Assembly: GCF_000428845.1 (NCBI RefSeq)
Contig: NZ_AUAS01000003.1
Coordinates: 372,001-436,000 of the forward strand
Direction of reading: 5' to 3'
DNA length: 64,000 nucleotides
DNA from: Dyadobacter alkalitolerans DSM 23607
GTDB lineage: Bacteria > Bacteroidota > Bacteroidia > Cytophagales > Spirosomataceae
In this document: positions 1 through 64,000 of the stretch, piece by piece
Numbering within the stretch: the stretch's first letter is position 1
Layout of the letters: each line of letters starts with the position of its first letter
Position numbers and translations under genes: made by a program
The notes under the pieces: generated by a model
The model's database searches: none
What the model saw: the letters and a program-made list of their open reading frames with translations, nothing else
What the model was told of the DNA's origin: nothing

Positions 1-107
1 CTCAGAAAACCAGGTACTGAGATTTGGCAAACAGGTTTATAGCACTAAAACTCAGTATTATCTTAGATGTTTTATGTTAAATGGTATTCTTTTGGCGACC
101 TTATATC

Positions 108-115
108 TATATTTG
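108..115 (+). promoter_or_regulatory. Bacteroidota -7-like box upstream of the AbiL-like operon
   Basis: TATATTTG matches the Bacteroidota -7 consensus TAnnTTTG and lies 28 bp before the ATG at 144. No TTTG at the ideal distance was found (one at 91-94 is too close), so only the -7 half is supported. Confidence 0.35.
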
Positions 116-143
116 CTTAAAATCTGCAAAAACATAATTTATC

Positions 144-1472
144 ATGCTGATTGAAGAATTTAGTTTCGGCAACTTCAGATCATTCAAAGATGTAAACACT
201 TTGAATATGGCGGCGGCGAATATTAAGTCGAAAGAACCTGAGCTTGACACTAACAATGTAATTCCTCTTACTGAGACACTAGATGTACTCAGGTCAAAAG
301 CTATCTATGGTGCTAACGCTAGTGGCAAAAGCAATGTGATTACTGCACTAGCGACATTCATAAACATTGTAAAAAATTCTGTCAAGGATGAAACAGTCTT
401 CAAGCAGGTTGAACCATTCGCCCTCTCCCGTGAAATGGAGTCTCGGCCAAGCTTCTTCCAGCTAATTTTTCATCACGAAAATGTACGCTATAGGTATGGT
501 TTTGAAGCCAACCGTGATCGGGTTCTTAGTGAATGGCTGTTTGCTCGAAGTAATGTTAGAGAAACCTCTCTGTTTATCCGCGATAAAAGTTCAATTTCAG
601 GTCTCAACAAAACACAATTTGAAGAGGCAGACATTTTTTTGGCATTGTTAGGAAACGTCGGCAAAAAACAGGAAAGTGCATTTGAAGGAAATTCCTTATT
701 CTTAACAAATCTTGCATCCTTCGGTTTTGCAGCAACGGCTAGATTAATTGTTCAAGCAATATCTTCGATCAATATAATCAGTGGATTAGGAGATCTTAGT
801 CTAATGAACGAGGCTGAGCGGGCTATGAAGGATAATTCTGCAAAAAGTTTTATTATATCCTTTTTAAAACATGCAGATTTTGGAATTAAAGATCTTGATC
901 TGTTTGAATTTTCAGAATCGTCTAACGAGGCTTCCACAAATGAAACAAAAGCTTCTGTAAAAAAGCCTAAGCTATCAGCACTCCTATCAATTAGGAACGT
1001 TTACGATGAAAACAGAGAATTGGCAGGTCCAACTATTTTCCACACCAGGACGCAAGAGTCTGAGGGTACGAAAAAAATTATTGAACTAAGCCCCCACATT
1101 TACAAGGTATTAAGTAGCGGGGGCATTCTAGTAATTGATGAGTTTGACGCACGGTTACATCCACTTTTGACCCGTAAGATTGTCGAAATCTTTAATCAAG
1201 TTACGGCGGCGACTGCTCAATTAATTTTTACGACTCACGATACTAATCTGCTATCGGCAGATCTAATAAGGCGTGATCAAGTTGATTTTGTGGAAAAGGA
1301 TGTTTATGGCGAAAGTCACGTTTATAGCCTTGTTCAATTCAAGGGAATTCGAAATAATGCTTCATTCGAAAAGGATTATATGCAAGGGAAATATGGAGCA
1401 GTTCCTTTTCTAGGTGATTTAACTTCAATCAACGAGGAGATTAAAGGTGGGAAAAAGAACAAAGGCCATTAA
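144..1472 (+). CDS. AAA15/OLD-like ATPase, AbiLi (RloA-like) component
   Basis: This 442-residue SMC/ABC-type ATPase has a Walker A GANASGKSN (residues 56-64), a Walker B ILVIDEFD ending at 335, and an H-loop TTHD at 363-366. The N-terminal FGNFRSFKD segment is typical of AAA15/AAA21 ATPases that act as sensors in OLD, PARIS, Gabija and AbiL defence systems. The 3' end overlaps a RloB-family gene by 26 bp, so the pair is translationally coupled. In known relatives the ATPase regulates or presents the nuclease partner and triggers abortive infection. The defence role is inferred from family and context. A -7-like box at 108-115 may drive the pair. Confidence 0.8.
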   Translation: MLIEEFSFGNFRSFKDVNTLNMAAANIKSKEPELDTNNVIPLTETLDVLRSKAIYGANASGKSNVITALATFINIVKNSVKDETVFKQVEPFALSREMESRPSFFQLIFHHENVRYRYGFEANRDRVLSEWLFARSNVRETSLFIRDKSSISGLNKTQFEEADIFLALLGNVGKKQESAFEGNSLFLTNLASFGFAATARLIVQAISSINIISGLGDLSLMNEAERAMKDNSAKSFIISFLKHADFGIKDLDLFEFSESSNEASTNETKASVKKPKLSALLSIRNVYDENRELAGPTIFHTRTQESEGTKKIIELSPHIYKVLSSGGILVIDEFDARLHPLLTRKIVEIFNQVTAATAQLIFTTHDTNLLSADLIRRDQVDFVEKDVYGESHVYSLVQFKGIRNNASFEKDYMQGKYGAVPFLGDLTSINEEIKGGKKNKGH

Positions 1473-2136
1473 AATCGGGGATATTAAAGAACAAAAGCCC
1501 TGGTTGAAGCGAACGGGATCAAAGTATGTGATTGAAAGAGTTGAGCGCAACAAAACTATATTAATTGTCTGTGAAGGCCAAACAGAAAAATATTACTTTG
1601 AGGGCTTTCCCAAGCTTGGCATCACCACTAAGGTGATCAATCTGGAGGGACAATCAAAGCTTACTCTTGTTGCACGCACAAAGAAATTGCAAAGAGAAGA
1701 GAATTGCGATTTTGTGTGGTGTGTGTTTGATATGGACATCAATCATGGTGAAATCGAATTTTCACAATTCGACAATGCAATTCACAGCGCAAAACAGATG
1801 AAATTTTCCGTGGCTTACTCCAATGACTCGTTTGAGTTGTGGCTTTACCTTCACTATCAAAACTTAGAAGTCAATTGTCGACGGGATTACTTATATGACA
1901 AATTGAGTGGACCACTTAACATTGATTATGTTAAAGAAGGTAAGAAAAAGGAGTTTTGCCAAGGTTTATATAAATTGCTTGAAAACGACCCTGCAGCTTC
2001 CCAAGAACTTGCAATTAAACGAGCACGAACGCTGCACGAAACTTCTGAACATCTGCCCTATCACGAGCAGAATCCTGTCACAGTTGTCTATGAGCTTGTT
2101 GAATTCCTGAATGAGAACCTAACGGGCCGTTCGTAA
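1447..2136 (+). CDS. RloB-family TOPRIM-like protein, AbiLii component
   Basis: The 229-residue product shows the RloB pattern: VCEGQTE (E43, E47), VFDMD (D95, D97) and SNDSFELWLYLH (125-136), which match the Glu and DxD metal ligands of a TOPRIM-type fold. It is probably the nuclease effector of the pair with the upstream ATPase. The start is GTG at 1447, inside the ATPase gene, preceded by a good Shine-Dalgarno GAGGAG at about 1435-1440; no ATG comes early enough to keep the motif. RloB proteins pair with AAA ATPases in AbiL-type abortive infection systems (family knowledge). Activity and target are not readable from sequence. Confidence 0.8.
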   Translation: MGKRTKAIKIGDIKEQKPWLKRTGSKYVIERVERNKTILIVCEGQTEKYYFEGFPKLGITTKVINLEGQSKLTLVARTKKLQREENCDFVWCVFDMDINHGEIEFSQFDNAIHSAKQMKFSVAYSNDSFELWLYLHYQNLEVNCRRDYLYDKLSGPLNIDYVKEGKKKEFCQGLYKLLENDPAASQELAIKRARTLHETSEHLPYHEQNPVTVVYELVEFLNENLTGRS

Positions 2137-2514
2137 CACTGCTTTTTTATTCCGTCTTGCAATTCAAAATTAGGAATGAACGCAATTTTGAATCTAGTTA
2201 ATCCTCTGTGCTAGTGATTCTTGGCTAACCATTTCCAAAAGATTAAGCTGCAATTTGTCACACAAAATCATTGTCAGTCTTAGCTTACTAATTACAAACA
2301 AAATCTTATTTGATGGTTGTTTGATGGGGTGCTTGGGACTGGCTCCATTGTGAGCTTCACGAAATCAACGCCGACAAAGATTTTTGGCTCCATGACGACA
2401 TTGATTAACGACATTCACGAGTTTAGAACGCATATTCGCTCCTGTCTTGCCTATACGTATCTTACCCTTAATTGGCCAGATTTTCAACGCATAAATTGCA
2501 AAAAATGTGCCAGA
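2137..2514. other. Non-coding gap after the AbiL-like pair
   Basis: About 380 bp with no convincing gene. It contains an AT-rich inverted repeat with perfect 10-bp arms, ATTCAAAATT at 2162-2171 and its complement at 2184-2193, separated by 12 nt, 26 bp past the RloB stop. It could be a weak terminator or operator, but no T-run follows. An open frame at 2317-2526 has no protein-like features. Confidence 0.4.
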
Positions 2515-2745
2515 TCAGATGGCTAAACGGCTTTCAACGTGCGCATCAAGCCACTCCTTAAATTCCAGTAAGCGCAGCCGGCATGAATCAACTAATTTAG
2601 TTCCCGGTGGATAACAGCTAAGGATGTATAATTCGGATTCCACAAACGCCTTAGGGTCTATGATCGTACTAAACTTGTTTATTTTGACAGGGCCTGCGGG
2701 TAGCTGCCGATCTTTGAAATATCCCTCCAACTCTTCGACGCTCAT
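2515..2745 (-). CDS. Small hypothetical protein, DUF6965-like
   Basis: The 76-residue acidic product opens with SVEELEGYFK and has a mostly helical C-terminal half (LRLLEFKEWLDAHVE). The pattern (short helix, LPAGPVKIN, then IDPKAFVESELYILS) resembles small Bacteroidota proteins of the DUF6965 group, from memory and unverified. There is no signal peptide or TM segment. It stands alone, transcribed toward the AbiL-like pair. Function unknown. Confidence 0.55.
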   Translation of the reverse strand: MSVEELEGYFKDRQLPAGPVKINKFSTIIDPKAFVESELYILSCYPPGTKLVDSCRLRLLEFKEWLDAHVESRLAI

Positions 2746-2953
2746 AATTTGATATTGTTAGGGCGCGAAGGTCTTCAAAATTTTCCGACCGCTCACTTAA
2801 CTTCTAAAATTTCAAGTTTTTTTTGGCGCAAAAACGACAGCTGGAGGTCGTTTCCTTATTTGGCCTTGTTGTGGGGACTTGACTTCTATTATTTAATTTG
2901 ATACTATTGATGCCAAATTTAAGATACTGAAAACATCATCAAACGGAAAATTT

Positions 2954-3142
2954 ATGTCAGACGTCCAAAAAAGCGAATTCTTTCTAGAAGAGGCTAAGCC
3001 CTATCTAAATCAGGTGAGCTCGGCTAGCCGCCGAAACTTGGGCACATTTTACCTGGCTTATGTTGACGGGTTCAGTTATGCCATCACCTTTAAATATACA
3101 GATCAATGGGAGGTTAATACCTGTGTAAAATGGATGAGGTGA
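2954..3142 (+). CDS. Small hypothetical protein
   Basis: The 62-residue product starts MSDVQKSEFFLEEAKPYL and has no recognised motif. Its TGA is separated by one base from the next ATG at 3144, so the two genes form a tight operon that probably continues through 3700 and 3957. The ATG has an A-rich stretch upstream, as is common in Bacteroidota. Function unknown. Confidence 0.5.
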   Translation: MSDVQKSEFFLEEAKPYLNQVSSASRRNLGTFYLAYVDGFSYAITFKYTDQWEVNTCVKWMR

Positions 3143-3143
3143 T

Positions 3144-3659
3144 ATGGCACATTGGGAAAGGAATTACTTTGGAGACAGTGAATTGCGGGTTGACGATATA
3201 GTGTTTCTGGAAAACGGGATGGTAGTGGATTGCCTGAATTGCCCGTCTTACGTCCTAAGATATGAAAGCCCTTATTCCACTGCGAAGCGAACTGTTCGAG
3301 TTAGAATAGGTGAAAATTATGATCGACAGATAAAGCTAGAAGACATAAGAAGTGGCATATTTATAACTGTCAAATCTTCTTTCGATTTTTTTAAGGTTCC
3401 ATTGGATCATGATCTTGCCCGGCGTTATATCCGATACCAGGTTCCGGACTTCAATGAGTCGCCGTTTTGTGTTCCCCAGGGCTTGTACATTATCAGCGGC
3501 ATGAGTAAGTATCTGCGCGGCCAGGTTGTTACCTGCACAACCTATAAGCCAAGTGACCGCCGACCTAAACTTGATGTATGTTTTCATCAAGGTGTTTCGC
3601 ACGAAACAAATATTGAAAGGCTGCGGGTCATCATTGACCCAGAGAACTTTGAAGGATAA
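3144..3659 (+). CDS. Hypothetical protein
   Basis: The 171-residue product looks beta-rich, with no signal peptide or TM helix. I recognise no family. A segment around 85-100 (DFFKVPLDHDLARRYIRYQVP) and the end (INIERLRVIIDP-like pattern) suggest a compact globular domain. It lies one base after the upstream small gene and 40 bp before the 84-aa gene, in a run leading into the SRAP gene. Confidence 0.6.
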   Translation: MAHWERNYFGDSELRVDDIVFLENGMVVDCLNCPSYVLRYESPYSTAKRTVRVRIGENYDRQIKLEDIRSGIFITVKSSFDFFKVPLDHDLARRYIRYQVPDFNESPFCVPQGLYIISGMSKYLRGQVVTCTTYKPSDRRPKLDVCFHQGVSHETNIERLRVIIDPENFEG

Positions 3660-3699
3660 ATTTGAATAATGTTATACTTTAGGTACAAGGTTTTAAGGT

Positions 3700-3954
3700 A
3701 TGATAACACTGCCAGATGATTTTCAATTGGAATGGGGCACAATGAAGCTCGATATCAGAATCCACACGAAAAGTGAGAGGAAGGTATTTGAAGTACTCTT
3801 TGCTGACGGAAGGCCTAGGTTATTTATGAGCCGGTCGGTCATTGCCAGCGGCGAGAAAGTATGGATGTCAATACCAGAAGGCAGGCAGATTGAAGCTTTA
3901 CCCATAGGCAAACTCATCGTCAAGTACTTCCAACAACAGCAAAACCAACAATAA
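3700..3954 (+). CDS. Small hypothetical protein next to SRAP gene
   Basis: The 84-residue product (MITLPDDFQLEWG...) ends in a Gln/Asn-rich tail (QQQQNQQ). No family was recognised. Its stop is 2 bp before the SRAP gene ATG, so the two are almost certainly co-transcribed and translationally coupled, which hints at a link to DNA-damage handling without proving it. The fold is probably a small mixed alpha/beta domain. Confidence 0.6.
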   Translation: MITLPDDFQLEWGTMKLDIRIHTKSERKVFEVLFADGRPRLFMSRSVIASGEKVWMSIPEGRQIEALPIGKLIVKYFQQQQNQQ

Positions 3955-3956
3955 TC

Positions 3957-4814
3957 ATGTGCTACTACAACGGCCAGAAAGTAACGAAAGCTGAATATAT
4001 TGAGCTCATGCAGCTTGAAAAGTACATTGCGAATATTCCGGAACTAAAACGCCCAACTGTCCTCGGACCCGAATCACCGCAGATGGTGGTCTTAAAGCCG
4101 AATGCCGATCATAGGGACTTCGACGTCTCAACAATGAGATGGGGATATATTCCCAAAGGTCTTGCCAATTTGGAGCAGGTGAAAAGATTCGAGAATGGCT
4201 ACAAGAAAGATGATGGAACGTTCCAAACTGGTTACGACACAGAGAATGCTCGTGGAGAGGAACTGTTTTGGATCAACCCGAAAACGAACAAGCCGAAAAT
4301 TTTCCGGGACTCAGCCCTCGAAAATCGATGCCTGATTATTTCGCACCAGTATTATGAATGGCACCACATGTACCGGACCAACAAACGTACGGGCGAGCTC
4401 TTGAAAACACCTGACAAATATCCGTTTGCAATAAAAGTAAAAGGCCGGGATTATTTCTACATGGCCGGACTTTGGAACACCTGGACCGATAAAGATACGG
4501 GAGAGTCATTCGATACTTTGGCGATGGTGACAACCGATGCGAACCCTCTGGCCGCAAAGATTCACAATTCAAAAAAGCGAATGCCGACTATCCTTCCTGA
4601 CGAACTAGCCTGGGAATGGATGATGACGGATTTGCCACAAGAAAGAATTACTGAATTAGCCAGCTTTCAGTTTCCGGAATCTCATATGGAAGCATTCTCG
4701 ATCAATCAAAAATTCCAGTTTACCGGAGAAGATCCATATCCAGTAACTTATCCAGAATTGGCTGATTTGAATAATCCTGGTGGTATTCAACCGGCTCAAA
4801 TGTCGTTGTTTTGA
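3957..4814 (+). CDS. SRAP (SOS response-associated peptidase, YedK/HMCES family)
   Basis: This 285-residue protein belongs to the family that crosslinks abasic sites in single-stranded DNA through Cys2 to protect them. Visible are the catalytic Cys2 (after Met removal the N-terminal nucleophile), RWGYIPKGL at 61-69, N97 in TENARGEE, E134 in QYYEWH, and H203 in IHNSKKRMP. Length is somewhat above the roughly 220 aa of E. coli YedK, with an insertion around 75-95. It ends a probable four-gene operon starting at 2954. SRAP genes are frequent on phages and mobile elements; here it may protect element ssDNA during replication (inference). Confidence 0.9.
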   Translation: MCYYNGQKVTKAEYIELMQLEKYIANIPELKRPTVLGPESPQMVVLKPNADHRDFDVSTMRWGYIPKGLANLEQVKRFENGYKKDDGTFQTGYDTENARGEELFWINPKTNKPKIFRDSALENRCLIISHQYYEWHHMYRTNKRTGELLKTPDKYPFAIKVKGRDYFYMAGLWNTWTDKDTGESFDTLAMVTTDANPLAAKIHNSKKRMPTILPDELAWEWMMTDLPQERITELASFQFPESHMEAFSINQKFQFTGEDPYPVTYPELADLNNPGGIQPAQMSLF

Positions 4815-5056
4815 TAATCATGATGAACAAGCTCATAATCTGACAGGTCTACTTGATACTTGGCTTCCAGCATTGGTACGTCCTCGTTCTCATCGAAAAA
4901 CTCATAGGTCTGTGGCAGATGAGGGAGGGAGGGTAAACGGTCGAATTCTGCGAGATAGTAACCTTCTCCTTCGCTGAGCTCAATCGATCCGAATACTGGA
5001 ATCAGATCTGTGGATTTAAGTTTGTTCCTTAGTACTTGTGCCATTTCTTTTTTCAC
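4796..5056 (-). CDS. Hypothetical acidic protein
   Basis: The 86-residue product (MKKEMAQVLRNKLKSTDLIPVFG...) is acidic, especially in its second half, and has no TM segment. Its 3' end overlaps the convergent SRAP gene by 19 bp. The amino-acid pattern (IPVFGSIELSEGEGYYLAEFDRL) is protein-like rather than an antisense shadow, and most of the gene lies outside SRAP. No family recognised. Confidence 0.55.
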   Translation of the reverse strand: MKKEMAQVLRNKLKSTDLIPVFGSIELSEGEGYYLAEFDRLPSLPHLPQTYEFFDENEDVPMLEAKYQVDLSDYELVHHDYQNNDI

Positions 5057-5126
5057 TGGTTTTAAGCAAAATTAAAAAGATGAATCACATTTACACTTAA
5101 TCCGCCATTAATTCAGCGGTATAAGG

Positions 5127-5519
5127 CTAATGATTTGCTTTCTCAATTATGATTACCTGACCTTTATTTTTCGGGTTGAATTTTACAAGAACAGAGACGC
5201 CAGTTGTGTACATGAGCTGCTGATCAAAACGGCACCGATATTTGATCTCAGCGACAAAGCATCGCATGGCGGCCGGTCGCACCAACAGAATCAGCTTCGC
5301 AATGATTGTTTTGCCATCGGCAGAAATGTACTGGTCGGCTTTTAGAATTGTGGCTTCGGCCATTTGTCCTGCTTTGAATCGGTGCCACCAGGTAGGGTGA
5401 AGCCATAATGCATAGCAGGCAATCACAAAGACAACTCCCGACATAAGAGTAAGTAGGGAAAGCGTGTGCAAGCTGATGATCAGTTTATCGACAAAGATTT
5501 CCATTTTCCGCGTGTTCAT
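5127..5519 (-). CDS. Single-pass membrane protein, hypothetical
   Basis: The 130-residue product has one clear TM helix at about 15-40 (LHTLSLLTLMSGVVFVIACYALWL), followed by a soluble beta-rich domain starting KAGQMAEATILKADQYI, a pattern seen in DUF3592-like small-barrel membrane proteins. Either M1 or M6 could be the start; M1 at 5519 is given. It lies downstream of the tailspike-like gene on the same strand and may be a late or moron gene of the element. Function unknown. Confidence 0.6.
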   Translation of the reverse strand: MNTRKMEIFVDKLIISLHTLSLLTLMSGVVFVIACYALWLHPTWWHRFKAGQMAEATILKADQYISADGKTIIAKLILLVRPAAMRCFVAEIKYRCRFDQQLMYTTGVSVLVKFNPKNKGQVIIIEKANH

Positions 5520-5654
5520 GCATCAAGAAAGGGAGGCTACTCCAGTCGGTGAAATCCGTTGATTGTTCGGTGATATCTATTTATTAAACGGTTGTATGAA
5601 ATAAAAACCCCATTACCCACCCCTCATTTCCAAGCAATGATCGCTGGATCCATA

Positions 5655-8075
5655 TCAGTTGGTTACAACCGTTTTCCAAACGGACCCATTGAAAAAGTCG
5701 ATTGTAGCAGTCGTGTCGTTGATGATAATGAGCCCCTTTACCGGACTGGGTATTGCGTCTCGCTCTGCAGTTGTTAATACCGGTGGTCTGAACCCTTTTG
5801 TTGTTGAATTGAGCGTAAATACTGAACTCTGAACATCAGTAAAAGTGCCGCCATTCTGGATGATAACATTTCCGGTAGCCGGAAACATTTGGAAATTCTG
5901 TACGCCGTTCGCTGATATCTGAACAGAATTCGGGCCTAAGCTACCAAGCTTCAATGATTGACCGGTTACGGCGCTGATCGTATGAATGTACCCAATACCA
6001 TAAGAATTAGTAGTATTGCCGATGTTACTGCCGGGCGTGATCGCCGCAAGTGAATTTGTTTTGAGTACTCCGTTAACTTTTGCGCTTTGCAAAAATTCCC
6101 ATTCATTTGAATTCATGCCGGCAAGAATCGTACTTGTGCCCGCGTCGTTTATCCCTCTAAAGTATAGCTTTCCCGCGCTGACATCGATGCCATAGCCGCC
6201 CGAATTGGCCGGCGCGTCAGTTTCTTTGAAGATGATTCCTGGCTGATTACCGACCGCCTGAAAACCCTGTTTTGGAGAGCCTCCAATAATTTTATTTCCG
6301 CCGACAATCTGCCATGCATCCGACGTTTCCCGATTAGAAAAAATACTTGCTTGTGGTTCATCGCCATAGATCACATGAGAGTTATTGAAAGAAACATAAC
6401 GCCCGTTTACTGAGTCAGCAACGATTGAAGGGTCGGGTGTGCTCAATATATCCTGCCCCCGGTTCGGATCAAGATAAGTATCTGCGCCGGTAACTATAAC
6501 TCGCATACTGCGGCTCACCGGTTGCCGTTTTAGCGTGACAAGGTTTGCGGGCTTTTCCTGCATTACCGTACTTTGCGTGAAAGCCCCTGTAATCTGCAAC
6601 GTGCCTGAAAAGCAAGAATCCAACACTACTACTTCCCGGTTCCCTACGCCGCCGAATGTCGGGTTAGTCCTGCGCTCACTGCGCAAACCATTTATTACAA
6701 TCGTATTGGAGTTCCGTGCATTGGGCCTGAAATTTGCCAAACCGAAAATGCACAGACCACCCTTTAAATTCGCGTCGGAATCATAGTTGATAAAGGCTGT
6801 GGCTTCCATGCTACCAAAAGACAAGTCGTTAAAAATGCCATATCCTCTATTGAATAAAGGGTGGACATTTTCGACACGAACGCCTCCATGTTGCGCAGGC
6901 ATCCACATCCCATTTCCACCAAAACCACGAATCACCAAGTTTCGCACAACAGTAAGAGATTGCATGACTGTTTTGCGGGTCGCATTCGCATTACGCAATG
7001 CAGACGCGGCATTTGCCTCACTCTGAAAGCGGAGACCATCGCCGGAATTTACATTCCCATTTCCTAAAAGCTCTAAATTTTCTATTAGGAATGGTCCGAT
7101 TCGGTCATAACCATCCGCGTCTGGTAAGGCGAAAAATGTTATAAAGTGTCCCGTAGCGCCGACTTTTTGCCGCAAGATTGTCCCATTGTAGTCGCTGCCG
7201 TAACTGTTGCCCAAGCCAACAGAGCCCTGCCCATCACCACGAATACGTAGGCCGGAATAGATTACTAAATTCGTTGCAATCCAAGTACCAGACGGAATAT
7301 AAAGGTCAAGTTTTCGCTTCGCGTGTGCGAAGTCGAACATTTTTTGAAGAGGTGCTGTATTGTCAGCGGCATTTCGGACACCTCCGAAATACTCAGGCCG
7401 TAAGGTTTCAAACTCCCTTTCGTAAACACGACTTCCTGACTGGATCACCATGCTTGAATCGTCCAGTGCAGCGCTGCCAGGCTGAAACCTAAATATTCCT
7501 GACTTGACTCCATCAACGATATAAACAGCGTCTGCTGCGCTTCCTGTCCTGAGCTCTGCTATCGTCAAATATGGAACAAATCCAGTTGCAAAAATACGAA
7601 GATCTTTCTCATTTACTCCTTCCGCATTTTCCGACTTAGGCCTAAACGAAAGCCTCCCCACTGCTATAAACGTGCTCTGGGTATCTGCGTTCTTGTGGCT
7701 CCTTAGTAGTTCGAATGTCCCCGTCCCACCGAGTTTCGTAAACTTTCCCTTTATTGTATATACTGCTTTGGCCTTTGAGCTACTGAGCTCAGTTCCAATA
7801 AAGTCATAATAATTACCCCCGGTTTTGACAAATTCATCAGGCAGTACCATTTTGAGCTTGAAGCTATTTGCATCCTTCAAAACAAATGCAATACTCGGCG
7901 ATACACTTAAGTATTCAGCAGTAATGGTGATTTCAAATTCCTCGTTCAAGTTTAGGTGAGTGGCGTTAGTCGACAAACTAAACCTAATAGGATCGATCTT
8001 TGGACTTTTGCCGTACAGAATTGTATGAACTAATGTCAGATAGAGAAAGGTAAGAATAACAGATTGCTTCCGCAT
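5655..8075 (-). CDS. Tailspike-like pectate-lyase-fold protein with signal-peptide-like start
   Basis: The 806-residue product resembles phage tailspike or tail-fibre proteins. Residues 1-25 look like a signal peptide (MRKQSVILTFLYLTLVHTIL). A beta-sandwich-like part runs to about 130, then a head segment and a right-handed beta-helix from about 225 to 520 (YIPSGTWIATNLVIYSGLRI, GDGLRFQ, LVIRGFGGNGMW). The end TTKGFRPPVLTTAERDAIP is the trimer/tail-fibre tip signature common in Bacteroidota. Tailspikes normally lack a signal peptide, so it could instead be a secreted surface-glycan enzyme. It lies on the phage-module strand but is separated from the tape measure gene by plus-strand genes. Confidence 0.75.
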   Translation of the reverse strand: MRKQSVILTFLYLTLVHTILYGKSPKIDPIRFSLSTNATHLNLNEEFEITITAEYLSVSPSIAFVLKDANSFKLKMVLPDEFVKTGGNYYDFIGTELSSSKAKAVYTIKGKFTKLGGTGTFELLRSHKNADTQSTFIAVGRLSFRPKSENAEGVNEKDLRIFATGFVPYLTIAELRTGSAADAVYIVDGVKSGIFRFQPGSAALDDSSMVIQSGSRVYEREFETLRPEYFGGVRNAADNTAPLQKMFDFAHAKRKLDLYIPSGTWIATNLVIYSGLRIRGDGQGSVGLGNSYGSDYNGTILRQKVGATGHFITFFALPDADGYDRIGPFLIENLELLGNGNVNSGDGLRFQSEANAASALRNANATRKTVMQSLTVVRNLVIRGFGGNGMWMPAQHGGVRVENVHPLFNRGYGIFNDLSFGSMEATAFINYDSDANLKGGLCIFGLANFRPNARNSNTIVINGLRSERRTNPTFGGVGNREVVVLDSCFSGTLQITGAFTQSTVMQEKPANLVTLKRQPVSRSMRVIVTGADTYLDPNRGQDILSTPDPSIVADSVNGRYVSFNNSHVIYGDEPQASIFSNRETSDAWQIVGGNKIIGGSPKQGFQAVGNQPGIIFKETDAPANSGGYGIDVSAGKLYFRGINDAGTSTILAGMNSNEWEFLQSAKVNGVLKTNSLAAITPGSNIGNTTNSYGIGYIHTISAVTGQSLKLGSLGPNSVQISANGVQNFQMFPATGNVIIQNGGTFTDVQSSVFTLNSTTKGFRPPVLTTAERDAIPSPVKGLIIINDTTATIDFFNGSVWKTVVTN

Positions 8076-8308
8076 AGAATAGATATTGGGTGAGCAGGTA
8101 ACTTACAGATAAGTTCCTGCAAATCGCCTACCAGATAGTAATTGTCAATAGAATAGGTGGACATGTTTACAAGTTTTTGGCGAATCCGGACGTATGAACG
8201 CCTTCTCAGATAATGAGGCTGACATATATTTGTACCACCCACCTGCACCGCACAATAATATTATACAATTTCAAGAATTAAATAAAAAAAATAATTATTG
8301 AACAAGTG

Positions 8309-8339
8309 TTGTGTGTGAATTTCACACAAGCTATATTTG
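8309..8339 (+). promoter_or_regulatory. Promoter with palindromic operator in its spacer
   Basis: TTG at 8309-8311, 20 nt, then TATATTTG at 8332-8339 fits TTG-N17-23-TAnnTTTG. The spacer contains TGTGTGAA (8312-8319), one base, and its exact complement TTCACACA (8321-8328). The ATG at 8344 is only 4 bp downstream, so the transcript would be leaderless or nearly so. A second upstream -7-like box lies at 8225-8232. A related palindrome lies just past the gene at 8569-8593. Confidence 0.55.
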
Positions 8340-8343
8340 ACAT

Positions 8344-8553
8344 ATGAAAACATTCAATACCATTGAAGAGGCGTTTGCCTGGTTTTTGGAAAACATTTAT
8401 AAAAACTTACCGCCGGATGAAAAAAAAGGAGAGTTAACCAATGCTTGGAGAAACTTCACCCACAAAAAGGGTATCTCTCAAAAAAGAATGCAATCGATTT
8501 TGAAGCGCTATGGGTTTGACGTCAAGTTGATGGTAACCTACAAGCCTGAATAA
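8344..8553 (+). CDS. Small putative DNA-binding regulator
   Basis: This 69-residue basic, fully helical-looking product has a segment HKKGISQKRMQSILKRYGF (residues 38-56) that reads like a helix-turn-helix with its recognition helix. It is flanked by two palindromes with the same half-site TTGTGTG, one inside its own promoter. That is the usual layout of a self-regulating repressor or anti-repressor controlling this gene and the 8684-9847 operon. The regulator role is inference; no family was recognised. Confidence 0.6.
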   Translation: MKTFNTIEEAFAWFLENIYKNLPPDEKKGELTNAWRNFTHKKGISQKRMQSILKRYGFDVKLMVTYKPE

Positions 8554-8568
8554 TATTTTTTTATCCTC

Positions 8569-8593
8569 GTTTTGTGTGATAACCACACAAAAC
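8569..8593. promoter_or_regulatory. Perfect 10-bp inverted repeat, operator candidate
   Basis: GTTTTGTGTG at 8569-8578 and CACACAAAAC at 8584-8593 are exact complements around the spacer ATAAC. The inner half-sites TTGTGTG/CACACAA equal those in the 8309-8339 promoter, although there the spacing is 7 rather than 5. It lies between the small regulator gene and the 8684 operon. The stem is GC-poor, so an operator is more likely than a terminator. Confidence 0.55.
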
Positions 8594-8683
8594 AGATGCA
8601 AGAAAAACCCGGAAAGCAGCAGTCGTCGAAAACAATGCGATCCGGGTGGTTAAATCAATTTCTCATTTTAACAATGCAAAAGT

Positions 8684-9358
8684 ATGAACACATTGCAAGA
8701 AAGTAAAGAAAATGGGCCCATCGGTTCAAATGCACAGGTAAACGCTCAAAATATTGGGGCGGCAGGTTTGAATTTTGATCAAATTGATTCACAACCGCTC
8801 ATTACCAGCACTCCATCACCATCCGATGTTGACAAATGCAAAGCAGAAATTCGTGAGCTGAAATCAAAGATGCATGACTTAGAGGTCTTTAAGCATAAAA
8901 TGGCGTGCTTCCTGGCCGAGACGGAACTGTCTGCCGACTTCAATGAATTCGTCCTTCCTGGCCACTTCGTTAACTGGGGACAAGCATATGATGAAAAATA
9001 TCGGTCAATTGAATACAAAATACTTTCAACCGGGAAGAAGGGCGCACAAGGGCTACATGCGGCGGACAAGGATTTGCTTTCACTATACAATTTCATGGCG
9101 GAATACTTGACGGACGAACCTGTTGCGAACACTGCTCAGCTCCTGAATACCATCTTAATCAATGTGTTAAGCAGAAAGGAACCGGACTTAGATAAGGATG
9201 CAATTCAAATGTGCAGGAAAACGGCTGAGCTATCATCCTTTCTCTTAAAACTTGATTTACACTTTCAGTTTGTCGAGTCAGAAATGGAACCATGGTGCAA
9301 GCGCTCAATATTTTACTCACCAGATTCTAAAACAAGGTTGCCATGGAAACAAAACTGA
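8684..9358 (+). CDS. Hypothetical protein with central coiled coil
   Basis: The 224-residue soluble product has a low-complexity, Asn/Gln-rich first 45 residues, a heptad-like coiled coil at about 50-75 (KCKAEIRELKSKMHDLEVFKHKM), and a helical C-terminal half. No family recognised. It overlaps the next gene by 16 bp, and that gene overlaps a 44-aa ORF by 14 bp, so three products are translationally coupled. The palindrome at 8569-8593 lies upstream. Confidence 0.6.
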   Translation: MNTLQESKENGPIGSNAQVNAQNIGAAGLNFDQIDSQPLITSTPSPSDVDKCKAEIRELKSKMHDLEVFKHKMACFLAETELSADFNEFVLPGHFVNWGQAYDEKYRSIEYKILSTGKKGAQGLHAADKDLLSLYNFMAEYLTDEPVANTAQLLNTILINVLSRKEPDLDKDAIQMCRKTAELSSFLLKLDLHFQFVESEMEPWCKRSIFYSPDSKTRLPWKQN

Positions 9359-9726
9359 CAAGCCGGTTAGAAGAAGATGAAGACATCACTGAGGCCGAAC
9401 TGCAAAGGATCACGAACAATTCTGAAAAGGAGCGCTTAAAATGGTACAATAATCTATCGAATCCGGCTGTAATCCATCAAAAATGGCTTCTAAGAGATTT
9501 GGACGAGGTGTTTGATAAAATAGACAGCGCTTCAATTTGTCGGACCCTCTGCGATTTCGTTGGGGCCTACACCGAAGATCTGGAAGTCCGTGAACCGAGG
9601 AAGGCTCAGTCCGATATAATGATAGCAACGGAGCTGATGGCGTTTGTGACAAAGATCAACCGGCGCTGGGAAACGATGAGGCATTTAACTAAAAACGCAA
9701 ACAACCCGGAAAATGAAAAGATCTGA
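9343..9726 (+). CDS. Hypothetical helical protein
   Basis: This 127-residue product is strongly charged and predicted helical throughout (EDEDITEAELQRITNNSEKERLKWY). It has no TM segment or recognised domain. The ATG lies inside the end of the 8684 gene and its own end overlaps the next small ORF. Tight coupling suggests a protein complex with the two neighbours. Confidence 0.6.
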   Translation: METKLTSRLEEDEDITEAELQRITNNSEKERLKWYNNLSNPAVIHQKWLLRDLDEVFDKIDSASICRTLCDFVGAYTEDLEVREPRKAQSDIMIATELMAFVTKINRRWETMRHLTKNANNPENEKI

Positions 9727-9847
9727 AATCAAAAAAGCGTCAGCCGCTGATATTGCCGAGGCGATTAAAAACAGGACTTATCAGGGTAGTTTTGAAAGCC
9801 TTATAGAATTCGTAGATAGGACACGTTTAAAGCCAATCGCTCAATAG
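9713..9847 (+). CDS. 44-residue hypothetical protein, third gene of the overlapping operon
   Basis: ATG at 9713 overlaps the preceding gene by 14 bp, and TAG at 9845-9847 lies 1 bp before a strong terminator stem. The product begins MKRSEIKKASAADIAEAIKN and is basic then acidic, probably two helices. The placement exactly between a coupled gene and a terminator is the main argument that it is real. Function unknown. Confidence 0.55.
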   Translation: MKRSEIKKASAADIAEAIKNRTYQGSFESLIEFVDRTRLKPIAQ

Positions 9848-9848
9848 A

Positions 9849-9884
9849 AAAAGGCCGTTACTTAGCAGTAAGTAACGGCCTTTT
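9849..9884. terminator. Bidirectional rho-independent terminator
   Basis: A perfect 16-bp stem (9849-9864 with 9869-9884) around the loop GCAG has a GGCCGTTACTTA core with A and T runs at its ends. It serves the plus-strand 8684-9847 operon and the convergent HTH gene, whose stop codon lies at the stem edge. Confidence 0.9.
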
Positions 9885-10164
9885 AAATAGACCCCTTCAC
9901 GTAATGTTCAGCGATGTATTTTTGAAGATCTGACCGCTTATACCTGATCATTTTTCCATCCTGAATAAAGCTTAACCTTTTCTGCTTCCGTAGATTCTCC
10001 ACTTGTCTGGTGCAAACTTTCAGATACCGCGCCGCTTCTTTGGCATCAAGAATTTCGTTGTAGATGTCTTCCTTCTGCTGGCTCATTATGAACTTCGTGA
10101 GTCGGCTCAGTTCCTGGGTGATTAGTTCGGCTTGCTTGCCGTCCATGGTTATTAATGTGCTCAT
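9883..10164 (-). CDS. HTH_17 / excisionase-type DNA-binding protein
   Basis: This 93-residue product has an N-terminal helical extension of about 35 residues followed by a MerR-like winged HTH: EILDAKEAARYLKVCTRQVENLRKQKRL, then FIQDGKMIRYKRSDLQKYI, the wing and final helix. This is the fold of phage excisionases and of Bacteroidota mobile-element regulators. It is divergent from the 10382 gene. The shared upstream region holds the palindrome TTGTTAACAA at 10242-10251, a possible binding site. A second HTH_17 protein of the element is at 22611-22910. Confidence 0.8.
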   Translation of the reverse strand: MSTLITMDGKQAELITQELSRLTKFIMSQQKEDIYNEILDAKEAARYLKVCTRQVENLRKQKRLSFIQDGKMIRYKRSDLQKYIAEHYVKGSI

Positions 10165-10381
10165 ATCGGTTGCTTTAAATTTTTGAGCATAGTTACACTA
10201 ATTTATTATTACTTGCCAAGTGTCAACTCCTTAAATAACTTTTGTTAACAACCTCATAATCCGCAAATTATATCAAATGAAATGTTTTGTGATTAGCAAT
10301 AGCACCGTTTAAGAAAAAGAGATAAAATTACTTTTTAGCGTGGCCCAAAATTGCAATCTTAGTGAAATTTTACTCCCCAAT

Positions 10382-11026
10382 ATGGAACAACCTCGGAAAC
10401 TCAACTGGTCAAAAATCATTATATACATCGCTTCCACAGTGGTGGTACTCACGTTGCTTGACAAGATGTTTGTTCATTCTTCTAATCGATCCCCCCAAGA
10501 GATCAGAGAACAAGCAGCCAGGGATTCAATTAATGACATCCGGATGCTTCCTTTGGAGGTAAAAGCAAACTCAAAGATGCTGGATAGCCTATTGCTAACG
10601 AACAATGAGTTTGACGATGCGACGAAGCGCCTTAATTTGTTAAAGTCGGTTTCTGCCATTTATTTCAAATCGCAAAATCAATCAAGAGAGCCGACTATTC
10701 GGAAGAAAGGAAAGGATTTAGGTCAAAAAATTACGCGCTTTCAAATCAAGCAGTTCCCCCAGCTGCGTAAAATGTTTGTCACTTCAAAAAAAGATATTCT
10801 TTGGGAAGAAGATATTGAAATCCAAGCGCAAGGCAGGAAAAGTGACATCCTTGTTTTGACCGGTGGGTCATTTGCTCCCAATAAAAGGAAGAAGCAGTTT
10901 ATGGAAGCGATTAACGAAACGGTACATAAATTGAGGTTTAAAAAGGTCATATTTAAATGGTATGAATATGACGTGAAAAACACAATTTACCAAATTGATT
11001 CACCGACCGACTCGGAGATAATCTAA
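10382..11026 (+). CDS. Membrane-anchored hypothetical protein
   Basis: From the ATG at 10382 the product is 214 residues with a TM anchor at about 10-30 (IIIYIASTVVVLTLLDKMFV) and a soluble remainder, helical to about 120, then a mixed alpha/beta domain ending near 205. A GTG at 10340 would add 14 residues; I prefer the ATG because it places the anchor at the N terminus, but the choice is not decided by a ribosome site. No family recognised. Confidence 0.6.
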   Translation: MEQPRKLNWSKIIIYIASTVVVLTLLDKMFVHSSNRSPQEIREQAARDSINDIRMLPLEVKANSKMLDSLLLTNNEFDDATKRLNLLKSVSAIYFKSQNQSREPTIRKKGKDLGQKITRFQIKQFPQLRKMFVTSKKDILWEEDIEIQAQGRKSDILVLTGGSFAPNKRKKQFMEAINETVHKLRFKKVIFKWYEYDVKNTIYQIDSPTDSEII

Positions 11027-11151
11027 GTTCGGCAATAAATCACAAAATATTCCATTTGAATTAAATCAAAAACGCGATTTTTTACCGACTGTGAAAAAGG
11101 TTGTTTTTATGTATTATTATTCCCTAACATTGATAAACCCATAATTTGAAA

Positions 11152-11538
11152 ATGAAACAGCTTATCCTCACTTTCGTATTCCTTTCAATTTCCCTGGCTT
11201 CGAGTGCGCAGTCGGTAAACGATGTCCTGATCAGGGATATTGATGTCGAGTATGTTCAGATTATCGGAACAAAGAAGTTGTTGTCCAAGCAGGTATATAT
11301 TGAAATAGATTTCGGACAAAGAAATCGGATATTCAGCAACAAAGACACTTACGTAAAAGATGAGAACGGGAAACAATTGGTTCTCAACTCTATGATTGAC
11401 GCTTTGAATTTCATGGTCGCCAATGGATATGAGTTCGTTCAGGCATACGCCTTTGCCGTGGACAACGGACAAACGGTTTATCACTACCTTTTAAGAAAAA
11501 TGGAAAATCAAAAGGACTTGCCACTTTCTCCAAAATAA
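11152..11538 (+). CDS. Secreted hypothetical protein
   Basis: The 128-residue product has a clean signal peptide (MKQLILTFVFLSISLASSAQ, cleavage after SAQ about residue 20). The mature part starts SVNDVLIRDIDVEY and is a small alpha/beta domain including GYEFVQAYAF near residue 100. A TTG at 11146 would add only two residues; the ATG at 11152 is used. Similar short periplasmic proteins are common in Bacteroidota. It is likely a moron gene in the phage module. Function unknown. Confidence 0.65.
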   Translation: MKQLILTFVFLSISLASSAQSVNDVLIRDIDVEYVQIIGTKKLLSKQVYIEIDFGQRNRIFSNKDTYVKDENGKQLVLNSMIDALNFMVANGYEFVQAYAFAVDNGQTVYHYLLRKMENQKDLPLSPK

Positions 11539-11545
11539 CGAATAG

Positions 11546-14500
11546 CTAGTACGGCAATTCTCTTACAATCGTCCCATTTGGCGAAACCTCCGCATACTTG
11601 TTAGGGCCGACATTGACTAGTTGAACCTTTGGTATACGCTCGTTACTGGCTTTAATTTCCGCCAGCTCCGCGCGAATTGCTTTCAACTCATTCAAGCTAG
11701 TGTCGTCTTTTTTTGCAACCCCAGATTGATATGTCTGCATGAATGCAACCGCCTCCTTTCTTTCATCCTCGGCGCGGGAAACTCCGGTGCCGTCCAAAAC
11801 ATTGGTTAAGAGATAATCCAAAATGCCTGGTTGATTGTCCTTATTGATGGCTTCAATTAGATCATAGTACTTTTGGGTTGATTTCCTGTTTGTAACATAT
11901 TCTCCCTTTTCAGCTTCAATCAATGTTCCGCCATCACGGTGTCTGCGTCCGCCCACTTCTCCACCAAATTCGTATTCTTCCGGTTGCTGTTGATTAACTA
12001 ATTGAAACGCTTTCACTTTCGCAAATCCGAAAGCAGCAAACATTGCAGCCACGGCCCCCGCAGCTAATGCGACTCCCCACGGTCCCGTCCCAGCGAGGGT
12101 GGCAAAGATCTTAGCACTTGCTGTTGCCAAGGAACTTAATTGAGTTGCCGATTCTATTATCATTTGAGCTTTTTGCGTCCTTTTTTGATCGTCTAATGCG
12201 CGCTTACGCGTTTGCTTAAGCTCCTCCAGTTCTTTTTGACGCAAATCTAAATTATTTGCCAACCCTTGTTTGTTCAGATCAAGCTCGGCTTCCACCTGCT
12301 GTTTCTTTTTATCTATCTCATTATCTATTCGTTGAATACGCTGCTGAGAAAGCTGGTTAAGTGTGTTATAAAGGTCAGTCATTGATTGCTTAATGGACTG
12401 GGCTGCATACTGAGCAAATTCTATTGCTGCCTCGGACTGCTCCTTATCCAGCCCAATTTTGTCCAAAAATTTTTCAAATAACGTTGTCTTCTTTTCTTTT
12501 TTTGACAAATCTTCTTGAGCTGCATCAATTTGTGCCAGTGCCAAATACAATCCTGCTAACCTTGCCTTAGCTTCGGGATCGGATGACGCCTCAATGATCT
12601 TGATTCTCTCTTTAATATGACTCCTTTCCACCTCTAACAGCTGTTGACGAGCTTTTATTTCAAGCGACATTCGACCGTCGATTTGCGCTCGAATGACAGC
12701 AAGTTCAGCTGTTTGCATTTCTTGGTTAGCTCGGTTGTCCAATTTGGATAACTTGTGCTCCATATCAATCTTTTCAAGCTCCTTAGCTTTCTGTTTTTCT
12801 AGCTTCGTTATATCAATCCCAGACTGCTTAGCTAGCTTAAAAAGCTGCTCGTATTTATACTCCGTTTCCTGCAGCTGTTTTTGGTATTCTGTCGAGATGA
12901 TGCCAGTTATTGACCGCTCATTATCTGATATAAATTTGGCCCGCTCCCTATACTCCTCTTCATTGATGAGGTCGCGTTGAAAGTTAAATGGAGCCTTCTC
13001 CTGCTCATTTAATGAAACCGATTTGTCCGGAATTATTCGATTGTCTTTATCAAACTGGCCCTTTCTGGCGCCGGCAAGTATTTGTTTTAATTTCAGAATT
13101 GCCTTTTCCTCCAAGTCAATTTCTTGAAGCTGAAGTTTTTTCTTCTCCTCCAGGTATTTCAGAAAGTCGTCCTTAAATGCTTCGACTTTTTCCTTCCCGT
13201 AGTCTTTCTCAAGTTTCAACAGCGCATCCTGCAAGTCTTTTTCAGCTTTTAAAAGTGCTGTCCTTTGGGCCTTTGCTGCTGCAAGCGCCTCTCTATCTTC
13301 CGGGATAAGTTTGGTTGCATTAGATGTCAGCTCAGCGGTGCTCTTCTTGCCAACATTTGCCTGCAACCGCGCCTCTTCTTCCAGGATTTTTTTTCTGTTA
13401 GCATCAAATGCTTCCTTCGACTTTGAAAAGTTGCGATTAGCAATTGAAAGGCTTCTTGTCATTGCCAAGTCGCCCAGGTATTCAAACCCAGCAATCAAAA
13501 GCATTGCGTCATTTTTTAAGTGCTCCCACCCCACCCCTATCCAGACTCCAAAAGACTCGGCCCAGTCTAAAACATTGTTTTTACTTATGATCAACAGTTT
13601 ATTCAATCGCTCAAACGCCGGATAAGCTTTGTTGTCAACTGTTATTGATGCGTCGTCGATTGATTTTTCCGCGTCAACGAAGCCTTTCGCCAACCGGTCC
13701 ATAAAATCAAATCGGCCAGCACCAGCAGATAGGCTATTTTCAGTTAGGTCAATTTGTTTAACGATCCGTTCAAGCGCAGCAACCGATTCACCAGATCCCT
13801 TTTTAAACTCTGTCGTTACCCCGCGAAATGACAACTGCACCTTGTTACCTTGAACTTGCGCCTGAACACCCAGCTTCGCCAAGGCGTCTGTTTGTCCTTT
13901 ATCTGCTGAGACAATAGCTTCTGAAAATTGAACGAAATCCGCCTTTAATTCTTTGGCTAATATGCCGAGGCTGATAAGTTGAGCTTTTGTCGGTTTGATA
14001 CCGCTTGATGAGAGCAATCCAAAGGAAGCTGTAGTTTGCCTCAATGTAACATCAAGGTCACTCGCAATTTGATCAAGCACGTCCATGTTATCAGTAACGT
14101 CCTTCTGATTGCCAGAAATAGCTAGAAGGCTGTCGTTCATCCTTAAATAGCCCTCCCTCATTCTATATATCGCGACAGTCCCAGCTACAACAGCGGCTCC
14201 TAAAAGGCCTGCGAAACGAGTTGCACTGGTCATCACCTGGCTAAGAATTTTGCCAGACGTACCTGCGTTGGTAGTCATTTCTTTAAACTTGCCGGTAAGG
14301 CTTTGGATCATCCCACGAACGCTCCCAGCTTTTACCTCGGTTTGCCCAAGCGACTCGTTTACCTTTCTCAGCTTCTCCTGAACCGCTTCCAGCTCCTTTT
14401 TAAGCTCATCATGTTTTCCGGCCGCGTTTACTTCGTCGAGCTTTTTAACAAACTTCCCCTGTTCAGCGGTTAGCTGTTTAATTTGTTCACGATATGCTGC

Positions 14501-14710
14501 GAGCGTTGCTTCCATTTCCACCATGTGTTTGGTGTTAACTGAGAGCTCTTTATCCAGGTCTGCCGCGCCCTGGGCCGCGAGCTTGAAAGGGTCTGACCTG
14601 GACATGCGTATAATGGCTTCCTCGTGCTTTTCAAAGCGAGAATCTATGGCGTCGAGGGCTTTTAAGACTTCGCTGACATCAAGTTGGTAAGTTGTATTGA
14701 TTTCTGACAT
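11546..14710 (-). CDS. Phage tail tape measure protein
   Basis: This 1054-residue product has the tape measure layout: a long N-terminal coiled coil (residues 40-130), hydrophobic stretches near 165-185 (FAGLLGAAVVAGTVAIY) and near 880-915 (GPWGVALAAGAVAAMFAAFGFAKV), extensive charged coiled coils between about 470 and 850, and a C-terminal domain with the Bacteroidota motif EAEKGEYVTNRKSTQKY. In phages it sets tail length and helps DNA ejection. It lies downstream of the terminase genes on the same strand, with one small gene between. Tube, sheath and chaperone genes normally next to it are missing. Confidence 0.9.
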   Translation of the reverse strand: MSEINTTYQLDVSEVLKALDAIDSRFEKHEEAIIRMSRSDPFKLAAQGAADLDKELSVNTKHMVEMEATLAAYREQIKQLTAEQGKFVKKLDEVNAAGKHDELKKELEAVQEKLRKVNESLGQTEVKAGSVRGMIQSLTGKFKEMTTNAGTSGKILSQVMTSATRFAGLLGAAVVAGTVAIYRMREGYLRMNDSLLAISGNQKDVTDNMDVLDQIASDLDVTLRQTTASFGLLSSSGIKPTKAQLISLGILAKELKADFVQFSEAIVSADKGQTDALAKLGVQAQVQGNKVQLSFRGVTTEFKKGSGESVAALERIVKQIDLTENSLSAGAGRFDFMDRLAKGFVDAEKSIDDASITVDNKAYPAFERLNKLLIISKNNVLDWAESFGVWIGVGWEHLKNDAMLLIAGFEYLGDLAMTRSLSIANRNFSKSKEAFDANRKKILEEEARLQANVGKKSTAELTSNATKLIPEDREALAAAKAQRTALLKAEKDLQDALLKLEKDYGKEKVEAFKDDFLKYLEEKKKLQLQEIDLEEKAILKLKQILAGARKGQFDKDNRIIPDKSVSLNEQEKAPFNFQRDLINEEEYRERAKFISDNERSITGIISTEYQKQLQETEYKYEQLFKLAKQSGIDITKLEKQKAKELEKIDMEHKLSKLDNRANQEMQTAELAVIRAQIDGRMSLEIKARQQLLEVERSHIKERIKIIEASSDPEAKARLAGLYLALAQIDAAQEDLSKKEKKTTLFEKFLDKIGLDKEQSEAAIEFAQYAAQSIKQSMTDLYNTLNQLSQQRIQRIDNEIDKKKQQVEAELDLNKQGLANNLDLRQKELEELKQTRKRALDDQKRTQKAQMIIESATQLSSLATASAKIFATLAGTGPWGVALAAGAVAAMFAAFGFAKVKAFQLVNQQQPEEYEFGGEVGGRRHRDGGTLIEAEKGEYVTNRKSTQKYYDLIEAINKDNQPGILDYLLTNVLDGTGVSRAEDERKEAVAFMQTYQSGVAKKDDTSLNELKAIRAELAEIKASNERIPKVQLVNVGPNKYAEVSPNGTIVRELPY

Positions 14711-14795
14711 GGCTAATATTATTTTTCGCTATTTTATTATGTGTGCGGTGGTCTTTTCGCAATTGTTCCAACAAACTCCTCTTGCAGCAACCGGT

Positions 14796-15185
14796 TTATA
14801 TTTCGGAATCATTGGTTGCCATTCCACCGATATTCAAATCACCTAAATTGATCGTCACGATATCTTCATGGATGAGAGGAAGAGTCGGATTAGATTGTCT
14901 CAGCTCTGCGTAACTTAACACTTTAAAATGCTCATCGTGATCAAGAGTATCGTCTAATGGCGCAGTCCATATTAGTTCTCCCGCATCATTGAACACTTGT
15001 TCGCCAGGTTTGAACATATGCGGCCGTAAGCAAGTCTTTTCTCCAGTGTCCGGATCAATAAATGTCCAAAAATCGGGTTCCTCGTCGGATGGCAGATTTG
15101 CGAGTTGGGCATTTGATTCCCGTAATGACTCTTCCGGATCGGCTTGGGGTAAGCTGTTTGGCTTTGATTCAAGCGAATTTTTCAT
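14796..15185 (-). CDS. Hypothetical protein of the phage module
   Basis: The 129-residue acidic product is Ser/Asn/Asp-rich at the N terminus (residues 1-35), then contains DFWTFIDPDTGEKTCLRPHMFKPGEQV, which reads as a small beta domain. It lies between the terminase large subunit (17 bp away) and the tape measure gene, the place where portal and capsid genes would start in a complete phage. No family recognised. Confidence 0.65.
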   Translation of the reverse strand: MKNSLESKPNSLPQADPEESLRESNAQLANLPSDEEPDFWTFIDPDTGEKTCLRPHMFKPGEQVFNDAGELIWTAPLDDTLDHDEHFKVLSYAELRQSNPTLPLIHEDIVTINLGDLNIGGMATNDSEI

Positions 15186-15202
15186 GGCGGTAATTTTTAG
15201 AT

Positions 15203-16594
15203 TTAATAAGAAACTCGATGGTAATTATTCTCATACAATTGCGAAAAAACAGACAGCAGTCCATATTTTCCGGCGTCAACACAGTGTCCATTTCGCTCAT
15301 AAGACACTTTTGTTTTTGGGTCCACAGTTTTTTCTTTGAGAAATCCACCAGTTGGACTTTCAATCGTTTCCTGAAGGTCTTTAATGAATTTTGGACACCT
15401 CACTTCGTCAATCCATATCTCAGCTGGTTGATACCCAGCAAATATGTCATTCAGAAACTGCCTAAGGAACTCATTGAAAAACTGCTTTTTGTAAACACGG
15501 TCAGATCCTGAATGTAAGTAAGGTTCAAGGGTCCGCCGAACTGAATTGAATGCCTTGCGATCACCAAATCCTGGTATTCTGTTTTCACCAGAAGCATCAC
15601 CACAATAGCTTACTGGCGCTGGCCCGTAAACTGCTGGATACTTCTTAATCCATTCTTGACAGACGGCCTCAGCTGTGTTGCGTGGATGAGGCAGGCAAAA
15701 TTCATCGTAGAACCGAACTACATATCCCTGGTGACCATTGATTACTTTTGGTTCCAACTGAAAGCATAAAAGCGTCATATAAGGCCAAACATTGAAGTCA
15801 AACGTAAGGAATGACGGGATGCCAGGTAGATAAGGAACCGAGCGTACATGCTGGGTATAATTAAAATTATATATCCATTCATGCCCGTTTGACTCGACAT
15901 ATTCCCAATCACCATCCACAAAACGCTGGTAATTAATTGCAGTCATATTTGTTTTTAGAGATGTCAAATATGACTTAGGGACAAATGGATTGTCTGTCAC
16001 TTTTGCTTGTATGTAGCGCCACGTTTCCGGTAACGTACCTTCAATGAACCGATCATAGATGCGAGTCTTAACCCAATTCTTTGTTGGATTGCATGTGCCT
16101 AGCACCAGTGGCCGAGGTTTGTGACCAAAGCTGTTCGCCTCAGCATTTAACCAGGATCCAGCCCTTTCAAAGCATTTATCTAATGTCTGTTCCTGGAACT
16201 CCGAAAGCTCATCCAATCCGAAGCCATTTACCTCCAAGCCGTGAAAACGGGTCATATCCTTATCCTGGGTAAAACTTTCAGGGAATAGCTGAACTACTGA
16301 GCCATTATCAAACGTGTATGTTAAATCTGCTTTATTCCGAGAAACGATCCGGCTCTTATACCGGTCTTGCGAATAGATATAGTTTACTGAAGGCACTAAG
16401 TTATTGGTGATTTTGGGACGGTCAGCCCGCATGATTGCCCAACGGCTGTTTGGATAAATCATCGCAAGCTCAGCAAACACTATTGCCAGCCAGATCGTTT
16501 TCGCACCGCGGATAGCTCCGCCATAAAGTAGGAAGCTCACATCTGTTGATGACAGCACCTCAATTGCCTCGAGTTGTTTATTCGTGAGCTGCAC
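15203..16594 (-). CDS. Phage terminase large subunit
   Basis: This 463-residue packaging motor has a Walker A-like GGAIRGAKT (25-33), a Walker B with catalytic Glu in GFGLDELSE (D128, E129), a GTCNP coupling-type motif near 175, and a C-terminal RNase H-like nuclease domain with acidic positions in TFDFN (about 265), CGDASG (about 330) and the final HCVDAGKY. Length and domain order are normal and no frameshift is visible, so it looks functional. Its start overlaps the terminase small subunit gene by 17 bp. Confidence 0.92.
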   Translation of the reverse strand: MQLTNKQLEAIEVLSSTDVSFLLYGGAIRGAKTIWLAIVFAELAMIYPNSRWAIMRADRPKITNNLVPSVNYIYSQDRYKSRIVSRNKADLTYTFDNGSVVQLFPESFTQDKDMTRFHGLEVNGFGLDELSEFQEQTLDKCFERAGSWLNAEANSFGHKPRPLVLGTCNPTKNWVKTRIYDRFIEGTLPETWRYIQAKVTDNPFVPKSYLTSLKTNMTAINYQRFVDGDWEYVESNGHEWIYNFNYTQHVRSVPYLPGIPSFLTFDFNVWPYMTLLCFQLEPKVINGHQGYVVRFYDEFCLPHPRNTAEAVCQEWIKKYPAVYGPAPVSYCGDASGENRIPGFGDRKAFNSVRRTLEPYLHSGSDRVYKKQFFNEFLRQFLNDIFAGYQPAEIWIDEVRCPKFIKDLQETIESPTGGFLKEKTVDPKTKVSYERNGHCVDAGKYGLLSVFSQLYENNYHRVSY

Positions 16595-17135
16595 CGATTT
16601 CTAATGTTTTGATTTGATTTGTAATTGGGTCAATCACTGTAAAAGGCGTTGATCGGCTTTGCCCTGCATTATTTGGGGTGTCTGGCGCTTTCGGATTGTC
16701 TCCTGCTCGTTCCCGCCAATTCCTGGTTCTGTTGCTTAGCCAGATCGCAGCGGCTTTTGTGTCGGGCGGGTAACGGGCGATTGTTTCTTCTTTCACCACC
16801 TTCTCGCTGTCCTTTCCATCCTTCACCACAAAGAACTTCGTTTCCGGATGCTCATAACCTGTGGCTCTTTCAAACATTCCCCGGGCTACCTTTGCATCTG
16901 CTCTCCGCTTCCCGCGTGTGAGTGAGTCCCAAAATTCTTCGTGTTCTTTTTTCCACCTGTTAAGTGTTGACTTAGAAATTCCAAAATCCTCAGAAATTTC
17001 CTTGTCCGTCGAACCCAACAAACAAAGCTCATAAACCTCATTTGGATGGAAATTCGGGTCGTATTCAGGGATTCTTCCTGTGCTCTTTCCTTTTGCGAAA
17101 CTATTTCCCTTTGGCGCCGGCATTTCATTGTGCAT
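16578..17135 (-). CDS. Terminase small subunit-like protein, copy 2
   Basis: The 185-residue product has an HTH at about 35-60 (TDKEISEDFGISKSTLNRWKKEH) followed by the EEFWDSLTRGKRRADAKVARGMFERATGYEHPE region and KAAAIWLSNRTRNWRE, a signature of Bacteroidota-type terminase small subunits that recognise the pac/cos site. It overlaps TerL downstream by 17 bp and the paralogous upstream gene by 11 bp. The two tandem copies share organisation (HTH, EEF..S..RGK..AD.KVA, W.RNR) but are divergent. Confidence 0.85.
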   Translation of the reverse strand: MHNEMPAPKGNSFAKGKSTGRIPEYDPNFHPNEVYELCLLGSTDKEISEDFGISKSTLNRWKKEHEEFWDSLTRGKRRADAKVARGMFERATGYEHPETKFFVVKDGKDSEKVVKEETIARYPPDTKAAAIWLSNRTRNWRERAGDNPKAPDTPNNAGQSRSTPFTVIDPITNQIKTLEIGAAHE

Positions 17136-17613
17136 TTACTATTTCGGTTTCCGCGGCAATATTCCTTGGCCTCTTCACTATCTCGTCAATGTCAATGTGA
17201 TTTCTTTGCTGACTAAAAAAATCGGTTCGATTCCTTAACCAGATTTCACAAGCCCTGACATCTCCGGGAATGTGACGGACTGTATCAACTGTACGTAGCT
17301 CCCGCTTGTTGATATCAATTTGGATTTCGAAAGTCGCCTTTTCAATTTGATCATAGCCCATGGCTCTTTTGAAAAGACTATGAGCAACTTTTGAATCCGC
17401 AATTGTCTTCCCCCTTCGGACAGAATTTGCAAATTCCTCATCCTGAGTCTTCCAAAAATTGATAGTTTGCTCACTTACATCAAAGACAAAGCCTAGCTCG
17501 GCATCAGTAATTCCCAGACAACACAGCTTGAATGCTAATATTGAGTGATAGTTTCGCTCATACTCACCAGGCCTTCCCCTTTTGCGTTGCAATTGCTTAT
17601 TTGTTTTGTCCAT
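17125..17613 (-). CDS. Terminase small subunit-like protein, copy 1
   Basis: The 162-residue product is a divergent paralogue of the following gene: a basic start, an HTH at about 34-58 (ITDAELGFVFDVSEQTINFWKTQ), EEFANSVRRGKTIADSKVAHSLFKRAMGYD and a C-terminal CEIWLRNRTDFFSQQ. It is the first gene of the minus-strand packaging operon. Overlapping hairpins lie 50-80 bp upstream (see 17614-17996). Two terminase small subunits in tandem is unusual; one may bind a helper phage site or act as a regulator (inference). Confidence 0.8.
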   Translation of the reverse strand: MDKTNKQLQRKRGRPGEYERNYHSILAFKLCCLGITDAELGFVFDVSEQTINFWKTQDEEFANSVRRGKTIADSKVAHSLFKRAMGYDQIEKATFEIQIDINKRELRTVDTVRHIPGDVRACEIWLRNRTDFFSQQRNHIDIDEIVKRPRNIAAETEIVNAQ

Positions 17614-17996
17614 GGTTCATAGTAATTTGGATGAAGGAAATTTTTTTTATACAATTATCCAAAAAGTTGTTTTTCAATCAGTTAAACAACTGATTATCAG
17701 ATACTTTGTAATCTGTATTGCAAATTAAATGATCAGGTCTGGGAAGAAGATTTTTTAATGATTCCTAAGGGTATGAAATTGAAAGGCTCAAAATCTAGCC
17801 TATGAATATGCAATGCCGGCACAATTAACTTTCGAGCATTTGTTGCCGCTTTGGGAAATTCAAAGAAAAAGGAGGCAAAAAGTAAAATGCCCAATAGAGG
17901 CAGAGATTATTTACCGCCTTGCCGTGGGTGTTAAAAGTTGAGGAGATATTTGTTTTAGTATGGACGTATTTATTAATAAAAGAAATTTTCTTAAAA
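17614..17996. other. Divergent intergenic region with overlapping hairpins
   Basis: No gene is seen in these 383 bp between the packaging operon and the SIR2-like gene. Two mutually exclusive stems share sequence: AGTTGTTT (17665-17672) can pair with 17684-17691, or AATCAGTT (17676-17683) can pair with 17688-17695. They lie 50-80 bp upstream of the terminase start on the minus strand, in a position for leader regulation or operator binding. Weak -7-like boxes occur on the plus strand, none with a good partner. Confidence 0.45.
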
Positions 17997-19025
17997 ATGA
18001 AGATCACTTACCTATTCGGCGCCGGAGCTAGTCACACAGCTTTGCCAACAGTTGACGAAATCCCAAAGGAGTACGAAAAGTTCTTGGAAATCTTCAATAA
18101 CGTCTTAAAAAGTGACAGTCACTCGATTCCACCGATCCCTTTTGAGAGTTATGACAGTATCCATTACGCTCTTCATGGTAGACTGAGATCATTTGTTGAC
18201 CATATCGCGAATCATTCAAGCATAGACACATATGCCAAAAAACTCTACCTTCAAAAGAATTTTGATGATTACGAAAGATATAAATTGTGTCTTTCTATAT
18301 TTTTAGATTATGCGCAGATCTCTCGGGGCCCTGATCAACGTTACGACACTTTTTTTGCGTCGATACTGAAAGAAAACGTGAAGGATTTCCCTAAAAATGT
18401 AAACGTAGTTTCCTGGAACTATGATACGCAGTTCGAAACTGCATATGCTGGCTATTCGGGACAGTATAGTATGAGTGGCGCTACTGACAGCTTGGGGCTG
18501 GTTTTTAAGAACAATTCTTACTCTGATTCCGTAAACCTCAAAGAATTTAATATCGTAAAGTTGAATGGATCTTTGGGGAGCATCTCTAAGGTTGATGATA
18601 CTTTTGGATATCTAACCCCAAGAAGCCCAAGTTTGAAGAGATTATTAAATATGCATGACGTTAATGCTTATGTAACTGCCTTCGAAAGTTTTACAAAAGG
18701 TGAATCGGAATCGCTAATTTCCTTTGCTTGGGAGGGTTCAAGACGTTCAGACATTATTCAAAAAGCGGTGGAAGCTACCTCCGACACCGAAGTTGTTGTC
18801 GTAATAGGATATTCTTTTCCATATTTTAATAGGAATGTTGATCGAAAAATTTTTGACAAAATGTATGGGCTGTCGAAAGTCTACATCCAAGACCCAAATG
18901 CTGAGAGCTTAGTGCAACCTGTCCAGGAACTTTGTCAACGAGTAAATAGACGAGGCGCTAAGAGGGTTGAAGTAATTCCCTTCCAAGGAGTGTCTCAGTT
19001 CTTAATTCCTAACGAGTTGGAATGA
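17997..19025 (+). CDS. SIR2-like protein with altered catalytic motif, putative defence protein
   Basis: From the ATG at 17997 the product is 342 residues and opens directly with the NAD-binding motif YLFGAGAS (residues 5-12), which argues against a longer start. Further motifs are VVSWNYD (N141, D143) and VVVIGYSFP near 270, both typical of SIR2_2-type defence NADases. The usual KLHGS, whose His is catalytic, is KLNGS here (N190). The Asn141 partner is kept. In Thoeris, DSR and related systems such proteins deplete NAD in infected cells; with the His replaced this one may bind NAD-like ligands or use another base (inference). A two-TM protein gene follows after 102 bp. Confidence 0.78.
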   Translation: MKITYLFGAGASHTALPTVDEIPKEYEKFLEIFNNVLKSDSHSIPPIPFESYDSIHYALHGRLRSFVDHIANHSSIDTYAKKLYLQKNFDDYERYKLCLSIFLDYAQISRGPDQRYDTFFASILKENVKDFPKNVNVVSWNYDTQFETAYAGYSGQYSMSGATDSLGLVFKNNSYSDSVNLKEFNIVKLNGSLGSISKVDDTFGYLTPRSPSLKRLLNMHDVNAYVTAFESFTKGESESLISFAWEGSRRSDIIQKAVEATSDTEVVVVIGYSFPYFNRNVDRKIFDKMYGLSKVYIQDPNAESLVQPVQELCQRVNRRGAKRVEVIPFQGVSQFLIPNELE

Positions 19026-19127
19026 TGACACATTCGTCATGGTAAATCTGATTATGCATAGTAACGCAGTATTGCATTTCATCTGCCCATTTATAGGCGA
19101 CAAATCCAACATATTTCTGCTCATCAA

Positions 19128-19757
19128 ATGACAAGAAGACGCGGAGAAAAGTATCGAATCATAAAATGGGCTTTGATTGTTTCAATCTTGACTGGTATTG
19201 TCCCTTTACTTTTTTATTGGTACAAATTCGGAAGTTTTGAACTTAGCGACAATTTGGAAACATGGTCACATTTTAGCGATTTCTTCAACCTTTGGGTGAG
19301 TCTAGTGAGCTTAATTCTGATTTTTTCGTTAACCTATTACATAAGTAAGATCGAAGAGCGGAGATATGAAGAACTGAGAGAACTTGACAACATGCGAAAT
19401 CGCCCAATATTGATCTGTGATACTGACTCCGCTCACTACCATATTGTAAAAAACATCGGCATAGGGCCAGCATTAAACATAAAGGCTTCCATAAAGACAG
19501 ATAGTGGAGAATATTTGCAACCTGTGGCAATCCCTCCTTTAATGGCGGGCGATTCCGCAAAGATCAATTGGATGCAACATTTCAATACTGATTCACCAAT
19601 CAAGTGCTTAGTGTATCAGGATGTCTTTAATAATTTCAGTACTACATTGGTAGACAATACGTTAAACATTGAAATGTTGATTGGCGAAAACGTATTGGCT
19701 GAATTTAAAACCAGCTCGCCGGTTCGTAAGAAGCTGCGTTGGAATGTGGGTTTGTGA
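19128..19757 (+). CDS. Two-TM membrane protein, putative partner of the SIR2-like protein
   Basis: The 209-residue product has TM helices at about 13-32 (KWALIVSILTGIVPLLFYWY) and 52-73 (FNLWVSLVSLILIFSLTYYI), a short coiled segment (KIEERRYEELRELD), and a cytosolic or periplasmic beta domain carrying KNIGIGPALNIKA near 110-122, a motif found in many uncharacterised membrane proteins. It is co-directional with the SIR2-like gene. The layout of soluble sensor plus membrane effector recalls abortive infection pairs, but no family identity is certain. Confidence 0.6.
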   Translation: MTRRRGEKYRIIKWALIVSILTGIVPLLFYWYKFGSFELSDNLETWSHFSDFFNLWVSLVSLILIFSLTYYISKIEERRYEELRELDNMRNRPILICDTDSAHYHIVKNIGIGPALNIKASIKTDSGEYLQPVAIPPLMAGDSAKINWMQHFNTDSPIKCLVYQDVFNNFSTTLVDNTLNIEMLIGENVLAEFKTSSPVRKKLRWNVGL

Positions 19758-19769
19758 TCCTTTATGACA

Positions 19770-20009
19770 TTATGCATTCATAATTTTCTGCAAAATCACT
19801 GTCAGCGTTTTACCCTCCGCAAGAAGGACTTCAATTTTCTTACTCAGCTCAAAAGAAACATTCCCGGCCCGTGCCTTTTCCAGTTCTTGAATGTACTCTT
19901 CTGTTAACGCACGCTGCTTAGCTGCAAGTGCTGTCATTGCATCACAAATCAGCTCTAATTCCGTTCTACCTTGTCCTATTTTTTCGGAGATGTTAATTTG
20001 AATATCCAT
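19770..20009 (-). CDS. Small helical protein downstream of Rep-Int
   Basis: The 79-residue product from the ATG at 20009 (MDIQINISEKIGQGRTELE) is predicted helical, with a coiled coil through CDAMTALAAKQRALTEEYIQELEKARAG. It starts 34 bp past the Rep-Int stop and is probably the last gene of the minus-strand recombination operon. A longer frame back to 20078 would overlap Rep-Int and lacks sense. Function unknown. Confidence 0.6.
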   Translation of the reverse strand: MDIQINISEKIGQGRTELELICDAMTALAAKQRALTEEYIQELEKARAGNVSFELSKKIEVLLAEGKTLTVILQKIMNA

Positions 20010-20043
20010 TGATTGAAGATTATATGTTTTAAGAATAGTTATG

Positions 20044-22563
20044 CTATTGTTGGCTAAATACGGCATCCATAGCTTCATCTAGGCTCTCCTTATCGAAACT
20101 GTTGAAGTAAGCCTGCGTTGTTGACAAGTGTTTGTGCCCAAGTGAGTTCATGATGTCAACAAGCGTTATTTTATTTGTTTTTTTCATTGCCCTGCGTGCC
20201 TTGTCCGCGAAGGAGTGCCTGGCGGTGTGAAACGAGAGCGGACGAGTAATACCACTGAGCTCTCCAATGACTTTAAGTTCTTTATTGATCAATGCGGTCT
20301 GGGAGGAAATATGATTGAACAGTCTGTTTCTAAGTGCCTCCGCCATTGTCCTTTTTGCTAAGTAGGTCACGTATTTTGCATAGGGCTCAGAATCTTGAAG
20401 AATCGGAAATAAATATTCATCACACCCACCCTCGGGACGATAGTAACTTGTCAATATCTTCCAGGAACCGGAATTCAACGCTATGCTTTTCTTGTGGCCA
20501 GTCTTGTCCATTTCATACTCTAAACGCCCGTCTGATGTGACGTTACATTGCCTGAGCTGAATGAGGTCCGCTATCCGTATTCCAGCGTTATAGTAGGAAA
20601 ATAAGTAAAAGTTCCGGCAGTGATGAGTCCAATCAGACCCGCCAGCAGCAATTAAATCTAACTCAACCATAACTTTAATTTGCTCGTCGTTCAGCTTGAT
20701 GCGGTCTGGCAGTACCGACTTTGCGCGGGTATGCGCCCGGAATGGATCTTTCACTATTGTGTCGTCAGCAATAGCAGATCTAAAAACTGAGCATACCCTC
20801 TTCATATTATCATTCAGTGTCGTTCCTTTCAGGCCTTTTGAAAGTAAAAAAATCTTATACTCGGAAATGTGAACCGGCGCTATCTCATTCATTTTGATTT
20901 TGTCATCAAAATAATTTACGAACCGGTCCATTTTGGATTTAACATGACGCTGATATCCAATTGACGAGTCTGATTTTATTTTTGCGAAATGTTTGTCGAA
21001 ATATTCTTTCACAGTAATTTCACCATTAGGTGACTTCTCAAAACTTTCGGCTCCTGGTAATCCCTCGCTAGCGGTGACCCTGGCCTCCTTGAGGTCTGCT
21101 ATCTTCTGCTCAATCGCAGCATTGTACACAGCATGTTTGCTGAATGACGACCTGATCCATTTGCCCTGCCGAGCTTGTTTGTTAAACTGTTCGAATGGGA
21201 TTCGAAATTCCATCATCACTTTTTGGCTTTTCCTGTTTTGGGTTATTCGGACAAAGATAGAGTGAAGCCCGTCATGGTTCGCGCGACTGTTTATCTCTAC
21301 ATTGAAAGTTGCAGGTCGTCTTGCCGCACCCGGGAGAATTGTTCTCGGTCGACTTGCCTTTGGTGATCTCTTATGAGCCGCGGTGTCTGAATCCGGTTTA
21401 TCTAATCTTTCTTTCGGCAAATCTTCAATTCCCCGCATTTCTTCAAATGGTTCATATCTGGCCGGCGTTAGATCTGTTTTGGTTTTGTCGCAAATTGCCT
21501 CTACATATAAAGTGTGGATTTGGGACATTTGCTCAGTTTTCGGCTTGGTAATTTTGGGACATTCTGATTTTTGTTTCGCCGTGAATTTGGGACATTCGCT
21601 TTCGTCACTTTCAGTGAATTTGGGACACTCGCGCAACACTTGGTGAATTTGGGACAGGGTGCCTTCATCTACATTTGTGAGGTCTTGCCACTTATCAATG
21701 ATCCCCTTAATCAGAAAATCATTTATCCAATCCTGCTGATTCAGTTGCCGGTATCGCGCCTCCTCTCTTTGCTGCTTTTTCCTTGCTGCTTCATGGTCTC
21801 GTTTATTTTCCGAATTTAGCTTCGGCCGAAGCCAGTACTCTTTATTGTTTCCGTTCAATACAAGTTCCCTGTCCTTGGGACCAAACGACTCTGTCTCTAG
21901 TAGCCTATTTCGAAATAAGATCTCGGAAACATATTCAACCAGTAAACTTCCAAGTTTGGGGTAGTTTTCTGTACACAGTAAATCAGCAGTGTTTTTAATA
22001 TTAATCCCCTTGGTTTGAAGGAATCTCATCTTAACTACTTTAATTTCTACTCGAACAAGGTTTTGCGGCAGAGAGTATTGTCGGCCCTTATCATAAATTT
22101 TAATGATAAATTCCGCAGTTTGGCATTGATAATAATATCTGTTTTCAATCGGCCGTTCAAAGGGAATGCCCTTATAGGTAAGCAGGCTGGTGAGCAGAAT
22201 ATTGACGTCAAAAGGCAAAACTATATTTACACCAAATTCTAAGTTGTGGAGGCTCACAGACTGCGGAGCAACATCAAGTATAGACCAAAAGTCCGTGAGT
22301 GTCACCAAAAGATCCTTAACACTAAAATTATTGTAATTATGTTTGCCGTCATTGAAAAACTTGTGGATACTTCCAGCTAACAGAAGATTAGTCGAACCCT
22401 TTGCGGTATACGCAGAAAAGGTAAAGCCTTTGTGATGGGCTATCGCTGCTTTGCCGGTGGTGTCCTCTCCGGTTTCCTGGCTGTACCTCCCCTCGAAAGG
22501 AAGCTTTTTCACCAATGCAAGGTAATCCACGTTAACCGGACCTCCTTTTAATCCATCAAACAT
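20044..22563 (-). CDS. Replication-initiator-like domain fused to a tyrosine recombinase
   Basis: An 839-residue, two-part protein. Residues 1 to about 240 resemble phage/plasmid replication initiation proteins of the gene II/X type (LHNLEFGVNI, IKIYDKGRQY, RVEIKVVKM); this match is from memory and moderate. Residues about 250-415 are a charged linker with Cys-Pro-Lys repeats. Residues about 420-839 form a tyrosine recombinase: SAM-like core-binding region, then R in YNAGIRIADL, K in DKTGHKK, HTARHSF, GHKHLSTTQAYF with the Tyr nucleophile, all intact. It may replicate and mobilise the element as one polypeptide. The gene lies 47 bp after an excisionase-like gene. Confidence 0.75.
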   Translation of the reverse strand: MFDGLKGGPVNVDYLALVKKLPFEGRYSQETGEDTTGKAAIAHHKGFTFSAYTAKGSTNLLLAGSIHKFFNDGKHNYNNFSVKDLLVTLTDFWSILDVAPQSVSLHNLEFGVNIVLPFDVNILLTSLLTYKGIPFERPIENRYYYQCQTAEFIIKIYDKGRQYSLPQNLVRVEIKVVKMRFLQTKGINIKNTADLLCTENYPKLGSLLVEYVSEILFRNRLLETESFGPKDRELVLNGNNKEYWLRPKLNSENKRDHEAARKKQQREEARYRQLNQQDWINDFLIKGIIDKWQDLTNVDEGTLSQIHQVLRECPKFTESDESECPKFTAKQKSECPKITKPKTEQMSQIHTLYVEAICDKTKTDLTPARYEPFEEMRGIEDLPKERLDKPDSDTAAHKRSPKASRPRTILPGAARRPATFNVEINSRANHDGLHSIFVRITQNRKSQKVMMEFRIPFEQFNKQARQGKWIRSSFSKHAVYNAAIEQKIADLKEARVTASEGLPGAESFEKSPNGEITVKEYFDKHFAKIKSDSSIGYQRHVKSKMDRFVNYFDDKIKMNEIAPVHISEYKIFLLSKGLKGTTLNDNMKRVCSVFRSAIADDTIVKDPFRAHTRAKSVLPDRIKLNDEQIKVMVELDLIAAGGSDWTHHCRNFYLFSYYNAGIRIADLIQLRQCNVTSDGRLEYEMDKTGHKKSIALNSGSWKILTSYYRPEGGCDEYLFPILQDSEPYAKYVTYLAKRTMAEALRNRLFNHISSQTALINKELKVIGELSGITRPLSFHTARHSFADKARRAMKKTNKITLVDIMNSLGHKHLSTTQAYFNSFDKESLDEAMDAVFSQQ
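21519..21656. repeat. Five iteron-like copies of TTTGGGACA inside the Rep-Int gene
   Basis: TTTGGGACA occurs at 21519-21527, 21553-21561, 21586-21594, 21619-21627 and 21648-21656, with start spacings of 34, 33, 33 and 29 bp. Copies 3 and 4 share GTGAATTTGGGACA plus YTCGC. Copies 2-4 are translated as ECPK(F/I)T, copies 1 and 5 in another frame as (M/L)SQIH, so the DNA rather than the peptide is what repeats. Placement in a replication-protein gene suggests Rep-binding iterons or an origin. Confidence 0.75.
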
Positions 22564-22610
22564 GTTTGTTTAATTTTTGAGATGAACAGAAAAATGAGTG
22601 AGCACAGTTG

Positions 22611-22910
22611 TTAACTACGCTTGTACTTTAAGCTTTTAACCTCAATCATTGACCTTTCAACTTCCTCCCTTTTTATACGCACACGACCTCCAATCCTTAC
22701 AGCAGTTATGAGGCCGCGCTTGATATAGTCGTCTAACGTTGGAAGGCTTACCTTAAGCAGCTTAGCCACTTCTTTGCGTGTCGTATATTCCGGCACGGCA
22801 ATTTTTGGCTCTGGTAGTTTCCACTCCTGCAGGGCCCTCACTACCGAATTTTGAATGATTACATCCAGCTCTTCGCCGCTGATGGATGTGATTTGATAAG
22901 TTTGTGACAT
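22611..22910 (-). CDS. Excisionase-like HTH_17 DNA-binding protein
   Basis: The 99-residue product has an N-terminal helical stretch, then a MerR/Xis winged HTH: YTTRKEVAKLLKVSLPTLDDYIKRGLITAVRIGGRVRIKREEV, about residues 42-85. It sits between the RteC-like gene and Rep-Int on the same strand, the usual place for an excisionase or recombination directionality factor. An inverted repeat abuts its start codon (22911-22939) and another lies at 22970-22986, likely autoregulatory sites. Confidence 0.82.
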   Translation of the reverse strand: MSQTYQITSISGEELDVIIQNSVVRALQEWKLPEPKIAVPEYTTRKEVAKLLKVSLPTLDDYIKRGLITAVRIGGRVRIKREEVERSMIEVKSLKYKRS

Positions 22911-22986
22911 GGTACCAAGTTTTTGTTGTTCTTGGTATCAAAGTAAAAGAATAGAACAATTATATCCCGTCGCGAGGATCTCGCGA
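22911..22986 (-). promoter_or_regulatory. Leader with two inverted repeats upstream of the excisionase-like gene
   Basis: GGTACCAAG (22911-22919) and CTTGGTATC (22931-22939) form a near-perfect 9-bp repeat with an 11-nt loop directly before the ATG. TCGCGAG (22970-22976) and CTCGCGA (22980-22986) form a perfect 7-bp palindrome with spacer GAT. The second is strikingly GC-rich for this AT-rich leader. Both could be operators of an autoregulating HTH protein. Confidence 0.45.
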
Positions 22987-23003
22987 GAAAACTAGCAGCA
23001 ATT

Positions 23004-23795
23004 TTATATTGAATTAACCTTTGGTATTTTAATCTTTTGCCTTCTAAATTCTTCGAGCGTATTTGTCGTCTCTGACATTTCGCGCTCCAAATTTGCCTGA
23101 GAGTCGGTTTCGAAGTCGAAAACGCTCATACACATTTTTGCCGCAGCTTTCAAATTCAAATCTCCTTTCCTAAGCGGCATTTCAATGTATCCCTTCGCCA
23201 TCAACTCCCGAATGACAAATCCTGCGACATTAGTATTGCAGAGCCACTTCAGCTTATTTACTGAACCGGCGCCGCCGTCTGCCCTTAATTCTTCCATTTC
23301 CAACATCACGGTCTTGTTCACCGTAACAACACTGGATATTATTTCGTCAACTGCACGCAATTTATTGAGGACGTAATGAATGAGCGAAAAAAGACCCGTT
23401 TCAAAATCAATCTTTTGTCCATTCTCCTTCATCTCAGACACTATCTTGAGCAAAATTCGTTCGTAAGCAGGTATTCTGTTTGTAATTGACGCAAATTTAT
23501 ATTTAAGCCCGGCAGCATATTGAAAGCGTTCCGTGGCATTTGTAAGAGCAGAAAGCCGAGAACTAACCTCTGACCCAAATTCCAATACTATGTCCGAGGA
23601 CGAAATATTAAATTTTTCCGCCAAGTCCTCTAAATAGCCCTTGGTTTCTTCACTCGGAAGAATTCTCCCATATGACACCGAAGACCCGTCTTCCAAGACG
23701 TCAATGCAAAACCTCCCGACTGACCAGAGGCTAGAATGGGTAAAAAAACGGAAGAGGATTTCCTCCCACTTATTATTCAAGGTTTCAAAATGCAT
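23004..23795 (-). CDS. Hypothetical protein with RteC-like C-terminal region
   Basis: The 263-residue product is helical. Its C-terminal part (KLKWLCNTNVAGFVIRELMAKGYIEMP, about 180-210, then a helix and CMSVFDFET) resembles the winged-helix-like ending of RteC and related regulators on Bacteroidota mobile elements; this is a moderate resemblance by eye. It lies 20 bp after the integrase stop, in the same operon. A role in controlling excision or copy number is inference. Confidence 0.6.
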   Translation of the reverse strand: MHFETLNNKWEEILFRFFTHSSLWSVGRFCIDVLEDGSSVSYGRILPSEETKGYLEDLAEKFNISSSDIVLEFGSEVSSRLSALTNATERFQYAAGLKYKFASITNRIPAYERILLKIVSEMKENGQKIDFETGLFSLIHYVLNKLRAVDEIISSVVTVNKTVMLEMEELRADGGAGSVNKLKWLCNTNVAGFVIRELMAKGYIEMPLRKGDLNLKAAAKMCMSVFDFETDSQANLEREMSETTNTLEEFRRQKIKIPKVNSI

Positions 23796-23815
23796 GTTTT
23801 ATAAGTTTTGAGTAA

Positions 23816-25141
23816 TCAGCCCACTATCTTTATTGTCGCCCCTTTGAAGTGATCATGCTCTAACATTCGAAGCGCTGTTTCTTCACCTGAGACTTTGATA
23901 TATTTCATAAATGACGTTTCGGTTTTATGTCCAGTTATCTTCATTATGTCTATGCTTGACACTCCAGCCAAATAAGCATTAGTAGCAAATGATCGTCGGG
24001 CAGTATGCGTAGAGATAACTTTATATTTTTCTACATACTTCGTGATTCGCTGGCCCCCCTTCGTCATCGCAACTTCAACCTTACTGTTTAATTCTGCTTC
24101 CTTGCCAACATCTTTTAGATATTCATTCATTTTTTGATTGCTGATTGCTCTCGGAATGGAATGTTTGTGCTTGTGCAAAATAGCCGATACCCGAGGATTG
24201 ATGGGAATAACGACCTTTGATTGAGTTTTTTGCGTGTTTACGACCAGCAGTTTTCCTTCACCCATGACATTCTCAGGCCTTAACTGAGTGAAATCAGAGA
24301 ATCTTAATCCAGTATAGCAGCCGATCAAAAATAGGTCGCGAACATTGTCCAGCTTCTTACTTTTCGATAAATCCACATTATACAACTTGTTCAATTCAGC
24401 ATCAGTAAGATAAATAGCGCCAGTCTCCTCTTTCGGCTTATTAAACTCATCACTTTCAAAGACTCGATTCTCGTGTAGTCCCTCATTTTGAGCAGCCCTC
24501 AGCCAGGCTTTAAGGTGTTTTATCTGATTACCAATACTATTGCTTGCATATTTTTTGACGTTTGTCAGCCATTTAATAAACTCCCTGTGGAAATTAAGGT
24601 CGATGTCTTCAAAATCGATAGGTCCGCCGAGGAAACTTTGAAATTCCTTCAAATTAGTGAGCGTAGTCTGATGTGTTTTCAAAGTTACTGGGACATATTT
24701 CTTATTTTTTCGTCTGATCAAGCGGTCCCCCGACTTGGATTCGTCAATGAATCGCTGAGCAAAGTTCAACAGACTTTCCTTTTGAGAAACCTTCTTCTGT
24801 AGGCGGGAGTCCTTTTTAAATTCCTTGTCCAAATGCTCCTTGAATAATTCCGGAGTCAACTCAATGCCGGATAGATCGAAGCTCCGACGTAATTCAATAA
24901 CCTTTGCGCCGTAGCGGTCGAGTTGAGTATTTGCATCTTTAAATTTCTGCCTATTCTCCCTGGATTGACTTAGTACATTAAACCGCTGTCCGTCCACATC
25001 CCAATCCTGCGGGCGCACTTTTTCGCCTGTCGAATATTTCAACCTCTGACCGTTAAATCGATACAGCATGTAAACCAAAGTAGTGTCCTCCGCCTTGGTA
25101 TCTTTGAGCACAAAGCGTACTTCATTTAATGTCCTTTTCAC
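23816..25141 (-). CDS. Tyrosine integrase of the element
   Basis: The 441-residue product has the Bacteroidota mobile-element integrase layout: an N-terminal arm-binding domain (KYSTGEKVRPQDWD, residues 34-47), a SAM-like core-binding domain at about 110-225, and a catalytic domain with R in CYTGLRFSDF, K in NTQKTQSK, HTARRSF, and GHKTETSFMKYI with the Tyr nucleophile. All catalytic residues are present. It lies 181 bp from the tRNA-3'-end att site and reads inward, so it most likely integrates the element there. It starts the minus-strand recombination operon. Confidence 0.93.
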   Translation of the reverse strand: MKRTLNEVRFVLKDTKAEDTTLVYMLYRFNGQRLKYSTGEKVRPQDWDVDGQRFNVLSQSRENRQKFKDANTQLDRYGAKVIELRRSFDLSGIELTPELFKEHLDKEFKKDSRLQKKVSQKESLLNFAQRFIDESKSGDRLIRRKNKKYVPVTLKTHQTTLTNLKEFQSFLGGPIDFEDIDLNFHREFIKWLTNVKKYASNSIGNQIKHLKAWLRAAQNEGLHENRVFESDEFNKPKEETGAIYLTDAELNKLYNVDLSKSKKLDNVRDLFLIGCYTGLRFSDFTQLRPENVMGEGKLLVVNTQKTQSKVVIPINPRVSAILHKHKHSIPRAISNQKMNEYLKDVGKEAELNSKVEVAMTKGGQRITKYVEKYKVISTHTARRSFATNAYLAGVSSIDIMKITGHKTETSFMKYIKVSGEETALRMLEHDHFKGATIKIVG

Positions 25142-25322
25142 AATTTTTATCTTAAAACCGACTTATCGATAAAATTACAACAAATTGAGAAAGGGGACAC
25201 ATTAGGGGACGTTTCTTTTTTATCTATGTTTGTTATTAGGAAAAAAGATAAACCAAGAACTAATTTATAAATCACTGGCAGGCAAACTGATTAACCAAAA
25301 CGAAAAGTATCAAAGAAATTAA

Positions 25323-25343
25323 GTTCGAGTCCTTGTCGGCCAA
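25323..25343 (+). other. Attachment site: duplicated tRNA 3' end
   Basis: The 21 nt read as tRNA positions 53-73: T-loop TTCGAGT (25324-25330), T-stem 3' strand CCTTG (25331-25335), acceptor 3' strand TCGGCCA (25336-25342), discriminator A (25343). The sequence just left cannot form a T-stem 5' strand or any tRNA body, so this is a fragment. A72 implies U1, which is typical of tRNA-Gln (inference). Within the 450-bp gene-free stretch 25142-25591, this site marks the border: left of it is element DNA, right of it a terminator and AT-rich chromosomal sequence with nothing else seen. Confidence 0.75.
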
Positions 25344-25353
25344 CAGTAAAGTT

Positions 25354-25383
25354 AAAGAGCTCATTCCGGTGAGCTCTTTTTTT
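25354..25383 (+). terminator. Rho-independent terminator just past the att site
   Basis: A 10-bp stem AAAGAGCTCA (25354-25363) / TGAGCTCTTT (25370-25379) with loop TTCCGG is followed by a T run to 25383. It sits 10 bp past the tRNA fragment, where the native tRNA terminator would be before insertion. Confidence 0.85.
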
Positions 25384-25591
25384 GTGCCTTTCTCTCTCCC
25401 CTTCCTTTTTAAGAATCTGTACAAATTAGTCGACGAACTGGCCTTTATTATCTATGAATTGGGCGATTTTATCGATAAACGCCCCTTTTATCAACAAATT
25501 TTCAATATAGGTTACTTCGCACATTTTGACCATATAATATTTCGATATGAAATATTAAATTTACTATGTTATTAACCTAAACGGCACCCAC

Positions 25592-26197
25592 ATGAAAGTT
25601 GAGAAAGTTAAAAAGCGCGACCGAGAGCGGACAAAAAGTAAGATCCTCAAAGCAGTAGGGGAAGTTATCGAACAACACGGAACAGAAAAGGTAGGCGTTA
25701 ACCTCATTGCACGCACAGCGGGCGTGAACAAGGTTTTGATCTATCGCTATTTTGAAAGTGTTGACGGATTAATGGAGCAATATGTCAGATCCGGCGAGTA
25801 CACTTCCACCACGGCGACGGAATACATTGACAACATTCCTACACTGGCCCCCGAGGAACGCAGCAAAGCACTTACAAGCCTCATGCACACTTTTATGAAT
25901 GATTTGCGGGAAAGAAAGGCTACGCGCGATCTGCTCCGCTGGGAAATCGGGACAGGCAAATCCATGCTTTCCGATGCCCGTAACCAAGTTGCAACGCGGA
26001 TCCTGGACAAGATCGGCAACCTCCCTAATTACAGCGACACCAGCGCGCTTGTATCATTCCTTTCAGCCGGCATCTATTTCATGACCATTTCTACGGACTA
26101 CCGCGAAAAAATGATCGACGTTGACCTCCATTCCGACGAAGGCTGGAAACGAATTGAAAAAGTGATTGAACGCATCATTACAGACATCAGAAATTAA
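25592..26197 (+). CDS. TetR/AcrR family transcriptional regulator
   Basis: The 201-residue product has a TetR HTH at about 10-60 (RTKSKILKAVGEVIEQHGTEKVGVNLIARTAGVNKVLIYRYFESVDGL read in parts), followed by a helical ligand-binding domain. It is the first chromosomal gene right of the element. Target genes are unknown; a 39-bp palindrome lies 60 bp downstream, before the flippase gene, and might be an operator. The C-terminal domain gives no ligand clue. Confidence 0.9.
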   Translation: MKVEKVKKRDRERTKSKILKAVGEVIEQHGTEKVGVNLIARTAGVNKVLIYRYFESVDGLMEQYVRSGEYTSTTATEYIDNIPTLAPEERSKALTSLMHTFMNDLRERKATRDLLRWEIGTGKSMLSDARNQVATRILDKIGNLPNYSDTSALVSFLSAGIYFMTISTDYREKMIDVDLHSDEGWKRIEKVIERIITDIRN

Positions 26198-26257
26198 ACT
26201 GGTGATCAGAAATTAACCTGCTAAAAAGATTTTAAGGCTCAATCAGAAGCCTGCCAG

Positions 26258-26310
26258 GGAGTGTGCAGCTATTTCATTTGAAATATTGTACACTCCTTGT
26301 TCTATATTTG
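26258..26310 (+). promoter_or_regulatory. Large palindrome and promoter upstream of the flippase gene
   Basis: GGAGTGTGCA (26258-26267) pairs with TGTACACTCC (26287-26296, 9 of 10), and the centre ATTTCA-TT-TGAAAT (26271-26284) is also symmetric, giving one 39-bp imperfect palindrome. TTTG at 26277-26280 and TATATTTG at 26303-26310 (spacing 22) make a Bacteroidota promoter overlapping it. It could be a regulator site or a terminator-like hairpin for the TetR gene. Confidence 0.45.
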
Positions 26311-26347
26311 CGGTTCCCTGCAAAGACTTGCCGCAGGTTAACATGCA

Positions 26348-27850
26348 ATGAGCGTTCTAAAAAAATTAGCCAGCGAAACCGCTATTTATGGTATCAGCAC
26401 AATGCTGGGGCGGTTCTTAAATTACCTGCTGGTTGCCCTCCACACCAAGTTATTTGAACCCGAACAAATTGCCGCCCAAGGCCAGCTTTATGCCTATGCA
26501 GGCCTGGCGATGGTGCTTTACACCTTTGGAATGGAAACTGCTTTTTTCCGTTTCGCACGACAGGAAACCGACCGAAAGGCTTACTATAACCTGATTCTCA
26601 GCGCAGTTATCATTATCAGTGTGTTTTTTTCCGGGTTGCTGTTCATCTTCGCAGGCCACGCCGCAGCATTTATTAAATACCCGGAAAGCGTTTCCCTCGT
26701 CAGAATGTTCGCTGTAATTATGGCGATTGACGGCATTGTTTCGATCCCGTTTGCACGGCTGAGGCTGGAAGGGAAAGGGAAGAAATTCGTGATCCTGCGC
26801 GTGACCAATATTGCGATCAATATTTTTCTAAACCTGTTTTTCCTGATCCTTTGCCGCGATATACATGCCGGAAAATATCTGCTTTTCCTGCAACCGGCTG
26901 TTGATGCGATTTACGATCCATTACGCGCGCCGGATTACATTGTTACCGCTAACCTGGTCGCCAACCTGCTGTTTTTCTGGATGTTGAGAAAGGAATTTGC
27001 CGATTTCAAATTTGTATTCAACAAAACCTTGTTCCGCCCGGTGTGGATTTACGCCTATCCGATCATGATCATGAATGCGGGTGGCGTGCTGAATATGCTG
27101 TTTGACAGAGCATTTATCCAGTTTTTATTACCTGAAAATTTCTATCCCGGCCGGACTTCCAAGCAGGCCATCGGGATTTATGTGCAGTGTTACAAGCTGT
27201 CGATTTTTATGAACCTGGCGATCCAATCGTTCAAATACGCTGCTGAGCCATTTTTCTTTTCGAAAGGTGAAGACAAGAATGCGCCGCCGGTGTTCGCTAA
27301 GGTCACCAAGTATTTCATCATTATCTGCGTGCTGATGTGGGTGGGAATTTGTCTGAATCTGGATCTGCTGGCGGAGTTGTTTTTGAAACAAAAGATCTAT
27401 CACGAAGGATTGCCGGTGGTGCCCTGGTTACTGGCTGGCTATCTGTTCCTTGGCGTTTACTATAACCTCGCTACGTGGTTTAAACTTACAGATAAAACAG
27501 AATACGGAACCTGGCTTACATTAATGGGCGCGGTTATAACCATTGCAACCAGCTTCATTCTGGTGCCGCAAATCGGCTATCTGGGCTTTGCAATTGCATT
27601 TGCGACCTCGTCTTTTATCATGGTCGCGTTGTGTTATTATTTTGGTCAAAAGTATTATCCTGTTCCTTATGATGTTCTTTCTGCCGTGGGCTATATTGGC
27701 TTGGGCGGGCTGGTCATCATCGCATCCACATTCGTCAAGATCCCGGATCTGTACGTTGCAGTTCCGGTGCATATGCTTATCCTTGCGATTTTTGCTGTGG
27801 CTGTATTTTTAATTGAGCGGAAGAATATTCCCTTCTTAAATAAAAGATAG
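26348..27850 (+). CDS. Polysaccharide flippase (MOP superfamily, Wzx-like)
   Basis: This 500-residue integral membrane protein has about 12-14 hydrophobic helices and a short N-terminal amphipathic MSVLKKLASETAIYGISTMLGRFLNYLLV, typical of oligosaccharide/lipopolysaccharide flippases that move undecaprenyl-linked glycans across the inner membrane. The start is ATG at 26348; an ATG four bases earlier runs into a stop. It is monocistronic, convergent with mlaF (5 bp apart). No glycosyltransferase cluster adjoins, so the substrate is unknown. Confidence 0.88.
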   Translation: MSVLKKLASETAIYGISTMLGRFLNYLLVALHTKLFEPEQIAAQGQLYAYAGLAMVLYTFGMETAFFRFARQETDRKAYYNLILSAVIIISVFFSGLLFIFAGHAAAFIKYPESVSLVRMFAVIMAIDGIVSIPFARLRLEGKGKKFVILRVTNIAINIFLNLFFLILCRDIHAGKYLLFLQPAVDAIYDPLRAPDYIVTANLVANLLFFWMLRKEFADFKFVFNKTLFRPVWIYAYPIMIMNAGGVLNMLFDRAFIQFLLPENFYPGRTSKQAIGIYVQCYKLSIFMNLAIQSFKYAAEPFFFSKGEDKNAPPVFAKVTKYFIIICVLMWVGICLNLDLLAELFLKQKIYHEGLPVVPWLLAGYLFLGVYYNLATWFKLTDKTEYGTWLTLMGAVITIATSFILVPQIGYLGFAIAFATSSFIMVALCYYFGQKYYPVPYDVLSAVGYIGLGGLVIIASTFVKIPDLYVAVPVHMLILAIFAVAVFLIERKNIPFLNKR

Positions 27851-27855
27851 GAAAG

Positions 27856-28602
27856 CTATTTTTCCATTTCCCGAAGCAGCTTATTGGAAAAAAGGAATTC
27901 CTTTAATTCAGGAACATCTGTCCTGATAATCTCAGAACTAACGCCTTCCCAAAGTTTTGAGCCTTCGTAGAGGAACATAATGTTCTGTCCAATTTCCATG
28001 ACGGAATTCATATCATGCGTAATAATGATCGTTGTGATCTGAAATTCTTCTGTAATTTCCTTGATCAACTCATCAATTTTGACGGAAGTAAGCGGGTCCA
28101 GACCGGAGTTGGGTTCATCGCAGAATAAATACATCGGGTTCATTACAATGGCCCGGGCAATCCCAACACGCTTTTTCATCCCGCCGCTGATCTCGGAAGG
28201 CATTCTTTTGGCCGCGGCTTCCAGGCCTACCCTTTGCAAACAAAATGCTACCCGCTCCTGCTTTTCCTGAACAGACTGGTCTGTAAGCATATCCAGCGGA
28301 AAACGCACATTTTCTTCCACTGTTTTGGAATCAAAAAGTGCCCCACCCTGGAATAACACGCCCATTTCGCGCCGGATGGACTGTTGCGTTTCTTTATCAC
28401 AATTATAGAAGTCGCGGCCATTGTAAAGCACATTGCCCTGGTCGGGCTTCACCAGTCCGATCATGCATTTCAGCAAAACACTTTTTCCGGTTCCGCTGCC
28501 GCCGATGATGAGATTGGTCTCCCCTTTTTTAAATGATGCACTAATGCCTTTTAAAACCTCTTTGCCATTAAATGCTTTGTAGATATTGCTTACTTCAATC
28601 AT
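27856..28602 (-). CDS. mlaF: ABC transporter ATP-binding protein, MlaF-like
   Basis: The 248-residue ATPase has Walker A GGSGTGKSV (residues 34-42), signature ISGGMKKRVGIARAI, Walker B YLFCDEPNSGLDP and H-loop THD. GALFDSKTVEENVRFPLD is the MlaF-type Q-loop region. It energises retrograde or anterograde phospholipid transport with the MlaE permease, encoded 40 bp upstream on the same strand. The substrate-binding MlaD partner is not in this window, probably encoded elsewhere. Confidence 0.9.
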   Translation of the reverse strand: MIEVSNIYKAFNGKEVLKGISASFKKGETNLIIGGSGTGKSVLLKCMIGLVKPDQGNVLYNGRDFYNCDKETQQSIRREMGVLFQGGALFDSKTVEENVRFPLDMLTDQSVQEKQERVAFCLQRVGLEAAAKRMPSEISGGMKKRVGIARAIVMNPMYLFCDEPNSGLDPLTSVKIDELIKEITEEFQITTIIITHDMNSVMEIGQNIMFLYEGSKLWEGVSSEIIRTDVPELKEFLFSNKLLREMEK

Positions 28603-28642
28603 TTGCTGATTCAGTTATTCTTAATTCATGGCTTATACGCTT

Positions 28643-29371
28643 TTACAATAAAAGCTGGGCTAAAAGATAATCGGCCACCAGGATCGAAATACAGCTGTTG
28701 GTCACGGCTTCTGTGCTCGACTTTCCTACTTCCAATGCGCCGCCTGTTGTAAAAAACCCCTTAAAAGAAGATATTGTTGCAATCAGGAAGCCAAAAACAA
28801 AAGGTTTTATACACATGAAGAAAATGTTGTACGGCACAAACGAATCCCTGATCCCGTATAAATAATCCCGCTCGGTAATGACGCCTGTTAACGTCCCAGC
28901 CAAATAACCCCCCAAAATCCCCAGAAATGCAGAAAAAATAACCAGCATAGGGAACGTCAGCATGGCTGCCACGACCTTGGGCAAGACGAGATAAGACGAT
29001 GAATTGATGCCCATCACTTCCAGGGCGTCAATCTGCTCGGTAATGCGCATGGTGCCCAGCTCACTGGCAATGTTGGAACCGACTTTACCGGCGAGTACAA
29101 TGCAAGTGATCGTAGGCGCGAGTTCAAGAATTTCCATGTCCCGCACGATGAGCGCAACGGTTGAAATGGGAATGATAGGACTAACGAGGTTATAGGCCGT
29201 TTGAATGCAGGAAACGGCGCCAATGAACGTGGAAACAATGGCAACAATGAATATAGAGCTCACTCCTATCCCCACACATTCCTCCATGAGCCGCCGCCAG
29301 TATACCGATAGTTTTTCACCCTTTCCGAATAGTGTTCCTAAAAAAATGAAGTATTTCCCGATTACAGACAT
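28643..29371 (-). CDS. mlaE: ABC transporter permease, MlaE family
   Basis: The 242-residue permease has about 5-6 TM helices and the MlaE core: VALIVRDMEILELAPTITCIVLAGKVGSNIASELGTMRITEQIDALEVMGI, read in parts at about 75-125, including the EQIDAL coupling helix. It is the first gene of the mlaE-mlaF operon and lies divergent from the SDR gene (62-bp gap). It acts in the inner membrane to move phospholipids for outer-membrane asymmetry (family knowledge). Confidence 0.92.
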   Translation of the reverse strand: MSVIGKYFIFLGTLFGKGEKLSVYWRRLMEECVGIGVSSIFIVAIVSTFIGAVSCIQTAYNLVSPIIPISTVALIVRDMEILELAPTITCIVLAGKVGSNIASELGTMRITEQIDALEVMGINSSSYLVLPKVVAAMLTFPMLVIFSAFLGILGGYLAGTLTGVITERDYLYGIRDSFVPYNIFFMCIKPFVFGFLIATISSFKGFFTTGGALEVGKSSTEAVTNSCISILVADYLLAQLLL

Positions 29372-29433
29372 GATATCTTAATTGTATTCAATATTTTCGG
29401 GAAAATTAGGCAAAAAAAGAAGCAATCAGAAAA

Positions 29434-30144
29434 ATGAATCCATTAGCGGTTATCACCGGAGGGACGAAAGGGATCGGAAAAGCGTGCGTTGAGCGGTTTT
29501 TGGAAGAGGGGTTTGATGTAATCACTTGTGCAAGAAACGCTAACGACCTCCAAGCGCTGGAAAAGGAAATGAGTGACCGGTTTGGCAGCGCCAAATTATA
29601 TTGCCAAACTTCGGACCTCTCCGTAAAAGATGACCTGCTTGCATTTATAGATTTTATTGTTTCAAAAACCAGATTTGTATCGGTCCTGATCAACAACACA
29701 GGCACATTTATTCCAGGCCAGATCCACAACGAAACGGAGGGAACATTGGAAAAAACAATGGAGACAAATCTTTACAGCGCCTATCACCTTACCCGCGGAA
29801 TCCTTCCGGGAATGATTGAAAATCAGAAAGGACACATCTTCACCATGTGCTCCACAGCCAGTATTATGGCTTATCCCAATGGCGGCTCCTATTGTATTTC
29901 AAAATTTGCGCTTTACGGAATGACCAAAGTGTTGCGTGAAGAAATGAAGCCGCATCATGTTAAAGTAACCGCCGTTTTGCCGGGAGCAACTTATACCGAC
30001 AGCTGGAAAGGCTCAGGCCTGCCGGAAGACCGCTTTATGGAGTCTAAAGACATTGCGGATACGATTTGGGCGGCGTACACATTATCACCGAGAGCGGTTA
30101 TGGAAGAAATATTGATCAGGCCGCAGCTGGGAGATTTAGATTGA
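29434..30144 (+). CDS. Short-chain dehydrogenase/reductase
   Basis: The 236-residue SDR has the NAD(P) motif GGTKGIGKA near residues 8-16, NNTG at about 89 (normally NNAG), a catalytic Ser in MCSTASI and YCISK with the Tyr-Lys pair. The size is standard for classical SDRs. Residues after the first strand (ITCARNANDL) suggest NADP preference (R after strand 2). Substrate is not readable. It precedes the ROK kinase by 73 bp. Confidence 0.9.
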   Translation: MNPLAVITGGTKGIGKACVERFLEEGFDVITCARNANDLQALEKEMSDRFGSAKLYCQTSDLSVKDDLLAFIDFIVSKTRFVSVLINNTGTFIPGQIHNETEGTLEKTMETNLYSAYHLTRGILPGMIENQKGHIFTMCSTASIMAYPNGGSYCISKFALYGMTKVLREEMKPHHVKVTAVLPGATYTDSWKGSGLPEDRFMESKDIADTIWAAYTLSPRAVMEEILIRPQLGDLD

Positions 30145-30217
30145 TTGATGTACAATAGAGCATTTTTACTAAATTGCCGCATTTTTAAAATTATTTATTA
30201 AACCCATATTTCATTTC

Positions 30218-31126
30218 ATGGAACAATACCTCGGTATAGACGTGGGCGGTACTAACGTAAAAATGGGGATCGTTGACGCTACGGATGGCAGAATTTCAAA
30301 TTTTTACAGTCACGATACCGCCAGCTGGCGCAGTTCAGGGCATTTTATCGAACGTTTAGGTGATGCAATAGCGCTCCAGCTTGTTGAATATCCCGAGGTT
30401 AAAAGAGTAGGAATCGGCGTTCCGGGGCTCACAACCCGCGACAGGACTACATTAATTGAAATCACAGCCATTCCTGAGATCGATGGAATCGCCATTGTCC
30501 CCGATTTGAAAGCCCGCTTTCCTGAACACGATTTTTATCTTGAAAATGACGCTAATGCTGCTGCATTGGGCGAATATTACTTTGGCGAAGACAAGCTTCC
30601 CGAAGACTACATTTTTGTAACGCTGGGCACAGGCATAGGCGGTGCGGCCATTATTGACAAGAAAGTTTTCAAAGGCGGCGGCGGAAATGCCATGGAGCCT
30701 GGCCACGTGCCTTCTAAAAACGGCAAGGTGCTGGAAAGGAACATTGGTAAAAAAGAGCTTCTGGACCTTGCAATCACCATGCGTGCCAATTACACGGGTC
30801 AAACACAACTTCCATCCGACGGGACCATTTCAACGACCGGACTTGTTGCAGCTGCTTCCAAAGGCGACGAGCTTGCCAAGCAAGTGTTCCACGAAATGGG
30901 TTACCTGCTGGGCGAAGGGTTGGTTTCGATGGTCCGCATCCTGGACATTACGACCATTCTGATCGGCGGCGGGATTTCTGCTTCGTTTGAATACATTCTG
31001 CCTGCCATTAACGAGCGTTTTGAATACTGGTTAACGCCTTATTACCTGAAAACCATTATCATAAAGAGAGCCACACTGGCGAACGACGCAGGTCTGCTTG
31101 GCGCGGCTTCTTTGTGTTTTGATTGA
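30218..31126 (+). CDS. ROK family sugar kinase (glucokinase-like)
   Basis: The 302-residue protein has the phosphate motif GIDVGGTNVKMG (residues 5-16), catalytic Asp in LENDANAAALGEYYFG, GTGIGGAAI and a second GGGIS adenosine motif near 250. The ROK zinc site, normally a His followed by a CxCGxxGC cluster, keeps the His (EPGHVP) but has no Cys at all. It is probably a glucokinase or related hexokinase feeding glycolysis. A terminator follows at 31164-31208. Confidence 0.88.
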   Translation: MEQYLGIDVGGTNVKMGIVDATDGRISNFYSHDTASWRSSGHFIERLGDAIALQLVEYPEVKRVGIGVPGLTTRDRTTLIEITAIPEIDGIAIVPDLKARFPEHDFYLENDANAAALGEYYFGEDKLPEDYIFVTLGTGIGGAAIIDKKVFKGGGGNAMEPGHVPSKNGKVLERNIGKKELLDLAITMRANYTGQTQLPSDGTISTTGLVAAASKGDELAKQVFHEMGYLLGEGLVSMVRILDITTILIGGGISASFEYILPAINERFEYWLTPYYLKTIIIKRATLANDAGLLGAASLCFD

Positions 31127-31163
31127 TCTTTATATTTTTTGATTAAATAGAATCATACGCTTC

Positions 31164-31208
31164 TCGCTGAACAGTCTTTACCAGTCAATGATTGTTCAGC
31201 GAATTTTT
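31164..31208 (+). terminator. Terminator after ROK kinase
   Basis: TCGCTGAACA (31164-31173) and TGTTCAGCGA (31193-31202) form a perfect 10-bp stem with a 19-nt loop, followed by ATTTTTG. The loop is long, but the T run supports termination. Confidence 0.65.
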
Positions 31209-31255
31209 GTATTTTAGGGTATGGTTCGGGCCGCTGGTAAACGCAAACTTATTGC

Positions 31256-33250
31256 ATGAAAAAATTTATACTTCTGGTTTTCATATCATTTGTAGGAGCC
31301 TTTATATCTAATGTTCATGCGCAGCAATCCGGCATTGCCATCCTGGACAAATCTCCGGCAAATATGCAGCTGTTTGCAAGGGACAGCACCGGAATGGCTG
31401 ATGTGGAATTTTTAGGAAGGGTCCAGACGGCCGGATATGCTTACATTTCCGTGGTGCAAACCAGGAATAAAACGCCAAATGCTTACCAGCGGAAAAACCT
31501 CGAATACAACGGCTCACAAGCTCCTTTCAACTTCACATTCAGGATCAAGGCGGAACTTGCTGAATATGGATATGAAGTTTACGCTTGCAAATCCAAGTCC
31601 GATTCCACACTTATTTCGAAAAGCGATAATGTTGTGGCTGGTGATTTCTATCTCATTTACGGACAGTCGAATGCGGTTGCCTGGGAAGTTGACTATGCTT
31701 ACCGGAACGAATACGCCCGGACATACGGATCATCCGGAGGCGCGGCCGAATGGGGGCTTGCTAATGCCATAGGTCAGCGCGTGGGCATATTTGGAATTGA
31801 ATTCCAAAGAGTCATAGCGGAAAGATATCAGGTTCCGACCTGTATTCTTAACGGCTCTGCGGCCGGTGCTTCGCTCCTTGACCTGACGGACCGGTCCAGT
31901 TTTTACGGCTTTCTGCTGAATGCTGCCAAAAACACCGGATTGTTGCCCTCATTGAAAGCCATATTTTTTTGGCAAGGCGAAACAGAGTCCTCTTCCAACG
32001 ATCCCCTGACCTGGGCTCCACGGTTTGACAAGCTGGTACAAATGTGGAAGGAAGATTACCCGATGGTTGACAAAATTTATGTTTTCCAGCTGCCGCTTTT
32101 TGGTGGCGGTGCATATGACGACCGGATTGGTGTTTTACGCGAACAGCAGCGAACATTGGACCGCAAATATCCCATTATCCAGCCATACGCAGCATTGGGT
32201 GCCGTAGGATGGAACGGGTTCCACTATGGGTTGGAGGGTTATCTGCAACTGGGCAGGGACCTCGCGGATCTGGCGGGATATAATCACTATGGCGAAAAAG
32301 AAAAAATTTCTTCTCCCAGCTTGCAAAAAGCATTCTATTCTACGCCTGAAAAGGATGAAATAACAATGGTTTTTGAGGACCATCAACAAATGGTTTATCC
32401 CAAAGACACCGTAGCTGTTAACATTGAAGGAAGCCTGGAACCTACTTCGGTCTTTTCAGTAAAAGACTTTTTTTACCTGAATGCGGAATGGAAAAAACTT
32501 GCTTCGGGCCGGGCTGAGGCTAATAAGATAATTGTCAAGCTGAAAGAAGTGGGCAACGATTCCACGATCAAATATTTGCCTTCAAAATACCATTATTCGG
32601 GGCTTTTGAGTGCTGCCTGGGTGTATATCGGCCCATTTTTAAAGAATACGAAGGGATTGCGCGCCTTTGCTTTTCATCACAACAAGATTTTCCCGTACAC
32701 AAATCTGGGCACATTAACCCTTACCGCTGCCGAAAAGGACAAACAAGTGGTGCTGAGCTGGAATAAATTACCAAATGTTACCGGCTATCTGCTGGAACGT
32801 TTGGAAGCCAATGACACGCTGGCCTCCCACGAAACGATGCGCTTCCCCGCAAGTCAGCTCGAATATACCGATCCGTCAGCCAAACAGGGCGTTACCTATA
32901 TATACCGGATCAGAGGTTACACCGACCAGTCGGAATCGAAACTCGCATTCACGGCCATTACGAAGCAGGGAGAGGACATTGACGTTATACTGGGCGAGGA
33001 CCCCGTTCAGGAACTGAGCATTAATGTGTATCCGAACCCTGTTACGGACGTAATCAACATTGCCTCCACCACTTCTGCCATCAGTCTGGTGGAATTGTAT
33101 ACCGTGAATGGTAAGAAGGTGAAAAATGTTTCCTTCGAGAACAAGGACTGGGCAACGATCCCGGTGAATGATCTCAGCAGCGGGCAGTACATTCTCCGGG
33201 TTCATTATGGTGATAAAATCAGCACCCGTAAAATGGTCCTTGTGCGGTAA
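31256..33250 (+). CDS. Secreted SGNH/SASA-type esterase with T9SS sorting domain
   Basis: The 664-residue exported protein has a signal peptide at 1-23 (cleavage after HAQ), a SASA/DUF303 sialate-O-acetylesterase-like domain with the nucleophile in YGQSNA (S138), FFWQGETES near 240 and GWNGFHYG near 320 for the catalytic His, a fibronectin III-like domain at about 480-570, and a T9SS type A C-terminal domain starting VYPNPVTD near 595 and ending KMVLVR. It probably deacetylates glycans at the cell surface. It is monocistronic and convergent with murB. Confidence 0.88.
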   Translation: MKKFILLVFISFVGAFISNVHAQQSGIAILDKSPANMQLFARDSTGMADVEFLGRVQTAGYAYISVVQTRNKTPNAYQRKNLEYNGSQAPFNFTFRIKAELAEYGYEVYACKSKSDSTLISKSDNVVAGDFYLIYGQSNAVAWEVDYAYRNEYARTYGSSGGAAEWGLANAIGQRVGIFGIEFQRVIAERYQVPTCILNGSAAGASLLDLTDRSSFYGFLLNAAKNTGLLPSLKAIFFWQGETESSSNDPLTWAPRFDKLVQMWKEDYPMVDKIYVFQLPLFGGGAYDDRIGVLREQQRTLDRKYPIIQPYAALGAVGWNGFHYGLEGYLQLGRDLADLAGYNHYGEKEKISSPSLQKAFYSTPEKDEITMVFEDHQQMVYPKDTVAVNIEGSLEPTSVFSVKDFFYLNAEWKKLASGRAEANKIIVKLKEVGNDSTIKYLPSKYHYSGLLSAAWVYIGPFLKNTKGLRAFAFHHNKIFPYTNLGTLTLTAAEKDKQVVLSWNKLPNVTGYLLERLEANDTLASHETMRFPASQLEYTDPSAKQGVTYIYRIRGYTDQSESKLAFTAITKQGEDIDVILGEDPVQELSINVYPNPVTDVINIASTTSAISLVELYTVNGKKVKNVSFENKDWATIPVNDLSSGQYILRVHYGDKISTRKMVLVR

Positions 33251-33283
33251 GCGAAGGTTTGTTTTGAAATGAATTTCACCGAA

Positions 33284-34300
33284 CTAAATGAAATTTACTT
33301 CCGGCGATAAGCGAATGCCGTATTTGGCTTCCACAGAGTCCTGAATGGTGCCTGCCAGCGCACGAATTTCGTTGCCGTTGCCGCCACCGTAATTCACAAG
33401 CACCAATGCTTGTTTCTGGTGCACACCAATCGCACCCTGGCGATATCCTTTCCAACCAGCTTGTTCAATGAGCCACCCCGCAGGCACTTTTACCATTGTT
33501 TCACTTACAACATAACCCGGCATTTCGGGGAAGGTGTTTTTAAGCGCATTGTATTGTTCCGATGGGATTTCCGGATTTTTGAAGAAGCTCCCTGCATTCC
33601 CGATCTGAGCAGGATCTGGCAATTTACTCCGTCGGATGGCAATCACAGCCTGGCTTACGTCCAGGATCGTGGGGCTGGTCACATTCATTTCCAGCAATGT
33701 TTTTTGAACATCCCCGTAACCAATGTTCAGCACAGGTTTTTTGTCCAAAACAAATGTTACCCCGGTTACCACATATTGATTTTTAAGCGCCTTTTTGAAA
33801 ACACTTTCCCGGTAACCAAACTCACATTCTTCCTTCGAAAAAATCCTTTTCCGACCGCTTTCAATGGAAACTGCCTCCACGGACTCAACGACATCCTTGA
33901 TTTCCACCCCGTAAGCACCGATATTCTGCATAGGCGCCGCTCCTACTGTGCCCGGAATGAGTGATAGATTTTCTACGCCTCCGAAGTTATGCGAGACACA
34001 ATGCATCACAAACTCATGCCAACCTTCCCCCGCGCCTGCTTTCAGCCACACATGGTCCTGATCTTCTTTTATTTTCTCAATTCCTTTAATGACAGGATGA
34101 ATTACCAAAGCATTGACATTCTGCGTGAAAAGCACATTGCTTCCGCCGCCAAGAATAAATTTAGGCTTCTGCTGCCATACGGGATCGAGCAATATTTCAG
34201 TTAGTTCTTCAACCGAACCGACTTCGGCGAAAAAGGAAGCCGTGGATTCGAGGCCGAAAGTATTGAAATTGCGAAGCGAAAAGTTTGATTGGATTTGCAT
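33284..34300 (-). CDS. murB: UDP-N-acetylenolpyruvoylglucosamine reductase
   Basis: The 338-residue flavoenzyme catalyses the NADPH-dependent reduction that makes UDP-MurNAc, the second committed step of peptidoglycan synthesis. It shows the FAD site ILGGGSNVLF (46-55), IPGTVGAAPMQNIGAYGVEI, GYRESVFK, the catalytic Ser in GNAGSFFKNP and the C-terminal WLIEQAGWKG...GVHQKQALVLVN. Length and the extra loop are those of type I (E. coli-like) MurB. It is the only gene between the convergent esterase and the divergent SPOR lipoprotein. Confidence 0.95.
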   Translation of the reverse strand: MQIQSNFSLRNFNTFGLESTASFFAEVGSVEELTEILLDPVWQQKPKFILGGGSNVLFTQNVNALVIHPVIKGIEKIKEDQDHVWLKAGAGEGWHEFVMHCVSHNFGGVENLSLIPGTVGAAPMQNIGAYGVEIKDVVESVEAVSIESGRKRIFSKEECEFGYRESVFKKALKNQYVVTGVTFVLDKKPVLNIGYGDVQKTLLEMNVTSPTILDVSQAVIAIRRSKLPDPAQIGNAGSFFKNPEIPSEQYNALKNTFPEMPGYVVSETMVKVPAGWLIEQAGWKGYRQGAIGVHQKQALVLVNYGGGNGNEIRALAGTIQDSVEAKYGIRLSPEVNFI

Positions 34301-34412
34301 TGAACTAATAAATAAGTCCAGGTAAAGTTAGCTATTAGATTCAAAATAGCATGTTATGGTGATTCATCCATTTTTGATTAAGTTTGCAGGCTCAGTAATA
34401 ACGGCTAAGGAT

Positions 34413-34982
34413 ATGATGCTGAAAAAGAATTTTTTATGGGCGATTCAGCTCTTCATTATCATCCTTTCGGGTTGCAGCAAAAAGACTGTTGTCAGCTCTT
34501 CCAGCTCGGAATACAGGGAAGATCTGTCGTCGGTAAGGCCTCGTTTCGAGTATGTTGAACCGTCGGTTACTTCAAAACCAGCACCGGTAGCCACACCCAA
34601 AACCAGTACGGCGCCAAGGCCGGATGTTGACAAGCCATTGTATGTCAACAAGCGATTGGAAACTGTACTGGACACGCTGGCAAAACACAACAAATCCATT
34701 CGTTATGTAAACGGCTTTCGGATCCAGATGTATGTGGGTAATGTGAGACAAGAGGCAGACGACGCCAAAAGTTATGTATATCAGGCTTTTCCGGACCTTA
34801 TTCCCTACGTTTCTTATACACAGCCGACATATCGCGTGAAAGTGGGCGATTTCATGTATCGTGCCGACGCAGAGCAATATCTGGAACTGATCAGGGAACG
34901 ATATTCTTCCGCAGTAATCCTGTCCGACCGCGTGGACATCAAACGAAGCCTGATGATCAACCCTACTGCCGAGAGCAACTAG
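34413..34982 (+). CDS. SPOR-domain lipoprotein
   Basis: From the ATG at 34413 the product is 189 residues with a lipoprotein signal IIILSGC (Cys near residue 22), a Ser/Pro-rich linker to about 85, and a C-terminal SPOR domain (RIQMYVGNVRQEADDAKSYV and YRVKVGDFMYRADAEQYLEL) that binds denuded septal peptidoglycan. The upstream in-frame ATG at 34356 would bury the signal peptide, so 34413 (or the adjacent ATG 34416) is preferred. It may act in cell division or envelope maintenance. Confidence 0.85.
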   Translation: MMLKKNFLWAIQLFIIILSGCSKKTVVSSSSSEYREDLSSVRPRFEYVEPSVTSKPAPVATPKTSTAPRPDVDKPLYVNKRLETVLDTLAKHNKSIRYVNGFRIQMYVGNVRQEADDAKSYVYQAFPDLIPYVSYTQPTYRVKVGDFMYRADAEQYLELIRERYSSAVILSDRVDIKRSLMINPTAESN

Positions 34983-35044
34983 GATTTAGTATTTTCAATT
35001 TTTAGCAGGATATTATTTTATCCACTTATACATACCCATAGATA

Positions 35045-36157
35045 ATGAAAATAGCCTTAATTACCGGTATTACCGGGCAGGATGGTGCTTATTTAGCTGA
35101 GCTTCTTTTGAGCAAGGGATATGAAGTGCACGGGATCAAGCGTCGCAGCTCATTATTCAATACGCAGCGGATCGACCATATTTATGAAGATCCGCACGAG
35201 AAAAATATAAGGTTCAAACTGCATTACGGCGACCTGAGCGACTCTACCAACATTATCCGCATCATCCAGGAAGTACGGCCCGACGAAATATACAACCTGG
35301 GCGCAATGTCACATGTGCAGGTGAGCTTCGAAGAGCCCGAGTACACTGCCAATGTAGACGGAATAGGGACATTGCGCATCCTGGAAGCAGTTCGCCTTTT
35401 GGGTTTGACTAAAAAAACAAAAATTTATCAGGCCTCTACATCAGAACTTTACGGTTTGGTGCAGCAGGTTCCTCAGTCTGAAACGACGCCATTTTATCCG
35501 CGCTCACCTTACGCGGTTGCAAAGCTTTATGGTTACTGGATCACAGTCAATTATCGTGAAGCTTACGATATGTTTGCGGTGAACGGGATACTTTTCAACC
35601 ATGAATCACCATTGAGGGGCGAAACTTTCGTAACCCGCAAGATTACCCGCGCAGTGGCACGGATTGCCTTGGGATTGCAGGATAAAGTTTACCTGGGTAA
35701 CCTGGACGCGCAGCGCGACTGGGGCCACGCGAAAGACTTCGTGGAAGCAATGTGGCTGATCCTCCAGCAGGAAGTTGCAGAGGATTTCGTGATCGCAACA
35801 GGAATCACAACACGCATTCGTGATTTCGTGAGAATGGCCTTTGCAGAAGTTGGAATCGAGCTTGAATTCAGTGGGGAAGGTGCCGGCGAAATCGCTAAGG
35901 TGACAAAATGCAATAACCCTGACTTCCAGATTGAAATAGGAAAAGAAGTTGTAGCCGTTGATCCAAGATATTTCCGCCCGACGGAAGTTGAGCTTTTGAT
36001 CGGTGATCCTACCAAATCAATGACAAAACTGGGCTGGAAACCAAAATACGATTTGAAAGCATTGGTTAATGATATGGTAACAGCCGACCTTCTGCTCTTC
36101 AAGAAAGACAGGCTTCTGGAAAGCAGCGGACACCGCGTTCCTAATTATTACGAATAA
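35045..36157 (+). CDS. gmd: GDP-mannose 4,6-dehydratase
   Basis: The 370-residue SDR converts GDP-mannose to GDP-4-keto-6-deoxymannose, the first step to GDP-fucose and related sugars. Motifs: [14 protein letters not shown] at 8-21, the [13 protein letters not shown] signature, catalytic [15 protein letters not shown] (Tyr-Lys), [17 protein letters not shown] and the NADP loop. No fucose synthase follows directly; a terminator at 36190-36231 closes the unit. The sugar presumably enters surface glycans. Confidence 0.95.
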
Positions 36158-36189
36158 AATTCAGCCTTGTTTTTGATAGCAGTGCCAAT

Positions 36190-36231
36190 AAGATAAAAAC
36201 CCCGAAGGACATCCTCCGGGGTTTTTATCTT
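36190..36231. terminator. Bidirectional terminator between gmd and thioredoxin gene
   Basis: A perfect 15-bp stem (36190-36204 with 36217-36231) with CCCCG at the apex side and A/T runs at both bases terminates both convergent genes. Confidence 0.9.
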
Positions 36232-36249
36232 ATATTATAATGTTCAGGA

Positions 36250-36735
36250 TCAGATCGCCTTAGGAGATTTTTTCTGAACAGATTTTCCAAGATCAATTAG
36301 TTTCTCAGGCGTTTGATACCCGATCACCTGCTTGATGACTTTTCCTTTTGCATCAATAAAAAACAATGTAGGATAAGCTTCCAACGGGTATTTGCTGGCA
36401 AGTTTCAAGCCTTCACCGCTTTCCATATCATATTTTACATTGATAAAATCTTTATTAAAAACAGCTGCAACATCGTCGCGTGTGAAAACATTCTTTTGCA
36501 TCATTTTGCATGGGCCGCACCAGGTGGTGTAAGCGTCAAAGAAAATGATTTTATTCTCAGCTTTGGCTTTTTTCAGGATTTCAGCCCATTTGGCTTCTGT
36601 AAACTGGATCCCTTTTTCCTCCGCCTTTACTTCCTTGCTATTCTTATCCGCTTTATTTCCTTCTGCCGCAATAGTAACTGCAAATGTCATGGTCACGATG
36701 GCAACGAGAAGAGACAGTTTTTTAAGACCTTTCAT
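36250..36735 (-). CDS. Periplasmic thioredoxin-like protein
   Basis: The 161-residue product has a signal peptide (1-24), a charged linker to about 42, then a thioredoxin fold of the Thioredoxin_7 type with the active site TTWCGPCKMM near 70-79 and cis-Pro in EAYPTLFF. It is a periplasmic disulfide reductase or isomerase, or a chaperone for exported proteins. It is divergent from engB, with about 150 bp between. Confidence 0.88.
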   Translation of the reverse strand: MKGLKKLSLLVAIVTMTFAVTIAAEGNKADKNSKEVKAEEKGIQFTEAKWAEILKKAKAENKIIFFDAYTTWCGPCKMMQKNVFTRDDVAAVFNKDFINVKYDMESGEGLKLASKYPLEAYPTLFFIDAKGKVIKQVIGYQTPEKLIDLGKSVQKKSPKAI

Positions 36736-36889
36736 CTTTTGATTTAGTTATGGTTTTAATTCCTCTTAAACGAAAATACCCTATTGTTTTATTTTATCCA
36801 ATTATCCTTCCGGGAACATGCCACCAGGACATTTGAGGTTGGTAAAAAAAGAAAAAGTAACTTCGCATTAATATTAACGTCAAAAAAGC

Positions 36890-37498
36890 ATGAAAGTTCA
36901 GGAAGCAAGATACGTAATGAGCAATTCGGATTATGAGAAATGTCCTGATCCGGTTTTGCCCGAATATGCTTTCATAGGGCGCTCAAATGTTGGAAAATCC
37001 TCGCTTATCAATATGCTGACCGGAAAGAAATCGCTTGCGAAAACTTCTCAGCAACCAGGTAAGACGCAGCTTATTAACCATTATTTCATCAACGAATCCT
37101 GGTATCTGGTGGATTTGCCGGGTTATGGTTATGCCAAAGTGAGCAAAGTTGAGCGTGAGAAATGGGAGAAAATGATCGGCGATTACCTGCACAACCGCGA
37201 AAATCTGATCTGCACATTCGTCCTGATCGATATCCGGCATAGCGCGCTGGCGGTGGACCTTGAATTTATGGCGGGGCTGGGCGAAGCCGGAATTCCGTTC
37301 CATATTATTTTTACAAAAGCCGACAAACTGAAACCCAATCAGGCGATAAATCAAATGGAGGCTTACAGGCAGAAACTGGCCGAAGTGTGGGAGGAAGTGC
37401 CGCCTATGTTCATTACATCGGCAGAAAAAAACGAAGGCCGCGACCCGATTCTGGAGGCAATAGAAACTTATAATCAGTCGTTTGAAAGGACAAAGTAA
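36890..37498 (+). CDS. engB: Ribosome biogenesis GTPase EngB/YsxC
   Basis: The 202-residue TrmE-Era-type GTPase needed for 50S assembly has G1 GRSNVGKSS (31-39), G2 Thr in KTSQQPGKTQ, G3 DLPGYGYAKV, G4 TKADK near 145 and G5 SAEKN near 180. Length and order match the family. A -7-like TAACTTCG at 36858-36865 with TTTG at 36832-36835 may be its promoter. The downstream gap contains a 17-bp tandem repeat. Confidence 0.94.
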   Translation: MKVQEARYVMSNSDYEKCPDPVLPEYAFIGRSNVGKSSLINMLTGKKSLAKTSQQPGKTQLINHYFINESWYLVDLPGYGYAKVSKVEREKWEKMIGDYLHNRENLICTFVLIDIRHSALAVDLEFMAGLGEAGIPFHIIFTKADKLKPNQAINQMEAYRQKLAEVWEEVPPMFITSAEKNEGRDPILEAIETYNQSFERTK

Positions 37499-37523
37499 GC
37501 GGGAGGTTGTTTCGCGCTCAATC

Positions 37524-37557
37524 TTTCCGTTATTTTGCGCTTTCCGTTATTTTGCGC
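37524..37557. repeat. 17-bp tandem duplication
   Basis: TTTCCGTTATTTTGCGC is present twice head to tail, exactly, in the 124-bp gap between engB and the DUF5606 gene. Each copy contains TTATTTTG, similar to a -7 box, so it may be a duplicated promoter element or simply slippage. Confidence 0.8.
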
Positions 37558-37622
37558 AAAATTGAGGTGGTCATCGCATTCAACATAATCATTATTAAGA
37601 TATAACTAATTAGTAAGAAAGG

Positions 37623-38147
37623 ATGAGTGAAAAAGTAGAGTCAACAGGAATGGATTTGTTGAAAGAAATAGCAAATGTTTCAGGAAAAGGCGGATTGTTC
37701 CGTATTCTTAAGCCTAGCCGTGCAGGTGTGATCGTGGAAAGCCTGGATGAAAAGCGTGAAAAAACGCTGATAGGACCAACTGCACGTGTTTCTGTTTTGA
37801 AAGACGTTTCTATTTTTACGGACGGTGAAGAAGAATCCGCGCCATTGGCAGACGTTTTTTTGAAAATCCGCGAAGAGCATGGCGAAGAAGTAACATTGCA
37901 GCCTAAAACTGCATCTGACAAAGAACTGATCGAGTTTTTGAACAAAATCCTTCCTGATTTCGACCGGTCAAAAGTTTATGTTTCTGACATTAAGAAAATC
38001 ATTTCCTGGTATAATTTATTGTCAAAATATACGCCCGAGCTGTTCGTTGCTTCCACTGAGGAACCTGGCGAAGAAGCGCAGGTAGAAGAAACTTCGGAAG
38101 TGGTTGCGGAAGACGCTCCTGAGCAGGAAAAGAAAAGCAAAAAATAA
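37623..38147 (+). CDS. DUF5606 domain protein
   Basis: The 174-residue product has the Bacteroidota-restricted DUF5606 N-terminal domain: LLKEIANVSGKGGLFRILKPSRAGVIVESLDE at about 12-43, then a helical domain with SDKELIEFLNKILPDFDRSKVY and IKKIISWYNLL. The last 35 residues are acidic low-complexity sequence. It is cytosolic, function unknown, widely conserved as a single-copy gene in the phylum. A terminator follows at 38172. Confidence 0.85.
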   Translation: MSEKVESTGMDLLKEIANVSGKGGLFRILKPSRAGVIVESLDEKREKTLIGPTARVSVLKDVSIFTDGEEESAPLADVFLKIREEHGEEVTLQPKTASDKELIEFLNKILPDFDRSKVYVSDIKKIISWYNLLSKYTPELFVASTEEPGEEAQVEETSEVVAEDAPEQEKKSKK

Positions 38148-38171
38148 TTTCCTTGTATAAATCATTGTTTG

Positions 38172-38197
38172 AACCCTGTCGATCCGACGGGGTTTTT
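38172..38197 (+). terminator. Terminator after DUF5606 gene
   Basis: AACCCTGTCG (38172-38181) pairs with CGACGGGGTT (38185-38194) through one G-T wobble with a 3-nt loop, followed by TTT to 38197. Confidence 0.8.
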
Positions 38198-38226
38198 ACT
38201 TTTTAACATTACCGCCGGCCCACCTT

Positions 38227-38883
38227 ATGACATCGCTTTCCGCTTACATTGATCATACTTTGCTCACTGCCAATGCAAGTGAAACGGACATTCGGAAATT
38301 GTGTGAGGAGGCGTGGATACATCAATTTAAGGCAGTCTGCGTGGCGCCTGCTTATGTGCCCTATACAACGGAAATGTTGGAATTTTGTCCTGTTAAAATA
38401 GAGATAGCCACGGTGATCGGGTTTCCTTTCGGCTATTCAACAACGCCGACCAAAGTTTTTGAAGCAACTAATGCCTTGCAAAACGGCGCTACGGAGCTGG
38501 ATGTGGTCATGAACATTTCGCAGTTCAAATCCATGGCGTATCTCAGTGTGCGGGAGGAACTCACCCAGCTTGCGGAAATTGCACACGCGCAAAAGGGCAT
38601 CATTAAAGTAATCATTGAAACCGCTTACCTGGATTCCTTTGACCTTTACACGGCTTGTGAAATATGTGCCGAAGCCAATGCTGATTTTGTAAAAACTTCC
38701 AGCGGTTTTGCCGCGCAAGGTGCTGATGTGGAAGTGGTTAAAAAAATGCGGTCAATCCTTCCTGCACATGTTAAAATCAAGGCTTCCGGCGGAATAAAGA
38801 CAAAAGGGCAGGCCATTGCCATGATTGAAGCCGGAGCGGAGCGTATCGGGACTTCATCGGGTATTGCCATTGTAAGCGCATGA
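38227..38883 (+). CDS. deoC: Deoxyribose-phosphate aldolase
   Basis: The 218-residue class I aldolase splits 2-deoxyribose 5-phosphate into glyceraldehyde 3-phosphate and acetaldehyde in deoxynucleoside catabolism. It shows IDHTLL at 8-13, IGFPFGYS, GATELDVVMN, the Schiff-base Lys in FVKTSSGF and the second Lys in IKASGGIKT. Its TGA overlaps the ATG of a glycosyltransferase gene by 4 bp (ATGA), so the two are translationally coupled even though their roles seem unrelated. Confidence 0.95.
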   Translation: MTSLSAYIDHTLLTANASETDIRKLCEEAWIHQFKAVCVAPAYVPYTTEMLEFCPVKIEIATVIGFPFGYSTTPTKVFEATNALQNGATELDVVMNISQFKSMAYLSVREELTQLAEIAHAQKGIIKVIIETAYLDSFDLYTACEICAEANADFVKTSSGFAAQGADVEVVKKMRSILPAHVKIKASGGIKTKGQAIAMIEAGAERIGTSSGIAIVSA

Positions 38884-40004
38884 CGAGGCGACGCGTTTTG
38901 TTGTTAAGCACCGTCCATCCGGCCACAGATCCCAGGATTGTATATAAAATTGCGCCTTCGCTTGCAAAAGAATACGAGGTGTTTTGCGCGCTGCCGCATG
39001 CCATGCCAAATGTTGCCGACGGCGCCATCACCATGCTGTGGCTTCCTTCATTTCAGCGTCTTTACATGCGGCTGCTTTTCTCGCACCCATTACTTTTATG
39101 GAAATGTCTGCGTCTGCGGCCGCAGCTCGTGCATATTTTTGTTCCGGAACTGATCCCGATTGCGGTGTTATTCAAATGGCTGGGCGCCAATGTCATTTAT
39201 GAGGTGCAGGAAAATCTTTACAAAAAGTTTAGCATCAAAACCTTCAACAACAGCTTCCTGTTCCAAAAGCTATTTCGAATTTTCGATCATTATGCCCGGA
39301 AGCATTTTGCCCTTATCCTGACCGAAGACGCCTATTTGAACGAATATGACAAACTGACCTATCCCGCAGCAATAGTGCGAAATTATGCACTACTCTCATT
39401 TACAGATCAATACGGAACCGAAGCATTTGTTGAAAGCAAAGGTCCGGAGATCATTTACATGGGTGTCATTTCGCTGGAACGATCTTTTGATATAATTGTA
39501 ACAGCTTTGGCAGCATTGAAGAAAGTTTATCCTGACTTCAAAATGCATTTATTCGGCAGTGTTCGGATTTCTCAAAACGAAGTCGAAAAACTCCCAGGCT
39601 ATCGGGAGATTGCGGATAATCTGACTTTTTACGGATATGCCGATCAGAAGACAATGTTTCCATATGCACGCCGGGCGGTGGCCGGAATTGCATTGTTGAA
39701 GCCTGTTGCGGATTACCCGGATTCTTACACGACAAAGTTGTTTGAATATATGTCTTTAAAATTGCCGGTTATTACGTCCGATTTTCCCTTATACCGAGAT
39801 GTCGTCGAACAATCGGGATGCGGTTTTTGTATTTCACCATATAACGCCCTGCTGTTGTGTGAAAAGCTGCAGTGGTTTATTGAAAATCCGGATCAAGGCA
39901 GGCAAATGGGAAGTAATGGTCGCAAATCGGTGGAAAGAATGTATAACTGGGCATCGGAAGAAAGTACATTGCTGACATTTTACAGCGCTTTGCATAGAAA
40001 TTAG
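38880..40004 (+). CDS. Glycosyltransferase, GT4-like
   Basis: The 374-residue GT-B enzyme has N-terminal STVHPATDPRIVYKIAPSLA (9-28, GT4-type acceptor domain) and a C-terminal donor domain with YMGVISLERSFD, MHLFGSV, and the sugar-nucleotide motif KLFEYMSLKLPVITSDF (E-x7-type). It is cytosolic or membrane-peripheral and adds a sugar to a surface glycan or lipid; donor and acceptor cannot be told. The start overlaps deoC by 4 bp. Confidence 0.85.
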   Translation: MTRRRVLLLSTVHPATDPRIVYKIAPSLAKEYEVFCALPHAMPNVADGAITMLWLPSFQRLYMRLLFSHPLLLWKCLRLRPQLVHIFVPELIPIAVLFKWLGANVIYEVQENLYKKFSIKTFNNSFLFQKLFRIFDHYARKHFALILTEDAYLNEYDKLTYPAAIVRNYALLSFTDQYGTEAFVESKGPEIIYMGVISLERSFDIIVTALAALKKVYPDFKMHLFGSVRISQNEVEKLPGYREIADNLTFYGYADQKTMFPYARRAVAGIALLKPVADYPDSYTTKLFEYMSLKLPVITSDFPLYRDVVEQSGCGFCISPYNALLLCEKLQWFIENPDQGRQMGSNGRKSVERMYNWASEESTLLTFYSALHRN

Positions 40005-40148
40005 CATTTATTCGTCAGCGCTTACCATTGAGTATAATTTTATAAACTTATTATTGAATTGTTCAAATATTAAGTACTACGATTTCTACGAAATATTTAA
40101 CTTTCGGAATTAAAAAGAATCGTAGCTTGCGAAGTCAACTTCTCAATC

Positions 40149-41093
40149 ATGTATATTAATACAGTTAGTCACTATTTACCAAGCGAAGTTATTGGTAATG
40201 AATATTTTACAAATATTAACAATCTGTCCCACGAGTGGATTGTAGAACGCACAGGAATTTCAGAAAGACGTAAGTGTTCTCCGGAAGAAAATACTTCCAC
40301 AATGGCTATGAAAGCGGTTGAGGCCTTACTTGAAAATATCCCTTACAGCAAAAACGAAATTGACCTGATTATAGGCGCTACTTATACACCATATGACACC
40401 ATCGTTACGTTAGCGCACGCGGTTCAGCATCAGCTTCAAATCCCCGACATCCCGGTTGTCAGCATCTCTTCTGCGTGTTCGTCATTATTAAATGCGATTG
40501 AGATCGTAGAAGGTTATTTTGCATTAGGCAAAGCTTCCAAAGCAGTGGTGGTGGTTTCAGATCATAACACGGCTTACTATAATGAAATGGACACCGTTTC
40601 CGGTCACTTATGGGGAGACGGCGCTTCGGCCCTGCTGATTTCAAAAGAACGCCAGACGGATTCCGACATGGAGATCAAGAAACTGATCACTGGCGGCGCT
40701 GCTACAAGCGGAAAAGCCATTGAAGCAGTTGTTTTGCGGCCTAACGATCGCGGCGTGATCATGCCTTACGGTCGGGACGTGTTCCAGAATGCCTGCCAGT
40801 ATATGCCAAAGGTCAGCCAGCAGGTTTTACAGGCTTGCGGACTAACGATCGATGACCTGGATTACCTCATTCCGCATCAGGCAAACCACCGCATCAGCCT
40901 TAATGTGATCAATACATTAGGCATTCCCGTGGAGAAGCTGATTTCCAACATTCAATATTTAGGAAACACAGGCTGCGCCGGTTGTGCGATAGCATTGTCG
41001 GAGAATAAGGATAAATTCAAAAAAGGCGATAACATTGTAATTACCGTTTTTGGCGGCGGCTATTCTTACGGGGCCATGCTGATTACGGTCTAA
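40149..41093 (+). CDS. 3-oxoacyl-ACP synthase III-like (FabH family)
   Basis: The 314-residue thiolase-fold enzyme has the catalytic triad Cys in SISSACSS (about 113), His in IPHQANHR (about 238) and Asn in YLGNTGCAG (about 269), with GATYTPYDT and GDGASALLI. It starts fatty acid or polyketide chains by condensing an acyl-CoA with malonyl-ACP. There are no fab or acp neighbours, so it may be a second, specialised KAS III. Upstream lies a short inverted repeat CTACGATT/AATCGTAG (40077-40084, 40118-40125). Confidence 0.88.
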   Translation: MYINTVSHYLPSEVIGNEYFTNINNLSHEWIVERTGISERRKCSPEENTSTMAMKAVEALLENIPYSKNEIDLIIGATYTPYDTIVTLAHAVQHQLQIPDIPVVSISSACSSLLNAIEIVEGYFALGKASKAVVVVSDHNTAYYNEMDTVSGHLWGDGASALLISKERQTDSDMEIKKLITGGAATSGKAIEAVVLRPNDRGVIMPYGRDVFQNACQYMPKVSQQVLQACGLTIDDLDYLIPHQANHRISLNVINTLGIPVEKLISNIQYLGNTGCAGCAIALSENKDKFKKGDNIVITVFGGGYSYGAMLITV

Positions 41094-41109
41094 TATCTAT
41101 TAAAACAAA

Positions 41110-41142
41110 AAAATGCCCGCATCTCATCAATGCGGGCATTTT
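41110..41142. terminator. Bidirectional terminator after KAS III gene
   Basis: A 13-bp perfect stem AAAATGCCCGCAT (41110-41122) / 41130-41142 with a 7-nt loop and T/A runs on both sides serves two convergent genes. Confidence 0.9.
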
Positions 41143-41159
41143 CGTATCTATTCAAATCC

Positions 41160-43154
41160 TTAATTCACTTGCGGTTCCGAGAACATGGCTGGCTTCCATA
41201 CATTGTTTTCAGGATTAATGTCAGGAAGACTGTGCTCCGGGTCAATGGTAACCGACCGGATCGGCTGCTGTGTAGCTGCCTTAAACGTCCAGCTTCCTCC
41301 ACGCTGCCAGATTTCAACCGGCAATTCAATGCGCGTTTTTTTACCGCTTATTTCTTCAATGTCGATTTTAGCCGGCATTGCCCATTGATCCAGGTTTTCA
41401 ATGGTGATGAAAGAACCTTTTTGTGGGTTTTGCTCAACATAAGTCACGCCTTTGACGCCTTGGTCGAGCTTATAATTTTCAAAGAACCATCCTTTCCAGA
41501 ACCAGCCCAGATCCTCACCGGCTGCATCTTCCATCGTACGGAAGAAATCGTAGGGAGTCGGATGCTTGAAAGCCCAGCGCTGCACATATATTTTGAATGC
41601 ATAGTCGAAACGCTCTTTGCCCAAAACCTGCTCACGCAACATTTTCAGACCAAGCGCGGGTTTGTAATAAGCTTCCCAACCCAGGTTCACCGCCTGCACC
41701 ACATCCGGGATCGTCATGATCGGATCGGCTTTCTGGCGGAAAATGATTGGCGCAAGACGCTGCATATCATTCATTTGCGAGCTTTTATACTCCCCATTGT
41801 TAAAATTGTCTGCGGACAGGAAGTTGATAAATGTGTTAAATCCTTCGTCCATCCAAGCATATTTACGCTCATTGTTACCCACGATCATCGGGAACCAGTT
41901 ATGGCCAAACTCGTGGTCCGTCACGCCCCAAAGATCATCCTTGCGGCTTTTGCTGCTGCAAAAAACAATTCCCGGATACTCCATCCCACCTACAATTCCC
42001 GCAACATTGGTTGCAACCGGGTAAGTGTATTCATGCACATAACCTGAATAAAATTCAATGCAACCTTTCACATATTCCGTCGAGCGGCCCCAGCCGTCCA
42101 ATCCGCCATCTTCTGCCGGATAAACCGACTGTGCAAGGGCTGTTTTACCTTTTGGCAAATTCATTTTTGCTGCATCCCAAACAAATGCTTTGGAAGTTGC
42201 CCAGGCAATATCACGCGCCTGCAAGCAACGGAAACGCCAGGTAAGGGTGCCCGACTGTTTCGGCCTTGATGCAGGGTTGGTAACTTCTTCCGCACTGCGT
42301 ATCATAACAGTCTGGTCGCTTTTTGCAGCATCAGCCAATCTTTTCCGCTGTTCTGCAGTAAGCACGTCATTTGGGTTTAGCAATTCTCCGGAACCGACTA
42401 CAATGTGGTCCCAGGGCACAGTAACATTGTATTCAAAATCACCATATTCCAGGTAAAACTCGCCTGCACCCAGGTAGGGAAGCAAATTCCAGCCTTCAAT
42501 GTCGTCAAACACGGCCACGCGCGGATACCACTGCGCCATTTCGTAAACAATCCCGTTTTTTGTTTCCAATGTTCCCATCCGGTCTGAGCCGTATTCAGGG
42601 ATTTTGAACGAATAAGCGATCTTTATTTTGATCACATCACCATTCGGCTTTACAGGCGTTGCAAGCCTGATCTGCATGCGGGTATCGCTGATTTTATAAG
42701 TGGCTTCCACAAAACCTCCTTTTCCCTGCTGAACAGTAACCGCTTTGATAGAATCTCCTCCACTGAAACCTGTGTTACCAAATCTGCCGCCGGTTACCGG
42801 AGTCGTTTTTCCTCCACGCGACTGATCATTGAATGCATTCTGATCCAGTTGAAGCCAGATGAATTCAAGTGACTCCGGGCTATTGTTCTTGTAAGTAAGC
42901 TCAACATCGCCGCTCACCATTCCCTTTGCCTCGTCGAGCGCAACATTGATCTTGTAATCGGCACGGTTTTGCCAGTATTTCGGACCGGGAGAGCCGCTGC
43001 CTGTCCGGTATTCATTACCGGGCTGAAAATTAAATAAGGGGTGAAAAAGCACGTGTGAATCGTATTTCACTTTTTCCTGCTCTTGTGCGTGGGCGTTAAA
43101 AAATCCAAGACCTGCCATCAAGAACAAGCTCAGACGAAATATGGATATTTTCAT
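41160..43154 (-). CDS. M1 family metallopeptidase, exported
   Basis: The 664-residue gluzincin has a signal peptide (1-23, cleavage after AHA), an N-terminal beta saddle domain ([25 protein letters not shown] in parts), and the zinc site HEFGH at 414-418 with the third ligand Glu in MDEGFNTF about 20 residues on. The usual GAMEN substrate motif is replaced by GGMEYPG, as in the subgroup of exported Bacteroidota M1 enzymes. It probably trims peptides in the periplasm or outside. It is divergent from meaB. Confidence 0.92.
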
Positions 43155-43291
43155 TCTATTGATAAAATTTGAAAAATATGTGTTTGTAAACGAGCAATAT
43201 ACGGCTTTTCGCCTTTTTTAATATAAAAAGTTTCATTTTTGCTAACCGGTAGTTACTTTGAAATATTACCGGTTACATCGTAAAAAAGGCC

Positions 43292-44278
43292 ATGCGCAAG
43301 CGTCTCTCCGTTGAAGACTACACAGCCGGAATCCTCTCAGGAGATCGGATCATGCTGAGCCAGGCCATTACGGTCACGGAAAGCAGATTACCGGCAGACA
43401 AAGAACTTGCTGCTGCTATTCTGAAAGAGATGCTGCCCCATTCCGGCAATGCATTTCGAATCGGGATAACGGGCGTTCCGGGCGTTGGGAAAAGCACATT
43501 TATCGAATCTTTCGGCACATATCTGACTTCCTTAGGAAAGAGGGTGGCCGTTTTAGCAGTTGATCCCAGCAGCCAAAAATCCCGGGGCAGCATTCTGGGC
43601 GACAAAACGCGCATGGAAAGGCTCTCTCATAATCCCTCGGCCTACATTCGCCCTTCGGCGACGGGTTTGTTTCTCGGTGGAATAGCCCGGAGCACGCGCG
43701 AGATAATGTTGCTTTGTGAAGCGGCCGGTTATGATATTATTCTGATCGAAACCGTAGGCGTTGGCCAATCTGAAACATTGGTTAAAGGCATTACGGACTT
43801 TTTCCTGCTGCTTATGCTGGCTGGCGCGGGCGATGAATTGCAGGGGATTAAAAAAGGGATCATGGAAATGGCAGATTCGATTGCTATCAACAAAGCAGAT
43901 GGGGATAATGCGCAAGCTGCGGCTCTGGCGGTTTCGGCTTATCAGAATGCATTGCATTTATTCCCAAAAGCGGAGTCAGGTTTCCCAACAGAAGTGCTCA
44001 CATGCTCTGCATTACAGGAAAATGGAATGGAAGAGATCTGGAACCTGATCCAAGAATTTGAAAAAACGACGAAGGCAAATGGTTTTTTTGACCAAAACAG
44101 ACAAAAACAAAATCTGACCTGGATGCACGACCGCATCAGGCAATCATTGGAAAATCAGTTTTTCAATGATGCCGCTGTAAAAGCGACGCTGGCATCATTG
44201 GAGACTGCGGTTCGTGAGGGAAGAGAACTTCCTGACGCTGCTGCGGAAGATCTGCTGCGTGTTTTTTTGACCAAATAA
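43292..44278 (+). CDS. meaB: MeaB, methylmalonyl-CoA mutase-associated GTPase
   Basis: The 328-residue G3E GTPase protects and reloads B12-dependent methylmalonyl-CoA mutase. It shows Walker A GVPGVGKST near 63-71, DPSSQKSRGSILGDKTRM (switch region), IIETVGVGQSE and the base motif NKADGDN. The mutase genes are not adjacent here. No Shine-Dalgarno is evident; the first ATG after the divergent region is used. Confidence 0.94.
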   Translation: MRKRLSVEDYTAGILSGDRIMLSQAITVTESRLPADKELAAAILKEMLPHSGNAFRIGITGVPGVGKSTFIESFGTYLTSLGKRVAVLAVDPSSQKSRGSILGDKTRMERLSHNPSAYIRPSATGLFLGGIARSTREIMLLCEAAGYDIILIETVGVGQSETLVKGITDFFLLLMLAGAGDELQGIKKGIMEMADSIAINKADGDNAQAAALAVSAYQNALHLFPKAESGFPTEVLTCSALQENGMEEIWNLIQEFEKTTKANGFFDQNRQKQNLTWMHDRIRQSLENQFFNDAAVKATLASLETAVREGRELPDAAAEDLLRVFLTK

Positions 44279-44416
44279 ATCGTTAATGCCTCATTTTCAG
44301 CTTCAAGTATCAATTCGTCGCGTTAACACATAAATATTTCCGGAGAAAACATTTTTCCAGTAAGTTTGGACGTTAGACTTAACATTATACGAAACTAAAC
44401 AACGATTCGGTCAGCT

Positions 44417-44896
44417 ATGAAGATTTACGCAGCATTAAGCAAATTCACCCTCTTGACTTTCATGATTATGTCCTTCGTCTTCACGGCTTGTAAGGATGAT
44501 GAAAAAGAACCCGATCCGCAAGTAGATAACAATCCGATTGTCGGAACGTGGCAATTGGTGTCCGTAACAGCGGAAACACCCGGAACACTTCCACAATTGG
44601 CCCTTTTGCCGACCGTAGCGTCTTGCTATCTTGAACTCAAAATGACTTTTAAATCAGACAATACCTTAACCACAGCTGATTGTCCGGCTGCTGTTTTAGC
44701 AATCAGTCAGCTAGCACCAGTAGGAGATGGTTCGACATGGAAAGTGAATGGAGATGTTCTAAACCTTAAAAGCGGGTCAACGAGTAAGGATTTTAAAATG
44801 TCACAAACATCAACTGAATTGACAGTTGTTGCAAATACTCAGACAGATGCAACTAAACCTGCGGTAAATGCTCTTCTGAAATTCAAAAAGCTATAA
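44417..44896 (+). CDS. Lipocalin-like lipoprotein
   Basis: The 159-residue product has a lipoprotein signal (SFVFTACKD, Cys near 25) and a domain starting NPIVGTWQLVSV near 41, the standard opening of Bacteroidota lipocalin-like DUFs, with LKMTFKSDNTLT and WKVNGDVLNLKSG following. It is probably outer-membrane anchored; its ligand is unknown. A strong terminator follows. Confidence 0.82.
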   Translation: MKIYAALSKFTLLTFMIMSFVFTACKDDEKEPDPQVDNNPIVGTWQLVSVTAETPGTLPQLALLPTVASCYLELKMTFKSDNTLTTADCPAAVLAISQLAPVGDGSTWKVNGDVLNLKSGSTSKDFKMSQTSTELTVVANTQTDATKPAVNALLKFKKL

Positions 44897-44908
44897 TAAA
44901 CTCCATAC

Positions 44909-44948
44909 AAAAAAATTGCCCTGCCTTTAAAGGCAGGGCAATTTTTTT
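44909..44948. terminator. Bidirectional terminator
   Basis: Perfect 20-bp self-complementary sequence 44909-44928/44929-44948 with a TTGCCCTGCC core and A/T runs; it serves the lipocalin-like gene and the convergent SnoaL-like gene. Confidence 0.92.
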
Positions 44949-44949
44949 G

Positions 44950-45381
44950 TTAGCTGGTGTGGTCGCAGATTACTACCCATTTGCCGTTTATCTTTTTCCA
45001 TAGCAATGTGTAATGTCCTTCCAGATCGCCTTTTTCTGGGCGCGTCAGGTGAAATTTCCCTACCAGAAATGCCACTCCATCGCCTGGGAATGTGAGATTG
45101 ATATACGTAAATTTTAATGTTCCCATCGTCGCGCGATCCGGATAGCGCTTCAAATAACCTTCGTGCGTGGCTTTGTAGCCATAAGTTATGCCAGCCTTTC
45201 CAACGAACATGAGCGAGTCCGATTCCCAGTAACCGTTCATGAACGAATCAATGTCGCCGCGGTTCCAGTCCGCCATTTGGCGGTTCATGGTTCCGTAAAT
45301 GGTTTCCTTGTCTTTCGAAGTCTGTGCTTTTGCAAACATTGAAATCGTGATCAGGATGAGGGTGAAGAGCCGGTTTCTCAT
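44950..45381 (-). CDS. Secreted SnoaL/DUF4440-like protein
   Basis: From the ATG at 45381 the product is 143 residues with a signal peptide MRNRLFTLILITISMFAKAQ (cut after KAQ) and an NTF2-like fold: MNRQMADWNRGDIDSFMNGY, DSLMFVGKAGITYGY and the C-terminal HYTLLWKKINGKWVVICDHTS. This matches DUF4440/SnoaL-like proteins. A longer frame to 45618 lacks a signal peptide and has poor composition. Role unknown. It is divergent from the lipid kinase gene. Confidence 0.85.
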   Translation of the reverse strand: MRNRLFTLILITISMFAKAQTSKDKETIYGTMNRQMADWNRGDIDSFMNGYWESDSLMFVGKAGITYGYKATHEGYLKRYPDRATMGTLKFTYINLTFPGDGVAFLVGKFHLTRPEKGDLEGHYTLLWKKINGKWVVICDHTS

Positions 45382-45468
45382 AATTTTTGCGGATTTTTGT
45401 AAATCGTTTCCTGATTTTAAATATACACGAAAGAAACAAGGGAAGCGGTTGCAAGACAAAAAAACCAA

Positions 45469-46347
45469 ATGAACAAGCCTTCCTATCTGTTTATTCTGAA
45501 TCCCAACTCCGGCACTTCGATTGGTAAAAACGCCGGTGAGGTGAAACGGGCTATTGAAACATTTGCGCAAAAAAATGGAGCGGAGGCTAAAATACTTTTT
45601 ACAGAAGAAAGGGCGCATGCAACAACATTAGTAAAAGAAAACCTGGGTTTACAGCCCTGGAATGCCATTGTTGCCGTAGGAGGCGATGGAACTGTGAATG
45701 AAATCGCGCAGCCTCTTGTGCATACGGAGCAGCCAATCGGCATAATTCCACTTGGCTCGGGCAATGGCCTCGCGCGTCACTTGGGCATTCCGCTTACATT
45801 GGAAGCTTCCCTGAAAAGGCTTTTTGAGAATAAAGTAATCACAATCGACAGTGCACAAATTAATGACATTCCCTTCTTCTGCACCGCCGGAATGGGTTTT
45901 GACGCTTATGTAGGGCATTTGTTCAGCCAGCAGCACCAGCGTGGACTGTCTACGTACATTAATGTTTCGTTTCAGTCTTATTGGAGTTATAAGCCCCAGA
46001 GTTTCCGGTTGAATGGTGTGGAGACCCATGCTTTCTCTCTGTCATTTGCCAATGCAGGTCAGTTTGGAAATAATGCCTGGGTGGCTCCGCAAGCCAGCTT
46101 GCAGGATGGTTTGCTCGACATTTGCACCATTAAGCCATTCCCGAAATGGTATGGCACATCTCTGGCATATCAGCTTTTCACCAAACAGATGAAGGCTTCG
46201 CGTTACATTGATTACGCGCATATGACCGAGGCTGTGGTGGAGACAGAAGTGCCGCCAATGATACATTACGACGGAGAGCCGTTTCAGCTTGATACAACGA
46301 GAATTGAAGTTAAAATTAAACCGCAGAGCCTGCGAGTAATTGTCTGA
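45469..46347 (+). CDS. Diacylglycerol/lipid kinase family protein
   Basis: The 292-residue protein has the DAGK catalytic motifs NPNSGTSIGK (12-21), AVGGDGTVNEIAQ near 66-78 and PLGSGNGLARHLGIP near 95-109, and a YegS-like beta-rich C-terminal domain. It phosphorylates a lipid such as diacylglycerol or an undecaprenol relative at the inner membrane. Its TGA overlaps the ATG of yciH by one base (TGATG). Confidence 0.9.
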   Translation: MNKPSYLFILNPNSGTSIGKNAGEVKRAIETFAQKNGAEAKILFTEERAHATTLVKENLGLQPWNAIVAVGGDGTVNEIAQPLVHTEQPIGIIPLGSGNGLARHLGIPLTLEASLKRLFENKVITIDSAQINDIPFFCTAGMGFDAYVGHLFSQQHQRGLSTYINVSFQSYWSYKPQSFRLNGVETHAFSLSFANAGQFGNNAWVAPQASLQDGLLDICTIKPFPKWYGTSLAYQLFTKQMKASRYIDYAHMTEAVVETEVPPMIHYDGEPFQLDTTRIEVKIKPQSLRVIV

Positions 46348-46682
46348 TGTCAAAAAAGAACCGCACAGGAGTCATTTATTCCACAAACCCTGACTTCGAA
46401 TACAACGATTCCGGAGCCGACGAACCGGATACGTTACCCGCTGCACAGCAGGATCTGAGGATCTGGCTGGATCGCAAAGGCGGTGGAAAAGTGATCACGA
46501 TTATAAAAGGATTCATCGGCACCACTGCCGATATGGAAGCCTTGGGCAAACAACTAAAAGCCCTTTGCGGAAGCGGCGGAACTGTTAAAGACCAGGAAGT
46601 CCAGATCCAGGGCGACCACCGCGATAAGGTGATTAACTGGCTGGTTGGGAAGGGTTATAAGGCTAAGAAAGCGGGAGGGTAG
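46347..46682 (+). CDS. yciH: SUI1/eIF1-like translation factor YciH
   Basis: The 111-residue product has the SUI1 domain at about 35-108: DLRIWLDRKGGGKVITIIKGF, LCGSGGTVKDQEVQIQGDHRDKV and the terminal LVGKGYKAKKAGG. Bacterial YciH affects start-codon selection and stress-time translation. It is translationally coupled to the lipid kinase gene, and its stop lies 8 bp before a large inverted repeat. Confidence 0.92.
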   Translation: MSKKNRTGVIYSTNPDFEYNDSGADEPDTLPAAQQDLRIWLDRKGGGKVITIIKGFIGTTADMEALGKQLKALCGSGGTVKDQEVQIQGDHRDKVINWLVGKGYKAKKAGG

Positions 46683-46689
46683 CTTTTTT

Positions 46690-46755
46690 CCCCTAAATCC
46701 CCTAAAGGGGACTTTCCCATCTCATATGAAAAGTCCCCTTTAGGGGATTTAGGGG
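46690..46755. repeat. Perfect 26-bp inverted repeat (REP-like)
   Basis: The arm 46690-46715 (CCCCTAAATCCCCTAAAGGG...) is the exact complement of 46730-46755, with a 14-nt loop. Each arm itself holds repeated CCCCTAAA units. It sits between two convergent genes and touches the stop codon of the second. It may act as a terminator, but the repeated G/C-block design is that of a dispersed palindromic element. Confidence 0.9.
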
Positions 46756-47205
46756 CTAAAGGACTTTATTTGTATCTATCTCCGTCGGAGCAGGCAAATT
46801 GGATGGTGGCGGTTGCGGCAACTGGTTTGAGCGCACATTTTCCAGCACTTCCACATTGGTTACGAAATATTTGGTATCACCATTCCAGGGCAGTGTAAAG
46901 AACTTTTCTTCGTAGGTAAGTGAAACGCGCTGCCCGTTTTTGATAGCCTCTTCAAGCTTAGCGATCGCATCTTTATTTTTTGCGCTTACAGAAAACACCC
47001 ATTCCGAAGAATTCATGGTGCCGTCGCCTTCGCACAGGCCGCCCATTCTCAGCTCGCCTTCGTATGTTTTAAATAAATATCCTTTGTTGCTCAGCTTGGT
47101 GATGAAACCTCCGCGTTTTCCTTCGCTGTAATAGCCGAATGTCAGGTAATAGAGGATTCCAAAAATGACGGCCAGAAATATGGCAAATATGACCCATTTA
47201 CGCAT
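46756..47205 (-). CDS. Membrane-anchored hypothetical protein
   Basis: The 149-residue product has one TM anchor (residues 4-22, WVIFAIFLAVIFGILYYLT) and a soluble domain starting SEGKRGGFITKLSNKGYLFKTYEGELRMGG, a pattern found in a conserved Bacteroidota family sometimes mis-named 6-phosphogluconate dehydrogenase. The end is Pro-rich. Function unknown. It lies downstream of the MacB-type permease gene on the same strand, 66 bp away. Confidence 0.75.
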   Translation of the reverse strand: MRKWVIFAIFLAVIFGILYYLTFGYYSEGKRGGFITKLSNKGYLFKTYEGELRMGGLCEGDGTMNSSEWVFSVSAKNKDAIAKLEEAIKNGQRVSLTYEEKFFTLPWNGDTKYFVTNVEVLENVRSNQLPQPPPSNLPAPTEIDTNKVL

Positions 47206-47271
47206 AATAGTAATTTTCTGAGTTTATTGATATCAGCGAACTTCGCAAAACAGTTTGACTATTCCTAGTTA

Positions 47272-48513
47272 TTATTTTGCCCGAATGGCAATAACCGGGT
47301 CCATGCGCGCGGCGAGCATTGCGGGCACAATTCCCGACAACACACCTATGATACTCGAAACGCCCAGCCCAAGTATAATGTTACCGGGCGTCAGCAGGAT
47401 CTGCAATGAGCCCATCGGCATGAACGATAGGAGAAATACTAAAAATATGCCAACCAGTCCGCCCACTAAGCTCAGCATAACCGCTTCGAAGAGAAATTGG
47501 AACAGGATCGAATAGTTTTTTGCGCCCAGGGATTTTTGGATGCCTATGAGGTTTGTTCTTTCTTTAACCGAAACAAACATAATGTTGGCGATCCCAAACC
47601 CTCCTACCAAGATCGAAAAGCTCCCGATTACCCAGCCGGCAATGGTTAGCACGGCAAAGAGCTGACCGATTGCTTCCGCAGCGGCTTCGGGGCGGTTTAG
47701 GGAAAAATTACTGCCATCCCGCGGCTTAATGCCTCTTTTGGTTCGCATTAAACCTGTAATTTCGGCTTCCACTTCTTTCATTCCTTCGTCTTCGGGAAAT
47801 CCTTTTACAACAATGTCAGCACTGCGGCGCCCCGATTGAAAAAGCTTTGAAAATGAGGCAAACGGAATTATACAGTTTTTATCAGGACTTCCGCCAAAAT
47901 CCACGAGGCTTTCACCCTTCCGGACCTGAACGCCTACAATTGTAAACTTATTTCCGGCCAGCTTAAATGCCTTCCCTACTGCATCTTGTCCGGGAAAAAG
48001 CGCGGCGGCTATATCTGCGCCTACTATGGCCACATTTCGTGCATTATTTGTTTCAAGCGGGATAAAATAGCGCCCGTCCTGGATGGGAATATCTGAAATC
48101 TGATTGTATTCATAAGAAACGCCTTGAATCTGCGCTACAATGCTGTTGGAGCCGTTCTTTAATGTAGTGCTGCCCCGGAAATCCATCACGGCAACAGCGC
48201 TGGCGCTTTCCAGGTTATCGTAAAGGAATTTATATTCAGCAAAAGTCGGCTCCGGCCATTGAAAGTATTTCCACCATTGATATTCCCCGCCGAAGCCCCA
48301 GGGCCATTTTTGAACATATATCACTTTATCGCCGATGAAGCTCATACTGTCCTTAATGCTGCGTTCGAGGGAATCGACAATGGTAAAAACGGCCACAATG
48401 GCGAAGATGCCCACAGTTACGCCCAGCAATGATAAAATGGTCCGGGTGATGTTGGATTTGAGCGCCTGCCAGGCAAAACGGAAACTTTCTAAAACCTGCC
48501 GTAAAAATTTCAT
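47272..48513 (-). CDS. MacB/FtsX-type ABC transporter permease
   Basis: The 413-residue product has the four-TM MacB layout: TM1 at about 20-45 (TILSLLGVTVGIFAIVAVFTIVDSL), a large periplasmic domain (50-285), then three TM helices with GGFGIANIMFVSVKERTNLIGIQKSLGAK, the FtsX core motif. The ATPase partner is not adjacent. Such permeases transmit ATP hydrolysis to the periplasm for lipoprotein, peptide or efflux functions. Confidence 0.9.
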   Translation of the reverse strand: MKFLRQVLESFRFAWQALKSNITRTILSLLGVTVGIFAIVAVFTIVDSLERSIKDSMSFIGDKVIYVQKWPWGFGGEYQWWKYFQWPEPTFAEYKFLYDNLESASAVAVMDFRGSTTLKNGSNSIVAQIQGVSYEYNQISDIPIQDGRYFIPLETNNARNVAIVGADIAAALFPGQDAVGKAFKLAGNKFTIVGVQVRKGESLVDFGGSPDKNCIIPFASFSKLFQSGRRSADIVVKGFPEDEGMKEVEAEITGLMRTKRGIKPRDGSNFSLNRPEAAAEAIGQLFAVLTIAGWVIGSFSILVGGFGIANIMFVSVKERTNLIGIQKSLGAKNYSILFQFLFEAVMLSLVGGLVGIFLVFLLSFMPMGSLQILLTPGNIILGLGVSSIIGVLSGIVPAMLAARMDPVIAIRAK

Positions 48514-48658
48514 AGCGCCGTCGGATATAATGTTTTTTCAAAATTCTTTCAAACCAAAAGTTAACTGTAAAGTGGCAGGGGCAGAAATAAATTGTTACAA
48601 AAGGCAAGATAAAGTGATTGATTTAATAAATTACAAACTGAATTATAACACGCTTACA

Positions 48659-50425
48659 ATGACATTACGCTACAATCTTGCACTTGTTTGCTGTATTTTG
48701 CCGGGATTTCTTATTGCCCAAGCACCTGTTAAGGAGTTCACCGGATTCTATCAGTTTCTTTCCGACGACCCTAATCAGAAACCATTTTTCAGCGACAGGC
48801 CGGGAGTGATTGCGAAAAATGGCATGGTTGCCTCTGCACATCCGGAAGCCTCAAAAGTAGGTGTTGAGATATTGAAGGCAGGAGGCAATGCGGTTGACGC
48901 GGCGGTGGCTGTGCAATTTGCCTTGGCTGTTGTGCATCCGTCTGCGGGGAATCTGGGCGGTGGCGGATTTTTGGTGTTGAGAGATAAAACCGGTAAGAGT
49001 TTTAGCATTGATTTCCGTGAAAAAGCGCCTGCAAAAGGTCATGCAGACATGTATCTTGATAAAGACGGCAATGTTATCCCCCAATCCAGCGTCCTTGGCA
49101 GACTTGCGTCTGGCGTTCCCGGCTCAGTGGCTGGCATGGCCGAAGCACATGCAAAACATGGCAAACTGCCCTGGAAACAACTCATTCAGCCGGCTATCGA
49201 CCTTGCGGAGAATGGTGTAATACAAACAGAAAGAGAAGCACGCGGGCTTAATGCGGTCAAAAAAGCCGTGCTATCACTAAATCCGGGCACAAAATATTTT
49301 ATTAATCCAACCGGGAAAGACTGGGTGGCGGGTGATGTGCTGGTGCAGAAAGATCTGGGTAAAGTTTTACGCCGCATTCAAAAAAAGGGCCATGATGGGT
49401 TCTATAAGGGCAAGACTGCGAGGCTTTTGGTAAAGGATATCAATAAAAATAAAGAAGGGATTATCAGTAAAAAAGACCTCGCCGACTACAAAGCCCAATG
49501 GCGCGAAACGATTACCGAAAATTATAAAGAATACAAAGTAATCACCATGGCGCCTCCTTCCAGCGGCGGCGTAGCATTGCTTCAACTTATGCGCCTGACC
49601 GAGCAGCATCCTTTGCGAAAATGGGGCTGGCATAGCGATTCCACCATTCAAGTCATGATCGAAGCCGAGCGCAGGGTTTATGCTGACCGGGCTAAGTTCC
49701 TGGGCGATCCTGACTTCGTGAAAGTGCCGGTAGAAACCCTGATCAGTAAAGATTACCTGAGTAAGCGGTGGAATGACTTCAACTGGGACAAAGCAACGGA
49801 TAGCAAGGACATCAGCGGTGGCGTTTTCCCCGGTTATGAAAGTCTTGAAACGACTCATTTTTCTATTGTTGACAAAGAAGGCAATGCTGTTTCCCTCACT
49901 ACAACGCTGAATGGCGGATATGGAAGCCGGGTTGTGATCAAAGGCGGCGGATTTCTGATGAATAATGAAATGGACGATTTCAGTATAAAGGCTGGCGCGC
50001 CCAACATGTACGGGCTGATCGGTAACAAGGCAAATGCCATTGCGCCGGGTAAAAGAATGCTTTCATCCATGACGCCAACTATTATAGAAAAGGATGGAAA
50101 GCTCCTGATGGTCGTTGGAACACCAGGTGGATCGACCATTATTACATCCGTTTACCAAACCATTCTGAACGTTCTGGAACACGGTATGACCATGCAGCAG
50201 TCGGTTAACGCATTAAAATTTCACCATCAATGGCTGCCCGATATTACCACTTTTGAGGCAAATGCATTTTCAGAAAATACTATAAAAAAGTTGCAGAACA
50301 AAGGTTATAACCTTGAACAGCAACGCAATACAATCGGGCGTATGGATTGTATACTGGTACGCCCGGATGGTTCGCTCGAAGGAGGATCGGATCCGAGGGG
50401 TGATGACACCAGTTTGGGATACTAA
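48659..50425 (+). CDS. ggt: Gamma-glutamyltransferase
   Basis: From the ATG at 48659 the product is 588 residues with a signal peptide (1-20, cut after IAQ); a longer frame back to 48335 is antisense to the neighbouring permease. It is an Ntn-hydrolase: GMVASAHPEASKVGVEIL, GGNAVDAAVA, GGGGFLVLRD, the autocleavage and catalytic Thr398 in ETTHFSIVD, and the late GTPGGSTIITSV. It hydrolyses or transpeptidates glutathione in the periplasm. It is divergent from the permease gene. Confidence 0.93.
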   Translation: MTLRYNLALVCCILPGFLIAQAPVKEFTGFYQFLSDDPNQKPFFSDRPGVIAKNGMVASAHPEASKVGVEILKAGGNAVDAAVAVQFALAVVHPSAGNLGGGGFLVLRDKTGKSFSIDFREKAPAKGHADMYLDKDGNVIPQSSVLGRLASGVPGSVAGMAEAHAKHGKLPWKQLIQPAIDLAENGVIQTEREARGLNAVKKAVLSLNPGTKYFINPTGKDWVAGDVLVQKDLGKVLRRIQKKGHDGFYKGKTARLLVKDINKNKEGIISKKDLADYKAQWRETITENYKEYKVITMAPPSSGGVALLQLMRLTEQHPLRKWGWHSDSTIQVMIEAERRVYADRAKFLGDPDFVKVPVETLISKDYLSKRWNDFNWDKATDSKDISGGVFPGYESLETTHFSIVDKEGNAVSLTTTLNGGYGSRVVIKGGGFLMNNEMDDFSIKAGAPNMYGLIGNKANAIAPGKRMLSSMTPTIIEKDGKLLMVVGTPGGSTIITSVYQTILNVLEHGMTMQQSVNALKFHHQWLPDITTFEANAFSENTIKKLQNKGYNLEQQRNTIGRMDCILVRPDGSLEGGSDPRGDDTSLGY

Positions 50426-50473
50426 TATTTCAGCGCTTTTGAGCGTTACTCTTAAGCATTGCTTTATCCTGTT

Positions 50474-51817
50474 ATGAAAACACTTACATTCCTGTTACTA
50501 TTTATATCTGCTGCGTGCTTATCAAACTGTAAAAAAGATTCGAACGAACTTGGGCCTGATCCGGACACCGGCAAGCCATTCGCACCGATACAGTTTTTAA
50601 GATCATTTGACGTTACTGACTCTGAAAAAGTGACATTTGATTCAGTAACGAAGAACTATCAGATTAGCATGCCTGAATCATATCTGAGCAATTCGGCAGA
50701 GTTAAAAATGTCTTTAAACAAGAATGTGGTGCTGATAGACAGCCTTGGAAAAGCCACAACAGACAGCACAATTACCTATAATTTCAAAGGAAACCCGCCG
50801 CTGTCATTTACATTACGCGATAAGGAAGACAAGTTTGCCGGTACGTTCACAGTATATTTCGAAATCGGCGGCGAACCTAAGGTTGAGCTGCTGACAAAGA
50901 CTATTACTGTCAATACAAACGGCTTCAAAACACCCTTCAAATTCGTTTCCGGCGTTGGGACCATTCCTGCGCGTCCCGGGCAGGCCGCACCGATCATTAA
51001 GTTGACCAATCCCAAAACCGGCTTCACCGACCAAACAACTTATAACCAGAATCAGGATAATATCGTTTTTGAATCAATAGATAAGCTTGTGGGTCCGGAC
51101 CCTGTTACGATGGAAATCCTTTTTGCGGATAAAAATCCTATCAAATTCGAAGGTGTTACGTTCACGCGTGGCGAGCCTATTTCCAGGATTTCTGACTCGA
51201 AATTTGTTTACTCTACCAAAGATTCGGTGTTTATAAGCGGTGGATATTTCCTTCCGTCGACCAAATACACGGTCAAATTTACCAGCGATTTCGTAAAGAC
51301 GCCGGCAACAGCAGCATTGAAATATGTAAGCGCCACAAACCTGAATCTGGAAAAATTCCCGGCTAATATACCTGACGGCTCTTACCTGCTTACCTTCCAT
51401 GAAGGAGAAAAGCAGATTGGCAAAGGTGCCATCAATGTTTCCAATGTGGCCACAACCAAAGGCATAGAATCGATCTGGAAAGGGGATCTGACACTGGCGC
51501 TTACCAGAAATGTGGAACCATTGACATTCAAAAAGGGTGACACATTTTATGCAAAACCGTCGCCGGTAGAATACGGCTCATCAAATACAAGCTTCGATGT
51601 TGCCAAATTGCCCGCATTGCGTTTGAAAAGCGGTGCGACAACAGTGGATCTGAAACCTGCCCTGGCGGTTGTGAATTGGGCCACTGCCGGTGTAAGTTAT
51701 CCGGTTGGCCGATATGTTGTTCCGGCGAACCTTGCGGCTGGTCAATATGAAGTCTATGCTGTGTTTCCGGATAAGACTGTTACCAAGCCATATTGGGCGA
51801 AACTACGCGTCAATTAA
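50474..51817 (+). CDS. Hypothetical surface lipoprotein
   Basis: From the ATG at 50474 the product is 447 residues with a lipoprotein signal (SAACLSNCKKD; Cys near 18-20) and a Ca-binding-like acidic stretch. The rest is beta-rich, with three or four repeated Ig-like units (for example SFTLRDKEDKFAGTFTVYFE, and YEVYAVFPDKTVTKPYWAKLRVN at the end). No catalytic motif. Probably an outer-membrane lipoprotein. It lies 48 bp past ggt and may share its transcript. Confidence 0.72.
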   Translation: MKTLTFLLLFISAACLSNCKKDSNELGPDPDTGKPFAPIQFLRSFDVTDSEKVTFDSVTKNYQISMPESYLSNSAELKMSLNKNVVLIDSLGKATTDSTITYNFKGNPPLSFTLRDKEDKFAGTFTVYFEIGGEPKVELLTKTITVNTNGFKTPFKFVSGVGTIPARPGQAAPIIKLTNPKTGFTDQTTYNQNQDNIVFESIDKLVGPDPVTMEILFADKNPIKFEGVTFTRGEPISRISDSKFVYSTKDSVFISGGYFLPSTKYTVKFTSDFVKTPATAALKYVSATNLNLEKFPANIPDGSYLLTFHEGEKQIGKGAINVSNVATTKGIESIWKGDLTLALTRNVEPLTFKKGDTFYAKPSPVEYGSSNTSFDVAKLPALRLKSGATTVDLKPALAVVNWATAGVSYPVGRYVVPANLAAGQYEVYAVFPDKTVTKPYWAKLRVN

Positions 51818-51832
51818 TCGTTTCGGCAACAT

Positions 51833-52351
51833 TTAAACTCTTGTCAGTTCCTGGATAGTTTGTTTAAATTCAGGAAACTGCATTTGTAATGCGGCCCTTT
51901 CGGCCATTTCAAAATCTGCAAAATCAAATCCCGGCGCCACTGTGCACCCAACCAATGCATACGTGCTTCCTTTTGCAGGACGCGAAGCAAACCACGCTCC
52001 TGCGGGCACGACTGCCTGAAATGTTTCTCCATTGTCGGGGTTATTGCCTAGCCTGATTACCTGCATTTCCCTTTTCTTCTCATCGATTACAAAAACATCC
52101 AACGCTTCGCCCGCATAGAAATGCCACATTTCATCGGCCTGAATCCTGTGGAATGCTGAAAAATTATGGCTTTCCAGCAGGAAAAAAATGCCGGTCGAAA
52201 AAGCCCTGTCGTCATTGAATCGTTTGGGTAATACTTCCTTGGGAATGCTTTCTGCTGCCCGGTAAGTCTCTGTATAATAACCGCCCTCAGGATGCGGACT
52301 TAATGCATACTTCTCGATCCAGTAATGCGCTGGTTTCAGGTTTTCTATCAT
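51833..52351 (-). CDS. Cupin_5 (DUF985) protein
   Basis: The 172-residue protein has the DUF985 pattern: WIEKYALSPHPEGGYYTETYR (12-32), FLLESHNFSAFHRIQADEMWHFYAGE and VPAGAWFASRP, then VGCTVAPGFDFADFEMA. Family members are double-stranded beta-helix proteins, some suggested to be sugar epimerase-like; the activity here is unknown. It is convergent with the lipoprotein gene, 15 bp apart, and divergent from nudK. Confidence 0.9.
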   Translation of the reverse strand: MIENLKPAHYWIEKYALSPHPEGGYYTETYRAAESIPKEVLPKRFNDDRAFSTGIFFLLESHNFSAFHRIQADEMWHFYAGEALDVFVIDEKKREMQVIRLGNNPDNGETFQAVVPAGAWFASRPAKGSTYALVGCTVAPGFDFADFEMAERAALQMQFPEFKQTIQELTRV

Positions 52352-52427
52352 GCAGACAATTTAGCACGCCCGTTTAATAAATCACGCCGGATTTCAAGCT
52401 TTTTATTCTTCAAAATACAATCCGGGT

Positions 52428-52458
52428 TTTGGCATATTGAATCATTTGCTTACTTTTG
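52428..52458 (+). promoter_or_regulatory. Bacteroidota sigma-A promoter of nudK
   Basis: TTTG at 52428-52431, 19 nt, then TACTTTTG at 52451-52458 matches TTTG-N19-TAnnTTTG exactly. It overlaps the alternative start 52456, which decides for the ATG at 52495. Confidence 0.65.
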
Positions 52459-52494
52459 ATCATAATTAATCATAAACGATCAATATTAATCAAC

Positions 52495-53103
52495 ATGAAA
52501 AATAGCCGTGTCCGTATCACGTCCGACGAAGTGCTGTCAAATAATTGGTATACATTAAAAAAATACACATTCGACTACCAGCGCGCTGACGGGCAATGGG
52601 AACAGCAATCCAGAGAGGCTTACGACCGCGGAAATGGGGCCGTTATCCTGCTCTATAACCGCGAAAAGCAAACGGTTCTCCTAACCCGCCAATTCAGAAT
52701 CCCAACTTATGTCAATGGAAATGAAACCGGCATGCTGATCGAAGCCTGTGCCGGACTGCTGGATCGTGATAATCCCGAAGATTGCATTAGGCGGGAGACA
52801 GAAGAAGAAACGGGCTATAAAATCAATTCTGTTGAGAAGATATTTGAAGCTTATATGTCACCTGGTTCGGTTACCGAGATCCTCTACTTTTTTGTTGCAG
52901 AATATAGCGAAGATATGAAAGTGAGTGACGGAGGTGGCAGCGCGCAGGAACAAGAGAACATTGAGGTGATGGAATTACCATTCGGAAAAGCGCTGGATAT
53001 GGTTAAGTCCGGGGAGATTAAGGATGCCAAAACCATTATGCTGCTGCAACATGCGCAACTGACTCAATTACTTGCAAAAAATGGCCAAACAGAGTCAAAT
53101 TAA
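52495..53103 (+). CDS. nudK: NudK-type Nudix hydrolase (GDP-mannose pyrophosphatase-like)
   Basis: From the ATG at 52495 the product is 202 residues. The Nudix box reads [22 protein letters not shown], written here as two parts at about 92-113, one residue shorter than the canonical box, which is typical of Nud[20 protein letters not shown] and [18 protein letters not shown] also match E. coli NudK. It hydrolyses GDP-mannose to mannose 1-phosphate and GMP, a possible link with gmd at 35045. Confidence 0.9.
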
Positions 53104-53137
53104 CTCTCTTCGGCCATTAACATTAATTTTCTATTAG

Positions 53138-53470
53138 CTATGATATGGGATCAGGCGTAGGCGTGTTTTGAGGTGTTGCCGTTTCGGGACTGCTCTTTCC
53201 GCCTACGAATTTCTCATAAAGATCTTTGAAGAAGCTTTCAGCATCCGGGAAGCTGCTTTTAAGCGTATCGGCACCTTTTGTTTTGAGCTCATCAAAATAC
53301 TCCGGAGCTTTATCGATTGCACCTTCCGCTTCGGCTTTCAAATTGTTAGCCTTGGTTTTCAAATCTTCCAAAAGCTTTTCGCCTTCTTCGCTCTGAAGAT
53401 ACTTATGTGCGGCCACTCCTGCGGCTGCTCCAAGAATAAATGTGGCAAGGTGTTTTGAGTTAATGCTCAT
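53138..53470 (-). CDS. YtxH-like small protein
   Basis: The 110-residue product begins with a Gly/Ala-rich hydrophobic stretch (ATFILGAAAGVAAHKYL, 9-25), followed by a charged helical region (EEGEKLLEDLKTKANNLKAEAEGAID) and a Pro/Thr-rich tail, as in YtxH/gas-vesicle-like stress proteins. It is probably membrane-associated. It is convergent with nudK, 34 bp apart. Confidence 0.75.
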   Translation of the reverse strand: MSINSKHLATFILGAAAGVAAHKYLQSEEGEKLLEDLKTKANNLKAEAEGAIDKAPEYFDELKTKGADTLKSSFPDAESFFKDLYEKFVGGKSSPETATPQNTPTPDPIS

Positions 53471-53587
53471 GATTTCCAGTTACTTAGTTTAAGATTAAAT
53501 TTAAAAAATTATGTCTTGTACAAAAGGAATACTTAAAGTCACCGAACATTTGCACAAAAAACTGTGCCCACATTAACTATCACATGC

Positions 53588-54328
53588 TTACTTAATCTCA
53601 AATGCGGCCTGCATACGATAGCTGATCTTGATTTTCTGATATTGAACCTGGCTATCCGCCACCATATCTGCTGATTCCGCTTGCGCCAATGTTCTCATAT
53701 TGGCCTTCGCAAAAACAGGCTGAGGAAAGTACAGGTTTTCGTCCAGTTCTTTAATTTCAAGCACTTTACCAAGCTTTTCATCCAGCGAAGCAACGAGATA
53801 TTCCGCTTTTACTTTGGCTGCCTTCAATGCGTCGATTTTAACCTGCTTCTTTAATTCTTCTCTTTTTGAATGGTCCACCCGGCTCACATTTGCATACTGC
53901 ACACCGCGACTTTCAACTTTTGACAAAATGCCGTCCAACTTCTCAGGACTGCTCACTTTCAGCTCATACTGCTTGCTCTCAAGGAATGTAGCAGGCTTCT
54001 TTTTCTTATCTGTATAATTTTGATAACCCCCTAATCCACTGAGAGACAGCGCATCTTTTGGCAGCCCGGCCTCATCAACTGCTTTCAAAAGCTGTTTTTC
54101 CAAAGTGCTGATGATGACCTTGTTCTTTTGGTTTTTTTCGTCTTCAAAATATTCTTGCAGGGAAATATTGAAGTAAATTTCGTCCGGCACAATTTCCATT
54201 TCGGCAAAACCTGCTACTTCAATCTTAGGCGCAACGACCTGCTGTTCATATTTGATTTGCGAAAAAGCAGGGAACAAAGCGGTCATAGCAAGCAAGGAAA
54301 TCAAAACAATTTTTTTCATGGCTTTCAT
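53588..54328 (-). CDS. SIMPL domain (DUF541) exported protein
   Basis: The 246-residue product has a signal peptide (cut after AFSQ near residue 24) and a SIMPL domain: IEVAGFAEMEIVPDEIYFNISL, LGGYQNYT, the KQYELKVSSPEKLDGILSKVESRG stretch and the KAAKVKAEYLVASLDEKLGKVLEI region. Family members are periplasmic oligomeric proteins of unclear role. M1 or M4 (54319) could be the start. Confidence 0.88.
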   Translation of the reverse strand: MKAMKKIVLISLLAMTALFPAFSQIKYEQQVVAPKIEVAGFAEMEIVPDEIYFNISLQEYFEDEKNQKNKVIISTLEKQLLKAVDEAGLPKDALSLSGLGGYQNYTDKKKKPATFLESKQYELKVSSPEKLDGILSKVESRGVQYANVSRVDHSKREELKKQVKIDALKAAKVKAEYLVASLDEKLGKVLEIKELDENLYFPQPVFAKANMRTLAQAESADMVADSQVQYQKIKISYRMQAAFEIK

Positions 54329-54514
54329 TAGTAATTATTGAATATAAAATACAGATGCAGGCGGCAGGCTTAACGTTGTAATACGTCGAAATTATTGCCG
54401 TCAACGTAGTTTAGATGCAATGATTTGCCAAAGGTTTAAAACAAAAATGGGAGCATAACGCAATCAGCTGTTATTCTCCCACTTACCACTAAAAAAATTT
54501 TATTTTTCGCCTTT

Positions 54515-54949
54515 TTAGGTAAAATTCTGATAAATCGAGTCCATAATACGGACAAAGTGCTGATAATCGGAATCATTCAGGCTTCCCCACCCTTTTCTGC
54601 GGATGTCTGCGACTATTGGAAAAGCCGCATTATAGGTCGATTCGCCTGTTTTCGTCAAGAATAAATTGAATTTTCTTCTGTCCCCGGCAGCCGGTCCGCG
54701 TTCCACCAACCCCTTTTTTTCCAGCAGATCAATGATGCGTGTGACCGTTGGTGGATCTTTAAACGTGAGCTCAGCAAGCTCATTCTGACTGATCCCCTGC
54801 CTTCTGAAAATATGATCTATAAGCACCCACTGATCTACTGTAAGGTCAAAACCAGCCTCCGTCAACTGTTTTTGTAAAGCATTTCGGATTTTTTTGATTG
54901 TCGTGTCTATCTTAAAAAAATAAGCACGCTGATCAGAATGATGCGTCAT
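54515..54949 (-). CDS. MarR family transcriptional regulator
   Basis: The 144-residue winged-helix protein has LTVDQWVLIDHIFRRQGISQNELAELTFKDPPTVTRIIDLLEKKGLVERGPAAGDRRKF, read in parts at about 36-95, the MarR DNA-binding domain with its DxR wing motif. The domain is standard length. Target unknown; it is divergent from the metzincin gene and 187 bp from the SIMPL gene. Confidence 0.92.
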   Translation of the reverse strand: MTHHSDQRAYFFKIDTTIKKIRNALQKQLTEAGFDLTVDQWVLIDHIFRRQGISQNELAELTFKDPPTVTRIIDLLEKKGLVERGPAAGDRRKFNLFLTKTGESTYNAAFPIVADIRRKGWGSLNDSDYQHFVRIMDSIYQNFT

Positions 54950-55178
54950 GATAGGTTACGTTGAAGCTTTGGGCAATTGAGTATCACCAATTATAAGTCC
55001 CTTCAACTATTCGTCTACTAATAATTGCAGAGAAATTATTCGATTTTATCTCCATGCTCAAAATGACCGGCAAATAACCCAGATGCAACGGAGAATAACC
55101 GGCTCATAGAATTATTTGGTTTCACCTTGAAATAACCCAACATTGACATATAAAAATTTCGACTATGTGCTTCATCCT

Positions 55179-57044
55179 ATGCAAAAACTATCTACCCTTC
55201 TGATTTTTGGCAGCGTACTTTGTATGCTTGCCATAAGTTTTCTCAGCAATCCGGCTTCGAGCCAGACACTCAATTTTGTAAAAATGGTTCCCAGCCACAA
55301 CATTCCGGATAATCCTGAAATGGCTGCTTACATTGCACGATTGAAAAACAATCCGGACATTTCAAATTATCATTTCATCCAATTAAATCCAATCGCAACT
55401 GCTCAAAAAGAAGGCATTCTGACATTAGAAATGCCAGGAAAAGAAAAGCCGATCATTGCCGATGCAAGCGAGGTTAAGTATTATTCAAGTTCTGATTATG
55501 AATGGATTGGCAAAACGGATGACAACCGCGGAACGATCATTATCCTTTCCAAAGCAGGCCGGGTGACGGCCCACTTCTCCACGCCAGATGGAGTCTACGA
55601 AATTTTCCCAGCCCCCGGTGGTCTGTATTGTTTGCGAGAGTATGATATGACCAAAGTCGGTGACGTCGGCTGTATTGCACCAGATGAACAACCTTCAACC
55701 GAAAGAATAAGCACGCCACAACCCGAGCAGGCCCCACCTGTCCATTCAAATGCAAAGATGAATCCCTGTCAGCCGTTGGTTAGTCCACGGGTGCTTATTT
55801 TATACACACCGAAGGCGCTCGCTTTGATTGGAGATGTTGCGGGAATTCAGACAATGGCTGATATGTCTGTGGCACAATTTAACACAACAATTTACAACAG
55901 CGGAATTACAAGCGCGGCAGTGCTTACATTAGCTGGAATTGCTCCCTTAAACAATCTGCCGGAGACGGATTTTATCACGAATGATCTCAACAATTTGGAA
56001 AAGAACCTGACAGCCCAGAATCTCAGAAATCAGTATCAAGCGGATGTGGTCGTGTTGTTTACCGATGCAGAATACCAAGGTGGCGATACGCGTGGAAAGG
56101 CACAAACGGTGGATCTGGTTAATTCAAAGTCTTTCGCGATTGTTGAAATCTGGAGTGCAACTTCGAGAAAGACGTTTGCCCATGAAGTTGGGCATCTTTA
56201 TGGCTGCCGCCACGAAGAAACAGCTGGTTCGCCTGCATATGCCCAAGCATATTGCATTAAAAATGGGCTCGGCATAGTTACTGATCGGACAATGATGACC
56301 GGCAAAAATATTTCGGATCAACAAGCACAAAATCGTTTGTTGAATTTCTCAAACCCAAATATCCAAGTCGGTGGAAAGCCATCGGGAACTAACAATGAAA
56401 ACAATGCGAAACGAATAGCTGAATCACATCCCACAGTAAGCGCTTTCAGACCTAATCCCAATCCGCCTTTCGTTGCTTACGTTGACGGGCCAACTTTTGT
56501 AACGGCACCTGGTGGCAAAAACTATGAGGTGACATATAGTTGTGGATCTGCACCATATTCGATCGTCTGGCATTATAGCTATGATGGGATTAATTATCTC
56601 ACTTCCAATACTACCACGGACATTTTTACATGGAATTTCTATCAGACTCAGAAAGTATGGTTTAAAGCAACGGTTACAGGAAATGGTAAATCTGTTTCTG
56701 CATTTATTGCTGTTACATCACAGATGCCCAATCCCTACAAGACTGGCGTGGTTGAAACGGATTCTCTTGCTCAAAGCTTTTTACATCTTGAAGCAACTCC
56801 AAATCCAGCCTTAGATGAGGTTCGCATAAATTACAAAACACTATCGGATGCTGAAATCAAACTTGACATATTGGATCAATCCGGCTCCGTAATCCAAACA
56901 CTTTCTGATAGCTTTTTAATGCGCAAACCAAATGGGGTTACCAGTAGGAAGTGGGACGCTAGGAAGTTTCCATCCGGGATTTATTTCATCAGGCTGATGG
57001 TTGGCAAAAATATTGAAACAAAGCGAGTGCTTATATCAAGATAA
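55179..57044 (+). CDS. T9SS-exported metzincin metalloprotease
   Basis: From the ATG at 55179 the product is 621 residues: signal peptide (cut after SSQ near 29), a propeptide-like beta region to about 200, a reprolysin-like catalytic domain with HEVGHLYGCRH (His335, His339, His345), an Ig-like module at about 435-525, and a T9SS C-terminal domain starting LEATPNPALDEV near 540 and ending KRVLISR. The Met-turn is probably RTMMTG. A secreted protease is followed 7 bp later by a lipoprotein gene. Confidence 0.9.
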   Translation: MQKLSTLLIFGSVLCMLAISFLSNPASSQTLNFVKMVPSHNIPDNPEMAAYIARLKNNPDISNYHFIQLNPIATAQKEGILTLEMPGKEKPIIADASEVKYYSSSDYEWIGKTDDNRGTIIILSKAGRVTAHFSTPDGVYEIFPAPGGLYCLREYDMTKVGDVGCIAPDEQPSTERISTPQPEQAPPVHSNAKMNPCQPLVSPRVLILYTPKALALIGDVAGIQTMADMSVAQFNTTIYNSGITSAAVLTLAGIAPLNNLPETDFITNDLNNLEKNLTAQNLRNQYQADVVVLFTDAEYQGGDTRGKAQTVDLVNSKSFAIVEIWSATSRKTFAHEVGHLYGCRHEETAGSPAYAQAYCIKNGLGIVTDRTMMTGKNISDQQAQNRLLNFSNPNIQVGGKPSGTNNENNAKRIAESHPTVSAFRPNPNPPFVAYVDGPTFVTAPGGKNYEVTYSCGSAPYSIVWHYSYDGINYLTSNTTTDIFTWNFYQTQKVWFKATVTGNGKSVSAFIAVTSQMPNPYKTGVVETDSLAQSFLHLEATPNPALDEVRINYKTLSDAEIKLDILDQSGSVIQTLSDSFLMRKPNGVTSRKWDARKFPSGIYFIRLMVGKNIETKRVLISR

Positions 57045-57051
57045 TTGCCCC

Positions 57052-57654
57052 ATGAAATCATTCAAAAGTTTAACTTTCTTTATTCTAATGATCGGAAGCA
57101 ATGCTTGTGAGATTTATACTCCGTACAGAAACGCGGGAATATCATGGGGATATTTTGAAGCTGATATGAGTGGAACAGAATGGAGCAAATTATATGGTAA
57201 TGCTTACCAGTCCGTCTACGCGGGAATCTCGGAAAATACTGATTCGCTCTGTTCCCTTAAAAGCGCATATATGTTTTCGAATTCATTCGATTCAAATGGA
57301 TTTAAACAGCAGGTTTTATATTTTGATCAAATTCCACTTCGAAAAGGAAGATTTTTGCTGACATCGGAAGAAAATAAATACTGCATAGACAATGGTCATG
57401 TACGTGCCCTGCTCGATTCTCAAATTTACGACGATCAGCCTGGGGACTCTTTTAGAATACTTCCTAAAAGTGATAGCTATTTGCAAATCAATTCGTTAAA
57501 TATGACTACTGGCGAAATTTCTGGCGAGTTTAAATTTACAATGGTGGTGTATGGAATAAAAGACGATAGCCCGTTGCCCGACACGCTGCGTTTTACAAAT
57601 GGTACATTCCATACAAAAATATTAGAGCGCAGGAGAAGAAACCGACATCTCTAA
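57052..57654 (+). CDS. DUF6252-like lipoprotein
   Basis: The 200-residue product from the ATG at 57052 has a lipoprotein signal (FILMIGSNAC, Cys near 19) and a beta-rich domain. SLNMTTGEISGEFKFTMVVYG followed by LRFTNGTFHTKI matches the DUF6252-like Bacteroidota pattern, from memory. It is 7 bp past the metzincin stop, so co-transcribed. It could be an accessory or immunity-like lipoprotein for the protease (inference). Confidence 0.72.
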   Translation: MKSFKSLTFFILMIGSNACEIYTPYRNAGISWGYFEADMSGTEWSKLYGNAYQSVYAGISENTDSLCSLKSAYMFSNSFDSNGFKQQVLYFDQIPLRKGRFLLTSEENKYCIDNGHVRALLDSQIYDDQPGDSFRILPKSDSYLQINSLNMTTGEISGEFKFTMVVYGIKDDSPLPDTLRFTNGTFHTKILERRRRNRHL

Positions 57655-57701
57655 CTGGTCGATGTCCAATAAAGAATCGCGACAATCTATTATTTGATAG
57701 C

Positions 57702-57739
57702 AAAAAAATCTCCTGAACATTCGAGCATGTTCAGGAGAT
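57702..57739 (-). terminator. Terminator of ppc
   Basis: ATCTCCTGAACAT (57708-57720) and its complement (57727-57739) form a perfect 13-bp stem with a 6-nt loop; the A run at 57702-57707 is a T run on the minus strand. Confidence 0.9.
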
Positions 57740-57758
57740 CTAAATATTTAGAAGCATA

Positions 57759-60344
57759 CTACGCCGAATTCCTCGCCGCGTTAATGATACCAAACATAGC
57801 CCGCATAATCAGCTGGTTGTATGTTTCTACATCTACCGGGAGATTTTTTGGATCTTCGGCCAGCATTTGTAGTGCATATTGCTGGATTGTGATCAATGGT
57901 AAGACAATGCGCTCACGTGTTTTGATGGAAACCTTGGTGACGTTATTACTGTCTAAAAGCTCTTTTTGCCCTGAGACTTCCAGTAACTGATCGCGTGTCA
58001 GCAAAAACTCGTCGTACATTTTATCCCAGAACTCCTTATAATCGGGCTCATCGCGCAGATATTTGGTTGCCGGGAAAAATGCTTTGGACAATGACTGCAT
58101 CGAATTTTCGATCAATGTCCTGAAAAACAATGATTTTTTATACAACTGCGAAATAATCTCTTTCTTACCGTCTTTCGACATCTGTTCGATCGCCGTTCCG
58201 AATCCATAAAAACCTGGCACATTCTGCTTCATCTGTGCCCAGGATCCTACGAAGGGAATAGCACGTAAATCTTCAAATTTCAGACCTTCATCATCGTTCC
58301 CACGCTTTGTAGGGCGACTGCCGATATTCGTTTGTCCATAAAAGCGCAGCGGCGTCTTCTTATCTAGATATTTTACAAACATCGGATGGTTTTTGAGATC
58401 GAGATAGGAGTCGTATGCCAATGACGCCATCTCTTCGATCAGCACTTTATCCTCTTCATTCAACTCATCTTCAACACGATTCCCTCTGAACAAGTGATTT
58501 TCAAGTCCTGCAGTAAACAATCTTTCAAGATTGTACATGGCAGTGGTTACTGTTCCGTAATTAGAGCTAATCGTCTGTCCCTGAACCGTAAGCTGGATTT
58601 CTTTATCCTCAATGTCTGTTCCGAGGGAAGAATAGAAATTATGGTTGTTACCACCACCGCGCGCAGGAGGACCTCCGCGGCCATCAAAGAATGTGACTTT
58701 GATACCAAATTCACGGGAAACTTTGGTCAGTTCCTCTTTCGCGCGGTAAATAGACCAGTTCGCGCGCAAATAACCTCCATCTTTTGTTCCATCGGAAAAC
58801 CCGACCATGATAGTCTGATGGTTTTCCCGGTTTTGCAAATGGTTGCGGTAAAACTCATTTTTATACAATGTCCGCATGATTTCCGGCGCATTCGCAAGGT
58901 CATCAACGGTTTCAAAAAGCGGAACCACGTCCAGCGCAAGCTTTCCGCTTTCATCCGCAATCAGGTTTTTAGCAAGCGCAACAACCTGCATTACATTCAA
59001 TGCAGAGGTGTTGTTACTGATCACATAACGGTGAGCGCCTTTTTCACCATTTTGTGCCTGAATCGTTTTGATAGCGCGGATCGAACCTAGAATGTCCTTG
59101 GTCAGTTCGTCCTCGTAATCTTCATCCCGCAACGGAATGTTCAAAGAAAGTAAAAGGTCTATTTTCTTCGCCTCATCCCAACCTTCATAGTCACTGTATT
59201 TCAGCAACGGAATCTTCTTTTCCAGCCTTTTGAGAATATCTTCCCAGGCTTTTCCATGTTTCCGGCTATCCTGACGCACATCCAGGCTTGCAAAGAAGAA
59301 TCCGAAAATGTTTAGTTTAAGAATAAAATTATCAAGCAATTCCACAAACAGACCCTGATGTTTGGAAACCAAAACCTCACGGGCTTTCAGAAATTCATCA
59401 ATTAATTCCTGCGCATTGGCATAACCCTCTTCAAACGGCCCGAAAATGGTGCTGTTCATCTTGCGTTCTGCCAAACTGATCGCTTCATCCACACCTTTGA
59501 AAGTCAGGCGACGCTTCAATTGTCTCAAATCACGATAGTAACCTCTCAAAAGCGTTTCCCGCAATCTTGCCGCAACTTGCAGCGTAATTTCCGGATTCAC
59601 GAACGGGTTGCCATCCCGGTCACCGCCCGGCCAGAAGCCCAGTCGATATACATTGGGGTAGGGCCAGTCGTGGACGCTCATCCCCAGGCCATTGATCAGT
59701 TTTTCAAGAATGGATGGAATGGCATCATAATATACATTTTCCAAAAACCAGCAGAGACTCACCGCTTCATCAAAAGGCGTGGGTTTTTCGTGGTTAATGA
59801 ATGCGGTTTTACCCAATTGCAGGAGCAGCTGGTTTACTTCCGTAAAGTCGTTTTCTTTGATTGCATCTTCCAGATCATTAATGATTCCCAGCACTTTACC
59901 CGAATAAAACTGTGTCGGGTGCGCAGTAAGCACGATCCGTACACTGAAATCTTCGAGCTTGGTAAGCAGCTTCTTTTTTAGCTCATCATTATCCAGGCGA
60001 TCTGTCAGATAATTAACCGATCCTTTGCCTGTCAGATCGTGGGTCTGGTCAAATGCAGCATCCTCCACAGAGTCGAAAAGTACAACTTGCCTTTCTATGT
60101 ACTGGATAAAAGCAAAGAGCAGATCTGTCCTTTCTTTTGGGGTAGCAGTTTCTAGTAATTCTGAAAAAAAGTGCTCTATGATCTCCCGTGGCGTCTTTCC
60201 CTCCTGGAATCCGATCTCACTCTGCTGCGTTAGTATGGGGAGCAATGATCCCGTCTGAAAAATACCACGATAGGGCAAACTCAGAAAAAGACTATTAAAT
60301 ATATTGTACTTCGTTACAACCGCGTCCTGGAAACTGTTATTCAT
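57759..60344 (-). CDS. ppc: Phosphoenolpyruvate carboxylase
   Basis: The 861-residue enzyme carboxylates PEP to oxaloacetate, an anaplerotic step. It shows the catalytic LTAHPTQF near 140, VGFSDGTKDGGYLRANW near 530, FFDGRGGPPARGGG near 580 and RAIPFVGSWAQMKQNVPGFYG near 705, with a C-terminal LLDSNNVTKVSIKTRERIVLPL. The end AMFGIINAARNSA differs from the classical QNTG terminus, as in the Bacteroidota branch. It is monocistronic with its own terminator. Confidence 0.95.
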   Translation of the reverse strand: MNNSFQDAVVTKYNIFNSLFLSLPYRGIFQTGSLLPILTQQSEIGFQEGKTPREIIEHFFSELLETATPKERTDLLFAFIQYIERQVVLFDSVEDAAFDQTHDLTGKGSVNYLTDRLDNDELKKKLLTKLEDFSVRIVLTAHPTQFYSGKVLGIINDLEDAIKENDFTEVNQLLLQLGKTAFINHEKPTPFDEAVSLCWFLENVYYDAIPSILEKLINGLGMSVHDWPYPNVYRLGFWPGGDRDGNPFVNPEITLQVAARLRETLLRGYYRDLRQLKRRLTFKGVDEAISLAERKMNSTIFGPFEEGYANAQELIDEFLKAREVLVSKHQGLFVELLDNFILKLNIFGFFFASLDVRQDSRKHGKAWEDILKRLEKKIPLLKYSDYEGWDEAKKIDLLLSLNIPLRDEDYEDELTKDILGSIRAIKTIQAQNGEKGAHRYVISNNTSALNVMQVVALAKNLIADESGKLALDVVPLFETVDDLANAPEIMRTLYKNEFYRNHLQNRENHQTIMVGFSDGTKDGGYLRANWSIYRAKEELTKVSREFGIKVTFFDGRGGPPARGGGNNHNFYSSLGTDIEDKEIQLTVQGQTISSNYGTVTTAMYNLERLFTAGLENHLFRGNRVEDELNEEDKVLIEEMASLAYDSYLDLKNHPMFVKYLDKKTPLRFYGQTNIGSRPTKRGNDDEGLKFEDLRAIPFVGSWAQMKQNVPGFYGFGTAIEQMSKDGKKEIISQLYKKSLFFRTLIENSMQSLSKAFFPATKYLRDEPDYKEFWDKMYDEFLLTRDQLLEVSGQKELLDSNNVTKVSIKTRERIVLPLITIQQYALQMLAEDPKNLPVDVETYNQLIMRAMFGIINAARNSA

Positions 60345-60410
60345 ACTGGAGTGACAAAATTATATTCTGGAAACTGCAATTAAGGCAAATATACTTCTAA
60401 AAAATGGGTT

Positions 60411-61283
60411 TCAGGCTTTTGGATGAGCTTGCTGATGCGTTTTTTTGAGCTTTTCGATAGAGTTATGCGTGTAAATCTGCGTTGCGGCCAGGTTAGCGTG
60501 ACCCAAAAGCTCCTTAATAGCATTAAGATCCGCCCCACGATTGAGCAAATGTGTGGCATATGTATGGCGTAATACGTGAGGGCTTTTTTGAGATAATGTG
60601 GTTACAGCAGACAGATATTTTTCAACAGTCCGCTGTATAAAAACAGGGTAAACCGCTTTCCCCGAATTTGTTAAGATCAAACATTGCGTGTCCTCCTCCG
60701 GCGCTCTCAATGCCAGATATTGAAAAAGCAGATTTGCCAGAGAAGTAGATATCGGGACAACCCGCTCCTTTGCCCTTTTCCCAAACACTCGGATGGTCCT
60801 GGCGGGAAGATTCAGATCTTTTATTTCAAGCGACACGAGTTCCGAAAGCCGGATCCCGCTTCCATATAACAGCTCCATAATGGTGCGGTCGCGGACTCCC
60901 TCAAAATCGTCGGTAAAAGTATCCGGCAGGAAAAGCGTTTCCATGGATTTTTCTTCGACAAAAGCAGGCAGTTTTTTGCGTGTTTTAAGCGCTGAGAGAA
61001 TTTTGGTGGGATCTTGGGCAACCGCCTTTTTACGTTTCAAAAATCCATAAAACGTTCTGAGTGATGCGATTTTACGATTAATAGAAGATGGGTTCATGCC
61101 CTCTTCCATCAAACTCACAATCCAGGACCGCAACATGGGTGCCTTTGCCTCTTCGGGCTTGTCCAGCTCGTATTGAAACAAAAGATATTTCTGAAACTGG
61201 TCCAAATCCGTCTGATAAGACTTTACGGTATGAACACTGGCGCGTTTTTCAAATTTCAGAAAATCAATAAATGAGGTTATCAT
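60411..61283 (-). CDS. XerC/XerD-type tyrosine recombinase
   Basis: From the ATG at 61283 the product is 290 residues, the standard Xer size: a SAM-like N-terminal domain (FLKFEKRASVHTVKSYQTDLDQF), R in LLYGSGIRLSELV, K in RVFGKRAKERVVPI, HVLRHTYATHLL, GHANLAATQIYTH with the Tyr nucleophile. It resolves chromosome dimers at dif. It lies in the chromosomal part, unrelated to the element's integrases, downstream of rpsU. Confidence 0.9.
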   Translation of the reverse strand: MITSFIDFLKFEKRASVHTVKSYQTDLDQFQKYLLFQYELDKPEEAKAPMLRSWIVSLMEEGMNPSSINRKIASLRTFYGFLKRKKAVAQDPTKILSALKTRKKLPAFVEEKSMETLFLPDTFTDDFEGVRDRTIMELLYGSGIRLSELVSLEIKDLNLPARTIRVFGKRAKERVVPISTSLANLLFQYLALRAPEEDTQCLILTNSGKAVYPVFIQRTVEKYLSAVTTLSQKSPHVLRHTYATHLLNRGADLNAIKELLGHANLAATQIYTHNSIEKLKKTHQQAHPKA

Positions 61284-61296
61284 ATCAGCAACATAC

Positions 61297-61327
61297 AAAA
61301 AAGGGCTGCCTTTAACAAGCAGCCCTT
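61297..61327 (-). terminator. Terminator between rpsU and xer gene
   Basis: AAGGGCTGC (61301-61309) pairs with GCAGCCCTT (61319-61327), with a 9-nt loop; six A on the plus strand (61297-61302) give a T run on the minus strand, so it ends rpsU transcripts before the recombinase. Confidence 0.85.
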
Positions 61328-61387
61328 CTCCTTATGATATGGATATAATAATCCTGTCGAAATCTTTCAGAACACCATTCCTGGGAA

Positions 61388-61582
61388 CTAGTCTTCTAAA
61401 TGACCGTAAGTTTTTTCTTTGTATACGGCACGCAAAACTTCGAAACGACGTCTTACAGATGGTTTTTCGAAAGCAGTACGAGCACGAAGCTGGCGCATAG
61501 TACCAGTTCTTTCAAATTTCTTCTTGTAACGCTTAAGAGCGCGGTCAATCGATTCGTTGTCTTTAATGTTTATAATAAGCAT
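61388..61582 (-). CDS. rpsU: 30S ribosomal protein S21
   Basis: The 64-residue basic protein MLIINIKDNESIDRALKRYK...FERTGTMRQLRARTAFEKPSVRR (in parts) is a full-length S21. The start at 61582 gives the family length; a longer frame to 61672 adds a hydrophobic, non-ribosomal extension. S21 binds near the anti-Shine-Dalgarno sequence; in Bacteroidota it takes part in sequestering it, which fits the weak Shine-Dalgarno sites seen here. Confidence 0.96.
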   Translation of the reverse strand: MLIINIKDNESIDRALKRYKKKFERTGTMRQLRARTAFEKPSVRRRFEVLRAVYKEKTYGHLED

Positions 61583-61738
61583 GCTTATAAATTGTAATGT
61601 TCTTTGAATTGGTTTCTGAAATCGGACTGCAAAGAAAAGCTTTATCAAACAGAAAATCAAGAAATAAGTCATTATTATTAGGTTATTTTTGTGATCATTG
61701 CATTGAGGAAAAAGCTTTTAACAGATTAAACGCCCTAT

Positions 61739-62674
61739 ATGAGCTCGCGATTGGGAATTATTGACTTAGGAACAAACACTTTTCACCTGCTCATCGTAGA
61801 TAAAAATGGAGATGCCGTCGCCAATATATTTCACGAAAGCAGGCCGGCAAGGATCGGATTGGGAGGAATCAACAAAAAGATCATTACGGAGGATGCCGTT
61901 CAGCGCGCATTGACTGTGCTGACATATTTTCGGGAAAAGCTGGACGAGTTCAATGTTCCCACCGAGAAAACCTTTGCCTTTGGCACCAGCGCAATTCGGA
62001 ATGCGGAAAACCAGGCCGATTTTTGTGCTGAAATCCTTTCCAAAACAGGCATTACGATCACTGTGATCGACGGCAACCGCGAAGCCGAATACATCTATAA
62101 AGGAGTCCGACGCGGTGCAGACCTAGGCGATTCACCGTCACTGATCATGGATATCGGCGGTGGCAGCGTAGAATTCATTATTGGCAACCGATCGCAGATT
62201 TTCTGGAAGCAAAGTTTCGAGATTGGCGGGCAGCGGCTGATGGAAAGATTCATGCGCAATGATCCGCTTTCGCAGGGTGACAGGAAAAATCTTTACAATT
62301 ATTTTGAAGAGAAACTGATCCCTCTGGCCAATGCCGTCCACCAGTATTCCCCGGACAAGCTGGTCGGGTCTTCCGGGACATTCGATACGTTAGTGGACAT
62401 TGATTTCCATTTCCGCACCAATGAAAGGCCTCCGAAAAACCAAACCGATTTCCCATTGGCACTGGAAGAATTTTACCGGGCATATGCACTCATCCTCACC
62501 GGAAATCATGACGAACGAATGCAGATCCCGGGCATGATCGAACTGCGTGTGGACATGATCGTGGTTGCAGTTTGCCTCATAGATTATGTACTTAAAAGCT
62601 ACGGAATCAAGAAAATTCAGATTTCCAGTTATGCATTAAAAGAAGGAGTGCTCGCCGAAGTGCTGGGCGAATAG
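61739..62674 (+). CDS. Ppx/GppA family exopolyphosphatase
   Basis: The 311-residue ASKHA-fold hydrolase has LGIIDLGTNTFHLLIVD (5-21), FAFGTSAIRNAEN, IMDIGGGSVEFII near 140 and the C-terminal SSYALKEGVLAEVL. It is the short (domain I-II) form typical of Bacteroidota. It degrades polyphosphate or pppGpp in the cytosol. A -7-like TATTTTTG at 61684-61691 lies upstream, divergent from rpsU. Confidence 0.92.
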   Translation: MSSRLGIIDLGTNTFHLLIVDKNGDAVANIFHESRPARIGLGGINKKIITEDAVQRALTVLTYFREKLDEFNVPTEKTFAFGTSAIRNAENQADFCAEILSKTGITITVIDGNREAEYIYKGVRRGADLGDSPSLIMDIGGGSVEFIIGNRSQIFWKQSFEIGGQRLMERFMRNDPLSQGDRKNLYNYFEEKLIPLANAVHQYSPDKLVGSSGTFDTLVDIDFHFRTNERPPKNQTDFPLALEEFYRAYALILTGNHDERMQIPGMIELRVDMIVVAVCLIDYVLKSYGIKKIQISSYALKEGVLAEVLGE

Positions 62675-62708
62675 CCGTATCAGAATTTTTGTAACCTCCC
62701 CCGAATTA

Positions 62709-62742
62709 TTTGCCTGTCCTATCAGGCAAACTTTTATTTTTG
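62709..62742 (+). terminator. Terminator of the Ppx/GppA gene
   Basis: TTTGCCTG (62709-62716) and CAGGCAAA (62723-62730) form a perfect 8-bp stem with a 6-nt loop, followed by a T-rich tract to 62742. The tract also contains TATTTTTG (62735-62742), a -7-like box for the following gene. Confidence 0.75.
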
Positions 62743-62770
62743 TAAGTAAGCAAAAACATAAACCAACTCT

Positions 62771-64000
62771 ATGAGATTAGTTCGTTATTTCCTCTTGGTA
62801 GGAATCACATTTCTGTTTACCACAACCACTTACGCACAAAAGAAGAAAAAGAAAGAAAAGCAGGAAGACGTCAAGATCGACAAAGCGGTGGACGCAGTGG
62901 CCACCGCAGTAAAAGAGAAACTCAAAGACGACAAAAAAAAGGGTCCCAAGGCTTTTAAAGACCTCATCGACACCAGCGCGGTGAGCCAGAAAGGCATGAT
63001 TTCCGTTCACAAAATGGACGAAAAATGGTATTTCGAAATCCCTGATTCCCTGTTGGATAAAGACATTATGGCCGTAACCCGCTATGCTAAAACAGCCGCC
63101 GGCGGGGGAATTTTTGGAGGTGAAGAGGTTAACCGGCAAATGATCCGCTGGGAAAAAGGGATGGACCATAATTTATTGTTGCGCTCCGTAACAGTGGTCG
63201 TTGCGAGTCCTGACAGCACCAAACCGATTTTCCAGGCAGTAAAAAATTCAAATTCAGATCCTATTATTGGGGTTTTTGAAATAAAAGCCGTTAAAAAAGA
63301 GCCTCATGCAAAGTCGTCTGTCATTGATGTGACGGACTTTTTTAATGCTGATAATCAGGTTTTTTCATTAAGCTCGGTCAGTAAGCAGCTTTTAAAATTG
63401 AGTTCTTTTAAAAAGGAAGCTTCCTACATTGAGAAAATCCGGGCGTTTCCCATTAATACAGAAATCCGGACCGTTAAAACATTTTCTGTAACGCCTCAAC
63501 TGCTCTCTACTTCTCCTACCCCGTCCATCGGTCAATATTTACCCTCCGGGCTCGATGCCGGCGTTGTGACCATGGAAATGAACACTTCGTTAATCCTGCT
63601 TCCTGAAAAGCCGATGCGGAAAAGGATCTTCGATAGTCGGGTGGGTTATTTTGCAAACCAATATGCCATTTTCGGAGAAGAATCGCAGCGGTCTGACACC
63701 GAAGTTTTTGCCGTTAGATGGCGCTTGGAGCCCAAAAATGCAGAAGATGCAAAAAAGCAGCGCGACGGCGAATTGATTGAACCTAAAAAACCGATCGTTT
63801 ATTACATTGATCCTGCCACACCTGAAAAATGGCGGAAATATCTGAAAGCCGGAGTTGATGACTGGCAGGAAGCATTCGAAAAAGCCGGCTGGAAGAATGC
63901 CATCCGTGGAGAATACTGGCCTGAAAACGACACGACCATGAGCCTTGAAGATGCGCGCTATTCTGTGATCCGCTACTTCGCTGCCGATATTCAGAACGCT
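62771..64000 (+). CDS. Exported zinc-dependent metalloprotease, partial (DUF5118/DUF5117/DUF4953 type)
   Basis: Only the first 410 codons are in the window; the gene continues past 64000. It has a signal peptide MRLVRYFLLVGITFLFTTTT (cut after YAQ), a Lys-rich linker, a DUF5118-like domain (KGMISVHKMDEKWYFEIPDS), and DUF5117-like sequence (DKDIMAVTRYAKTAAGGG, SVIDVTDFFNADNQVF, VGYFANQYAIFG, WRLEP, YYIDPATPEKWRKYLKAGVDDWQEAFEKAGW in parts). The HExxH domain should lie downstream. Such large secreted proteases (about 800-900 aa) often accompany SusCD systems. Confidence 0.88.
   Translation, partial: MRLVRYFLLVGITFLFTTTTYAQKKKKKEKQEDVKIDKAVDAVATAVKEKLKDDKKKGPKAFKDLIDTSAVSQKGMISVHKMDEKWYFEIPDSLLDKDIMAVTRYAKTAAGGGIFGGEEVNRQMIRWEKGMDHNLLLRSVTVVVASPDSTKPIFQAVKNSNSDPIIGVFEIKAVKKEPHAKSSVIDVTDFFNADNQVFSLSSVSKQLLKLSSFKKEASYIEKIRAFPINTEIRTVKTFSVTPQLLSTSPTPSIGQYLPSGLDAGVVTMEMNTSLILLPEKPMRKRIFDSRVGYFANQYAIFGEESQRSDTEVFAVRWRLEPKNAEDAKKQRDGELIEPKKPIVYYIDPATPEKWRKYLKAGVDDWQEAFEKAGWKNAIRGEYWPENDTTMSLEDARYSVIRYFAADIQNA

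Follow-up and report, generated by a model that had tools for sequence, protein, structure and literature searches.

Putative rolling-circle origin iterons within the coding sequence of an initiator-like gene fused to a tyrosine integrase

In plasmids of the pT181 type the double-strand origin (dso) is found inside the rep gene, and the stretch of protein encoded there is dispensable, as described in the available text of PMC5703833. The catalytic residues of the related initiator RepSTK1 are given in the accessible part of PMC4797284 as D9, D116, R177, Y179, K181, Q184 and E196. Replication and transfer functions can also coexist, according to the available portion of PMC5714925. The gene that we describe here invites comparison with these systems, as it carries an array of short repeats between an initiator-like (Rep) domain and a fused tyrosine integrase, and the repeats are read in more than one frame. 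The original prediction, made from this DNA alone, attributed them to a function at the DNA level.

The fused gene and its repeat array

The window, by which we mean the whole 64 kb stretch of DNA that was analysed, belongs to a 6.29 Mb assembly of 50 contigs. The gene (20044-22563, minus strand) encodes 839 aa, with the direct iterons located between the parts for the Rep domain and the integrase (Table 1). Pfam places the integrase in the C-terminal half of the protein, where PF00589 matches with E 6.8e-12 and the motifs GIR, HTARH, LGH and AYF are all present; an Arm-DNA-bind_5 match on the 3' side of the repeats is under Pfam's cutoff. The assembly does contain the fusion to the integrase, and the 839-aa protein may work as one functional unit. 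ATG triplets at codons 346 and 376 are possible internal starts for the integrase. Among the matches listed from 198 related genomes, those to the N-terminal part lie in open frames of ~290-570 codons without the integrase, and those to the C-terminal part belong to integrases encoded on their own. In profile searches of the family, order and phylum the window copy is the sole open frame of more than 700 codons (841, the next longest having 673), so that the fusion is unique to the window among the genomes searched; a Rep-integrase fusion is absent from every other one, within the limits of these assemblies. In the window the C-terminal tail of the relatives' rep is exchanged for a complete tyrosine integrase, and the putative origin DNA would therefore double as a coding hinge between the predicted nickase and the integrase.

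Table 1. Positions in the window of the fused gene's parts, the repeats, the hairpin unit and neighbouring genes
Feature	Position	Strand	Basis or remark
N-terminal rolling-circle-initiator-like (Rep) domain, residues 1-302	21658..22563	-	AlphaFold model, PDB likeness, conservation
Predicted active site of the Rep domain: D3, E109, K155, Y157, K159, E173			
Iteron 1 (gene order), reads LSQIH	21648..21656	-	exact copy
Iteron 2, reads CPKFT	21619..21627	-	exact copy
Iteron 3, reads CPKFT	21586..21594	-	exact copy
Iteron 4, reads CPKIT	21553..21561	-	exact copy
Iteron 5, reads MSQIH; hairpin 5' arm on the gene's strand	21519..21527	-	exact copy
Inverted-repeat unit aligning with the relatives' 28-bp-spaced hairpin	21485..21528	.	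arms 10/16 complementary
Loop CTTTATATGTAG, presumed nick region	21501..21512	-	hairpin-unit alignment
Sixth copy, inverted; hairpin 3' arm on the gene's strand	21486..21494	+	one mismatch (TGTCGCAAA on +)
Residues 347-416, last iteron peptide to integrase; takes in hairpin loop and 3' arm	21316..21525	-	
Fused tyrosine integrase, residues 417-839	20044..21315	-	Arm-DNA-bind_5, SAM_5, Phage_integrase
HTH_17 (excisionase/regulator-like) gene upstream of rep	22611..22910	-	relatives in 39/55 loci
Second, unfused tyrosine integrase, placed upstream of rep as is usual in relatives	23816..25141	-	

The repeat TTTGGGACA (plus strand; TGTCCCAAA as read on the gene's strand) occurs exactly five times, at spacings of 34, 33, 33 and 29, and no further exact copy exists on either strand across the window. 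These are the five copies, 29-34 bp apart, of the original prediction, and their translations as CPK(F/I)T in three copies and SQIH in the first and last are likewise as claimed there. A sixth copy, inverted, had been overlooked. In 20,000 synonymous-codon shuffles, with the protein and the codon pool fixed, the mean was 0.44 copies and the maximum 4, against the five observed. Pairs of TGTCCCAAA separated by 20-30 bp are found four times in the 6.29 Mb genome, all of them in this array, and a control pattern gives none. With one mismatch allowed the motif is no longer rare (29 matches in the window vs 21.75 expected); the signal is the clustering of exact copies.

The relatives are stand-alone rep genes in Bacteroidota integrative elements, and their rep either stops near the putative origin or runs on into a C-terminal tail. 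The genome collection yielded 52 loci, nearly all from Bacteroidota to judge by their titles, and many from Cytophagales genera. A profile of 52 rows found the family in 52/222 genomes of the bacterial family, 49/390 of the order and 26/395 of the phylum sample, these samples overlapping. In viral_contigs an alignment query found three relatives and a single-protein query none. The window's domain matches one record each in the plasmid and phage collections, where the family is rare, a point against an origin; three further queries of the plasmid records gave no match and a fourth matched only the same phage record. In the Hymenobacter plasmid pHsw3 (6,969 bp; NZ_CP007146.1, L008) the family profile also matches a protein (E 3.8e-20), which speaks for a role in replication; this protein is annotated as hypothetical and has a cysteine-rich C-terminal tail resembling that of many chromosomal relatives. 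The plasmid's gene table, which is incomplete, lists four genes and names none of them as serving replication, and a check of pHsw3 for iterons revealed no clear ones, which counts against an origin as well.

A tyrosine integrase gene is present in 41/55 loci, upstream on the same strand in 37/55, and an HTH_17 gene in 39/55. The window's element has two tyrosine integrases, one upstream of the HTH gene and the other fused to Rep (Table 1). Near rep, the window and one relative (L048) have matches to terminase small subunits. Two small-terminase-like genes, a large-terminase gene and a tape-measure gene stand in succession at 11546-17613, and the only ORF between terminase and tape measure is one of 129 aa; portal and capsid genes would not fit into this gap, so the element may be a satellite or a reduced prophage. 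Between rep and the terminase genes, at 17919-19757 on the opposite strand, are two genes that are possibly defence cargo, one SIR2-like (weak PADLOC matches to SIR2) and one of 209 aa that matches no family. An AbiLi/AbiLii-like gene pair is found at 144-2136 (PADLOC E 5.4e-90 and 3.2e-28).

Conservation of the repeats and the hairpin unit

The 9-mer of the window recurs in three loci of the same genus, partly or wholly outside rep: L014 has one copy within rep and two past its stop, and in L018 and L019 the copies lie past the stop. In L021-L023 copies are found inside the gene in two frames, with an inverted copy too in L021 and L022, and one DNA word is read as SQIS, FVPN and, inverted, LGHS in L021 and as SQIS, FVPN and LGQR in L022. 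Copy number ranges from one direct and one inverted copy (L018) to five direct and one inverted in the window. Homologues keep the DNA motif while its copy number varies, the outcome that the original prediction said to look for and that supports it. Many relatives have lineage-specific iterons at the matching place, in all three frames and both orientations.

An unsupervised EM search of 60 non-redundant tails recovered the iteron, TTGTCCCAAATTAACC, with a log-likelihood of 243 vs 48-58 in six shuffled sets. These 60 were kept of 85 after relatives more than 85% alike were removed. Five loci had been dropped beforehand, from 90 for the EM search and from 61 for the synonymous-shuffle statistics: L071 and L077 are truncated, L054 and L088 have stops in frame and L008 is very distant. 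Because regions of fewer than 480 bases were passed over, the motif and held-out tests cover 58-60 regions. In held-out five-fold tests the motif gave 115 matches in 59 tails, compared to 21/60, 16/59 and 23/58 in three control regions, and loci with at least two matches numbered 32 vs 3, 2 and 2. At least two direct matches are present in 27/60 non-redundant loci, a count for which the motif was trained on those same tails, and in 25 of these 27 the copies differ in frame or are partly non-coding, bearing out the earlier claim of a DNA-level motif conserved across frames. With synonymous shuffles (60 per locus), 30/56 loci had values of 0.05 or less in the iteron region and 0/56 in a control stretch taken from those genes; the 26/56 loci that did not pass this test count against an origin. 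Since the motif appears in all frames, in both orientations and in non-coding DNA, selection acts on the DNA. The iteron varies by lineage (TGTCCGAAAT, TGTAGCAAAT, TGTCACAAAT) and within such a locus the copies agree, as would be expected of sites that track their binding protein. The family provides a clean natural example of DNA sites evolving within a gene, with the iteron changing jointly in all copies of a locus.

In the window, the last direct copy and the sixth, inverted one form an imperfect inverted repeat. Among the 60 loci, 31 have a best direct/inverted pair that is complementary at 10/16 positions or more, and 26 of these 31 share a spacing of exactly 28 bp; the motif-based scan left 29/60 loci without a hairpin, which weighs against an origin. 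In the held-out version 28 loci have such a pair, 18 of them at 28 bp and six at 26, probably because one fold's model had its register shifted, and the three control regions together have one. A motif-free search for a 12-bp inverted repeat found it in 27/59 tails vs 6/60, 10/59 and 6/58 control regions. The covariation analysis was run on the 26/60 loci whose arms are spaced 28 bp apart and pair at 10/16 positions or more, that is, rows selected for complementarity: changes occur on both sides in 15/16 pairs, the score is 0.442 vs 0.144 when shuffled and 0.067-0.108 when slid, and pairing cells make up 80.8% vs 61.1% and 24-42%, respectively. Because these rows were pre-chosen, and inverted binding sites also covary, this result backs the unit and not its extrusion.

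As single strands, five hand-picked relatives all fold more strongly than their shuffles (z -6.5 for L014, -7.0 for L040, -5.0 for L113, -5.9 for L043 and -3.3 for L018). The fold of the window is weaker (z -1.17 for the coding strand, -3.40 for the other), because its inverted arm has diverged, and this speaks against an origin. The unit consensus is nTGTCCCAAATTAACC CTTTAnATATAG nGTTAATTTGGGACAA, with a single invariant T within the loop, and the loop, recovered solely by aligning hairpin units, has the AT-rich family consensus CTTTAWATATAG (26 units). A second de novo motif, obtained with the iterons masked and considered as a nick site, was rejected because it mostly reflects the coding of the C-terminal tail. 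The clearest case of this anatomy is L113 (1501-3450), where four direct copies, read as CPKLT, CPKLT, CPKLT and SQINPL, are accompanied by a near-perfect inverted copy.

Fold and active site of the initiator-like domain

The AlphaFold (AF2) model of residues 1-302 has a pLDDT of 94.2 and a pTM of 0.90. Foldseek against the PDB returned six chains at E <= 0.001, all from rolling-circle initiators: 4cwc (RepDE), 4cwe and four of 4cij (RepSTK1). The crescent nicking fold of Rep_trans is matched by the predicted model, as in VIA both RepDE entries score Z 11.3 (4cwe over 230 residues, rmsd 4.3) and 4cij scores 10.6 (216 residues, rmsd 4.5), followed by TBP at 6.7 among the families in the VIA list; the TBP fold was compared to their own by the RepDE authors, in the text available from PMC4797284. 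The top match in a library of viral predicted structures is Inoviridae G2P (E 1.1e-7). A PDB profile search brought up 1u61 (E 0.016), a weak match that we took as unrelated.

When matched on order and spacing rather than on superposed side chains, the catalytic set of RepSTK1, as listed in the accessible text on that protein, corresponds to D3, E109, K155, Y157, K159, Q162 and E173. In 52 sequences E109, K155, Y157, K159, R171 and E173 are invariant and D3 is conserved in at least 90%, with Q162 less conserved than the other active-site residues. K155-x-Y157-x-K159 conforms to R/K-x-Y-x-K with three acidic metal ligands. Searches of Pfam, PHROG and NCBIfam, as well as a PDB sequence search, found nothing for the first ~300 residues, and a 12-member alignment (A1) against Pfam gave chance-level matches only, to single members and at E 0.036 or worse. 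PF02486 is without a match at E<=1 for the window protein and all 12 A1 members, and at E<=0.05 for L113 and L008. The members tested therefore stand outside the models of Pfam, PHROG and NCBIfam (for PHROGs, the window's domain only). The nic core CT'AA of MOBT/Rep_trans sites, as given in the available part of PMC9371924, is absent from the loop consensus of the 26 units, which again counts against an origin. Since the Pfam search and the exact nic core of the Rep_trans family are both negative, we propose that the window protein probably works like a Rep_trans initiator and do not claim membership.

A putative origin inside rep and its known counterparts

Taken together, sequence patterns and the structural model suggest, with a probability of roughly three in four, that the repeats serve as iterons bound by Rep, in a putative rolling-circle double-strand origin within the initiator's own coding sequence. 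Rep would bind the iterons and may help the hairpin to extrude, Y157 would nick in the loop, perhaps beside the invariant T, and leading-strand synthesis would then start on the excised circular element. Of the three functions proposed originally, which included recombinase accessory sites, Rep-binding iterons and an origin appear to fit. More precisely, the anatomy fits a rolling-circle dso with a nick hairpin better than a theta-type iteron origin, at which the initiator would melt DNA at the repeats and no nicking would occur; given an initiator with a nickase fold and a conserved tyrosine, and a single hairpin unit of fixed geometry in place of two iteron sets around a melting region, the theta type is highly improbable.

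The nick could also serve conjugative mobilisation of the integrative element, if the hairpin were an oriT and the protein a MOBT-type relaxase of the same fold. In the available texts of PMC9371924 and PMC6499999, MOBT relaxases do share their fold with Rep_trans and make their nick within the loop of a hairpin, and an integrase, an HTH gene and a nickase, an arrangement to which the frequent integrases of the relatives conform, also make an IME layout. However, the N-terminal HTH of MOBT proteins (in the accessible portion of PMC6499999) is missing here, as the model opens directly with the nicking fold, with strands from residue 4, and Pfam identifies neither this HTH nor the PF02486 that follows it in the MOBT architecture in the window protein. 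The terminase small-subunit genes near rep point instead to phage packaging, and a 7-kb plasmid typed as non-mobilizable has a family member, so that we regard transfer as an unlikely role. It is less likely still that the repeats act in recombination or regulation rather than replication, as binding sites for the HTH_17 protein or for the integrase's arm-binding domain. HTH_17/excisionase-like genes do accompany rep in most loci and the sub-cutoff Arm-DNA-bind_5 match follows the repeats in the fused protein, but the integrase of the relatives is typically upstream, with the repeats on the 3' side of rep and no integrase fused there, and arm sites would not be expected to form a hairpin of fixed 28-bp spacing around a conserved loop. 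Least plausible, to the point of being barely credible, is selection on the peptide repeat CPKFT/SQIH with the DNA likeness secondary. Three of the five copies do give a near-identical peptide, and frame-2 copies in several relatives read C-x-x-L-T; against this, copies are found in every frame (0, 1 and 2), in inverted orientation and in non-coding DNA, synonymous shuffles lose them, and one DNA word yields differing peptides within L021 and within L022.

A rolling-circle origin within rep, as preferred above, would supply a testable origin and initiator for the mobile elements of 52/222 genomes in the bacterial family. What appears to be new is the uncatalogued initiator family, the proposed origin anatomy, and the Rep-integrase fusion of the window with the origin encoding its hinge; among the titles and abstract openings of open-licence PMC papers we recognised no description of this Rep family or of a Rep_trans-integrase fusion. 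In a broader and rather doubtful picture, which we offer tentatively, uncatalogued rolling-circle initiators would drive Bacteroidota integrative elements, perhaps phage satellites, from an origin lying in the initiator gene in three frames, and the window would join nickase and recombinase with the origin as hinge. With both activities in one polypeptide, replication and integration could therefore couple in cis, and the fused integrase raises the question of whether one protein nicks the origin and recombines the ends.

Among known systems, PICIs share the layout of integrase, regulator, rep and an iteron origin 3' of rep, sometimes with terS, as far as the accessible text of PMC6092414 describes them. 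Their trait of an origin with iterons immediately 3' of the initiator is matched here in position and iterons only, and in contrast to the primase/initiator there, the Rep here is of the nickase type. PICIs are also marked by the absence of phage structural genes; large-terminase and tape-measure matches adjoin the window's rep and may or may not belong to the element. Filamentous-phage G2P is the closest viral predicted structure to the Rep domain, although the window's family is found in integrative elements with an integrase, some with terminase genes, and the Pfam model of G2P / Phage_CRI matches neither the window protein nor the A1 members. Rep-Arvir proteins of archaeal viruses and plasmids, compared by their description in the available part of PMC13107129, are also divergent, Rep_trans-like and recognised via RepDE, and likewise have a bind site and a nick hairpin downstream of the initiator gene; they differ in being archaeal and in carrying a MarR-like wHTH domain. 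RepC and RepD of pT181 (Rep_trans), in the accessible texts of PMC5703833 and PMC4797284, are alike in predicted fold, in the order and spacing of the active site and, for the putative sites here, in a Rep-binding site beside a nick hairpin and an origin within the rep coding region. As to position, the window and most hairpin loci have both motif and hairpin within the ORF; in L018, L019 and partly in L014 these lie past the stop. Compared to pT181, the window's family has several lineage-specific iterons, resides in Bacteroidota integrative elements and would have its origin 3' of the segment that encodes the catalytic domain.
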